A DNA stretch of 64,000 bases from Arabidopsis thaliana (lineage: Eukaryota > Streptophyta > Magnoliopsida > Brassicales > Brassicaceae), in NCBI RefSeq assembly GCF_000001735.4, contig NC_003074.8, positions 8,618,101 through 8,682,100 of the forward strand, given 5' to 3'. The translations under genes and the position numbers were made by a program. The notes beneath the pieces were generated by a model. It worked only from the letters and a program-made list of their open reading frames with translations, ran no database searches and had not been told where the DNA came from. This document shows, piece by piece, positions 1 through 64,000 of this stretch. Positions within the stretch are counted from its first letter, which is position 1. Every line of letters begins with the position of its first letter.

Positions 1-1100
1 GAGCTTGCTTAAGAGACTTGCGCGGAAAACCTTCACCAGCTTTTTATATGTCTTTACATAAACTAGGGTTCACAATCGATATCTCCTTTCTCTACTCTCG
101 GTTTCGAATACCAAACCTCCATCTAATTTTGTGGCCCAATAGAGACTGTTCCGAGGCCTACTCAAAATGTCCACTATTGTTATTTTTCCGTTTCTCGGAT
201 AGCCAATCTTTATTTTTAATTGGAGTTTTAAACAACTAATGTAAAAGAAGAAATGTGAAATGATAAAGAAAGAAAGTGTCACATTCATCCGATTCGTCTT
301 CATCGGATTCATCGGAATGCTATAACAAATTAAACAAACATAGAATTACATTGTTTTGTACCGTCGTTTAAACCTTTTTATTTCAAACATTTTGTCAAAG
401 TTTACAATAAAGAAACGAAATTACAGTATTACACGATGCTTTCTCTCGACAAGTTTCACTCGTTGAATTGATAGATGATTATTCATTTTTCTTTCTTTCA
501 TTCTCAATGTATATTATAACTACATCATAAACTACAATCAAATATTCTTGGTCTTCGCACTATTTACGAAATTTGTCATGGTGATAAAACTAAAAGGCTG
601 ACTTTGGACCTTAATTACTCTTCATCGATTCCATTTAATGATCAACATCCTAATTCAAGGTTTTACCGGTATATACTTTCATGGTATTATAGGTGATTAT
701 AAGTTTCATAGATATCTAAAAAAAAACATTTTCGTTATATTTAAATTTTCTTTTGATTTTTGGACCGTGATTTCGTCAATATTAGATGGTTTTTTTTTGT
801 ATAAAAAATAGAAAAAATTCACTAGCGTAATTGAATGACGACTTCCGTATTCTCCACAACAGGAATAAGAAAATTTAGCAAAAAATCAAATAAAATCTTT
901 CTCAATATTGTTTTCTATTAAATGTCACAAAACAAATTTGTTAAGAGATAAATAAAAGTAATTATAACATAAAATTTTTGTTAAGAAATTTTAACATAAA
1001 AAAAGTAAATAAATAAAAATGTAAATGAAAAAAGGAAGCAATTAAAGAAGGTGGCTAGCATGTAAATTGTTAAGAGAATAATGTGCATTAGCAATTTCTG
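1..1100. other. AT-rich intergenic region, no gene seen
   Basis: I find no open frame with codon structure, splice pattern or family similarity in this stretch. The short frames near 18-312 overlap on opposite strands and look accidental. The left part may be the flank or untranslated region of a gene outside the window. The right part, rich in A/T runs, is presumably the promoter of the magnesium-transporter gene that follows. Confidence 0.5.
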
Positions 1101-1270
1101 AGCTGTTGCATTACCTATATCCGCTGGATTCTCTCTCTCTCTCTCTCAGATTCTTCAAATCTTCCAGTAGAACAAAAAAAACAAAAACGAAAACCCTAAT
1201 TTTTAGAAATTGTTTCAGTTTCAACAGAAGAACAAAAACAACTAGAATTTTTTTAGTTTTTTGTGCGTCC

Positions 1271-1303
1271 ATGGCCTCTTTAGACTCAGATTCTTCTTCT
1301 TAA
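1271..1303 (+). promoter_or_regulatory. upstream ORF in the leader of the NIPA gene
   Basis: ATG followed by nine codons and a stop (peptide MASLDSDSSS), lying in the probable first leader exon just before the likely leader-intron donor at 1368. A second upstream ATG begins exactly at the inferred acceptor (2036) and encodes five residues (stop 2051-2053). Both would be met by ribosomes before the main ATG at 2153 if transcription starts near the CT-rich tract around 1130. The effect on translation is inference. Confidence 0.35.
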
Positions 1304-1367
1304 TTAGTTTTTTTGGTTTGTTTGCTTTGTTCTTTTTGGGGGAGAAGAGAACGTGGCAGAGTTAAAG

Positions 1368-2035
1368 GTACCATTCGAATATTCTAAAACACGTTCTTGC
1401 TCGTGATATTTTTTTGCCTACTTTAATTTATCTTTTTCTTATTGGCAATCACAATCTCAAATCGTTTTTGAGTGCTGTGTAATTTTGATGATCGTGAATA
1501 AATTGGATTTAGTTCTTTGGCGTGTTCTTAACTTAATTACTGGAGATATTTTATTGATTTGAGAATTAATAGTTAATGTGTTATTTAGGTAACGTATATG
1601 AGAGGGTTTTGAGGTTTCATACGTTAAATTTTCTGCAAAAAATCAGAGAAACAATTCTAATCAAAATTTCAAAACTTGAAGGACCGTAGATTCTCTCTCA
1701 AGGATCGGTTTGATTCTATTTTTGAAGTAATTTTTTTTTTGTCTCTTTCTTCTTCTTCTTGTTTTTTCTTTTGGGCTTTAAAGATTTGTCGATTTTTTTT
1801 CTCCTTTTGAATTCGATATGATTATATTTTCTCTGAATCTATTTGTTGGGAATTTTAATGTATTTGTTCTCTGAATCTATTCTTGTGTTTTGGTTGATGA
1901 GCTAATTATTAAAGTAATCAGTAGTAATGATCATTTGGATTTTGTATGTGGCTTTGCTTATCTTTTCTCTATAGTTTATCAGAAAAATCAGATTTAATTG
2001 CCTTTTGATGTTCTTGTTCTGTTTTGTGTCTCCAG
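1368..2035 (+). other. probable 5'-UTR intron of the NIPA gene
   Basis: A GT donor at 1368 (after AAAG) and a TCCAG acceptor ending at 2035 bracket about 670 bp of T-rich, stop-rich sequence. It resembles the long leader introns common in plant housekeeping genes. It is inferred from signals only, with no transcript evidence available here. Confidence 0.5.
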
Positions 2036-2152
2036 ATGCAAGAATCTCTTTGAAGTAATTTGGAATCTTTCTCCCCAAATTTTATTCTGGGATAGTTTCA
2101 TATTTCTGGCTGATTCATCTTACTTATATATAAACAATTATATATAGCTAAG

Positions 2153-3655
2153 ATGGATCAAATGTCACCTGATAACATAAATGGAGTCATTTTAGCAGTG
2201 TCTTCAAGTATCTTTATTGGTTCTAGCTTCATCATCAAGAAAAAAGGTCTCAAGAAAGCCGGTGCAAGCGGTGTCCGAGCAGGTGAAGGAGGGTATGGAT
2301 ACTTGAAGGAGCCATGGTGGTGGGCTGGAATGATAACAAGTAAGTCTTATCAAATTCTGCAAAAATGTTTTAGTGATCATTGACTAAACATGTGTTTTGT
2401 TCTCTTAATTTAGTGATTGTTGGGGAAGTAGCTAATTTTGCAGCCTATGCATTTGCACCGGCTATTTTGGTAACACCTTTGGGAGCTTTAAGTATTATAT
2501 TCAGGTATTCTTATTGTTGAAAATGGCATCAGTATCATATATTTAGATTATAGACTATGGTTTTCTTGAAAACAAAGATCCATGTTTTATGCAGCGCAGT
2601 GCTCGCGCATTTTATTTTGAAAGAGAAATTGCATATGTTTGGGATACTTGGTTGCATTCTCTGTGTTGTTGGGTCTACAACTATAGTCTTACACGCACCA
2701 CATGAACAGAAAATAGAATCAGTCAAGCAAATATGGCAGCTTGCTATTGAACCAGGTATATTTTCATAAGTACCGCAAAGTTTTGGTGTGCAAAATCGAT
2801 TCTAGTGAAGATTGATATATATATGAAAGTTCTGTTTCATCAGGTTTCCTTGTGTATTCTGCTGTGATTGTGATTGTGGTGGCTATACTGATCTTCTACT
2901 ATGAACCGCGCTACGGGAAGACTCATATGATCGTATATGTCGGAATCTGCTCCTTAATGGGTTCTCTTACTGTACGTTTTTCTTGAGCTCTCTCTCTATT
3001 TGTTAACTATGTTTCATGGGAAATTTCTTCATGCTTTCTTGTGTGTTTTTAGGTTATGAGTGTCAAAGCTGTGGCGATTGCGATTAAACTGACATTTTCA
3101 GGGACGAATCAGTTTAAATACTTCAACACTTGGATTTTCATTTTAGTAGTTGCAACTTGTTGCATTTTGCAGATCAACTACTTGAACAAGGTAAAGAAAA
3201 AACACTAGTAAAACCTAACCTTCATATACATTTTACTGAGTTTCTCTCTTTGTATTTGGCAAAAAAGGCATTGGATACATTCAACACAGCGGTTATTTCT
3301 CCGGTTTACTACGTTATGTTCACAACATTCACAATCATAGCTAGTATGATCATGTTCAAGGTCAAAATCAAATCTCTATTTCCTTTTTCTTCTTTCTCAA
3401 GTAAATAAACAGTTTCTTAATATTTCCTCTGTTGTGTGATTACAGGATTGGGCTTCTCAGAGTGGATTAAAGATTGCAACAGAGTTGTGTGGTTTTGTGA
3501 CGATTTTATCAGGAACTTTTCTGCTTCACAAGACCAAAGATATGGGAAACAGTGCAAGTGGTCGTGGTTCTATCTCAATGCCTACTAGAGACACTCCTGT
3601 CTTCACTAATTCAGGATCCGGTCGGAGCTCCAGCTCTGATAAAGTAGCTTCCTGA
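2153..3655 (+). CDS. NIPA-type magnesium transporter (DUF803 family), At3g23870-like
   Basis: Multi-pass membrane protein of the NIPA/DUF803 family, whose animal members carry Mg2+ across plasma or endosomal membranes; transport by this plant member is inferred from family. Seven exons join in frame: 2153-2339, 2414-2504, 2595-2755, 2844-2971, 3053-3190, 3268-3360 and 3446-3655, giving 335 residues. The N-terminus has the family's first helix, with [21 protein letters not shown] followed by a basic loop and a glycine-rich segment ([17 protein letters not shown]). Later exons encode hydrophobic segments such as [20 protein letters not shown]. The C-terminus is a short Ser/Gly-rich tail. The ATG at 2153 is chosen because it opens the conserved first helix. 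The leader probably contains an intron (donor 1368, acceptor 2035) and carries short upstream reading frames. Family assignment is confident; the ion carried is less so. Confidence 0.9.
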
Positions 3656-3960
3656 TGATCTAACGGCTCAGATTCCTTCCTGTTAGGAACCTTTTTTTGG
3701 TTTGTTTCCCACATGAGGATGTAATTTTTACGACTAAATTGACTTAAGAAAACAAGAGTTTAATTTTTTCTAAGTAGATGTATAATAATGATGTGCATAT
3801 AAGTAACCGAACCAAATCCAGATTATTAATTCTTGAATTTAAATATCCATATAAGTACTGTTTCTTTTCTATCAATTGATACCAATCTTAGTTAAATCGA
3901 ATCGAGCTAATTTTTTAAATAAAATCTTGGATAGAAACATTAGGAACAATTTTTTATATC

Positions 3961-5055
3961 TCAAAGATCATTTGGAGAAACCATTGTCTTGAGATAAACT
4001 TTGGCGTCACGACAACCACTTATGCTGTTTGAAACTGGGTAATGAAACCTTCCATTGGAACAGTTATAGAGAGCTAAACCGGATCTAAACTCCAATAAAA
4101 CCACTAAACCGTCTGAGATCCAAAGCGGTCGAACAAAGTCGGTCAAACCAGGAATGCTCAAGAGTTTAGACCAAGAATATACTTCTCCAAACTCCTTCAT
4201 CACCCAAACATCTGCATTAGCTCCTTTGCAATAACACACCATCGAAAGACATCCTCTTAAATCTCCAAGCGTCATTGTAAAACATCCTCTGCCACAACAA
4301 ACTGGCCCTGGAAGCTCCTTGAACTCATCGCGTGACATATCATACGATATGATCGTCCATGACGATGATGAGGAAGTGGCTGCCCAGTTTAGTGTCCCGT
4401 TGATGTAGATTCCGGATCTTGATTTGTCAGCAACAACAACTCCAGATGGGAAACTTGTGTTGCTTCTCCATAGCTTTTGTCTCGTTGAGTAGATCTTTGT
4501 CTCTATCTTCACTTGGTGTCTTTGTTGCAACAACGCAACCACTTTATAGTCATCTTCAGATTCATCATAACCAAACCCATACGTTACAACACACTCATCA
4601 TCGCTCGTTTCAAGATCCGAACTAGACAATCTTTGTTGAAGCTTGATGGTTGGATTCCACAGGTAGAGACTTTTGTCGTAATCTACGTGGAAACAAACCA
4701 ATCCATGGCACGTCCCCACGACTTGATAGTAATCTCTTCCTAAAAGCTCACCATCATGTTCTGAGACGTAGACCGTTGACGCGTTGTAGAGAGAATGGAT
4801 GCAGCATGACTTGAGATGGTACCGAGACGTTGTTATGACTCCGTAAGGACTCTTCGTGGAAGTAGTTGCCTTCGATGTCTCCAAGATCAAAGCGTGTTTC
4901 AGAGCAAACAGAGTCTCTGAGATCAAAGATCTCCAGGAGCTGCAAACGCATTTGAATCGCGTCAATGACTTTACGGGTAGTCTTAAGAGAATCTCTTCCA
5001 TCATTTCAAGAGGAAGATTATGAGGTGAGAACATCTCTCTGGTAGTTTCATCCAT
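3961..5055 (-). CDS. F-box protein with F-box-associated (kelch-like) domain, At3g23880-like
   Basis: Single-exon gene of 364 residues, read from the ATG at 5055; the seven codons upstream lack an ATG. The F-box lies near residues 13-52 (NLPLEMMEEILLRLPVKSLTRFKCVCSSW) and would bind SKP1/ASK in an SCF ubiquitin ligase. The rest matches the F-box-associated type 1 module, with YLWNPT and FGYDESEDDYKVVALL typical of the repeated beta-strand unit. Substrates are unknown for nearly all members. No frame breaks are visible, so it looks intact. It is separate from the F-box cluster at 34-44 kb, but its 5' flank (about 5050-5530) shares repeats with the flanks of the CENP-O-like gene and its truncated copy. 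Confidence 0.9.
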   Translation of the reverse strand: MDETTREMFSPHNLPLEMMEEILLRLPVKSLTRFKCVCSSWRSLISETLFALKHALILETSKATTSTKSPYGVITTSRYHLKSCCIHSLYNASTVYVSEHDGELLGRDYYQVVGTCHGLVCFHVDYDKSLYLWNPTIKLQQRLSSSDLETSDDECVVTYGFGYDESEDDYKVVALLQQRHQVKIETKIYSTRQKLWRSNTSFPSGVVVADKSRSGIYINGTLNWAATSSSSSWTIISYDMSRDEFKELPGPVCCGRGCFTMTLGDLRGCLSMVCYCKGANADVWVMKEFGEVYSWSKLLSIPGLTDFVRPLWISDGLVVLLEFRSGLALYNCSNGRFHYPVSNSISGCRDAKVYLKTMVSPNDL

Positions 5056-5076
5056 GAGCCAGAGCAGAGGAACCAA

Positions 5077-6540
5077 TAGTGTTGAAGGATAATAAATAAG
5101 AAATATTAAAAATCATTTCTTTAGGTATATTATCCGCATTGGGGTATACCGGTATAGCATGCACAAGTGGTTGTGGAAAAAGAGGAGATGCATGTGTCAG
5201 GATAATGTAAATTATTAAATATAATGTGGATATTATGTACTTTATGATATAAATACAGTATACAGTATATATTTAGATATGGGGGATAATAAATAATGCC
5301 GTAAAGATGTTGACATTTAAATGAAACTTGAGGATATGCTAAAGGGTATGACCAGAAGACGTTAAAGTTTGCTACTTATTTACGTTTCGTATTAAAAATT
5401 TTGGTTCTTGTCATAAGCAATAAGCACCAAAGCTCCATCATTAACTACGATGGACCGTGGCAGAAAATTTCCAAAGTATTATACCAAAACAACAACTTTG
5501 TAGGGATATATTGAAACTGAAGACAAATCATAATGGCTTTGAATGGAGGCAGCGGACAAAACGGTCCAATTTGGTTGCGGTTTAATCCATTTCATTTTTG
5601 GGATGGACAATAAACAGCTGCAGACTAAATTTATTTGTATGTATAAATGGTATGTAGATGGTCCACTGCGATTTTTTTTTTTTTTTTTTTGTCCGGACTA
5701 CTGCGGATTATAATTGATGAATGATAAATAAAAAACGGTCTGATTCGTTGACGGTTTTGTCCATCCCAACCGTTGTAACCATTCAAACCCAATATCTTAA
5801 AAAAACGCTATAGTTATGGAGTTAAGAAAGTTTTTGTTAGACATGTTTTGGGATGTTTAAATGGATTGGGTTCCTATATCTACAAAGTGAGCAAGCTCAA
5901 CACGAGATCCACTAAGCATAGAACCCGCAAATCATATAATCAAATCAACGTACAAAAAACCTCTTATATTAACAATGGGGTAAGAATGGGTCAACATTTG
6001 CTAATTCTTTAACAAACTACATAAATGCAAAATAAAGAGGATGTTACAATGTCTAGTCTACTTAGTAGAGTTTTTCTAGTTCACTCTCGGATTGATCAGG
6101 CCTCCTGGGTACTTTAGTATCAAATTATTACATACCATATAAAATGTTATTTTTGCATGAATTAATACGAACATTTTACCAAATAATCAAATATATAACA
6201 ACTTTGATCAAAGATACTATTAAATTGATCAACTTAGACAAAATTTTGATATTCACCATTAGTTAACATATTTATATGTAAGTTTGTAAAAGAAATATAG
6301 AAATAATCAAACAACCTAAAAGAAATACGTAAATTAGAAAATAACGTTACAAAAATGACCTATGTACTAGCAATTTTTTATTATTTAATATTTACAAAAA
6401 AGACACTTGCTTTAGGTTAATCACAGCCGTCAAATCTTCCCAATACGATCCTCAAAATTCTGTTCGTATAGTTAATCACAGCCGTTAGATTCCTTATAAG
6501 AATGTAGGCTATCTTCTCTCCCGCTCCTACCCCAAATTCA
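5077..6540. other. intergenic region with duplicated flank and fold-back element
   Basis: No gene is supported. About 5290-5530 is related to 13425-13600 and 18320-18440, the 3' flanks of the CENP-O-like gene and of its truncated copy. About 5575-5795 forms a fold-back element. The remainder is AT-rich promoter sequence for topoisomerase II. Two direct copies of a TTAATCACAGCCGT motif lie near 6417 and 6472 in that promoter. Confidence 0.5.
5575..5795. repeat. MITE-like fold-back element
   Basis: The 13-bp sequence TTGGGATGGACAA at 5598-5610 recurs exactly inverted at 5757-5769. Outer arms (GGTTTAATCC-like on the left, GGATTAAACC-like on the right) are less perfectly paired. A poly(T) insertion with a short imperfect direct repeat sits inside it (5665-5709). 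This fits a small non-autonomous inverted-repeat element, but no clean target-site duplication was identified. Confidence 0.4.
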
Positions 6541-6662
6541 AAATTCGAATTTTGATTCGGTCAAACACCAACCGTTGTAATTCTCTCTCTCTCTCTCTTT
6601 TCAATAAATCTCACTTAAATCCCTATTTTCAAAAAGCTAAACGATACACTCCTTTGTACGCT

Positions 6663-6711
6663 CTTCTTCTTCTTCTTCTTCTTCTTCTTCTTCTTCTTCT
6701 TCTTCTTCTTC
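6663..6711 (+). repeat. (CTT)n microsatellite in the TOPII leader
   Basis: About 16 uninterrupted CTT/TTC units lie 120 bp upstream of the topoisomerase II start codon, inside the likely 5'-UTR. TC-rich leaders are common in plants. Length polymorphism between accessions is likely. Confidence 0.9.
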
Positions 6712-6830
6712 TCCTCTCTGTACTTTCGCGAAAACCCTAATTTTCTAGATCTGTTTCTCTATAATCGCCTCTCTCACTTTGTAGATCCTTCAGATCTACT
6801 CTCCAGTTTCTCTCTCAGAAACACCCAACC

Positions 6831-9800
6831 ATGGCTACCAAACTTCCCCTTCAAAACAGCAATGCCGCCAATGTTGCGAAAGCTCCGGCTAAATCTCGAG
6901 CTGCCGCCGGCGGGAAGACGATCGAGGAAATGTATCAGAAGAAATCGCAGCTTGAACACATTCTTCTCCGTCCTGATACATACATCGGATCTATCGAGAA
7001 ACACACCCAAACACTTTGGGTTTATGAGAAAGATGAGATGGTTCAACGTCCTGTTACCTATGTACCTGGATTGTATAAGATCTTTGATGAGATTCTCGTA
7101 AACGCCGCTGATAACAAACAGAGAGATGCGAAGATGGATTCCGTTCAAGTTGTGATTGATGTTGAGCAGAATCTGATTAGTGTTTGTAACAGTGGAGCTG
7201 GAGTTCCTGTAGAGATTCATCAGGAAGAAGGAATTTATGTACCGGAGATGATATTTGGTCATTTGTTGACGAGTAGTAACTACGATGATAATGTGAAGAA
7301 GACCACTGGTGGAAGAAACGGATATGGTGCTAAGCTTACTAATATCTTCTCTACTGAATTCATCATCGAGACTGCAGATGGGAAGAGACTCAAGAAGTAT
7401 AAGCAGGTATTGAATCGTTTATTGCTTCTGTGATGTTGTTGTTGCATTTGTGGCCTTCGTTGAGTTTTATGATCTGATTTCGATTGATACAGTTGTTTTA
7501 TGATTCTGTGTTGTTGTTGATGTTTCAATTGTTGCGTAATTGATTCGTTTAGGAACTGAACTTTTACTGGTGATGATTTAGGTCTTTGAGAACAACATGG
7601 GGAAGAAATCTGAACCGGTTATAACCAAGTGTAATAAGAGTGAGAACTGGACGAAGGTTACATTCAAACCAGATTTGAAGAAGTTTAACATGACTGAATT
7701 AGAAGACGATGTGGTTGCTCTAATGAGTAAGCGAGTGTTTGATATTGCTGGATGTTTGGGGAAGTCTGTCAAAGTTGAGCTGAATGGGAAACAAATACCA
7801 GTGAAGTCATTCACTGATTATGTTGACCTATACCTAAGTGCAGCTAATAAATCGAGGACGGAGGATCCTCTCCCAAGGTTTGTTCTATGATTTGTTTTTG
7901 CTCAGTGATTATAATTGTGTTTCTTGAAATGGATGTTGATCTTTTTGAGTTTTGTGTGATTAGGTTGACTGAGAAAGTTAATGATAGATGGGAGGTTTGT
8001 GTGAGCTTAAGTGAAGGACAATTTCAGCAGGTATGTATTTGGTTGGCTGTTATTATTTTTTGTTGTTATGAAGAATGAGTTAAGTCTTAACAACCTTTTC
8101 TGCTGCTACCAGGTCAGCTTTGTCAACTCCATAGCAACAATCAAGGGTGGTACACATGTTGACTATGTGACGAGTCAGATTACAAACCATATTGTGGCTG
8201 CTGTGAACAAAAAGAATAAAAACGCAAATGTTAAGGCCCATAATGTGAAAAACCATCTGTGGGTCTTTGTCAATGCATTGATTGACAATCCTGCTTTTGA
8301 TTCTCAAACAAAAGAAACACTGACTCTTCGACAGAGCAGTTTTGGGTCGAAATGTGAACTTTCAGAAGATTTTCTGAAGAAAGGTATGGTGTGCTCGATC
8401 TGTCTTTTTGGATAAGTGATGTAACTGGTTTCTAGAAGTGTGATTAACCCCTTTTTCTTATGTAATGTTTGTTTTAGTTGGAAAATCTGGCGTAGTGGAG
8501 AATTTGCTTTCATGGGCAGATTTCAAGCAGAACAAAGATCTAAAGAAAAGTGATGGAGCCAAAACAGGGAGGGTTCTAGTTGAGAAGTTAGACGATGCCG
8601 CCGAAGCTGGAGGGAAGAACTCTCGACTCTGTACGTTAATTTTGACTGAAGGAGACTCAGCAAAATCTCTCGCTGTAAGTGGTTTTGATCTATAGTTTCT
8701 GCTACCTCCCTATTTTGATAACAAAACTCCTAATACTCATTATGGTCAGTTGGCGGGGAGGTCTGTCTTGGGTAATAACTACTGCGGTGTGTTTCCGCTT
8801 CGAGGAAAGCTATTGAATGTCAGGGAAGCCAGCACCACTCAGATTACAAACAATAAGGAAATTGAGAACCTCAAGAAGATCCTTGGACTAAAGCAAAATA
8901 TGAAGTACGAGAATGTTAACTCATTAAGATATGGCCAGATGATGATCATGACTGATCAAGTATGTTAAAAGTCTACTCCCTAACTTTACACTCAGTGCAT
9001 TATTCTATATGGATATGTTCTTGACGAAATCTCCCTCTCTACCTTGTGCAGGATCATGATGGTTCTCATATAAAGGGTCTCTTAATCAATTTTATCCACT
9101 CTTTTTGGCCGTCGTTACTCCAGGTTCCATCATTCCTGGTTGAGTTTATAACACCCATTGTGAAGGTAAGTACAAAAACATTATTCTTTTATAATATCTT
9201 ATAGTGCTTGACATAGTAGATATAAGAATGCTAACAACTGCCCTGAATATATTTTACACAGGCTACGCGTAAGGGTACAAAAAAAGTTCTGTCATTCTAC
9301 TCAATGCCTGAATACGAAGAATGGAAAGAAAGTCTGAAGGGTAATGCAACCGGGTGGGATATCAAATACTACAAGGTTTGCTCTCTGCTATAACTATTTA
9401 GGAAGAACTTATTGAAAGTGCTCATGTTCTCTGCAAGTTTGCATTACTAATTGTCCTTATAATCTCCAGGGGTTGGGTACAAGTACGGCTGAGGAGGGCA
9501 AAGAGTACTTTAGTAATCTTGGTCTTCACAAAAAGGATTTTGTTTGGGAGGATGAACAAGATGGAGAAGCCATTGAACTTGCTTTCAGTAAAAAGAAGAT
9601 CGAAGCCCGGAAAAATTGGCTTTCGAGCTATGTGGTATGGAGGATTGAGTTATCTTTAAAAACGTGTGTTTATTGCTTACTACATCTGCCTGTTCTGATT
9701 TCCTATTTTCCATTCAGCCTGGCAATCATCTTGATCAGAGACAACCGAAAGTTACGTACAGTGACTTCGTGAACAAAGAACTGATCTTGTTCTCCATGGC

Positions 9801-12800
9801 GGATCTTCAACGGTCAATTCCCTCAATGGTTGATGGGCTCAAACCGGGTCAGAGAAAGATACTTTTCGTTGCATTCAAGAAAATCGCTCGTAAAGAAATG
9901 AAGGTTGCCCAGCTCGTTGGTTATGTATCATTGCTGTCAGCTTATCATCATGGCGAGCAGAGTCTTGCCAGTGCTATCATAGGCATGGCGCAGGATTACG
10001 TGGGCAGCAACAATATCAACTTACTTCTACCAAATGGTCAATTTGGTACACGAACTTCGGTAAGTATAGCTAATAGACCAACTGTTGTCATTTATCTATG
10101 CTTGTACTCATCATAGTGTACACAATTGTAGGGTGGAAAAGATTCAGCTAGTGCAAGATACATTTTCACTAAGCTCTCTCCAGTAACAAGGATCTTGTTT
10201 CCCAAGGATGATGATCTCCTTCTTGATTACTTGAATGAAGACGGGCAAAGGATAGAGCCAACTTGGTAATTCTTTGCGCTCCTTAATTAGTTGTTTTTTT
10301 TCCTAAGACTAGTTAACTTAACATGTTAATGTTGGTTAGGTACATGCCCATCATTCCAACTGTACTTGTCAATGGCGCTGAAGGCATTGGAACTGGGTGG
10401 AGCACGTTCATACCAAACTATAACCCTAGAGAGATCGTTGCTAATGTAAGGCGTTTACTTAACGGTGAAAGTATGGTGCCTATGGATCCTTGGTATAGAG
10501 GTTTTAAAGGAACAATTGAGAAAACTGCGTCCAAAGAAGGTGGTTGTACTTACACAATCACTGGTCTATATGAGGAGGTGGATGAAACAACTATTCGAAT
10601 CACGGAGTTGCCAATCAGAAGGTGGAATGATGATTACAAAAATTTCTTGCAGTCATTGAAGACAGATAATGGTGCACCTTTTTTCCAGGTAGAATGCCTG
10701 CTTTAATTAGAAAACTGTGCTAGTATTCATTGACGCTTCTTTCTGACTTGTTCCTTTTCTTTCTGCAGGATGTCAAGGCTTACAATGACGAGAAATCTGT
10801 TGATTTTGACCTTATTTTGAGTGAAGAGAACATGCTGGCGGCTCGGCAAGAGGGCTTTCTGAAGAAATTCAAACTCACCACGACAATCGCTACAAGTAAT
10901 ATGCATCTCTTTGATAAAAAAGGTGTGATAAAGAAATATGTGACCCCAGAACAAAGTAAGAAGAGATCCAACTTGTTTTCATTCTGTTTTTTGTTTTCTT
11001 CTCTAGAATACATACTAATGTTACATCTCACGTTGCAGTCCTTGAAGAGTTCTTTGACCTCAGGTTTGAATACTATGAGAAGAGAAAGGTTAGAAAAACT
11101 GAAACTATGATTCAAGTCTTTTAGAGGTTTTACGGCAATGGTCTAACATTAACGTTCTTTATGATGTGTACACAGGAAACCGTGGTGAAGAATATGGAAA
11201 TTGAGCTGTTGAAACTAGAAAACAAAGCGAGGTTTATTCTTGCAGTTCTCAGTGGAGAAATCATAGTGAACAAGAGGAAGAAAGCCGATATTGTTGAGGA
11301 CTTAAGACAGAAAGGGTTCACACCATTTCCGAGGAAGGCCGAGTCTGTCGAAGCTGCAATTGCTGGAGCAGTTGATGATGATGCAGCTGAAGAACCTGAA
11401 GAAATCTTAGTGGATCCGGAGTCAAGCTCCAGTTATATACCCGGCTCGGAATATGACTACCTATTGGCAATGGCTATAGCTTCGTTGACTATAGAGAAAG
11501 TTGAGGAGTTATTAGCAGACAGAGATAAAATGATTATTGCAGTTGCAGACATGAAGAAAACCACACCGAAATCCCTCTGGCTCAGTGACCTAGAGTCTCT
11601 TGACAAGGAACTAGAAGTAAGGATTCACACTATCCCTTATTTATACCGCTTAAACATAACAAACTATCACAATTTGTCATTGATACATCATTTTCCTCAT
11701 ATTGCAGAAACTTGATCTGAAAGATGCTCAAGTCCAACAGGCTATAGAGGCAGCACAGAAAAAAATCAGGGCCAAATCTGGAGCAGCAGTAAAGGTTAAA
11801 AGGCAGGCACCAAAGAAACCAGCACCAAAGAAGACCACAAAGAAAGCCAGTGAATCTGAGACAACAGAGGCTTCCTATTCAGCAATGGACACAGGTTAGT
11901 CTCTTATTCAAGTGTTTACATTGTGTTATGTTTTCTGGGTTGGATCTAATATACATTGGAAATTTTGTATTGATTCTATAAGATAACAACGTAGCAGAAG
12001 TGGTGAAGCCAAAAGCTAGACAAGGAGCAAAGAAGAAAGCCAGTGAATCTGAAACAACAGAGGCTTCCCATTCAGCAATGGACACAGGTTAGTCTCTTAT
12101 TCAAGTGCTTACATTATGTTATGTTTTCTGGGTTGGATCTAATATACATTGGAAACTTTTTATTGATTCTATAAGATAACAACGTAGCAGAAGTGGTGAA
12201 GCCAAAAGGTAGACAAGGAGCAAAGAAGAAGGCTCCAGCAGCTGCGAAGGTAATTGACTGTATAATCTGTAAAACTTGTTTAGTTTTTTTCAAAGTTTGT
12301 ATTCTGATTATAGAAACGAAGTGATTAAAACTGTGGTCTGTTTGTGTTTTGCAGGAGGTTGAGGAGGATGAAATGTTGGATCTAGCACAACGGCTTGCTC
12401 AATACAATTTCGGCTCAGCACCTGCGGATTCAAGCAGTAAGTCAGTCACATAATTGACAAAGAAACATTGCTCTAACACAACTGCTTGTATGTATTGCTG
12501 GTTCCTGAAGTTTATGTCTTGTCTTTTCTGTGGTTTAATCAACAGAAACAGCTGAAACATCGAAAGCAATTGCTGTGGATGACGATGATGATGACGTGGT
12601 AGTTGAGGTTGCACCAGTAAAGAAAGGAGGAAGGAAACCGGCGGCGACTAAAGCTGCAAAACCACCAGCAGCTCCGAGGAAACGAGGGAAGCAGACAGTT
12701 GCTTCAACAGAGGTTCTGGCAATTGGTGTGTCCCCGGAGAAGAAAGTGAGGAAGATGAGATCATCTCCGTTCAACAAGAAGAGTAGTTCAGTGATGAGCA

Positions 12801-13006
12801 GGTTGGCTGATAATAAGGAAGAGGAGAGCAGCGAGAATGTGGCTGGAAACTCATCGTCTGAGAAATCTGGAGGAGATGTTTCTGCGATATCGAGGCCTCA
12901 AAGAGCTAATAGGAGGAAAATGACCTATGTGTTGAGTGATTCCGAGAGTGAATCTGCGAATGATTCTGAGTTTGATGACATTGAAGACGATGAAGATGAT
13001 GAGTAG
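6831..13006 (+). CDS. TOPII: DNA topoisomerase II
   Basis: ATP-dependent type IIA topoisomerase that passes one duplex through another to decatenate and relax chromosomes in the nucleus. Twenty exons (6831-7406, 7582-7877, 7964-8030, 8113-8383, 8478-8674, 8750-8959, 9052-9165, 9262-9375, 9470-9634, 9718-10059, 10132-10265, 10340-10688, 10769-10955, 11039-11088, 11176-11616, 11708-11894, 11983-12087, 12176-12249, 12355-12436, 12546-13006) sum to 1473 codons plus stop. Visible landmarks are the GHKL ATPase (GGRNGYGAKLTNIFS), the TOPRIM motif (LTEGDSAKSLA), the acidic metal residues around MTDQDHDGSHIKG, and the winged-helix segment SASARYIFTKLSP. The Tyr codon at 10159-10161 is the expected DNA-attacking tyrosine. 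The C-terminal tail is Lys/Ala-rich then acidic, as in eukaryotic enzymes. Exons 16-18 contain a 193-bp tandem duplication. Confidence 0.98.
11840..12225 (+). repeat. 193-bp tandem duplication inside TOPII (exon plus intron)
   Basis: Units starting at 11840 and 12033 are nearly identical over an exon end, an 88-bp intron and the next exon start. I count roughly eight mismatches per unit. Each unit encodes KKASESETTEAS(Y/H)SAMDTDNNVAEVVKPK, so the protein carries this linker twice in its C-terminal tail. Splice sites are intact in both copies and phase is kept. Confidence 0.93.
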
Positions 13007-13424
13007 AGAGAGCGAGAACTGACTCGGTTCTTAATATGATTTAGTTTCAAACTTGTAGTTTCTCCCTCTGGTCTTCTTTGGATTTGGTATTACTCTGTAG
13101 AAAGACATATTTCTCTAACGTTGGTCACAAAACTCTTACATTGTTTAAGCGTTTAGTGACTTTTTGGTCAGTCATTCTGTTTTTATTTTTATTTTTTGGC
13201 TGGCATTAATTTCTCTTTGGTTGATTTAATAATAGAAATAACTGCATATGGATCTTTTTGTTTTAGCATATAAGCGCAGGATTGTATGGTGGCATATCTA
13301 AAATTTTGGTCTTTTTTATGAGCCAGAGCAGAGGGACTTCGAAATTTTGGTCTTGTATAGTTCTTTATATACAAGGTAGAGGCAAAAGATAGCGGATAAA
13401 TAAGGTAAAGTGGTAAACTGACTC

Positions 13425-14587
13425 TAGGTAAGCATGTTGACAAGGAAACTTGAGGACATGGACTAGCAGAAGTTATAGGGCAAAAAAGTTTGGCACTTTT
13501 ATGTTAGAAGTATTAAAAATTTTGATCTTCCATAACTGGACAGTGTCAGAAAATGCCAAAGTATTACAACAAAGTTTCTGACGACAATCCACGAACACAT
13601 TAAGGAGATCGAAACGAAATAAAAACCGCACAAACTCTTCATGAAACGCTAAGTTGTGGAGTGAAGGTGGTTCTTGGTACTCAAGTTTGAGAGGATTCAT
13701 TGGAATGAAGTTCTTCACTGTTTTGCTGCACCATCAAACCTGAAAGGTAGTAGAAGTGAAGAACTCATATGAAGACAGGGTAAGGACTTAAATCGGTAAG
13801 CACGTTGAAATTACCTTTTACCTATAGAATCCAGATGTTCCTATGACTTAAGAATAATCCTTTTCTCCTCAATCTGATTTTCAAGTTCAAACATGTGAAA
13901 AAGGGTGTATAAGTAACTAGGCAGTTAAGTGGTAGAGCTCTAATCTTTTTCTATTAAAACCAGAAATGAACTAATCTCTACACAATATAAAGCAACAAGA
14001 AGACAAGTAGTGGCATGCAAAGAAAGTAAGCACCAAAATAACTTCTGGAAATTTTTCATGTTAAATCTTAACCACTACCTACAAAATTATTCAGGGACGG
14101 GAAACTATAATCAAAAGGACAGTATATGATGTTTTAGTTTTGCCTTAGCGATAGCTCAGTGCTTCCTACCACATTAGGACTAATTAATCAGGCCAAGCAA
14201 GAGTTGGAACAACTGGAAGATTATATGTAAACAGATGAAAATTTTGTTGAGATAATTTATATGTTCACACACACACTTCTTCTCCTAGAAATAAAAACCG
14301 CACCTTAAACTTCTCATCATCATTTGCATCACCTCTTTCCACTGAGCTGCTAGATGGTGGATTCTCTTTTGACTTCTCCACATCCTAAAATAAGAATCAC
14401 AGAACCGTCAAAACAAAGTTTTTTGGTTCCAGGGAAAAAACATTTACTGAGGAATTACAAGGCAATAATCTATTCAATCCACTAACCTGTGATGACATCG
14501 AATCCAATGACAATAAATGACCTTCAAGATTCCTTTCCTGCTGACTAGAATCTGTCGAGTTCATAAAAGAAAGCTCCTATTATAAGG
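13425..14587 (-). pseudogene. truncated duplicate of the CENP-O-like gene
   Basis: This block aligns in the same orientation and order with the CENP-O-like gene at 18.3-20.6 kb. 13425-13735 matches its 3' flank and last exon, and about 13715-14587 matches its exons 5-8 and introns. The middle (exons 9-11) is missing, because exon-8 sequence is fused directly to last-exon sequence near 13730. The copy of exon 7 has lost its AG acceptor (AC before ATGTTTGAA) and contains a TAG. The copies of exons 5 and 6 remain spliceable and form the last two exons of the adjacent RNA-binding protein gene. Confidence 0.85.
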
Positions 14588-17500
14588 ATGATTAATATCG
14601 ATATAATGCTTCTCCATTAATAAACTTTTAAGATACCTGAATTTGCATCTCCATCGTCAACTTTCTCATAATCTGAGTGGGGTTTCTCTTTCACAGATTT
14701 TGATCCAGAGTGTCTTTTCTTGATCTTATGATCCTCTGAACTAACAGGAGATAATGATCTATCGCCCCGTCTTTTGTCACGTCCAGGAGATGATGACCGC
14801 AATCTTTCATGACGTTTTGACCTTTTATCTCTTGAACTGTTCTTTTTCTCTATTGATCTTGACCTGGAGTGCCGTTTATGTCTTGATTTCTTTTCATCAG
14901 AATATCCAGGGGATGACCTGATATCTCTCCCTTGCTTACCCTCAGATGATGGTGACCTCGACCGTCTTCCACTACGACGCTTGGACTTTTTGTCCCTGCT
15001 TCGAGTCTCCTTGTTATAACTGCGCTTACCTTCCACTGATTTTGACCTGGACCTCCTTCGACGTGATCCTGTGTTTCTGTCTTCATCCAGCTTATTCTTC
15101 CTAGAAGACCTGTTTTTCGTTTCCAATGATCTGGACCTGGACCTTCCCCTCCTCTCTTTCATATCATAGTCCTCGTCCAATGATTTTGACCTGCGCTTAC
15201 TGTGACGGGAATTTAGATCATTGTCTTGAGCAACATCAACATTCTCATGAGATCCATTGTCATTTTCCAATGATCTGGACCTAGACCTCTGCCGGTGTTT
15301 CTGTTTAGCTTCATCAGAATTTCGAGATGTGTCTCTGGTTTTACTCCTATCTTCACGAGATCTTGACCTCGACCGCTTTTTGTGATGTTTCAATTCCTCA
15401 TCTCTAGATTTATCCTTTATATCTGCAGAATCTTCCACTGATCTAGATCTTGAACGTGTTCTACGTTTCACTTTGTTTTCCTCATCATCTCTTGGGGTTG
15501 ACTTAACTTCCTTACGTCGCCTTGGTGATCGTGAACCAGCACGAGATGATTTCTTCTCTCCACGTGATGAGCTATCTCGTCGAAGTCTTGACAGCTCTGA
15601 ATCTTCTTGTCCAGATTTTCTCTTTTTAGGGCTTACACTCCTACTTCTCCTTGAACTAGAAGAATGGTGTTCATCTGATCTACCGTATCTCCTACTTTCA
15701 GAAATATCCCTAGAATCTCTATATGACCGCCTTCTCCCTTCATAAGTTGATCGCCGTTGATATCTTAATGGTGATCTCGATCTGTGACTTCTTGGGCGAC
15801 GAAACGGTGGTGAATAGGTTGGAGATCTCCGTCTTCGCCTGTAACTTATTGGTGATTTTGACTTTGATCTCGACCTTGCAGGAGACTTAGATGGTGACCT
15901 GCACAAGAGAGGTGACTATCAGTTCAGATGAAAACGTTATCAAAAAGAGAAAGGAGCAAGCCATAGGTAATAGAGAGAAACGTCTATAGATTTTTATTGG
16001 ATGCCCACCTAGACTTCTGATCAGCTTCTTTTTCATCATTTCCAACTCCATCAGGTCTCAGTTTCCTACTTATCTCTGCAGCTCTAGCTGCTGCAAGCTC
16101 AGTGGCAGACTTCATTGTGGCAGCTCTATTTGCTGCCTGCTGAGTAGCCACGGCTTGTTGCATTAGTATAGCCTGCTGGAATTGCATCTGCTGCATCGCG
16201 ACGGCCTGTTGCATCATCAGTGGTAGTGAGGACGAAGAATTATTTGAAGATGGTTTGTGAGGTAGCGATTTTGCAATCTCAACATTCAATGCTCTACCAA
16301 AGACTTCCGTATTGTTTAATGCCAAAGCAGCTGTTGCTTCTTCGGAATTCGAGTATTCTATGTAGGCGATATGCTTTGAATCAGTTATACTACAGTCAAC
16401 TACTGTGCCACAGAAGCTAAATAGCTGCCTAAGTTGTTCAGTTGTAAGCGATGGACTTAGGTTGCTAACTTGGAGAAATTTCTTCAAATCCCCGTTTTCT
16501 CCTTTTTCTGGGGAACCTAAACCAAAAGCTAGTAGAACTCATGAGTATCGAGAAAACTAAATAAATATCTAATGATATTCAACTTGAGACCCAAAGAAAA
16601 AATAGAGATGAATATCGAGAGACTAGCAACAAAAGGTACAGTACCTAAAGATCCCTTGTTTGATTGAGCCTGTGCTTGCATCTGAGAAGCATGAGCTTGA
16701 AGAGCCTGTGCAGCAACAATAGCCTGCGCAGCAGCCATTGCAGCAGCAGAAGGAGCCATAGGCACCTGACTAAGGTTACCCATACTTGTCGTTGCAGCTA
16801 TAGCAGTCATCAGCAAATTCTGAGGAGGGTGGTTTAACTTGCACATAGAGTTCACACATCTACCATTAAGATATTCTCGACAAACTTCCCCAAGTGAAGC
16901 TCCAACTCCAGGCAAAATAGCACCACCTGAAGGACCAGATGCAATCCCTGGAACCATCCCCAACAACCCCGGGAAAGCACCCGAAACAGAACCAGTGTAA
17001 TTAGGCATGTTTGGCATTGTTTGATTTATAAGATTCGAGTATGAAGCTGGAGCAGAACCCATCAGTCCAGTAGAAGAAGACCCTGTTACAAAATTCCATA
17101 AAGACAACACCTTTACCATCAAACAAAGCCTATATACATAAACGAAACATCAATGGAAACGATAAGATTCATTACCTTGGCTAAAGAAGACAGGAAAGGG
17201 ACTTCCCATGATAGCATTCCCATTGCATTCAATATTAACCATATAGTTTCCTCTCTTAGGCACAACATAAGTAACAGCATAACTCCCATCACCAACATCT
17301 TTAACCACACCTTCTTGATCAGTACCACCAACACCAACACCAGGAGACACTTTAACTCTAATCAAAGCTCCACCATTTGGAACTTTCCTCCCATCAGAAT
17401 CCTTAGTTACAACAACAAACGTAGACGGAACACAAGCCGTTCCACCACCAATACCAGCACCAGAAGCTGTAGACTTACTCGGATCCACAGGACCAATTGG

Positions 17501-17752
17501 TTTCCTAGACAAGTAATCAGATTCATCATCATCATCATCATCTGAATCACTATCAGATTCCGGTGCGGATTCCGGTACCGGTGCAACAGGTTCAATCAAA
17601 TGTGTAGTTTGGTCTACACCTTTGAATGTAGCTTCAAAAGCTGCTTTTGCCGCAGCGTCTTTCTCTCCTTCGTCTTTGATTTTTGCATCTTCCGCATGTT
17701 TCATCCAAATGGGCTTACCACCAGAAGCTGCAGAACCACGATCTGAAGCCAT
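14265..17752 (-). CDS. IRR: RNA-binding protein with filamin-like, CCCH, RRM and RS regions (IRR-like, At3g23900)
   Basis: Nuclear RNA-binding, SR-related protein. The locus I recall as At3g23900 was named IMMUNOREGULATORY RNA-BINDING PROTEIN and linked to CPK28 transcript processing. Minus-strand exons 17176-17752, 16645-17082, 16009-16516, 14637-15898, 14487-14551 and 14265-14384 give about 989 residues. An acidic stretch is followed by a filamin-type Ig-like repeat (about 85-190, with [19 protein letters not shown]), a CCCH finger (Cys260, Cys268, Cys273, His277), an RRM (about 349-424, [14 protein letters not shown] and IAYIEYSN), Gln/Met/Ala-rich stretches, and a long RS domain (about 508-920). 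The last two exons ([22 protein letters not shown] onward) do not belong to the RS architecture; they align with exons 5-6 of the neighbouring CENP-O-like gene. The 3' boundary is less certain than the rest. Confidence 0.9.
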
Positions 17753-17930
17753 TACAACTATAAAGTACCAATTTTTATCTTCTTCAATCTCTCAAATGAG
17801 AGCTAAATCCCTAATTCGAGAATTTACAATCAACAAGAAGCAGAGCCTAAGATTCCATTACCATTAACTAGAAAGATAAGAATGGTGAAATCGAAGGTAG
17901 AATTTGCAGGTCTAGGGTTTCTATGAAATC

Positions 17931-17956
17931 AAGAAGAAGAAGAAGAAGAAGAAGAA
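17931..17956 (+). repeat. (GAA)n microsatellite upstream of IRR
   Basis: About eight GAA/AAG units, which read as TTC on the coding strand of the minus-strand gene, 180 bp upstream of its ATG. It is likely a pyrimidine-rich leader or core-promoter tract. Confidence 0.85.
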
Positions 17957-17959
17957 AAA

Positions 17960-18490
17960 AAGGTCGAATCTTTTATCTAATGGTTTTTAATTTAGAGGCT
18001 TCTTAATTACTTTGCTATATTTGCAACTGTGGTCCCTAATATATTTCAAACTTATGTATTTGATCTCATACTTCCAAAATTACACGTGAATCGGAATTTT
18101 TCTCTTTGATTTAATGGCATATTTAGATTTTGGTCATTTATTCCATAACTGTACTTCTTTATCAAAAAGAGTATAACTATGGTTTGTGTTTTACTCCATT
18201 AACTAGAATAGAGGAACAAAGAATTTGGAGATTATTTCATTAGTTCTATGCACAAATGGGTGTATAAGCAAAAGTAGTTTCATGTACTTCTCCGATTATA
18301 TATGGCGGATAGTAACATCAGAATGTGTTGAAGATGTTGATATATAAAGGAAACTTAAGGACATAAACTAGACTTGTGTCAGTTATTGGTACACAATTCC
18401 AAAGTATTACAACAAAGAGTTGCAGATAACAACCCAAGACAAAAACAATAAGGAGATAGAAACTGCACAAACTCTTGAGGTGGTTCTTGG
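17960..18490. other. short intergenic region between IRR and the CENP-O-like gene
   Basis: AT-rich. It holds the start of the IRR promoter and the 3' flank of the CENP-O-like gene. The part from about 18320 is one of three related flank copies in the window (with 5290-5530 and 13425-13600). No other gene is seen. Confidence 0.6.
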
Positions 18491-18493
18491 TAC

Positions 18494-21244
18494 TCACTTT
18501 TGGGAGGATTTATTGGACTGGAGTTCTTCACGGGTTTGCTCCACGAGTATTTTCTCAATTGCATCCATGAAGCCTGATAAGTTTTGCCGGGTCTCTAAAT
18601 CCAAGGAATTCGCTAGTTCCTGACGAGTAGAGCAAGAGACAAATCGTTACGCTTAGCAAAACCAAACGCACTTACATCTACAATGTTGCAAACTGTATTT
18701 GGTCTAGGACAATGGCTTAATCATGTTATTATATATCCTAAATGTTCGATTTGAGAGATTAAATAAGACTGACAACAATGACCAGGAGAAGGAACAGAGA
18801 AGACCTTTGTTTATGATGGAATTGTAAAATCGAGAAGAAAGTGTTGAGTTTGGAGAAACATGATCTTACCTCAACTTTGCAGATAAGGCTCAGAGAAATT
18901 CCCTTTGACTGATTGTCAGAGTTCTTGAGAGATGCAAGCTTCAATGGGGTATTCAGCAGTGGCCAACCATCAGAGACCTTTAAAAATGCATCAATACCTC
19001 CAGCTATATGAGCCACAATTGTTTCATCTTTGTCGTAGTATTCAAACGTGTACCTGCCATAGGATCACAAAACATGCAGTCAATTGGCTTGCTCAGACAC
19101 TCAATGACATGAGTTAGCTACGAAAGAAAAATTCAGCCTCTCAAGCTACTGAAAGGGAAGGCTCACCTAATTGTTTTCGAACTCATCACAATATATTTTC
19201 TCAAAGTTGTTGAAATAATTTTATCTTGCACTTTGGCGACAACCCACTGGACTGAAGATCTTGTGTCTAGCACTGCAGAGTGTAACCTTACCTGCCTGCA
19301 GTTTTAAGAATAATAGAATGATATCATCTTATCGTCCCTGATAACTTATTAGTCTTATAACTTACGTACCATACAGTTTCAGAATGATAAGTAATACAAA
19401 TTTCAGGACATAAAGATACTAGAGCGCAAACCTGAAAGAATCAGCTGCCTCGATGATGTCTCCTATGTATATATCATTTGGAAACATCTGAGCAAGAAAG
19501 CAGATTTCAATTTTATTCACAAAAAGGAACAAGAAGCAAGAAACAGATACATTTATCTAGGATTTATGCAAAACTAAAGCATAATAGTCAGCAGTGAAAG
19601 ACGGAGAGTGTTCTTACCTCAAATTTTGTTATCTCTGTAGTTTTATCCTTAAGGTATATTAGCAATTCATGGATCAATTCAGATGGCTCAGTAATGTGGT
19701 CAAATTTGTGCTGTCCAAGAAAACCGTCTAGTTTTTGAATATATGTTCGCAGTTGGAGCCTAATAAAGTTTCCGTCAAACTCGAGCACCTTCAAGCCTGT
19801 CAATGCGTCCTCAACTTGTTCTGCAGCATCAAACCTGAAGGTAGAACAAGTGAAGAACTCTAATGAAGACAGGGTAAATATGTAAATCTGAAAGTACGTT
19901 TAAATTACCTTTTACGTAACGAATCCAGATCTTCCAATGACTTAAGAATCATCCTTTTCTCCTCCATCTGATTTTCGAGTTCAAACATCTGAAAAACATG
20001 TGAAAGATGATCAAATCCATGCACAATATAAAAGCAATAAGAAGATAGGCAGTGACAAGCAAAGAAAGTAAGTACTAGAAAAAACATCTGGAAATTTTAG
20101 AGTACAATAGATGCTTTTTCATGTTAAGTCTTAACCACTACGAAATTATTTAGAAATTATAACTGAAAGGACAGTATATGATCTTCTGCCTTAGCGTGCT
20201 CGGGAAAAGTAGGTTAGTACATTCTGCCACATTAGCTCTAATCAATAACTGGAAGATAGATGAAATTTTGTTAATACATGTTTCACACACACACACACAC
20301 ACACACAAAAGCTTCTTCTCTTAGAAACAAAACTTAAAAACATGGCACCTTAAACTTGTCATCATCAATCACTTCACATACTTCCATTGAGCTGCTAGAT
20401 GGTTGATTCTCTTTTGACTTCTCCACATCCTAAAATAAGAATCACATAACTCTCAAAACTAAGCCTTTTGATTCCAGCCAAAGAAATAATCTATTCAACC
20501 AAATAACCTGAGATGACATAGAATCCAGTGACAGTAAAAGACCTTCAAGATCCCTTTGCAACCTACTAGAATCTAACAAATCCATAGAAGAAAACTCATA
20601 TTATAAAAATAACAGTAGCAAACTCTATATGATCTAAAACTAAATCAGTAGAAGAAAACTAATGAAGAACCTTGGGCATGAGACTGAGAAAGACGTTCAA
20701 TTTCTTCAGAAACTTTGGCACTTTCAGCCTCCACAGACTGAAGCTCATTTCTCAAGTACTCCAAGTAAGCATCTGTCAGATTTCCATCACTTAATTTCAC
20801 CATTATTTGACTTTCATACTTCATCTTAATCTCACAGGAAACAACAGAGCAAACCTGAATCTTCAACATCCAATAAATCAACATCGCCGTATTCTTCAAC
20901 AATCTCTTTCACCTTTGGCTACACGAAAACGAAATTAGCAATCTAATCGAAAATTAGACAAATTTGAAAAACGGAAAAGGGTTCTCGAAATCTCGCAATT
21001 ACTTCAAACTGAAGAACAAAATCTTGAACCACCAGAGTCTCGTAATCGGAACTACACGATTCTACAGGCTCTTCTCTGCAATTCCGGGGAAAGAAATCGA
21101 GCTCTTTCACGCGCCTGAGAAAAATGAGAACAAATAGATGAACAAAGCAGCACAAAAATCAATGAAAGAAAGAGACGAAAGAGAAGTAGAAAACCTGCGA
21201 ATCTCTTGGAGATCGAGAGATCCGTCGTGGGTTTCTTCTTCCAT
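18494..21244 (-). CDS. CENP-O-like coiled-coil protein (At3g23910-like)
   Basis: Twelve minus-strand exons join in frame into 421 residues: 21195-21244, 21003-21114, 20855-20918, 20671-20772, 20508-20572, 20349-20429, 19909-19988, 19618-19834, 19432-19487, 19167-19295, 18870-19053 and 18494-18619. The N-terminus is acidic. Residues about 76-185 are heptad-rich and likely coiled coil (DAYLEYLRNELQSVEAESAKVSEEIERL; ELENQMEEKRMILKSLEDLDSLRKR). The C-terminal half is mixed alpha/beta (VLEFDGNFIRLQLRTYI; QVRLHSAVLDTRSS; YTFEYYDKDETIVAHIAGG). A coiled coil followed by an RWD-like domain is the layout of kinetochore CENP-O/Mcm21, and I recall Arabidopsis At5g10710 carrying that annotation with this gene as relative. 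The older 'reverse-transcriptase-related' label is not supported by the sequence. Gene model is good; function is inferred. Confidence 0.72.
20284..20307 (+). repeat. (CA)n microsatellite in intron 6 of the CENP-O-like gene
   Basis: Twelve CA units in an intron. The truncated copy has a much shorter CA run near 14267-14276, which shows the repeat expanded or contracted after duplication. Confidence 0.9.
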
Positions 21245-23500
21245 TGAAGAAAGCTTTAGTCTTGGGGATTCATTTTGGCGCTACTGTTAGAGAACTGAAG
21301 AGAGTGTAGTTGTGAAGTTGAAAGCAGAGAAGACGATTTCAATTTTCAAATGGGAAAGGTGAAAGAGAAACGGAAGAGAAACATAACTCTCCCCGAGGTT
21401 TATACTTTTCTTCAACATTAACCCCTGAATTCTATTTGAATCAATTTGACCCAGAGGGTTGAAGTTAATTGCAATTCCGGTTCAATTTATTATGACCAAT
21501 CGTAACGTATTGAACCAGAAGACTCTTTAATTTTAATCTGTAACGTTTACTTCCCCTTTTAAAAAAAAAGAAAAAAAAAACTTAATTAAATTTAATCAAA
21601 ATCATAATTATATATCAGTGAGTATGTTCCCTCAGCTCCCAAATTCGACCCTCTAGTAGCCACATCTGCTTTATTTTATTTTATCTTTCAGTAAATCTGC
21701 CCCCATTAAAATGTCCAATAAAAAATCTTCCTTACTTCAGGGTAGAGATTTTGATATTTACATATAGTTATTCTTATTGTACCGATTGTATCGAATATTT
21801 ATATACTTGGATATATCTTTGTACATCAAATGGAGTCAATAATAATATCAAGAACGGTGAAGAAACTGCCAGCTAGAGGGATGAGATTGATTGATGCAGT
21901 TATCAAAGTGGATTGCAACAACTCTTTCATGTGAATGTGATCTTAATATCATGTCACACAAATACATAATCTGTTTCTACTAATTGCGTTTTGTGTAAAA
22001 GATTAATAATACTTCACATCTTAATTACTCTTTAAACGAATCATTGATCTTTCATGAAAGGAAAAGAAGGTTCTAGTCTTTGTCAGAAATCCATAATCCA
22101 ATCTTGTAAAAGGCAAACAGTTTTTGTCCTAAAAGATTTGACGAGCAACGAATCGGTTCATTCCCAGCCGTTGGATTGATTTAAATACTCAGGAAAAGTC
22201 ATCCCAAAAAGGTGGGAACTTGCCACTCCACATCACCATGGCACGTGGTAAGCTTACAGAGGAAAACTTCAATATTGGTTTACTTTCTCCACCACTCAAC
22301 ATTTTGTTTGTTCGTGCATGTTGTTTTGTGTCCGTGTATTATCTATTAATCTATGTTAGACATTTTTTTCTTCTTTTTTCGTCAAGGATATTCCTTTTTA
22401 TGTTTAAAGTATTGTGTACATATATAAAAAAATATTGCATATTAGATTATTGACTTGAATCGAAGGATTTTTAAAAAAAAAAAAACTGTTTGTAGAGAAG
22501 AAAAATCGAAAACTACTTGTATTCATCAGAATTAAAAAAAAAAAGTCAGTCTAAAAATATACCCTAATAAACTGACATACCTATTTCAACGATACAATTC
22601 TATAATGAGTTATTAAATTGATTTGATTTCGTATTCTCTAAAATATACTCATAGACATAGCAGAAACTAGTTAATTTGCTTATATGTTCATATTCTTGTA
22701 CATCATGTGATCTCACGTGGAATAAAAATAATGTGACCATCTCTAATTCTCTACTTCACTTAGTATCTAAGTATCCACTGTGATACCTTGTTTTCTGCTC
22801 AAAGTTGTACATGCGTAGATTAATAAATACATTTCACCCCTTCAATTGATCCCAAAAGCCTCTACAAGACAGCCAAAACAAATCAAGGATTGCGCAAAGC
22901 ATTCAAGTTTCGAAACAATAATTTTTTTAATGGTTGACAAAAAGCAATAATTTGTAAAGCGATTCATAGGTCAGCTTCTAAATGTTCTCGAAATAACTCG
23001 AACCAACACCTAAACCATTTGTTCTAACGATAATAGACGAACGTATTAGAGACTCGTTAGGAAAACACTACTTGTATATATTCACTTTTACATACATATT
23101 TGTTTCCTTCATATATTTATTTATTTACATAACAAACCAATATGAAAAACGTACGTTTCATGAAAGAGAACGTTGTAGAACACTATCACCGTTTGCTTGT
23201 AAGAAAAAGGCTTATCTCACCTATAAACTCGTGAGTCATATTTATACTCTTAACAATAATAAATAAAATAAAACTCTATTTTGGTAACCACAAAAAATAT
23301 TCTGAGGCTAAAAGCGCGTCTGCTGGAAAGTTCACGCGCTCTGCTAACCCCACCGTCCATTCTGACTCTTTTAGATCTTAACCGTGTCTTTATCCACATC
23401 ATACGTTTATACACGTGTCACACGATCACCTATTCTATAAAAAACATTATTTTAATCTTATCCTTTTTATGCTTCCCCTATAAATTATCTTCTCTTCCTC
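21245..23500. other. intergenic region upstream of BAM1
   Basis: About 2.2 kb, strongly AT-rich with several A/T homopolymers. I see no supported coding region; short frames at 22220-22453 and 23072-23266 have no protein-like composition. A possible minimal poly(A) retroposition footprint lies at 22916-22953. The right end is the BAM1 promoter. Confidence 0.55.
23411..23420 (+). promoter_or_regulatory. ABRE/G-box in the BAM1 promoter
   Basis: ACACGTGTCA is a palindromic ACGT-core element of the type bound by ABF/AREB bZIP factors. It lies 200 bp upstream of the start codon, with TATA-like CTATAAAT about 65 bp further downstream (23477-23484). This agrees with the known stress/ABA-linked induction of BAM1; binding here is inference. 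Confidence 0.55.
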
Positions 23501-23621
23501 CTTCTCCGATCTCTCCTCCGTCACACAAAACTTCCGATTTCAAAAAAACAATTTGAAATTTGTCAAAAGGAATATTCTGACGATCGATTCTTGATTCGTT
23601 TTCTCGCGTATAGAGAGAAAA

Positions 23622-26099
<2,478 letters not shown>

Positions 26100-26631
26100 A
26101 GAGATAGATTGTGGCATGGTTCTATGGTTTATGTTTGTATGCGATTATAATGAAATGGTTATATGACAATGCCAAAAAAGATGTTTAGGCTTGTTGGAGC
26201 TTGTGTATGTATTGTTAGTAAAACTGAAATGTATGCCACAGCTCTGGTTTTTTTCCGGTCAGGTTGTGGCATGCTACTACTTTTAATATATGCTAAAAGA
26301 TGTACATGTTCTTTAATGAAGCCAAAATAAATAGCATTTCTTTAATACATATCACTCTGAATCAATAAAATGATAGATAAATTATGTGTGTGATTGGTTT
26401 GTCTGTAACTGTAGATTTTTTACTGTAAAATTTTTGCTGTATGTGTGATGGTGGTAGCTGTAGATTTTATTGCTGTAGAAATTAGGCTGTAGGTTTTATT
26501 AATTTAATATTATTATTTGAAGAAATTGGTTGTAGAAATAAGATTATGGTTGTATGTATTTTTAAACAAAATAATATTATTGGTAAATTGTACTTATGTG
26601 TTATATAATAGAATTCACAAATATCAATTTA

Positions 26632-26652
26632 ATATATATATATATATATATA
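26632..26652 (+). repeat. (TA)n microsatellite
   Basis: About ten TA units inside the inverted-repeat element. Confidence 0.85.
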
Positions 26653-26806
26653 CATTTTTGCAGTCATTTTGTGAAATAAATCATGAAGTTGGAATTTATT
26701 TATAATGGTTGCCATTGGCTTTTAATTATTGTTTTTTTTTTGGCAATAAATTGATTAACAAACGAAAAACATTCCAAATATATTTCAATCCCATATATCA
26801 TGCAGA

Positions 26807-27026
26807 TTTCTCCAAAATTTGAACTAGATTTTGACAACTATTTAAAACAAAAAATGTTTGACAAACCAAAATACAATTGCAATTCCTTAAAATGAGCAAA
26901 ACGCACCTAAATACATTTTTTACAATTCACTAAATCTTATTTCTCCAAAATTTGAACTAGATTTCGGCAACTATTTTAAAAAAAATTTGTTTGACAAACT
27001 AAAATACAATTGCAATCCCGTAAAAT
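26807..27026. repeat. two diverged 87-bp direct repeats
   Basis: 26807-26893 and 26940-27026 align over their whole length, both starting TTTCTCCAAAATTTGAACTA and ending TAAAAT, with about a dozen differences and a 46-bp spacer. They are AT-rich and non-coding, and are probably part of the body of a transposable element. Confidence 0.8.
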
Positions 27027-27049
27027 ATTTATTTAAATTATATATTTAA

Positions 27050-27238
27050 ATTAGCGGTGTAATGCAGGTTTTTTTACGGGACGGGTTTGGCAAGACGAAT
27101 TTGGAATGACTTTACTTAATAACAATTGTAAACTATAAAATAAAAATATTTTATAGATAGATATAATTTGTAAACTTTTATATATATTAATTTTAAAAAA
27201 TAAATTGTATCCGCGGTATACCGCGGGTTAAAATCTAG
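27050..27238 (+). mobile_element. 3' end of an ATREP-type Helitron
   Basis: The palindromic hairpin CCGCGGTATACCGCGG (27211-27226), eight bases and then the terminus CTAG (27235-27238) followed by T, is the diagnostic 3' end of Arabidopsis non-autonomous Helitrons. Upstream, GACGGGTTTGGCAAGACGAAT and ACTTTACTTAATAACAATTG (about 27078-27128) are also typical of ATREP tails. I could not fix a matching 5' TC terminus, so the element may be 5'-truncated or extend left into the repeats. Confidence 0.75.
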
Positions 27239-27514
27239 TATATTACAAAACTATAGTAATGTTTTTAAAGAAATGAGAAAATAAAGTGAAAAGAAAAAGA
27301 GAAAAAAAGGGACAGACATTCTAAAGACGATAAAATTATGCTTTAGAAAAACATGAACTTACAGACAAAATAATTAAAAAAATATTATTTGGGCTGTGAG
27401 AAAAAATAGAAAAGCTAAAACATGATTGTTTCAATTTTAGGGCTTTAACTTTTTTAGGTGGTTTAAAAATTTCTTACAGCCCAACCAATCATGGCCTATG
27501 TAATATCATTTGTA

Positions 27515-28860
27515 AACAGTAAACTTATAACAGTAGTTCGCAATTTGCAAATAGACGCCTTCTAAGTTATACTTTGGTAGGTGCTTTTGCAGTGTGTATA
27601 GTTTGCTAGGTCGAAACCGTGTTTCTTATTCATTGGATGGGTGTAAAATGTAAAAACTTAGACAGTAAAATAGCTACCAAAAGCCATACGCAACGGTATT
27701 AACGGTAAATTTGCTATAGTTCCACATACAAACATTATGTGTGAGTCATTTGGATTGTACGTTTGGTATTCGGGTCGAGCTATTTGCATGTGGTGAGGTT
27801 GTATGAAACTATCTGCTAAAAAACATTTAGTCTTACGAGGCCAGAACTAGTCGGACATTTACCCTGCCACTAAAGTAAATTAAGGTAAACCTAATTTCAG
27901 AAGCTATTAAACAATGTTTTCACCAAAAGAACGACTAAAATTAGGGAGACAGAGCACTAAGTAATAATTAGGGATTCTTGTAATAAAAGGAAAATATGAG
28001 ATATACTTAACAAATAATTAAGGACAGATAGAGGAGCCGGATTAATAGGGAAGTTCACGTGAAGGCACAGCTTAAACCAGCTGAGCCAAACACATATACT
28101 AAATTCTCATTCTCACAAACAAAAATCGTGGGTCCAATCTTGATTATGTGGCTGTAAAACCTAAAAACATAAACTATTCACATGAATAAGATTTTGATTA
28201 GACAACAGTCTTACTTTTGTCTCTTCCTCTATAAGATTAATCTGACCCTTGAGCCACTCAAAAACAGGTATGTCTATATTCATTTCCTAATGTGACATCT
28301 ACACACATATTATCTCTTTTTTTTTTAATCATGTGACTGTAGAAACTGATTAGTAAATAGTAATAGGAAAACAAAATACTTAGTATAGAGTTATATAGAG
28401 TATAGAGAGAGGGATGGGTCCAAATAGTTGATGATGGACCATGTGAAAAAAACAATGAAAGCCCACACCATTAATTGTGGTAAAGGATGAGAATCTAGTG
28501 TTGTAGTTTTCCATGTCCTTAAACGGTTAAACCTATCTTCTAACAAAATTCTCCACCTTCCCTTCTGACATCTCCCATCACTTCTCTCTTAATTTATTCC
28601 ATCCATTCCACCAAATTTTTAGTTTCACTTTTTTTACTGTAGTGTGTTTACACTTGTGAGTGAGTGAAAAAGTAAAGCTAGAGAGGTTACTGTTTTGAGA
28701 TGCTCTTTTTAGAAAGGGCCATATATAAATGGTAGTGTAGTAGTACTAGTGGAGCTTCTTCATATACAATTTTGACTTCTCTTCATTGAATGTAGGAGAG
28801 AGGCTCTTTACATCATAAATAAAACAAGAACACAGCTTTCAGAGAGATAGAGTGAGATTC
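27515..28860. other. intergenic region and promoter of the myristoylated coiled-coil gene
   Basis: No coding region supported. A TATA-like CATATATAAATGG lies near 28720-28732, about 200 bp before the next start codon, and pyrimidine-rich leader sequence follows. Confidence 0.5.
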
Positions 28861-28927
28861 TCCTTCATTAACATATTCTTCTTCATGTTATAAGAAGAAG
28901 AAGAAGAAGTGTCCAAAAGGATTAGAG

Positions 28928-29675
28928 ATGGGTGGATGCACAAGCAAGCAAGAGAGGAGAGGTGTGAGAAGTGTGAAGGAGACATCAAAAGACCAAAGCA
29001 GAGGAAGAAGACACCTGATAAAAGAGAGAGATGAGAGAGAGAAAGTGATGTTTCTTCAGCTTAAAGAGGCGGAGAGAGAGTGGAGAAAAGAGAGGAAGAA
29101 GCTGAGAGAGGAAGTGAGAAGACTAAGGAAGAAGCTAGAGGAAAGAGAAGAAGCAAAGACAACAACAACAGAGGAAAGAGAGTATTGGAAGTGGGTGGTT
29201 GAGGAGATGTGTGTAGAGAGAGCAGTGAGAGATGAAGCCGTTGAGAAATGGAAACAACTCTATTTAGCTATCAAGAATGAGCTTGATCATCTCATCTCCC
29301 ACACTACTTCTTCCTCCGGTAAAATAAACTCAACTTATTTCAACTTAAAATTAGAAAAAGTAAATAGGATCTTTAAAGTGTGTGTTTGTAGGAGAAGCAA
29401 TCATGCAAAGGAAACTTGAGGAACAAGAAGAAGAAGAAACAGAAGCAAAGAGAGTTGAAGTATTGAGAGATGAAGTTAGAGTTAAAGAAGAGACAGTTGA
29501 GACACTTGAAGAGCAAATAGTTTTGATGGATAGACAAAAGTATGAGAAAGAAAGAGAGATTGACTTATTGAGACAGAGTCTAAGGATTCTTGGAAGCAAG
29601 AAGAAAAAGAAGACAGGATCATTCGCATCAATGAATCTGTTGATATTGAAGACCAAATGTGTCGAATGTACATAA
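28928..29675 (+). CDS. putatively N-myristoylated coiled-coil protein (At3g23930-like)
   Basis: Two exons (28928-29318, 29392-29675) encode 224 residues. The protein starts MGGCTSKQERR. Gly2 with Ser/Thr nearby fits N-myristoylation, and Cys4 fits added palmitoylation, so a plasma-membrane location is inferred. The remainder is almost wholly charged helix (about residues 30-205, Glu/Lys/Arg-rich, e.g. KEAEREWRKERKKLREEVRR and LRDEVRVKEETVETLEEQIVL), which explains historic 'troponin-like' labels that reflect composition, not homology. The end (FASMNLLILKTKCVECT) has two cysteines. No catalytic domain is visible. Function is unknown; a scaffold or membrane adaptor role is possible. Confidence 0.8.
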
Positions 29676-30600
29676 ACACTTTTTACTCAAATAGTCTTCT
29701 GCAAACAGTCATATCTCGTCAGAGAATCTTGATCCACAATGTCATATTTATTTCTCTTTTGGTTATTTTACAATTTTTATTTTGGAAATATAGTAAATCA
29801 TAGCACTATGAGTTCAAAAAGCACATGTCCCATGAAAGATTTGCACAAATCGTTTTTTTTTTTTTTTGTTGGAGTTAGATACAATTCTTTAGCAATAATG
29901 ATAATGAACCATTTTTCCAAAGAACAGAAACTGTGGAAAAAAACTTACTAGACACTAAAAGTCTAAAACACCACTTGCTTTTTTATAGCCCAAGAAACTT
30001 CTAGTTCTAATTAAGAATGTCCAACTTCCGGTTCGGTTACTGAAAATTATCAAATTTTTGTTAGATGAGATAAAGAAGTGAATCCTACAAGAAATATATC
30101 ATGTGGTTCGGTTTGGTACAATTTTGATTTCTGCTAGGGTTTTATCCTTTTTAGCAAAATTTACTTTAATTTCCGTAGTAAAAAAGAAGAAGTTTTAGTT
30201 GGTTTATTTCTTATTTTTGCTTCGATTACGGCATTTAATTTTAGCAATATTTCATTAACAAAAAAAAACAATTCTAATTGGTTTATTTCTACTTCTTTTT
30301 CTGTCTTGGTTTGATCTCTATTACTATATTGATTATGAAAAAAATATGAAACCAAAACCATTTATTATGTCTTCAATTCCATTTTTAACCCAATTATTTC
30401 ACTACAATTGTAATAACCGGTTATTGCACCCCTAATTATAACTATTTAAGCAATCGCATATACCAAACCAGCGAGTTAAACCAAATTGTTTCCCAAATTA
30501 TGCTAAACGACAGCGTTTTCACAAATTACCAAAAAAACCTATTTTTCTGTATCTATCTGAATTCAGAGTCCTGACCATTTTATCTCACTCTCACAAAGTC
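29676..30600. other. intergenic region upstream of dihydroxy-acid dehydratase
   Basis: AT-rich, with a T15 tract at 29858-29872 and several A/T runs. No gene supported. The right end is the DHAD promoter and leader; an in-frame upstream ATG at 30608 would add 24 residues. Confidence 0.5.
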
Positions 30601-30679
30601 TTCACTTTTGAAGTGTCTCCTCCACACGCACTGCGCCGCCAAAAAACCCTTCTTTAAACCCTTTCCTCCTCGCGCCGTC

Positions 30680-33600
30680 ATGCAAGCCACCATCTTCTCT
30701 CCACGCGCCACTCTCTTCCCCTGTAAACCTCTCCTCCCTTCCCACAATGTCAACTCTCGCCGTCCCTCAATCATCTCCTGCTCCGCCCAATCCGTAACCG
30801 CTGATCCTTCACCACCTATCACTGACACCAATAAGCTCAACAAATACAGCTCAAGAATCACTGAACCCAAATCCCAAGGTGGGTCTCAAGCAATTCTTCA
30901 CGGTGTTGGTTTATCAGACGACGATTTGCTAAAACCCCAGATTGGTATCTCGTCGGTTTGGTATGAAGGGAACACTTGTAACATGCATTTGCTGAAATTG
31001 TCTGAGGCTGTGAAAGAAGGAGTTGAAAATGCAGGAATGGTTGGGTTTAGGTTTAATACTATTGGTGTGAGTGATGCTATTTCGATGGGAACGAGAGGGA
31101 TGTGTTTTAGTTTGCAATCTAGGGATTTGATTGCTGATAGTATTGAGACTGTTATGAGTGCTCAGTGGTATGATGGTAACATATCTATTCCCGGTTGTGA
31201 TAAAAATGTGAGTTTTTTTTTTTTAATCATCGATCTTTGTGTTGTCTTTATCTCCATGTTTTATGTGATTTGTTTGCTATAATGTTATTGTTGTAATACT
31301 TTTAGATGCCTGGAACTATTATGGCTATGGGAAGGCTTAACAGACCAGGGATTATGGTTTATGGTGGAACCATTAAGGTACTTACTTTTATCAAATTGAT
31401 GAGAAGATAGTTTCTTAAACCCTAAACCCTTGTGCCTAGTTGGATAGCCTATTCACCTTGCTTTGATATTATTGCAGCCTGGCCATTTTCAAGACAAGAC
31501 ATATGACATTGTATCTGCTTTCCAGGTATCTTTTCTTCTATCTGCTACGAGCTTGGTTATAACAATTTTAATGTGTATTTATGAGACTTCATTGAGTTTT
31601 CCAATTTTGGGATTGAGTTACAGAAATCTTGGTGACTTTGGTGTCAAATTGTACCAGTACTTGTGGGATTCATCATGTTTTCCAATTTTGTATTTCAGAG
31701 TTATGGAGAATTTGTTAGTGGCTCCATAAGTGATGAACAGAGAAAGACTGTCCTCCATCATTCATGTCCTGGAGCTGGAGCCTGTGGTGGCATGTACACA
31801 GCGAATACAATGGCTTCTGCTATCGAAGCAATGGGAATGTCCCTTCCTTACAGGTGAGGCTTTCAGTCCTGAAGACCACATTTATAAATCAACTTCAAAC
31901 GTTTTCCCAGATTTGTGCTTAATAGAAAGTTATTTCCACAAGAACATTGTAGATCCTAAACTGTAATTGTGGAATGCTTATTTCAAAAGTTCATATATTT
32001 GCTTCTTCTTTTTTTTTTGAAGTTCTTCAATACCTGCTGAAGACCCATTGAAGTTGGACGAGTGTCGCTTAGCAGGAAAATATCTTCTAGAATTGCTAAA
32101 GATGGACTTAAAACCCCGTGACATTATCACTCCAAAATCACTTCGTAATGCAATGGTTTCCGTCATGGCCCTTGGGGGATCGACAAATGCAGTATTGCAT
32201 CTAATTGCTATTGCAAGGTGACAGATTGTTATGATGTTTCTTATTATTACCATGGAAAGCAATGGACCGAAGTAATGAATGGAAATGATTTCAGGTCTGT
32301 TGGTTTGGAGTTGACTCTTGACGATTTTCAGAAAGTTAGCGATGCGGTTCCATTTCTAGCAGATCTTAAACCCAGTGGGAAGTATGTTATGGAGGATATA
32401 CATAAGGTAAGGCTTTGGCGAAATCGTTTTGCTTATTACTTATCTGTTTTTTTATTGGTCAGTTTGTAAGTTTTGTTGTTTAATCTACAGATAGGTGGTA
32501 CGCCAGCTGTTCTCCGCTATTTATTAGAGCTAGGATTGATGGATGGTGATTGTATGACAGGTAGAAATGCTCAAACATTTTATAAACTGACTTAGCAATT
32601 TGGATTGATGTGAAATGGCATAACTACGCTTTTGTATCTCTACCAGTGACAGGGCAGACTTTGGCTCAAAATTTAGAAAACGTCCCAAGCTTAACAGAAG
32701 GGCAGGTATTTGTAATGTTATTAGTTATCTCATTAGATTCTACCGCCTGTTTCTTCTTGATTATGATGGTTGTTAGTTATACAGGATTCTAATTAATTCT
32801 GATAATGTTCCAGGAGATAATTAGACCTCTGTCAAATCCAATCAAGGAGACTGGACACATACAAATTTTGAGAGGAGACCTTGCACCAGATGGTTCTGTA
32901 GCAAAAATTACCGGCAAAGAGGGCTTATATTTCTCTGGTAATGTTGGTTCACTCTAGTACCTCCTTTACACTCCATATTTAGCTAATGCTTCTGAATATT
33001 AGGGCTTATATGATGGAACTATTTATTTTAGGTCCTGCACTTGTATTTGAAGGAGAGGAATCTATGTTGGCTGCTATATCAGCAGACCCAATGAGTTTTA
33101 AGGTAATTTCCTTTCTGATATGAAGTTCATCTCAGGAGCTGGTTATATATCTTTTATCTGATGAAATGTATCGTGTTTCAGGGAACTGTGGTTGTTATCA
33201 GAGGAGAGGGGCCTAAAGGAGGTCCAGGTATGCCTGAGATGTTGACACCGACAAGTGCAATAATGGGTGCCGGTCTTGGAAAGGTATGATATGACCAGTA
33301 TGACTGGGTTAGTGAGACATTTATTAAGTCTGATCAATTTTTATGTTCTAAATTAAAGAACTCGTTATTTTTCCTTTGATATGGTCTGACTATATTATGC
33401 TTATGGTAGTGACCTAAATCTTTTTATCTACTTTGTCCATATCCGAGAACACACCTTATATAAAGTGCCAATATGTTGCTATTGGGTGATGCAGGAATGT
33501 GCATTACTGACTGATGGTAGGTTCTCTGGTGGGTCACACGGTTTTGTTGTTGGCCACATTTGCCCTGAAGCTCAGGTCTCTCTCTCTCCCTTTTTTTTTT

Positions 33601-34223
33601 CTCTCTGCCCACTGGCTCCATCAGAGCAAAATTCTAAATTTTGCACTTGCAAGATAAATTTGATAGATCCATGTCCCTCTTCTGGGATATTTTTCTTGTG
33701 TATTGAAAAATAAATGCTACTGGGTCATAGTCATATATAGTTTTAGCAAAAAGGAACAAGGGTCAAGGGATCCTGTAATAGTTTGTGGTGGCTCTTATGC
33801 AGTTATGATGATTTTGGAATATTTCAAATAATAAAACTGATATTAATGTGATTGGAGAATGTGAAGATAATAATGCTGAAAGCAATTCTCCGGTGTGCTT
33901 ACTATTTATCTGTGCAGGAGGGTGGTCCGATCGGTCTGATCAAGAACGGAGACATAATCACCATTGACATAGGAAAGAAGAGAATAGACACACAAGTCTC
34001 ACCCGAAGAAATGAATGACCGTAGAAAGAAATGGACTGCTCCTGCATACAAGGTTAACCGCGGAGTCCTATATAAGGTACTATACGAATCCACTTGTATC
34101 TATATAATGTATGTCTCTTTGACATCTGATGGATTAGTTTCTAATGAATGGTTTATGATATTCTAAAAACAGTACATCAAGAACGTGCAATCGGCTTCAG
34201 ATGGATGTGTGACTGACGAGTAA
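30680..34223 (+). CDS. DHAD: dihydroxy-acid dehydratase, plastid (branched-chain amino-acid synthesis)
   Basis: IlvD-family enzyme (EC 4.2.1.9) dehydrating 2,3-dihydroxy-isovalerate and -methylvalerate to the 2-oxo acids of valine, leucine and isoleucine synthesis. Fourteen exons (30680-31207, 31306-31377, 31478-31525, 31699-31853, 32023-32217, 32295-32406, 32491-32560, 32647-32705, 32814-32937, 33032-33102, 33182-33283, 33495-33575, 33918-34076, 34173-34223) total 608 residues. The start at 30680 follows my recollection of the annotated protein; 30608 in the same frame is an alternative. A Ser/Pro-rich N-terminus suggests a chloroplast transit peptide. Motifs GNTCNMHL (Cys100), IPGCDKNMPGT (Cys173) and [18 protein letters not shown] supply the conserved cysteines for the iron-sulfur cluster and Mg site; [13 protein letters not shown] and [16 protein letters not shown] are further family blocks. 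Confidence 0.97.
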
Positions 34224-34506
34224 AGTGAACGATCTAAGAGAGAGTTTTGTGAATGAGCAGCAGAATGTAGTGTACGTTCATGAGGGAATTTGTAAGTTTA
34301 TTTATTGTAGCTTCTAGATCATGTTACTTTGTGACTGATCATTAGCTATTTGCAGGGTTCGTTTTTAAGATTTTGTTTCTCTTAAATGTCAAAATAAAAA
34401 CTTGTGATTGTGGCCGAATTCCAAAGAATATAAAGACAGAATAAAGACGGATTTGCATAAATACTTGTCTATGAGATTGAACTTAAGAGCCAATGTGGCA
34501 AACCAG

Positions 34507-34710
34507 CTATGCGTGAATAAGCTTGACGTTCTCTACATGGTTTAGAAAGATGTGAAATCCACTAACCTTAAAGGCTTGGGTTCCTTGGATTTCAAGTCTT
34601 TTCATCGTCTTTCTCTCGTTTCTGTAGGAGACAACATAAGGGTCATAAGAATAGTAAAACTCGAGCATGGTAATTAATATTTGATTCGACCAATTTATAT
34701 CAAGGTGCAA
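34507..34710 (-). pseudogene. C-terminal fragment of an F-box gene
   Basis: The minus strand encodes a short frame whose end (FHIFLNHVENVKL) closely matches the C-terminus of the F-box gene at 39.6-40.8 kb (FRIFLNHVENVKLF), preceded by a similar MKRLEIQGTQAF / IKRVGIRGLEAF stretch. No F-box or earlier domain remains. It lies just downstream of the intact F-box gene at 34808-36064 and is a relic of the local duplications. Confidence 0.75.
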
Positions 34711-34807
34711 GTATTTGTCTCAAAGGCTCGAGCATGACATCTCACAGAATTGTAAAATCATTCACATTTGAAATTTGATATCAAACTTAAAACAGAATCA
34801 ATATAAA

Positions 34808-36064
34808 CTAATTAGAAGGCTGTGGACGAGGGAGACGGGACAACCAACGAGGGAGAACATACTGTGAAGCGAGGAGAAGGTTAGGACCACCTTGAAACGA
34901 TGGGGAAAAGTATCTATGAACGGTCTCCATATACTCGTTGCACCAGTTAAAGCTCAAGGTGCAACCATCCATACACTTCCTCTCGTCTTCGGATTCCTTG
35001 TGAAGACTAAACACATGCGTCCTCAAGTTAAACAAGACCATACCTTTCTTGTTTCTGCTCCACAAGTAGATGATCTCAGACTTCAAAGGATGCATCACCA
35101 CCGGGAAGTAATCGATACCTAGCTTGGTCACAGACGCCAAGCTGGCTTCCCAAAAGAGCTGCCACGCCTCAGGACCATCAGTGTACTTGACCAGCCTCCA
35201 AACCCGTACTTTGCGGTTTGCGTTCCCACCAAACTCGTTGAAATACACAATAGACCCTTCCGAGGTAGTGATTGTTCTCCGAAAACGCGGTAACTCGTAA
35301 TCTTTTCCATTATCGGGGAAATAAATGATACTACACGCATCATGATGACCTCCATAGAAATCGTAAGCTAAAAAAGAACCGGTGAGGTTGGAAAGCCAAT
35401 GAAGAATCCCATTTAAAGCAATGGACTTGTGATGACTAAACCAATAGGCAGAATGAAGACAAGTCACATTTTTAATTTCCCATTCCCCTGTGTTAGATGA
35501 GTAAATCGCAAAATCGACTTGAGCAAAAGTGTGAGCGATCAACCACACAACCTTGTAACTCACAACAATACCACTTTGCATCTTTGTAACCAATCCACTG
35601 TCGCTGAAACGCTCGTGGTTCCTTAATTTCTCAACATTTTGAGAAGTGTATTTAGGACGGAGAGGGATTCGAAACCACTCTTGAAACAAAGGATTACCAA
35701 CGTAATACATAGGAGTTCCAACGCAAGATTCTACGTAAAGAAGGACCAACCCATCGGTACAAGCTAAGACTTGTAGTTTCCTGATTGTGGTCTCGGCAAA
35801 GAAACTCACTAAAGATCCGGGAGAACGAGTAAGTCCCCATGTTTTGCATCCATGGTGACCAACGATTTCAAGTGTCAGTTTGTGAGGTCTCGTTTGGATG
35901 ATTGACCATGAGACTGAGGAAGAGTTGTGAGACATGAAGCAATCTCGGAAGAATTCGGAGTCGATGACCAGTTTCCATTCTTTGCACATTGATCTGAATC
36001 TTGCGAGGCTCTTCAATGGAAGTCGCACCAAAACTTCAAAGGTCAATTCTGGTGGTATATTCAT
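34808..36064 (-). CDS. F-box protein (At3g23950-like)
   Basis: 418 residues, start chosen at the ATG at 36064 (MNIPPELTFEVLVRLPLKSLARFRSMC), where the F-box begins at once. A strong acceptor (poly-pyrimidine, GCATGCAG) ends two bases before this ATG and a donor lies at 36353, so the leader probably contains an intron (36067-36353). After the F-box (about 1-42) there is a beta-rich associated domain. The protein would recruit unknown substrates to SCF ligases. It is a close duplicate of the gene at 42347-43588: the first 85 or so residues are almost identical, and divergence is concentrated in the middle third. No frame breaks seen. Confidence 0.9.
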   Translation of the reverse strand: MNIPPELTFEVLVRLPLKSLARFRSMCKEWKLVIDSEFFRDCFMSHNSSSVSWSIIQTRPHKLTLEIVGHHGCKTWGLTRSPGSLVSFFAETTIRKLQVLACTDGLVLLYVESCVGTPMYYVGNPLFQEWFRIPLRPKYTSQNVEKLRNHERFSDSGLVTKMQSGIVVSYKVVWLIAHTFAQVDFAIYSSNTGEWEIKNVTCLHSAYWFSHHKSIALNGILHWLSNLTGSFLAYDFYGGHHDACSIIYFPDNGKDYELPRFRRTITTSEGSIVYFNEFGGNANRKVRVWRLVKYTDGPEAWQLFWEASLASVTKLGIDYFPVVMHPLKSEIIYLWSRNKKGMVLFNLRTHVFSLHKESEDERKCMDGCTLSFNWCNEYMETVHRYFSPSFQGGPNLLLASQYVLPRWLSRLPRPQPSN

Positions 36065-36066
36065 TT

Positions 36067-36353
36067 CTGCATGCAAAAAAAAAAAAGACACATAACCAAT
36101 GAAATGAAATGCGATACTCAAATTACAAATTAGATTTGTTTTTCTTAAAAACCACATTTATAAGATAAAAATTAAATTAAATTAATCGAATCTACATATA
36201 AATATATCAACGATATAATATACGATACTTTTCCCATGCGGACAAAAAAAATGATCGCTTGTTTTGTAAAATGCTTATCGAGAAGAGGTTAAATTGAGTT
36301 TGTTGTGATGGTCTAACTAATGGTAGCGAGAGAGAAAATACTATATCTCTTAC
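36067..36353 (-). other. probable 5'-UTR intron of the F-box gene at 34808-36064
   Basis: The minus-strand donor ATCAG|GTAAGA (exon end 36354) and acceptor TTTGCATGCAG (ending 36067) frame a 287-bp AT-rich interval. The same signals recur in the paralogue (43591-43912). Confidence 0.6.
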
Positions 36354-36589
36354 CTGATTTTCGTTTTTATGATGGGCGGCGATGACAAACAAACTAGGTT
36401 AAGTTATCGAGATTATGAAGTTAAATGAAAGAAAGATAACACATATTTATAGAATAACAAAATGGAAAACAATAGGTTAAGGTAACTCAATTAAGTCTTT
36501 AATGTACATCTTTTTATATCAACCACTCATTTGTTTTATCCACAATTTGATTAGCCACTGAAGATAAAGAACAATCTATAATGATTTGT

Positions 36590-36755
36590 ATTTTTATTTT
36601 TATTTTTATTTTAATAGTAAGAGATTCTGGATCTAGGACTGGAGACCAGAGCATTTAATATTATTTCTTCCCGAGTGATACTCGAACCAGAGACCTTTTT
36701 GCCTAAGACTTTGTAACAAAGCTTGATAGGCTCTTAAGTTCTTATCATAATAATA
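36590..36755 (-). mobile_element. SINE-like tRNA-derived element, copy A
   Basis: On the minus strand, GGTTCGAGTATCAC (36675-36688) resembles a pol III B box (GGTTCGANTCC). About 65 bp downstream the sequence ends in a run of AAAAT units, the usual tail type of plant SINEs. The A box is poorly conserved, so identification is tentative. A second copy lies at 41885-42062. Confidence 0.4.
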
Positions 36756-36779
36756 AGAATCATGTGATCATAATTTCGT

Positions 36780-37115
36780 TATGTTGTATGTGGAGATATA
36801 TTCATTTTTGTAGATTCCATATACATCCTCTTGTTGAATGGCTCATATACTCTTGTATTTCCCTATCATAGTTTGATGAAGTCTTAACGAGAAGATAAAA
36901 TATCCAAAACCATACAAGATTCTTGCTTTTGGTAATTATATTTGCTAGGAACAATTTAACTGGTCTATATAATCAACAATTACAAAATCCAGTCAAAAAC
37001 ACACTCATATAACAACTATCTCTCTCTGTTTAAGCTTCCGAGTCTCCTCTATCCATTTGGAACTCTCTAAGTTCAAGGTGTTTCTCACTATACCATTTTT
37101 TTGCTCAATCCAATG
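36780..37115. repeat. duplicated BLISTER 3' flank, left part
   Basis: This segment matches 44200-44585 (downstream of BLISTER) at high identity, e.g. the stretches around CTTCCGAGTCTCCTCTATCC and CACTATACCATTTTT, and stops abruptly near 37115. The missing continuation, BLISTER's last exon, reappears at 39232-39320. Confidence 0.85.
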
Positions 37116-37165
37116 AAAGAAACATAAGAAAGCTTAGATCTGCATTTCTCTCTGCTCTTTACCAA

Positions 37166-39080
37166 TCAAAGAAAGATGACTTCACATTCTGTAGAGCATC
37201 TTGGGATTTTGAGGAGTTTCTTGACAAAGTCATCTTTTGTTGAATGAGACTTCAAACGTAGAGTGAGTTTCTTGAGTGTGGGAGAGTTCTCTAGGAAGTA
37301 CCATACTAGCATCATCTCTGGAGCAAGTCCACAAATTGGGGCTTTGAATTCAACAAACTCGAGGGACGATAGCAAACACTCAGGCACAGATGAAATACTA
37401 ACTCGTTTGATCGCCTTGGGAGACAGTTGATGGGAAGAACCAGTCCGTTCCTGTGGAGAATAATGAGACGGGAATAAACACAATGAAACAATATGCAGAA
37501 ACTTCATAGGGATGATAAACTCATATAGGATTTATAGAATAGCGGACCATCACTAAGATGAGGGATTTCAGATTCGGGATACTCCTAAGAAAGATTGGAA
37601 ACCATTTCAAATCTGATGCATTGAGAGTAATGTATAGACTGGACATGTAACCGAATTGAGGTAGCTGAACAGATTCTGAGTAATGATGGATGAGCTGAAA
37701 CCAGAGAGATAAGAATGTTGAGTTAGAAACTTTCACACGATAGGAAAAATGTGAATGTCCAAAACTTGCATTGACATATATATACCTTGAAAGTTTGTGC
37801 ACATATCGTCATATCTCTGACCCTCGAAATCCAAGCGAGAAACATGTGGATGGTACTTGTTTTTGCTTCGTTAAAGACCCACTTATGAAAACGGAGAGAA
37901 ATATCGAACTTGGCATCGGACTCCAAATCAGTTAGTATAAAGCTTTTTGATACACAATCATCAGCACAGTAGAGGAGCATCAATCACAACTCCAGGAACA
38001 GATTCAAACTGGAGAAAACAAGTTTGTCGGAAACAGAACCTCTTCAGTGACCGAGAGTGCACCCGATAGACTCGTCCATCCATCCATACTACATCAATCT
38101 TTAACTCCTCCAGGACAGGGCAGGACGAGACAAGTCTCTCAAAAGTTGTTGGTGTACAAAATCGAACCTCCAAATTAAAGAAGGGAAAAATGAGCCTAAA
38201 GGAAGATCTTTATTAATATAACTCGATGTCCGGCTGTTTACAGGATTATCTCTACAGCCGAGCCTCGATTAAGGTGGTACAACGAAAATATGAACTTCAC
38301 AAGTCAAAGTTGGACTTATGTTTCTGAATACGAATGAGAAGTTTCTATTGCTTTTCTCTGCAGATTTCAGGTACATTCTCATGTCCGTATTTATAGTACT
38401 GCAAGGACAGTACATAGTACAGTTTTCTTCCCGATGTGGGACTCTTTCCTGATCAATAACTCCCTGAAGGTGGGCTTCGTTTGGTGCTGGGCCATTACTT
38501 CTTCAGACGGGCCGATCCTCTCTTCTCTCGTCCAACGTTGCTAGTCGTGATATGTTGGGCCTTTAATCATGTTGGTGGGGCGAAGCCCATATCCAACAGC
38601 AAGATCTTTAGACAAGGTAATGAAACAAACTCAGGATCAACCAAGTTCAGCCTATAGAGTTTGAGAGATACCAATGTCTCACAAACGTAAAGGCTTAGTG
38701 GCATCTCACACCCTTGAGTAAGACGAACATGTAGACGTTGGATCTTACGCTTAACAAAGGCATCAATCCATGGTTTGAGATAGGATGCATCATTTCCATC
38801 TAAAGATAACTTGAGGCTCTCTATGCATGAAACTCTATCGGAATCGAAAAACCAGTTACCAAAACTCAAAAAGGCATTGAAACTTGAGAACTTCGAAAAT
38901 GACAATTCCAAATTATGAACCCAAAGCCAGAGAGTTCTCCATCTGGTGGATAAAACGCTTGTCTTCACAGCTTCCTCTGTGGGAAGATGATTAAGAATCT
39001 GAGTTAACAAAGGATCTGGTAACTGGAACCTTGCTGGAACCTTGTAGTTTCTCGCGTGTGTATCAGTGTATGTTTGTTTA
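37166..39080 (-). pseudogene. F-box/FBD gene interrupted by a 418-bp insertion (At3g23955-like)
   Basis: The minus strand encodes an F-box (RFQLPDPLLTQILNHLPTEEA, about 39020-38960), LRR-like repeats, and a C-terminal FBD region ([16 protein letters not shown] and [14 protein letters not shown], about 37360-37230). The frame is interrupted at 38174-38591 by an insertion flanked by a 5-bp direct repeat; reading across the repeat restores KILLLEVRFCTPTTF. A second break occurs near 37975, where VVIDAPLLC runs into stops and the family sequence continues in another frame (DDCVSKSFILTDLES). Two introns are visible (donor after 37786, acceptor before 37694; acceptor before 37450). No normal start codon precedes the F-box. 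Probably non-functional for the full protein. Confidence 0.75.
38174..38591 (-). mobile_element. 418-bp LTR-like insertion
   Basis: TTGGA (minus strand) occurs at both boundaries (plus-strand 38169-38173 and 38592-38596), a 5-bp target duplication as for LTR elements. On the minus strand the insert holds a TATA-like CTATAAATACGG and, about 200 bp later, AATAAAG, an order expected for U3-R-U5 of a solo LTR. The termini (TATGGG...TTTAAT) are not the usual TG...CA, so the class remains open. Confidence 0.6.
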
Positions 39081-39231
39081 TAAATGAGCTTCTGATACAC
39101 AAAAGCCCAACAAAGCCCACTAAATCTGGGTAAAATTTGATATTTTGTTAAGAAGCCTATGGGCCCAATACATAATAAAATGCTGTTTCGATTGAATAGA
39201 AAGGTTTTACTACCAAATGGCAAATGGTGCA

Positions 39232-39320
39232 TGTATTAACGACGAAGCTAGCTTGTTCTTCTTTTCGACGGCTCTCCTGGTAACATCTTCATGATCCATC
39301 CTAGAACCCTTTCTCCTGGT
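39232..39320 (-). repeat. detached copy of BLISTER's last exon
   Basis: About 85 bp match the terminal exon of BLISTER (44718-44798), including TTTTCGACGG(C/T)CTCCTGG and AACATCTTCATGATCCATCC. It is the continuation of the duplicated flank at 36780-37115, separated from it by the F-box/FBD gene. Confidence 0.85.
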
Positions 39321-39635
39321 TTGGTTTGTGTCTCCACAACATATCACTATATTTTTACATATGAATCATATATAGTATTGTGATGTGAATTCATGTTTCA
39401 GTTTTTCCTTAGTCGTCTTTTTGTTTGTTTGATATCTTCTGATTTTCCATAGTCGTCATCACCACAAAATATCAGCTTTAATAAAGGCTCTAATACGTAC
39501 GGGCCCTATTGGGCTAGATGTGTTTTTCCTTAACTAAATAACTAAAGTTATAAAAAGTCACCATCTTTTTGTTTTACTTTAATTTGTTCTAACGTAGGGG
39601 AGACTCTAGGGTTTATTGGAGTGTCTCTTTCCACC

Positions 39636-40844
39636 ATGAGATCACGGCAGCTGCATAACGTTTCGGAGGATCGAGAAACCCTGTCTCGACGCAATAAGCG
39701 ATCAAAGACCTCACTCAATGGCCACATCCCAATAGATCTCCTTATCGAGATATTCTTGAAGTTACCTGTGAAATCCATAGCAACATGCCGTAGCGTATCC
39801 AAGTTCTGGACTTACGTACTTGGCCGTCAAGATTTCACAGAGTTGTTCTTGACAAAATCTTCTTCTCGCCCGCAGCTCTTGTTCGCATGCGCAAACGACA
39901 ATGGGTACTTCTTCTTCTCCTCAAATCAGCCTCAGAATCTTGATGAGAACTCGTCTCCTATAGCTGCTTATCCTCTTACACATGTCCCTAAATCCCGTGA
40001 CTTGGGTCCTCCAATCAACGGCTTGGTCTCTCTTAGAGGTGAGCGGATCTTAAAAGGAAGGATAAGGCCAGTCGATGTGTCGATTATATATAACCCTAGC
40101 ACGGGAGAATCCTTAACTTTACCCAAAACGAATATGACCAGGAAGAAGATCTATACGGTGACGAGCTTTTTGGGGTATGATCCGATTGAGAAACAATACA
40201 AAGTACTTTCCATGAACATGTCATATGAGAAACATCCCAAGTGTGAGGGGTATCAAGTTCTAACACTAGGAACTGGAAAGCTGTCATGGAGAATGATCAA
40301 ATGTTGCTTAAACTACCAACATCCTCTTAAAAATAGTGAGATATGCATCAATGGTGTTTTGTATTACCTAGCTATGGTCAACGGCTCTTCATGGCCTACT
40401 AGGGCAGTTGTTTGTTTTGATATTAGGTCTGAGATGTTCAATTTTATGGAAGTCTATAGAGAACTATCTTATACAACTACTCTGATAAATTACAATAATG
40501 GTAAATTAGGTATGCTGATGGGACAAGAGGCTCACAAAACTATCAGTGGAATATGTAGAAGTTTTGAGTTGTGGGTTCTCGAAGACACCGTAAAACATGA
40601 ATGGTCGAAGCATGTATACTTATTGCCTCCTTTGTGGAAGGATGCAGTTGCAAATACCAGGTTATACTTTGCAGGAATGATTGGTACAAGTGAAATTGTG
40701 TTGTTCCGCCCAGATGAGCCTCTTTGCGTTTTCTACTACAATATCGATAGAAACACGATCAAAAGAGTTGGAATCCGAGGATTAGAAGCGTTTAAGTATT
40801 TTCGCATCTTTCTAAACCATGTAGAGAACGTGAAGCTTTTTTAA
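39636..40844 (+). CDS. F-box protein with F-box-associated domain (At3g23960-like)
   Basis: Single exon, 402 residues from the ATG at 39636 (MRSRQLHNVSED). The F-box is at about residues 28-70 (GHIPIDLLIEIFLKLPVKSIATCRSVSKFW), followed by an F-box-associated type 3-like beta domain (VSIIYNPSTGESLTLPK, FLGYDPIEKQYKVLSM, CINGVLYYLAM, ELWVLEDTVKHEWSKHVYLLPP). It would act as an SCF adaptor; substrate unknown. The promoter contains a site II-like GGGCCC/TTGGGCT pair near 39500. The frame is intact. Its C-terminal end is duplicated as a fragment at 34507-34710. Confidence 0.9.
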   Translation: MRSRQLHNVSEDRETLSRRNKRSKTSLNGHIPIDLLIEIFLKLPVKSIATCRSVSKFWTYVLGRQDFTELFLTKSSSRPQLLFACANDNGYFFFSSNQPQNLDENSSPIAAYPLTHVPKSRDLGPPINGLVSLRGERILKGRIRPVDVSIIYNPSTGESLTLPKTNMTRKKIYTVTSFLGYDPIEKQYKVLSMNMSYEKHPKCEGYQVLTLGTGKLSWRMIKCCLNYQHPLKNSEICINGVLYYLAMVNGSSWPTRAVVCFDIRSEMFNFMEVYRELSYTTTLINYNNGKLGMLMGQEAHKTISGICRSFELWVLEDTVKHEWSKHVYLLPPLWKDAVANTRLYFAGMIGTSEIVLFRPDEPLCVFYYNIDRNTIKRVGIRGLEAFKYFRIFLNHVENVKLF

Positions 40845-41086
40845 GCATTTAAGTACTTAAACTTGAGATGCAAAATTTGCTCCCAAGAAAATACTTGAGC
40901 TAGATGCAACATTGCTAATTTGGCTTTAAGTTCTCATCCTAAAGGATCATAAGATCTTATTTTAGTCCTTATCCTCTTTTTTTATGTGGTTGTTCTCCAT
41001 TTCATCATACAATATAATATGTGGTTGGAACATCTGCCACCAGAATTCCTCCTCTTCTCGCCTTCTATAGGAAATCATTTGATTGT

Positions 41087-41141
41087 AATTAATTTGTATT
41101 GATTTCGACAAAAAAAAAAAAAGTAAAATTAATTTGTATTG
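41087..41141 (+). mobile_element. minimal poly(A) retroposition footprint
   Basis: AATTAATTTGTATTG at 41087-41101 is repeated exactly at 41127-41141. The 25 bp between are ATTTCGAC, thirteen A and GTAA. A 15-bp target duplication around an A tail is the signature of target-primed retroposition with extreme 5' truncation. Confidence 0.6.
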
Positions 41142-41545
41142 TTGAGGATCATTACATGTTAACTGTTATATGAAGTTTAGTTCTGATTTGATGGAACGAC
41201 AAATGTTTAGTGTTTACGGATTACAAACTAATCAAACACTTAACTAATAATATATTGAACAAAACATAACCGGTTAATCTCGATGGACGAGTAAACTATA
41301 TCGGTAATGAAAAATACGATCACTTTTTAATCGTGGAACGTAAAAACAGAGAAAATTTTATCTGATATTGTAGAGATAGTCAGAAAGCCTAGATTCAATA
41401 TCCATTTTGTTCGAAATACGATTAGTTACTTGAAAGTTTAAAACCTTTACTGTAATCACATGTATTGCGATGGTGATCACTTGTATATATCTCAATACTA
41501 TATGATAATTGATATTGTGATAATAACAAGCGTACTAGTTAACTT

Positions 41546-41880
41546 AAAAATAATTAATCGAATCTACGTAGAAATATATATAATATATTTCCATGCAAGA
41601 CAAAAAAAATAATCGCTTGTTTTGTAAAATGTTTATCGAGAAGAGGTTAAATTGAGTTTGTTGTGATGGTCTAACTAATGGTAGCGAGAGAAAAAATACT
41701 AGATCTCTTACTTGAAAACAACATGAATTAGATAAATTACATCTTTTTATATCTTTAATGTACATCTTTTTATATACATCTTTAATGTACATGAAAACAA
41801 CATGAACTAAATCTTTAATGTACATCTTTTTATATCAACCACTCATTTGTTTTATCCACAATTTGATAAATTACAATCCA
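41546..41880 (-). repeat. third copy of the F-box leader/promoter segment, without the gene
   Basis: About 41546-41720 matches the leader-intron and upstream region of the F-box gene at 34.8 kb (36180-36350), including the run around AATCGCTTGTTTTGTAAAATG, and continues through 41880 with upstream sequence. The donor site differs (CTTACTTG for CTTACCTG). No F-box coding sequence follows. Confidence 0.8.
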
Positions 41881-41884
41881 TAAT

Positions 41885-42062
41885 GACTTGTATTTTTATT
41901 TTTATTTGAATTAGTAAGAGATTCTGGACCTAGGCCTCTGTACATCCTCTTAGACTGGAGACCAGAGCATTTAATATTATTTCTTCGCGAGTGATACTCG
42001 AACCAGAGACCATTTTGCCTAAGATTTTGTAACAAAGCAGGCTAGTGGCTAGGCTCTTAAGT
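41885..42062 (-). mobile_element. SINE-like element, copy B
   Basis: Second copy of the element at 36590-36755, with the B-box-like GGTTCGAGTATCAC at 41991-42004 and an AAAAT-rich tail. It has an extra 25-bp stretch near 41930-41955. Its position next to the third leader copy shows it was carried along by the segmental duplication. Confidence 0.4.
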
Positions 42063-42346
42063 TCTTAACAAAGCTAGCTAGGCTCTTAATTTCGTTAAGT
42101 TCTTAGTTCGGTTTTGGTGGAACGACTAATGTTAAGTGTCTACGTATTATCTACAAATTATATAACTAATCAAACCCATGACTGATAATATATTGAAGAA
42201 ACACAACCCATTTAATCGATGGCAAAGGCTCGGGCATGACAATTGTATTACTAATACAAGATTATGATCATTAATGGTAATATAACAACAGTAAAATCAG
42301 TCACATTTGAAATTTGATTCAAGTACTCAAAAGAGAGAATAATAGA

Positions 42347-43588
42347 CTAAGAAGGCTGCGGACGAGGGAGACGGTGCAGCCAACGAGGAAGAACATACTG
42401 TGAAGCGAGGAGATAGTTAGGACCACCATAGTTATGGATAGTCTCCATATACTCGCTGCACCTGTTAAAGCTCAAGGTGCAACCATCCATACACTTGGTC
42501 TCGTCCTCGGATTCCTTGTGAAGACTAAACACATTAGTCCTCAAGTTAAACAAAACCATACCTTTCTTGTTTCTGCTCCACAAGTAGATGATCTCAGACT
42601 TCAAAGGATGCATCACCACCGGGAAGTAATCGATACCTAGCTTGGTCACAGACGCCAAGCTGACTTCCCAAAAGAGCTGCCACGCCTCAGGACCACCAGT
42701 GTACTTGACCAGCCTCCAAACACGTAATCTTCGGTTTCCGTTCTCACCAAACTCGTTGAAGTAGACAATAGACCCATCCGAGGTCGACAATGTTCTCCTA
42801 AAACGCCGTAACTGATCATCATCTTTTTCACAATCAGGGAAAGATATGATATGACATGCATAATCATCATGACCTCCATAGAAATCGTAAGCTACAAAAG
42901 AAGTGCTGAAATTGCAAAGCCAATGAAGAATCCCATTCAAAGCAATCGGCTTGTGATGACTAAACCAGAAGGAAGAATGAAGACAAGTCGCAATTCGAGC
43001 TTCCCACATGCCAGTATCAGATGAGTAAATCAAAAAGTCGATGGTTGTACTATTGCGAGGGAACAACCACACAACCTTGTAACTCACAACGGCACCACTC
43101 TGCATCTTTATAACCAATGCACTGTCGTTGAAACGCTGGTGATTACGTATTCTCTCAACACTTTGCAAATAGAAGTAAGAAGGGAGAGGGATTGGACACC
43201 ATTCTTGAAACAGAGGATTACCAACGTAATGCATTGGAGTTCCATAGCTAGTTTCTGTGTAAATAAGGACCAACCCATCGGTACAAGCTAAGACTCGTAG
43301 TCTCTTGATTGTGGTGTCGGCAAAGAAACCCACTAAAGATCCTGGAGAACGAGTAAGTCCCCATGTTTTGCATCCATGGTGACCAACGATTTCAAGTGTC
43401 AGTTTGTGAGGTCTCGTTTGGATGATTGACCATGAGACTGAGGAAGAGTTGTGAGACATGAAGCAATCTCGGAAGAATTCGGAGTCGATGACCAGTTTCC
43501 ATTCTTTCCTAACTGATCTGAATCTTGCGAGGCTCTTCAATGGAAGTCGCACCAAAACTTCAAAGGTCAATTCTGGTGGTATATTCAT
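42347..43588 (-). CDS. F-box protein (At3g23970-like), paralogue of the gene at 34.8 kb
   Basis: 413 residues from the ATG at 43588 (MNIPPELTFEVLVRLPLKSLARFRSVRKEW). A leader intron is likely (43591-43912), with the same signals as in the paralogue. The F-box occupies about residues 1-42, followed by the same beta-rich associated domain. Compared with the paralogue, the N-terminal 85 residues and the C-terminal 100 are almost unchanged, while the middle (about 100-260) has many substitutions and small indels. This fits purifying constraint on the F-box and faster change, or gene conversion, elsewhere. Substrate unknown. Intact frame. Confidence 0.9.
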   Translation of the reverse strand: MNIPPELTFEVLVRLPLKSLARFRSVRKEWKLVIDSEFFRDCFMSHNSSSVSWSIIQTRPHKLTLEIVGHHGCKTWGLTRSPGSLVGFFADTTIKRLRVLACTDGLVLIYTETSYGTPMHYVGNPLFQEWCPIPLPSYFYLQSVERIRNHQRFNDSALVIKMQSGAVVSYKVVWLFPRNSTTIDFLIYSSDTGMWEARIATCLHSSFWFSHHKPIALNGILHWLCNFSTSFVAYDFYGGHDDYACHIISFPDCEKDDDQLRRFRRTLSTSDGSIVYFNEFGENGNRRLRVWRLVKYTGGPEAWQLFWEVSLASVTKLGIDYFPVVMHPLKSEIIYLWSRNKKGMVLFNLRTNVFSLHKESEDETKCMDGCTLSFNRCSEYMETIHNYGGPNYLLASQYVLPRWLHRLPRPQPS

Positions 43589-44717
43589 TTCTGCATGCAA
43601 AAAAAAAAAAAAAAAAACACATAACCAATGAAATGAAATGCAATACTCAAATTACAAATTAGATTTGTTTTTCTTAAAAACCAAATAAGATAAAATGTTT
43701 AAATATAATAATCAAACCTCATTAAAAAAAAGTGATTCATGACTTCAAAAAATGAAAAACTAATTAATTGAATCTATATGTAAATATATCGATAATATAA
43801 TATACAAGATTTTTCCGTGCGGACAACAAAATCGATCGCTTGTTAGTAATCAAATATTTATTGAGAAGAGTTGAATTTAAGTTTGTCGTGATGATCTCTT
43901 ACCTGATTTCGTTAGAAAGGAGAAAAAATCATAACAAATGAAGATTTTTACGGTGGGCGGCGGCAACGAACAAAGTAGGTTATCTTATCGAAACTATGAG
44001 GTTAAACAAAAGATTACACATATTTATAGAATAACAAAATAGGATTATGGTAACTCAAAGTCTCTAATATACATCTTTTTATATCAACCACTCGTTTGTT
44101 TTAACCCAATTCTGATTGGTTACTGAAGATAAAGTGTAATCCACAATGGCTTCTAAATGTTTTAAATTTTAGATTAGATTAGATTATCATTAGATACCAG
44201 ATAGTTCCTCTTGTTGAATGGCTCATATACTCTTAGATCAAATTGTGTGTGTGTAATCACCTAATTGTACTTCGGACTGAAATGAACAGTATTTGAACAT
44301 AACCGATAGTGTTAACACTTGTATTTCATAGTTTGATCAAGTCTTCAATTTAAAACGAGAAGATAAAATATATCCGAAACCATACAAGATTTTTTCTTGG
44401 TAAATTATATTTGCTAGGAGGAACACTTTAACTTGGCTATATAATCAACAATTACAAAATTCAGACAAAAACGCACTCATATAACAACTACCTTTCTCTC
44501 TGTTTAAGCTTCCGAGTCTCCTCTATCCATTTGGAACTCTTCAAGTTCATGGTGTTTCTCACTATACCATTTTTGCTCAATCCAATGAAATCCAAAATTT
44601 TGGATCAAAAGAACCAAATGAATTCTTCCAAAACTAAAGGAGAAGAAGCAATCCATGGCTGTGCCCGGGATATACAGAATGGCAACAAGGGTCACGACTG
44701 AGCAAGCCATCCATGCA

Positions 44718-47700
44718 TTAGAGAAGCTTGCTTGTCCTTCTTTTCGACGGTCCTCCTGGGAACATCTTCATGATCCATCCTAGAACCCTTTCTACCACCT
44801 AAAGAGAGAGAGAGATATCATTAAACTGTGGTCTTTCTCAGATTGAACTTTATAAACTCTGAACACAGAGAACATGAGAGAGTACCTCATCGCCTTCATC
44901 TGCAATCGGTGTTCTCTCTTGAACAACATGAGTGTCCGGCTGCTGCTTTTCTGGTGAAACATTGTCTATGGCCATCTTCTGCGCTGTTACAAGCTCTAAC
45001 CTTTGCGTCTGCGCTTCAAGTTTTCTGGATAACTCTTTGTTCAGCTCCTATGGTTATGAAACATGAGAAATATAAATGATTTGGGGATACAGAATAAACA
45101 CACAAACAGTAAAACGTAACTTATAAAAGACCCAGAGAAAATAAGGAGCGCAGGGACCAGCATGGAAAAAAAAAAGAGTATAAGAAGAAGACAAGGCCTT
45201 GGATTTTGAGTCTATGAGGACTCGGAGTACCATATAGAAAGCTCAGCCAGAGAACTTATGCATGATGTTATGGTGACAGAAAATTCTTACTCAAGTCAAA
45301 GAAGACATGTTTTTAGCCCCATGAATTTATGTTACTGTACCTGCACATGCGCACTTCGAGATAACTCAGATGACAGTGCTTGCACCAGTTCTTCCTTCTC
45401 AATTGCCAACTGCAGCCGAAGAAACAAAATAATCATCACGTTATTATCCAGATTGAGAAAATGATAGCACCTTGAGAATTAAAAAGTATTGCTTCTCACA
45501 GCTAAAGAAAACATCAAATCAATCATCCATAAAAACTACCTCAGCAATCAGCGTATTAATGTTATGAATCACTCTCATCTGATCAGCTGGGACGCTCAAT
45601 GAAAAGCCTTCAAGAGTTAATTGTCTAGTTTCAGGAATGATAGCTGTATTAGATGAATCACTTTCGAGCAGAGTAGTAGAATCTGTTTCCTGGTTGGAGC
45701 TCTCTGGCGTAGTATCTGAGATTGCTGCACGAAGAATCCAAAGAGTCAGGGGACTGGTTAGAAGTCAAAGATTAAACTTGAAACTTTTTATCTAAGGTTT
45801 GCCGAAGATGCAAATGTATGAGTTTAGACATCCAAAATACGCTTCAGATTTCTTAAATAGTGTGCAAAGACCATTACCAAGACCTTCTGTAGAGGTTGAC
45901 ACGTTCTTTCTGCTAGTTGAGTTTTTACTCAGATCAGTGGATTTTCCACCAGATGAAGCTTTCTGCACCATAGTTTGTAGGACCTTCTTCTCTGCAACAG
46001 TAGATGCAGAAAATAAGCTAATGCATTGTTCAATCACATTACTCCTTAGAGGAGTAGATTTCAATGTGCATACCTTCCTGAAGAGCTTTAATAGTAGATT
46101 GTAAATCTTGACGATCTTTCTCTAAGCTCTGCAATTTTTTCCTATTGAAGTTGATAGGTAAGATAAAATAGAACCCAGAAAGCCATAAAAGTTACAGACT
46201 GAATCCATAGGGAGTTTTCCAGTATCCCACGGTTCTTTTTGGATCAAACATCATGTAAAGGTGAAGTTACGGACATGAATAGAATACAGTAAAGAGCCTA
46301 CTTGTAAGATAACATTTCTGTTTGTGCCTTCTCCAGTTCCCTCTCCAGCTTTAACTCATTAGATCTGAGTCTGAGAGCCTAATATATGTTCCAAGAAAAA
46401 TCCAAGCTAAACAGGTAAGCATCTGAAGGTAGACGAAACAGATATTTCACAGCTGAAATATTCAAAAACTAAACTAAACATGTCACTGCACACTTTTGCA
46501 GCTAAGTAAGCCAAAAATGTTAGTTGTTTTTTCAAATTTAATGTTATTGTAAGACATAACATCCAAAGCCAAATACCTTATCTTCCAAACTGATGACTTC
46601 AGAAGCCAGTATTTGGGAACGCTCATCAGCAGCATTACATTCTAGCTGCGCGTTTGCATACTCAACCCTGACAGACTCAAGTTCGCCCTGGACAGAATTA
46701 GTGTTAAATCAAGTAACAGCTTTTAAAGTAATCTAGAAATAGCTCCAGTGCATGAAAGAACATGGCATGCAATTACTCATCCAGAATCATACTCCAATTT
46801 TTAGTTTTGTAAGTAAACATCAAACAATCTAATAGTACAGGGATGTAGAAAAATGCAATATCATGCTTTAATAAAGTATACTGTTCGATCATATACAACT
46901 GGAATTTGGTGACTGTATAGGCAGTTAATACTTACCATTTGGGCTTGGATCTGTTGATATAGCCTCTCCATGTCATCTTTTAGTTGGTTGACAAGACCTC
47001 TCTGTATGAGATAGAAACGAGAACAAGTATTACATAAAACATTGGGAGGATTTGTGACTATTATAAAGCTCAGTGGACACCATGTCTTATAGCAAACAAT
47101 ATATAACATCATGCATTCTCAAAAGTAGACAAGCCCAGTAAATGTCAACTAGGTAGACATCCTGAAGCACCTTCTCCAAACACATAGTCTAACACTGTGT
47201 GTTTTCGCAACAAAGTCTAAACATGGTTTAATTCAAGAGCATAACGCTTTAACGAAAGACTCAAATCACATCCATCCACATCATGAATAATAAATATTCT
47301 TATATTTCCATTTCCCAAGGATCCTAAAACCACATGACAGTATACTCTTGCTAATAATTAAGCATGATAAAATGCAAATAATTAGTCATCTACTATAAGT
47401 GGTCAAGATTGTTTTCTAGTACAAAAATCAGAGTTGGCCAGTATTCAGCTAGGATGCCATAAGCTTGCATGTACCTGCTGGTTATAAGTGTCTGTCATTG
47501 AAGAATTCTCTGATGCTAAGGATTCTGCCAGTGCACGTGAAGCATCAAGATCCCTTTGCAGTGAAAACTTTTCTTGTGTTAAATCCTCAATATGCTGCAA
47601 GTGAAAAATGAAACTGTAGCTCAGAAAAGTCACAGGACAAAGGGTGTACAAAGACGAACAGTGTTAGCTAACATCCTAAAGAAAAATCAAAGAGCAATCC

Positions 47701-49340
47701 AAGACAAGGTAAGAAGATTATGATCCAGCCAGCGAGAGGCATCCACTCAATATCTTTGACGATTTGGTCGTCTTTATATAACATCAGATCAATTCCCCAC
47801 TTAGTTCTTCTAAATGAGAAGACCATACTAAGTAGCAATTGACAATACATTAACAAAATAAAAGATGGTGCAAGAAATAAGTATCTTACCTGTTCCAGAG
47901 CAGTAAAATCATCATTTTGTTTTGGCATAGAGAAATCAGTAAAACCTGGCATTACTCCATTGGCAGCAGGATATAAAGAACTCCGAAACTTTTCAAATGG
48001 ATTAGGATAATCAGATGCTCCGCTTGTCAAAGATGATGGTCCATTACTGTCTCTTCTCCCTGATATATAAGATGGCCCAAAACCATCACTGCCAGATAGT
48101 TGGGAACCACTGGATGTAACCAAATCCGCTTGTATCTCAGGGTGTTGATATTGAGTCTCTGGAGCTCTTGATATATTGAGGGAATCAAGGAAAGACGGAC
48201 GAGATCTCTTCACAGTTGCTTCACTCTTAGCTGAGTTTAATGGTGAAGAGCTTGTGATATTCACACTGAAATCTGAAGGTTCAGAAGGTCGAGATGATGT
48301 GTCTGGAGAATTAAACAAATAACTGCTTGACAAAGTTGGCTTCTGCACAATGCTACCTCCTAGTTCACCACTTCCCTGTTGGTTTTTGGCAACTTCGTCA
48401 AAAGACCCTGCCATCCTGGTAGTAGGTTGTAGAGAGTCTAGCAACAAAAACCGTAATGATAAATTAGGTTGTTGCCTTTAAGGAACAAAAAAGAAGGAGG
48501 GTTAGGACAAAATACATTACTACATTAACCTCATATGATAGCCACGTACCTTTTCTGGATGAGGTTAATCCACTGCCGTGAATGAAACCATCCATTTGCA
48601 TTGAGGTTCCAGAAAAAAGAGATGCAGTTTCTCTTAGAGTAGAAGCACGATCAAAACTTTCACTCGATTGCTTGTCTATATTGCTATAAGGTACAACTTC
48701 AGGCCTAGTATTCACTGTTAAGTCCTTCGATGAACCTATCAACTCTAAGCTATTAGAAAAATCAACTTTGCCCACTGATTCCTGACCATCATCTTGTCTA
48801 CTTCTTTCTTTGCTTCCATCATCCATTGCTGTATTCGAAAATGATAAATTATATACATCTTTGGTATGGGTTTCATTTGAGGTAGATTCAGCAGATTGCT
48901 TGAGAGGTCCATTAGAGATAGATGCACCAGCTCCATCTGAATCTATGACACTTTGTTGGCTATTATCAACAGGTTGTGTATTCTGTGATGCCTTTTTAGC
49001 TTTTTCTGCTGCTTTTCGTTTACGAAACTGCTCAAGCTGAAAATCCAGAAATTAAACGATAAGAAACACACAATTTTACGCATTCATCTTTAAAAAAAAC
49101 AAGCTTTTTGTCGAATAAATCTCAATTCTGATTGCATGCGTTAGGACATCAATCTCAATTCCAATATAAACAACCCACCTAAAAAAAATGATCAATTGAC
49201 TCAGCACCGACAAATTTTAGGGGCAAATTCAAAGTAACGAGAGAATCAAACAAAAGATGATGATTATGATGATGATGATCTACCTTACGGCGTCCAGCTT
49301 CAACGTCCTCTTGCCTCCGGGAACTAGTAGCTGATGCCAT
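44718..49340 (-). CDS. BLI: BLISTER, Polycomb-associated coiled-coil protein
   Basis: Plant-specific protein known to interact with the PRC2 methyltransferase CURLY LEAF and to affect development, cold response and ER stress. Thirteen minus-strand exons (49284-49340, 48550-49036, 47890-48437, 47475-47594, 46936-47001, 46577-46687, 46302-46378, 46074-46141, 45878-45991, 45540-45724, 45341-45409, 44886-45047, 44718-44798) close at 714 residues. The N-terminus is basic (MASATSSRRQEDVEAGRRKLEQFRKRKAAEKAKK, abbreviated by position 1-34). A long Ser-rich low-complexity region runs to about 360. Residues about 360-640 form coiled coil (HIEDLTQEKFSLQRDLDASR, LVNQLKDDMERLYQQIQAQ, ELKLERELEKAQTEM). The end is compact and basic (VLGWIMKMFPGGPSKRR). 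The last exon and its flank are duplicated at 36780-37115 and 39232-39320. Confidence 0.96.
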
Positions 49341-49344
49341 TGAA

Positions 49345-50710
49345 AAATACTCGAAATCTCGCAGAGGGAAATGTTCCCTCTCCAATTGCTTCAAATCAAT
49401 GCTTTTTCAATTACCATTGAATCCGTTTTAGCCAAAGCCATTCCCGGAAATCGCCGTTGTTATGATTGAGGAGAAAACTCAAATTTCAAAAAGCCCAGAT
49501 CCTGACGCACAGATCGAGAAGATATCGTTGAAATTTCGGGGTGGAGGAAACAGATGGAGATCTCGAGAAAACAAGTTCAAAAATCGATGGAATTGTCAAA
49601 CAAAGAAATCGAAATTAGGGTTTTCGATCTGAAGGAGAGGAGGACGAAGTTCAAATATTAATTTTGTTCGTCAGATCTCTTTTTAACAGATCCCTTTCTT
49701 TTTATTTTCCCCTTCTCTGCTTTGAATTAAACGTTTTTACTCGTTTTTTTTTTTCTTTGTTTGGTTGCAATTTTTTTTTAACGTTCACTCATTGTTTGTT
49801 TGGTGAAATTTAGATTTCATGTAGCTTTTGATTTTAAAAATGTATAAGAAGTGTGTAATGTATTTGTTCATAGTCTGTTGTATTTTTTGAAAAATAAGAG
49901 AGAATGTTTAGGTAGTAAGAAAATTAAGAGAAAAAAAAATGGAGAGAAATGAGTCGTGATGGACACATATGACAGGTAAAGAAAATAAATAGGAGCATCC
50001 ATGTGGCCCGTGGAACATGACGACAGCCCACCAAATTACTCATGTTTTTAAAGAGAGAAATTGACAAATTTTAATATCAATAGAAGCTTCAAATTCCTCT
50101 ACTTTAGGACAACTAAAAGAGCAAAGTAATGAAGAAAAAAAGTGAAGCAAGGTCAACCTTTTGGTATCATCTAGGTGTTTATTATGGGGTTTGGTTCACT
50201 TTTTTGTTTGCATTGTTTGGATTTTGGATTTCTTTTGGAGTTCTATTTCATATTATCAGTTTTTATCTTTGCGTATTTAAGAAACTTTTACTGAGGTAAA
50301 ATATTACACAAATTGCCACTGATTTTAGAGAACAAATTCAATTTAAAAAACTCGAAACACCGATTTGTTTTGTAGAGCTGAAGCAAACCTAAACCAAAAA
50401 CCTAATCCAACCGGAACCATTTAATTACCGTTGGTTTTCTTTGGTTTGGTGTGGTTCAGTTTGATTAGATTCAAGGATATTTAGATCAAGCGATATAATT
50501 TTATTTTATTTTTTGGTTAAACGCTATATAAAATTTGACATGTATATTATGGCAAAATCACAAATGCTGGTTATCAAAAGATGAAAAAATGAAATCTGTT
50601 TCTTTGGGGCAAAAAATATTACAGAAATTAAATTGGAAAATGAGATTAACGACTTTTTTTTTTTTTTTTTTCGTCAAATGAGATTAACGATTTTTAAGTT
50701 TGAAATGAAA
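49345..50710. other. intergenic region between BLISTER and HSP60
   Basis: Divergent promoter interval. No gene supported. It is AT-rich with many T runs; one of these is a poly(A) retroposition footprint (50638-50690). Confidence 0.6.
50638..50690 (-). mobile_element. minimal poly(A) retroposition footprint with 15-bp target duplication
   Basis: AAATGAGATTAACGA at 50638-50652 recurs exactly at 50676-50690. Only 23 bp lie between; on the minus strand they read GACG, eighteen A, G. A perfect 15-bp target duplication around an A tail with four bases of body sequence fits a LINE-machinery insertion truncated almost to its tail. Confidence 0.65.
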
Positions 50711-50713
50711 GTT

Positions 50714-50742
50714 AAACCCTAAAGAGGCCTAAAACCCTAAAA
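50714..50742 (+). promoter_or_regulatory. pair of telo-boxes in the HSP60 promoter
   Basis: AAACCCTAAA occurs at 50714-50723 and again within 50731-50742, about 170-200 bp before the HSP60 ATG. Telo-boxes are common in promoters of plant genes for growth-linked and mitochondrial/translation functions. A CT-repeat leader follows (about 50813-50832). Confidence 0.6.
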
Positions 50743-50912
50743 GGCTCATATAGTAACTAGCAGCTGCTTCTAGACTCTTCTCCTTCGCTTATTAAGCCCT
50801 CTCAACTCTTCTTCTCTCTCTCTCTCTCTCTCCGCCTGTTCTCCATTGATCTAATCTAACTCGCTCATCAGAATCATCTCTTCATCGTTAATCCTCTTCC
50901 TTCTCACTCACC

Positions 50913-54178
<3,266 letters not shown>

Positions 54179-54670
54179 ATCCACTAAATTCTGTCTTTTG
54201 TTTTCACCAATCACCATCTTAACTTGAGAAGAGAGATACGATTCTTTTAGGAGTTTTAGTCTTCGTCTTTGCCTTATTGTTGCTCAATAACCTCAAAAGT
54301 TTTACAATAAACAGAGCACACTTGGCAATGTTACGAGACACACTATTAGCATCAACAAATTTTCCTAAGGCATCATTTGTGTTTGTCATTGCTTCTGGTT
54401 CAGGTCTGGTACTCCAACAATAAACCGACCCTTCAAATTACAGTATTTATATATATACCCAAGTTTCATCGTAGTTAAACCAAGATTTAGCAAAATTAAG
54501 CAACCACTAACTGAAATGCACCAAAAAAACGAAAACCACAAAATCCAAATTACCATGAAATCGAACTGAAATATATTCCGGTTATATACATTGACACAAA
54601 CCGAAGATAACCAAACTATTTTCAGTTATAATTCATCTCCGGTTAGCATCTTTGATGTTGTCGAGTGTCG
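54179..54670. other. HSP60 3' flank and PPR gene promoter
   Basis: Contains the HSP60 3'-UTR with AATAAA-type signals (near 54307) and AT-rich promoter sequence. No other gene. Confidence 0.6.
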
Positions 54671-54673
54671 ACC

Positions 54674-56575
54674 ATGGCATTGCGTTTCCCGCCTCGTCTC
54701 CTCTCTCAGCTGAAGCTATCTCGGCGTCTGAATTCTCTCCCGGCACCGGTATCTGAAGATTCCGAAGACGAATCTTTAAAATTCCCATCCAATGATCTTC
54801 TTCTCCGAACGAGTAGCAATGATCTCGAGGGCAGTTATATTCCCGCCGATAGACGTTTCTACAACACGCTGCTGAAGAAATGTACAGTCTTTAAGTTGCT
54901 CATTCAGGGAAGGATCGTTCATGCTCATATCCTTCAATCTATCTTTCGTCATGACATTGTTATGGGCAACACTCTTCTCAATATGTATGCTAAATGCGGA
55001 AGTTTGGAGGAAGCTCGTAAAGTGTTCGAAAAAATGCCTCAGAGAGATTTTGTTACTTGGACTACTTTGATTTCTGGTTACTCGCAGCATGATCGACCTT
55101 GTGATGCGTTACTTTTTTTTAATCAGATGTTGAGATTTGGATATAGTCCCAATGAGTTCACTTTGTCTAGTGTGATCAAAGCTGCTGCAGCTGAGAGAAG
55201 GGGATGTTGTGGTCATCAACTTCATGGGTTCTGTGTAAAATGTGGTTTTGATTCGAATGTTCATGTTGGTAGTGCTCTTCTTGATTTGTATACTCGCTAT
55301 GGTCTTATGGATGATGCACAATTAGTCTTTGATGCGCTTGAGAGCAGGAATGATGTTTCTTGGAATGCTCTGATTGCTGGTCATGCTAGGAGAAGTGGTA
55401 CAGAGAAAGCTCTGGAGCTTTTTCAAGGGATGCTTAGAGATGGTTTTAGACCTTCCCATTTCTCATACGCTAGCCTCTTTGGTGCTTGTTCCAGTACAGG
55501 GTTCTTGGAGCAAGGGAAATGGGTTCACGCTTATATGATTAAATCCGGTGAAAAGCTTGTGGCCTTCGCGGGAAACACTCTTCTTGACATGTATGCAAAA
55601 TCAGGAAGCATCCATGACGCGAGGAAAATATTCGATAGATTGGCTAAAAGGGATGTGGTGTCTTGGAACTCGCTGCTGACTGCTTATGCCCAACATGGAT
55701 TTGGAAAGGAAGCAGTGTGGTGGTTCGAGGAAATGAGGAGGGTTGGGATTCGCCCCAATGAAATCTCGTTTCTCTCTGTGCTTACAGCTTGCAGCCATTC
55801 TGGTCTTCTAGATGAAGGATGGCATTACTATGAATTGATGAAGAAAGATGGGATAGTTCCCGAGGCTTGGCACTACGTCACAGTCGTAGACCTTCTTGGG
55901 CGAGCCGGTGATCTTAATAGGGCACTGAGATTCATTGAAGAAATGCCAATAGAACCCACTGCAGCCATCTGGAAAGCCCTGCTTAATGCTTGTAGAATGC
56001 ATAAGAATACGGAATTGGGAGCTTATGCGGCTGAGCATGTATTTGAACTTGACCCTGACGACCCTGGTCCCCATGTAATACTATATAACATCTATGCATC
56101 TGGTGGCAGATGGAACGATGCTGCGAGAGTGAGAAAGAAGATGAAGGAAAGTGGAGTGAAGAAGGAACCTGCTTGCAGTTGGGTAGAGATTGAGAATGCA
56201 ATCCACATGTTTGTGGCAAATGATGAACGTCATCCACAGAGGGAGGAGATTGCTCGGAAGTGGGAAGAGGTTTTAGCAAAGATCAAGGAGTTGGGATATG
56301 TGCCAGACACTAGCCATGTAATAGTCCATGTGGATCAACAGGAGAGGGAAGTGAATTTACAATATCATAGTGAGAAAATTGCGTTGGCGTTTGCGCTTCT
56401 CAACACTCCTCCTGGATCAACTATACACATCAAGAAGAACATCCGTGTTTGTGGGGATTGCCATACAGCAATAAAGTTGGCGTCAAAGGTGGTTGGGAGA
56501 GAAATCATTGTGAGAGATACTAATCGGTTCCACCATTTTAAGGATGGTAATTGTTCTTGCAAGGATTATTGGTAG
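54674..56575 (+). CDS. DYW-class pentatricopeptide repeat protein (At3g24000-like)
   Basis: Single-exon gene, 633 residues from the ATG at 54674. PLS-class PPR proteins bind organelle RNA in a sequence-specific way; DYW members usually specify or perform C-to-U editing. The N-terminus (MALRFPPRLLSQLKLSRRL) is Arg/Leu-rich and suits an organelle, probably mitochondrial, targeting peptide. PPR units run from about residue 60 to 430 (e.g. DFVTWTTLISGYSQHDRPCDALLFFNQM, DVSWNALIAGHARRSG). E/E+ motifs follow, then a DYW deaminase-like domain: HSEKIALAF (His and Glu of the HxE zinc/catalytic motif), CGDCHTAIK (CxxC) and the terminal CSCKDYW. All deaminase landmarks are present, so it may be catalytically active. 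The editing target is not predictable by eye. Confidence 0.95.
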   Translation: MALRFPPRLLSQLKLSRRLNSLPAPVSEDSEDESLKFPSNDLLLRTSSNDLEGSYIPADRRFYNTLLKKCTVFKLLIQGRIVHAHILQSIFRHDIVMGNTLLNMYAKCGSLEEARKVFEKMPQRDFVTWTTLISGYSQHDRPCDALLFFNQMLRFGYSPNEFTLSSVIKAAAAERRGCCGHQLHGFCVKCGFDSNVHVGSALLDLYTRYGLMDDAQLVFDALESRNDVSWNALIAGHARRSGTEKALELFQGMLRDGFRPSHFSYASLFGACSSTGFLEQGKWVHAYMIKSGEKLVAFAGNTLLDMYAKSGSIHDARKIFDRLAKRDVVSWNSLLTAYAQHGFGKEAVWWFEEMRRVGIRPNEISFLSVLTACSHSGLLDEGWHYYELMKKDGIVPEAWHYVTVVDLLGRAGDLNRALRFIEEMPIEPTAAIWKALLNACRMHKNTELGAYAAEHVFELDPDDPGPHVILYNIYASGGRWNDAARVRKKMKESGVKKEPACSWVEIENAIHMFVANDERHPQREEIARKWEEVLAKIKELGYVPDTSHVIVHVDQQEREVNLQYHSEKIALAFALLNTPPGSTIHIKKNIRVCGDCHTAIKLASKVVGREIIVRDTNRFHHFKDGNCSCKDYW

Positions 56576-57126
56576 TAACCACTGAAGAAGTCAAGTGGCT
56601 TCTGCTGGTGTGTGGAGAAAAGGCCAGTCGTTGAGAATCAATGGTTGTCACTGTAGCATCCATTCTCTATCTGGTGGTTAGAGGTATTGATCAAGATTCA
56701 AATAAGGAGAAAGGCCTAGTATTGGATATGTGCTACAAGAGAGTGGGCCGAACATATGAGAAGTCTATGAAGAGCTTCTAGAAGAAGTGAAGGCACACAA
56801 ATATCTCTTGTAGCCGTTGAAGAGGACTCACGAGTGTCTTTAGCAACATGGTCAACCAAGGATCAGTCGCTCTCATCATCAAGACCAAGGAACCTCTTCT
56901 CTTATGTCTCTTTCAGTCTTACGTTAATTGTAAACGGCCATATTCCCTTTGTGTGTCTTTAAAAGCATTGTAAACACACAAAGGTTACTATCTAATTCTA
57001 TCAACATGATTTGGTCATTTTCTCTCATATACAAACTCTCTTGTTCTTCATAACTCTCTTACTCTTTAATACAATTCCGCATATTCTTTCAAGAGGTTTC
57101 TACCACCTTGATTTGGTTGCTGGAAG

Positions 57127-57815
57127 TGCTAAAGAAAGTGAGGTGTGGACAATATGCAGCAGAGCAGTTGGAAAAGCTTCCAATAGCCAAGTTTGACCAA
57201 AAGATCAGTGTCTGCAGATCATTCAGAATACATTGAAAGTTAGCAATTATCTAAAACGAAGACCATCTGATCTAATGATCATAAACAGGAAGTTGTTTAA
57301 TGGGATTTGGTTTGCCAGACTCTTGTTAACACAATTGCTTCAAATGTTGAACTTGAAAGTGCTGTTTTGTTAGCAAGCTCTTGGAGCAAGATAACACCTA
57401 CCTCGGTTATGACTTATGATGCAGCTAAAAGGTTAGTTGTGTTCACAATCCAACATCACTTCACTTTTGATTTATCTGAGATTGTCCTTAGCTAACTCTT
57501 GATGAAAACTAGGTCAAAGCTGGAATCATTGACCCTCTGAAAGTGATCAGGACGGCTCTGGTTGTAGTGTTTGAGCTTCCCAAAAGACCAAAGCGAGTCA
57601 GCAGGAGGCAATGGGAGGCATGGACTATAAGATCACTAAACTCTCTTTCTTTCACCAATTGGCTTAAACCTAAGAAATGAGATACGATTCTTTTAGGAGT
57701 CTTTTGTCTTTGATTTTGTTACCCAATAACTGATTTCACAATAAACAGCACACTTGGAAATTTTATGAGACCAAAAGCATCATAATTTTATAAGGTATCA
57801 TTGTGTTGCTTTCAT
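57127..57815 (+). pseudogene. decayed 3' part of HSP60
   Basis: Matches HSP60 from late intron 12 through the 3'-UTR (53488-54370), including remnants of introns 13 and 14, so it arose from DNA, not from mRNA. It is damaged by small deletions and frameshifts in the exon-13 copy (GGTGTGGACAATATGCAGCA in place of an uninterrupted reading frame) and by loss of the start of exon 15, intron 15 and half of exon 16. The final GGM segment is shortened, and the stop codon is changed (GACTATAAG for GACTACTAG). No complete start or 5' half is present. Confidence 0.88.
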
Positions 57816-58019
57816 GGAATGGCTTCTTTGTTTCTAAATTAGTAGATGTATCAGTACCCCAAACTCAGTTATTAATTTTGTCAAACAAAGAACGAAACAA
57901 GACTTCTACAATTTATAGTCAACATGGTAACATCTTACATGAGTTGATATACTAAACTGTTTGGATTACAGTAGATATGATGAAGCTGTTTGGATTATTA
58001 GCAGACATGAACATTCAAA

Positions 58020-60086
58020 TCATCGACCTTTCCTGCTCTTCTTTACTGTAGCACACTCCGGGCAGTACCATTTCCCCTTGGGTTGTTCTTTCAGACCGAC
58101 GCAACCGAAATGGAACCACTCAATCTTGCACTGCATTGAATTTTATTTTCAGTCTTAAAGAGTGTCTCACAATGTGAAAAGAGACATTAGTTTCAAGAAG
58201 CCATACCGCATTGTTGTCACACGCAACCATCTCGCCAAAGCTAACTTGGTTGCAGATGCAGTAAGTTGGTTCGTTTGGATCCACAGGCAGATCCAGATCC
58301 ATATTACTTGAAGTCATCCCAGTTGATGCTGCTGCTGTTGACGCTGCTGTTGCTAGCCTTGTCCTGTCACAACATTAAATGGATGGTTTCATTGGACCTA
58401 AGCTTGCTGAGGTTTAGGCGATGTAATTTATTGAGCAACATATGCTAATGATATAAAAGATGAGGCTGAAAGCCACCTACTTTTTTCGCCCTCCTCTTCC
58501 ACCTTCACCAGCATTCCCGGCTTTCCCGTTGTTCTCCAGTTCTAATGTCGCAGCGGCAGCTTCTTTCTCTGATAGAAACCACACAGTTTTATGTTTATTA
58601 CTGAATAAGATAAGAGAGAAGCTCAAGCTTTAAAAACACTAAGACAAGAATAACAGCAAGCCAAAAAATGACCTTTGCGGATCACTTCGTCGGATTTTTT
58701 CATATACTGGTCAAGTTGCTGAACATGCATATCCACCTGAAGCAATATATCATCTGAAAAATAATGACTTTAAGAAATATCAAAAATTCCACAAGGCTAA
58801 AACTGAACTGCTAACTTAAGCTACACAAATCCGAGGTCAGACACCATAACAGAGAAGTGTCCTCTTAAAGAGACAAGGAAAAAAAAACTTCATAACCATA
58901 CCAGATCATATGCCTGCATAGCCAGTGTGACTTTCTCGTCAGCAATCCGGACACTGTGTTTCTGTTCATCAAGTGCTTCCTCTGAGAACTTTGTAAGAGA
59001 GGTATTAGGTGTGATATTTCCAGCTCTGCCCCTTCTTATATCCTCTATTTCTTTTTCACAGCGTTGTTCATTTTGTCGTTGGTTTTCTGCTTAAACCACA
59101 AAAGACACAAACAAAGATGAAAGCAATCCACATAACAAATCAACAAAGTGCATATATAGATGCTTTACAAAGTCTTACTTTATACTAAAACCCAGCAAAC
59201 AACTCATCCGAAAACAACAAACTATGCAGCACATGAACTACAACGAAATGGGTTTAGTCTAATGACTAAAGATCATGTCTGCGGTACCCCTTTTCTAACA
59301 AATTACTAATCAGTGAGGATACATAATGACAACAATGATGCCTTAATCTGCTGTAAGTACGACTCTATTGATTGTTACCTTGCAAACTTTTATCCAAATC
59401 GCGCAGGAGAGCATATTTCTTCTGCAAAACATGGGCCAGCGAAACAAGATCTGCACATAGATATCAAGAAAGAGTTGCTTCATTATTCTCGATTGAACGA
59501 GGTCAAATATTGTCTGATATCCTAAGGAAGAGTAAACCATGACAGAGATGCAAATAACCAAAACCAAGAACCCAAAAACAATGCACACACTATGATGGAT
59601 ATTAGAACTGTTCCTGCTAGATAACAACAACAGAGCTAATTTCACATCAACACTAAAAAAGCTTCTTACAGTAGAACTCTTTACATGTTCAGACAAAAAC
59701 AATGATTTTTTGATATTCTTGAACCAACAGTTACAGTCATCTATATGCTATGCTACATTTCAAGCATGTAGAAAGTAGAAACCCATAGTATAATTCAGAG
59801 ATTCCTGATTCAATATTTGCGCAAGCAAAAATTGAAGCAGACAAACATTTTGGTTATGACAAGAACCAGCGAGAAAACACACAAATCAATCTAAGTTAGT
59901 GAATCACTCTCTCGTCAATATTGCAACAAAGGTAATGATCAATCTAAAACAACTTGCGGGAAAATCGAATTAGCTAACGTAAGAAGGCGAGCAGTTTCAC
60001 GATTCGTTGATCACAGTAAAGAATAAACACGATTCGAGAGAGATACGATTTTGCTTACTAGCTTCAAATTCCTCGGCGAATGACAT
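58020..60086 (-). CDS. ING1: ING1-type PHD-finger protein (H3K4me reader)
   Basis: Inhibitor-of-growth family subunit of histone acetyltransferase/deacetylase complexes; the PHD finger reads H3K4me3. Seven minus-strand exons (60059-60086, 59379-59450, 58902-59086, 58673-58736, 58481-58568, 58207-58363, 58020-58130) give 234 residues. The N-terminal ING domain begins [20 protein letters not shown] and is helical to about residue 125 ([25 protein letters not shown]). A basic Gly-rich linker (GGRGGRKK) follows. The PHD finger (about 183-228) has the full C4HC3 set: [26 protein letters not shown], with the Tyr and Trp expected of an aromatic cage. The C-terminus is polybasic (KKSRKGR), as in ING proteins that bind phosphoinositides. 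Confidence 0.96.
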
Positions 60087-60700
60087 TTGGGAATTTAGGG
60101 TTTCCCAAAATGGATATGTTGCAAAATGAAAGAAATATATTTGCAGTAATACTCTTTATTTTTGCCTTTTTCTTATTTTGTATTGGCGCACAAACTAAAC
60201 GATGACTAATTTTCATTTTTTGTGTAAATTACTAGGGAAAATAATAAGAATTTCGTATTTTGAATTTTTAGTATCTTGACAAAAACAAAATAATTAGTAA
60301 TTTAATTTTTTCTTTATCAATTTCTTAAACTGAACCATGAACTAATTCAGAATTATTCAACCTAAACCACCAAAATTTAGCTACAACTAGTTTATTTTAA
60401 TGAAAACATTTTGGTAACCACTAAATTAAAGACGCTAATTGGTACATATATGAGTATTCTATCAATCTCTGACGTTATTATTTTTGGATTCTCACATATT
60501 TTGTATGAAGAAAACAGAATTACACAAGATATCACAGCTATAAAGAACACATTTCAACAACTACACAAAATCAGAAATCGTAACAACTTCACAATCCACA
60601 CCTCTCTATTTAAACAGCGTTTCCCACATTTTTTCATATATTCATCAAACAAATCTCAATCAGTTCAAAATCATCTTCCAACACAAAAAAAAAAAAACAG
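60087..60700. other. intergenic region between ING1 and the dirigent gene
   Basis: Divergent promoter interval, AT-rich. A TATA-like CTATTTAAACAG lies near 60606-60617, about 120 bp before the dirigent ATG. The short frame at 60411-60803 overlaps the dirigent start and looks accidental. Confidence 0.55.
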
Positions 60701-60726
60701 AGCAACACTTAACGATAACATTCTCC

Positions 60727-61458
60727 ATGATGATCAAGCAATCACCATTCTTGCTTTTAACAACAATCTTGTTCACGGTTGCTGTGTTTGTAGCAGCGCT
60801 TGATCCTGCACCTGAAGACCCCATTTTCGAACTCTACATGCACGATTTACTTGGAGGAAGCAGCCCCACCGCGAGGCCCATCACGGGTTTGCTCGGGAAC
60901 ATTTACAACGGTCAAGTTCCATTTGCTAAGCAGATTGGTTTCACTCCTCCTGAGAACGGTATAGCCATACCCAATGCAAACGGCGCACTACCAACGGTTA
61001 ACGGCATCAATGGTGTACCTCTTGGGACCGGCTTGTCTGGTACAGCATACTCTGGTCAGAACCTAAACGGAATTCAGACTCAGTTGGGTCCTGATGGTCT
61101 CAGTCTCGGGTTTGGTACCATTACTGTGATCGACGATATACTCACATCTGGTCCTGACTTGGGTTCACAGCCACTTGGTAAGGCTCAAGGAGTTTATGTT
61201 GCAAGTTCTGCAGATGGAAGCACACAGATGATGGCTTTCACAGCTATGCTTGAAGGAGGAGAGTACAACGACAACCTTAACTTCTACGGAATTTACAGGA
61301 TCGGAAGCGCCATGTCGCATCTATCAGTGACTGGAGGAACAGGTAGGTTCAAGAACGCTTGTGGGTTTGCAGAGGTCAGACCATTGATTCCATCAGGTCA
61401 GCATGAAGTGGATGGAGCAGAGTCTTTGCTTAGGATCATTGTCCATCTGAAGTACTAA
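60727..61458 (+). CDS. DIR16: dirigent protein (ESB1/DIR16-like)
   Basis: Intronless, 243 residues. A hydrophobic N-terminal segment (residues 3-25, KQSPFLLLTTILFTVAVFVAA) is a clear secretory signal peptide, so the protein acts in the cell wall. Dirigent proteins steer stereoselective coupling of phenoxy radicals; the subgroup containing ESB1 (DIR10) organises lignin in the Casparian strip. The sequence has that subgroup's extended N-terminal region (EDPIFELYMHDLLGGSSPTARP) before the beta-barrel dirigent domain (about 100-243), with GFGTITVIDDILTSGP, AQGVYVASSADG, NLNFYGIYRIG and LSVTGGTGRFKNACGFAEVR. The exact DIR number is from memory and less certain than the family. The second ATG at 60730 is an equivalent start. 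Confidence 0.92.
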   Translation: MMIKQSPFLLLTTILFTVAVFVAALDPAPEDPIFELYMHDLLGGSSPTARPITGLLGNIYNGQVPFAKQIGFTPPENGIAIPNANGALPTVNGINGVPLGTGLSGTAYSGQNLNGIQTQLGPDGLSLGFGTITVIDDILTSGPDLGSQPLGKAQGVYVASSADGSTQMMAFTAMLEGGEYNDNLNFYGIYRIGSAMSHLSVTGGTGRFKNACGFAEVRPLIPSGQHEVDGAESLLRIIVHLKY

Positions 61459-61761
61459 ACAAAACCCAAAAGTAGCCTTACCAAAAGATTTCAAATTTCT
61501 ACATGTGTGCGTGTGTGTGAATGTTCTTTTGTTGTTGTATGTAACAGTTATTGATCGAAAGCAAATCATCCAAAGCCATGAAACTTCTAAGATTGTTAAA
61601 AGTGTAATTTTTGAACATTGCCTTAAAGTCTAAGATGGTGACCACAAAAGCTATATAACCATGACACTCCTATCTACCTGAAGCTGGACGATATACTAAT
61701 GATCAAGAAAATTGCAGAGATATCTTAAGAAACTTTATTCAAAGAAGATGATTCATGTACA

Positions 61762-62712
61762 TCAACCCAACCTGGTCACATTCACACGTTTAAGCACTGT
61801 GGTTTCATCCAACCCATAAAGACAATCTATCAAATGCATTCTCAATGACGCTGGACCATTCGCCATCGCTTCACCCAACTCACCTGCAATGCCAAAGACA
61901 GCCATAGCGGAAACCGTAGCTTCCAGTACCCGTGATGAATCAATAGCAAGAAACGCTACAATCAAACCAGCTAGAGAACAACCAGTTGCAGTAATCTGTT
62001 GCATCATCTTCGTCCCGTTGTGAACACCAATAACCTGTTTCCCATCAGTAACAATATCAACAGCTCCTGACACTGCAACAACAGCACCACTTGACATCGC
62101 TAATGACTTTGCAGCTTCTATAGCGTCTGTTGATTCATGTGAGCTATCAGCACCCTAGCAAATACCAACTCATACTTTAGCAAAACAACTTCACTACAGA
62201 GTCATCAAAACCTCTCATAACAAAATTCTCGAATCATTGTTAATCTCAATACAGTGTGATGTTACAATATATACCTTAGTTTGTCCACGTGAAGCAGAGG
62301 AGAGAGCAATAATCTCAGAACCGTTTCCTTTGATTACAGTAGGTTTTAGCTCGATGAGCTCCAAACACGCTTTTAATCGGAATCCGGAGCAACTCACGGC
62401 GGCGGGATCAAGAACCCAAGGCTTTCGGAGCTGAGAAGCGAGTTCAGCGGCAGCTTTCATTGACGGAAGCCAGTCAGGTGTAAGTGTTCCGACGTTGACG
62501 CAGAGCGCGTGAATATGAGGAGTGAAATCAGGAATCTCAACGACGGAATGGACCATCGCTGGAGATGCACCGGCGGATAAAAGCGTGTTGGCAACGAGAT
62601 CCATCGAGACGAAGTTGGTGATGCACTGAACAAGCGGCGATTGTTGCCGTACGGCGGTTAAGTGAGCCCACACGCCGGAGCTCCACTCGTTTTGTTCTGA
62701 TTTTGATTCCAT
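61762..62712 (-). CDS. THIM: hydroxyethylthiazole kinase (thiamin salvage)
   Basis: ATP-dependent kinase (EC 2.7.1.50) phosphorylating 5-(hydroxyethyl)-4-methylthiazole so that recycled thiazole can re-enter thiamin synthesis. Two minus-strand exons (62275-62712 and 61762-62154) give 276 residues. ThiM-family blocks: PLVQCITNFVSMDLVANTLL (substrate-binding strand near residue 25), SPAMVHS, NVGTLTPDWLPSM, WVLDPAAVSCSGFR, KGNGSEIIAL, VVAVSGAVDIVTDG, and ITATGCSLAGL, whose Cys is the conserved active-site residue. No obvious targeting peptide; probably cytosolic. Single-copy salvage enzyme in plants. Confidence 0.96.
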
Positions 62713-63017
62713 TCTGCTTTAACCAGTCGTGCGTAAATCACGGATTCAAATATATATAAGAAACACGGTTTGGTCTAGATTAGATTAAAACCGGGATTTT
62801 ATACCGGTTTAGACTTCAACCAATGAACCGAGTCGTTTCATTTCTCAGCTTTGAGATGGTTTTTCTACAACAACAATGGAACAAACACTCTCAAAGTCAC
62901 AGGTTACAATGTAGAAGTGGAACTCTCTCTAAAGATACAGAAGCATAAAGTACCGTTATCTTCTTCGTGTCTTGGACAACTATTTACTCTATTGAAAGTG
63001 CGGTGAGGATCATCCGA
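62713..63017. other. THIM promoter and glycosyltransferase 3' flank
   Basis: About 300 bp, ordinary base composition. It contains the THIM leader (TATA-like ATATATATAAG near 62748-62759) and the 3'-UTR of the glycosyltransferase gene. Nothing else seen. Confidence 0.6.
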
Positions 63018-64000
63018 TCATTCAGGTACGCATTGGTGCAATCTGAACCAATCGTTTGATAGTAACTCAACAATTCGTCTCTCGAGCCTATCGGAACCAG
63101 AACCGGGCCGAAGGATACCCGAGTCACCCCAGACGGAACACGAGCTACGGTTTTTACTAGAATCTCCTAAACACCAACCACCAGGCACAACTTCACCAGG
63201 TTTGCGTCCCAGAAGTTCATGATCGATGCGATCAAGGACAGTGTCGTCGTACCTGAATCCTCTTGCAAAAGCTGCTCCGGAGTCAACCATTTCTGTGAAC
63301 TCTTTGTGATCAAGCTGATGGTATCTTTCTTTAGAAGTGTCGTTAGAAGCTAGGTAGAGTAAGTTGTTGTTCATGATGGTCTTTTTGAAGGTATCCGTGT
63401 TGCAGAGGATAGTTGGGAAGTAGTTGGAAAGAGAATCAGGTGTGTTGGACAAGTACATGAGTAGAGTCCGAGGGAAGTTGTCAGTGCCTAAGACACAGTG
63501 CTCCATGAAATTCCGGCTTAAGATGGAGAAAGATGGACCTGCCAAATAGAGATAATGGCATTTAGTTTAAATCATCAAAGACATAAACGGTATCTCAAAC
63601 CCTTCTTTTCAGATGTGTCAATTCTTTTTCCTAATTATGCTATATTTTTCTCAATCCCCTCCAAAGATTTCTTTTTCCTCAATATGCTATATTCAGTAGG
63701 AACTAAATATAATTATGCTATTCAATAGGAGAACTTTGTTGTTAAACAACCAACAAAATATAACAGTAATGAGAACCATTGTAAGCAATTTCTAGACACT
63801 GGCTTCCCTTTCCTCACTTATCTGCTTAAAGCAGCTAATAGCATTACTGATAAACAAGACGTCATGTAGTCTATATTCTGATAGAGCTTTCACCTAAACT
63901 TATCCACTTCTACACTATCACGTATCTACCTACCAAATTATGAAATGGTGCCAAGAAACTGCTAACCATGTAAAAGAAAAAGGGATTAAGTTTCTACAAA
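63018..64000 (-). CDS. core-2/I-branching beta-1,6-GlcNAc transferase-like protein (GT14), partial
   Basis: Only the last coding exon (63018-63538) is in the window; 63539-64000 is the preceding intron, and the rest lies beyond the right edge. The exon encodes 173 residues with GT14 features: GPSFSILSRNFMEHCVLGTDNFPRTLLMYLSN (abbreviated by its start at 63538), FPTILCNTDTFKKTI, and FARGFRYDDTVLDRIDHELLGR followed by GGWCLG. In plants this family includes Golgi glucuronosyltransferases acting on arabinogalactan side chains (AtGlcAT14), so a Golgi cell-wall glycan role is likely. The acceptor at 63540-63539 (TTTGGCAG) is clear. Confidence 0.88.

Follow-up and report, generated by a model that had tools for sequence, protein, structure and literature searches.

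Genes can become chimeric when part of a gene is duplicated and flanking exons are recruited, a process of gene fusion or exon shuffling treated in reviews and in a survey of fusion genes in Oryza. In such cases a copy lacking its 5′ part is spliced onto an existing gene and provides that gene with a 3′ end. We read the 3′ end of the Arabidopsis thaliana gene AT3G23900 as a chimera of this known kind, judging from its sequence, with the difference that the host keeps its splicing-factor domains and gains only a short tail, on which no selection was detected. AT3G23900 encodes IRR, an immunity-related (immunoregulatory) RNA-binding protein (PMC8197431), whose relatives include OsSCR106 of rice and human SRSF11 (PMC10837019). 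The mutant line irr-1 (SALK_015201) also has a mutation in phyB (PMC8197431). The sequence resembling the tail belongs to a neighbouring gene, ZWINT1.1. ZWINT1 is a subunit of the KNL1 complex, and its plant form was reached via HHpred. ZWINT1.1 and ZWINT1.2 (421 and 428 amino acids) are 95% identical, are encoded 150 kb apart on chromosome 3 and were both recovered in purifications of the KMN (kinetochore) proteins, and ZWINT1.1 was found at centromeres (PMC12595034). Exons 5 and 6 of ZWINT1.1 are the apparent source of the IRR tail; the rest of the ZWINT1 protein is absent from it, and its 12 C-terminal residues come from a former intron.

The window analysed here is a stretch of 64,000 nucleotides of A. 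thaliana chromosome 3 (chr3:8618101-8682100), and genome searches covered the 119.66-Mb genome in 7 contigs. Positions without a chromosome prefix refer to the window. The six-exon model of IRR is open for 989 codons and then reaches a stop (Table 1). Pfam searches of the predicted protein gave matches above cut-off to Filamin (3e-19) and RRM_1 (7.3e-14), and a match to zf-CCCH_10 of 20.9 bits, under the cut-off of 27. An RS domain is seen in the translation of the RS-rich exon 4. The RRM and RS domain expected of an SRSF11-like protein are therefore found together with the filamin repeat of the plant protein, and the first-pass annotation, which had named the gene IRR-like, was right in this.

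Exon 3 of IRR has two alternative donors 6 nt apart, and the choice between them changes the computed protein length by two residues. An event of At3g23900 classed as 'Alternative 5′SS', of 118/125 bp, present at 30:70 in Col-2 and responsive to AtGRP7, is listed in Table 2 of PMC3526319. The two donors roughly fit this event, the published sizes differing by 7, one more than they predict. We also considered whether the event reflects a choice of acceptor at tail exon 5 (14551 or 14544, 7 nt apart), in which case it would have shown splicing of the tail directly, and rejected this because the paper lists alternative 5′ splice sites, a category that the exon 3 donors fit better.

Table 1. Positions in the window of the exons of IRR, of its ZWINT1-derived segment and of the neighbouring donor gene
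Feature	Position	Strand	Basis or remark
IRR body, exons 1-4	17752-17176, 17082-16645, 16516-16009, 15898-14637	-	gene model
IRR exon 3, two alternative donors (6 nt apart)	exon ends at 16009 or 16015	-	GTCTAG and GTGGGC
IRR exon 5	14551-14487	-	copied from ZWINT1 exon 5; 54 of 65 nt identical, ungapped
IRR last coding exon	14384-14265	-	copy of ZWINT1 exon 6 and read-through of old intron 6
Whole ZWINT1-derived segment	13442-14585	-	end of intron 4, exons 5-7, intron 7, start of exon 8, end of exon 12, 3′ flank
Dead copy of ZWINT1 exon 7	13815-13894	-	no acceptor AG; TAG in frame
Start of exon 8 joined to end of exon 12	13680-13739	-	6-nt overlap of the blastn pieces where they join
ZWINT1.1 (AT3G23910), donor	21244-18494	-	12 exons, 421 aa, complete; gene model
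Donor exons 5 and 6 of ZWINT1.1	20572-20508 and 20429-20349	-	gene model

At the level of the genome, the fusion of IRR to ZWINT1 sequence is real. In blastn comparisons the region 14585-13726, at the 3′ end of IRR, aligned with ZWINT1.1 (20606-19821) at E 6.8e-112 and 68% identity, gaps counted. Both exon copies are free of gaps, with 11 differences from the donor over the 65 nt of exon 5 and 10 over the 81 nt of exon 6 (14384-14304; 71/81 identical), and 36 of the 49 residues of the aligned tail peptide are the same as in ZWINT1.1. Exon 4 ends in phase 1 in IRR and in ZWINT1.1 alike; the fusion can be read thanks to this agreement, which chance would give in one case out of three. The first-pass annotation had placed the last two exons of the gene at these positions, spliced in frame, and had aligned them with exons 5 and 6 of the neighbour with matching intron positions and phase, most residues kept, and a stop at 14265 reached by reading past the old donor. 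The alignments and the gene model agree with it on each of these points. Thus two parts of a single reading frame trace to different genes, and the donor is still present.

Part of the similarity is exact. A stretch of 42 nt spanning the boundary of intron 5 and exon 6 is identical between IRR (14401-14360) and ZWINT1.1 (20446-20405), and the spliced coding sequences of the two genes have 28 nt exactly in common (eight 21-mers). Short reads or guides are ambiguous between IRR and ZWINT1.1 at exon 6 because of this shared stretch.

The copied segment extends well beyond the two exons used by IRR. The match is firm to about 13552 (E 1.2e-7); the final piece, 25 nt that reach 13442, matches weakly (E 0.009). 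The copy passes the donor's stop codon and enters its 3′ flank, and about 1.27 kb of the donor, the interior of exons 8-12, is missing from it. The neighbour's copy had been described as truncated, which holds in that it is partial, but it is longer than was noted, reaching exon 12, the stop codon and the 3′ flank. At the acceptor of exon 7 the copy reads TTTTTCAC|ATG and the donor TTTTTCAG|ATG, CAC replacing CAG. The reported loss of this AG is thereby borne out, and an in-frame TAG was found in the copied exon in addition. As the copied exon 7 has no AG and carries a TAG, IRR cannot use it as the donor does, and reading runs on to 14265. The arrangement had also been called tandem, which is a loose term, because IRR itself sits between donor and copy.

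Taken together, it is likely that a partial copy of ZWINT1 supplies the 3′ end of IRR, with transfer from the complete gene and a tail that is tolerated. An intron-containing copy made at the DNA level, running from intron 4 to the 3′ flank of ZWINT1, would have landed where IRR now ends. The donor of IRR exon 4, in phase 1, would then be spliced to the copied acceptor of the same phase. By this splicing IRR would gain 61 residues, 49 of them ZWINT1-like and 12 read from old intron 6, and the stop codon that IRR now has, perhaps along with the 3′ UTR, would likewise come from the copy. Transfer probably ran from ZWINT1 to IRR, and we speak of a gain by IRR because the copy is a fragment whereas the donor is complete. 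One complete ZWINT1 paralogue and two decayed fragments lie elsewhere on chromosome 3.

The segment may have arrived in one step, as an insertion made during repair or by template switching, or by block duplication followed by deletions. Under block duplication, ZWINT1 and IRR would have been duplicated together in tandem, and later deletions would have eliminated the second IRR and joined the first one, at its 3′ end, to the second ZWINT1. The common orientation, the position of IRR between donor and copy, and the extension of the copy into the donor's 3′ flank all suit such a course. No second piece of IRR lies beside the copy, however, the only other IRR-like DNA found being at chr3:8584484-8584663, and several deletions would be needed where a single insertion takes fewer steps. 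We regard block duplication as possible but not the likelier course, and it bears on the route rather than on the resulting structure. The IRR-like fragment, which is outside the window, is 180 bp long, is 78-80% identical to IRR and matches the last part of exon 3 as well as portions of intron 3.

Alternatively, the tail could have a function in IRR and be kept by selection as a C-terminal module, such as a short interaction segment, helical or acidic, taken from ZWINT1. Its frame and splice sites are intact, whereas exon 7, beyond the new stop, no longer has its acceptor and has acquired a stop. The 146 nt of the used exons contain no indels, whereas intron 5 has 1 such event and intron 6 has 9; yet the dead exon 7 is likewise without indels over 80 nt. 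The used exons differ from the donor at 21 of 146 positions and dead exon 7 at 8 of 80 (Fisher p 0.41), a comparison of little power because constraint on the ZWINT1 side slows both classes of exon. Introns differ more (114/437) than either the used exons or dead exon 7 (p 0.003 and 0.001). Between the tail and exons 5-6 of ZWINT1.1 dN was 0.139 and dS 0.244 (NG86). The tail has 13 amino-acid changes where random substitution would give 14.5 (P 0.29), and the probability that 21 random substitutions leave no stop is 0.40. The substitution pattern therefore looks neutral, within the low power of tests on 146 nt, and a selected module seems unlikely. The tail is probably for the most part a tolerated C-terminal extension and a supplier of the 3′ end.

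Somewhat less likely again is that the fragment is a non-coding piece of pseudogene, splicing onto it being an annotation artefact or a minor isoform, and that the main product of IRR has 934 residues and ends in GILKVY. A product without the tail would reach 928 residues at the donor of exon 4, or 934 with intron 4 retained, since retention leads to a stop six residues further on. A literature search for four tail peptide strings did not find them in published papers, which would suit such a product. Against it, full-length IRR cDNA has been amplified with primers given in a supplement (PMC8197431), and AT3G23900.1 of TAIR7 is listed with a length of 988 (PMC2996939). This length fits models that contain the tail and does not fit 928 or 934.

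We enumerated single-junction changes within 40 nt that give products of 986-988 residues. Among the variants listed, all six products of this size pass through the tail exons, five of them in frame, and joining exon 4 directly to one last unspliced exon gave no product of 987 residues. A length of 987 is reached with the exon 3 donor at 16015 and the full tail. The published 988 equals this model solely if lengths in that table include the stop, as we presume from the lengths of AHA1 and others in it. A further 51 chains with another exon beyond exon 6 likewise give 986-988 residues, and length alone therefore leaves the 3′ end of IRR unfixed. The fusion is probably present in the mRNA as well, the published length being an indirect sign of it.

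The identity of the donor differs from the one first proposed. The chimeric C-terminus had been attributed to a CENP-O-like neighbour. The partial copy, its readability in frame and the read-through to a new stop in the gene model all stand, but the donor is ZWINT1.1. A paralogue very similar to the 421-residue model lies some 150 kb from it on chromosome 3, as described for ZWINT1.1 and ZWINT1.2 (PMC12595034), and the genome search located the exons of ZWINT1.2 at chr3:8788949-8793205. The Pfam Zwint profile (PF15556) has no match in this genome, and likewise none in 14 control genomes, which makes it uninformative here. That the neighbour is a CENP-O gene is scarcely credible: no point in its favour was found, the CENP-O profile PF09496 has no match at E<=1 in the donor protein, its sole match in this genome is at chr5:3381389-3381511 (one candidate scored), and Table 1 of PMC12526889 gives ZWINT1.1 and ZWINT1.2 as AT3G23910 and AT3G24255 and CENP-O as AT5G10710.

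Since ZWINT1.1 and ZWINT1.2 are identical over exons 5-7, they must have split, or last exchanged sequence, long after the tail arose. At sites where the two differ, the tail agrees with each at 5 and with neither at 2, a tie as to which is the nearer one. K2P distances between copy and donor were 0.19 in intron 5, 0.36 in intron 6 (a loose alignment) and 0.38 in 36 nt of intron 4. A literature search for a calibration of synonymous divergence yielded split times only. At assumed substitution rates of 0.7-1.5e-8 per site and year, a dS of 0.24 corresponds to about 8-17 million years, and the whole range of divergence to about 6-27. Capsella, Cardamine and Eutrema split from A. thaliana about 9, 17 and 26 million years ago, respectively (PMC8290292). 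The divergence of 0.19-0.38 thus suggests that the tail arose around the splits of Capsella to Eutrema. Set against these split times, the age estimate leads us to expect that A. lyrata shares the tail, which is probably confined to part of the Brassicaceae. Searches with the RRM region of IRR gave 73 pattern matches in prokaryote contigs and 14 in viral contigs, none of them confirmed in either set, a result that is uninformative on plants.

Two decayed stretches of ZWINT1 were observed elsewhere on chromosome 3. One, at chr3:8795352-8796049, about 2 kb downstream of ZWINT1.2, holds pieces of exons 5, 6, 10 and 11 whose identity to ZWINT1.1 reaches 98%, with single gaps in the exon 6 and exon 10 pieces. 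When exons 5-6 were compared with this fragment over 107 columns, 14 sites differed only in the tail, 5 only in the fragment and 1 only in ZWINT1.1. The other is more diverged (75-91% identity), lies about 2.2 Mb away on the minus strand (chr3:10888000-10892000) and covers parts of exons 8, 9 and 11 with adjacent introns.

No description of an IRR-ZWINT1 chimera was found in the literature, although one may exist in supplements or in the paper that first described IRR (Dressano et al. 2020). Our search found no paper naming AT3G23900 together with AT3G23910 or AT3G24255, and none combining ZWINT1, 'immunoregulatory RNA-binding' and 'splicing'. If transcripts confirm the tail, a studied regulator of Arabidopsis immunity has a C-terminus from a kinetochore gene. 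This would be relevant to C-terminal tagging of IRR, to comparison of IRR between species, and to short reads or guides that fall in ZWINT1 exon 6. IRR would also be a clear and roughly datable case of a 3′ end built from a partial copy of a neighbour. It is very improbable, in our view, that the tail links an immunity splicing regulator to an essential kinetochore gene. As a peptide it might form an interaction segment that competes with ZWINT1 for a partner; as RNA, the exactly shared 28 nt might suffice for small-RNA cross-talk between the IRR and ZWINT1 mRNAs.

Elsewhere in the window, two very similar open reading frames (34808-36157 and 42347-43651) lie about 6 kb apart and are apparently duplicates; we take them to be F-box-like.
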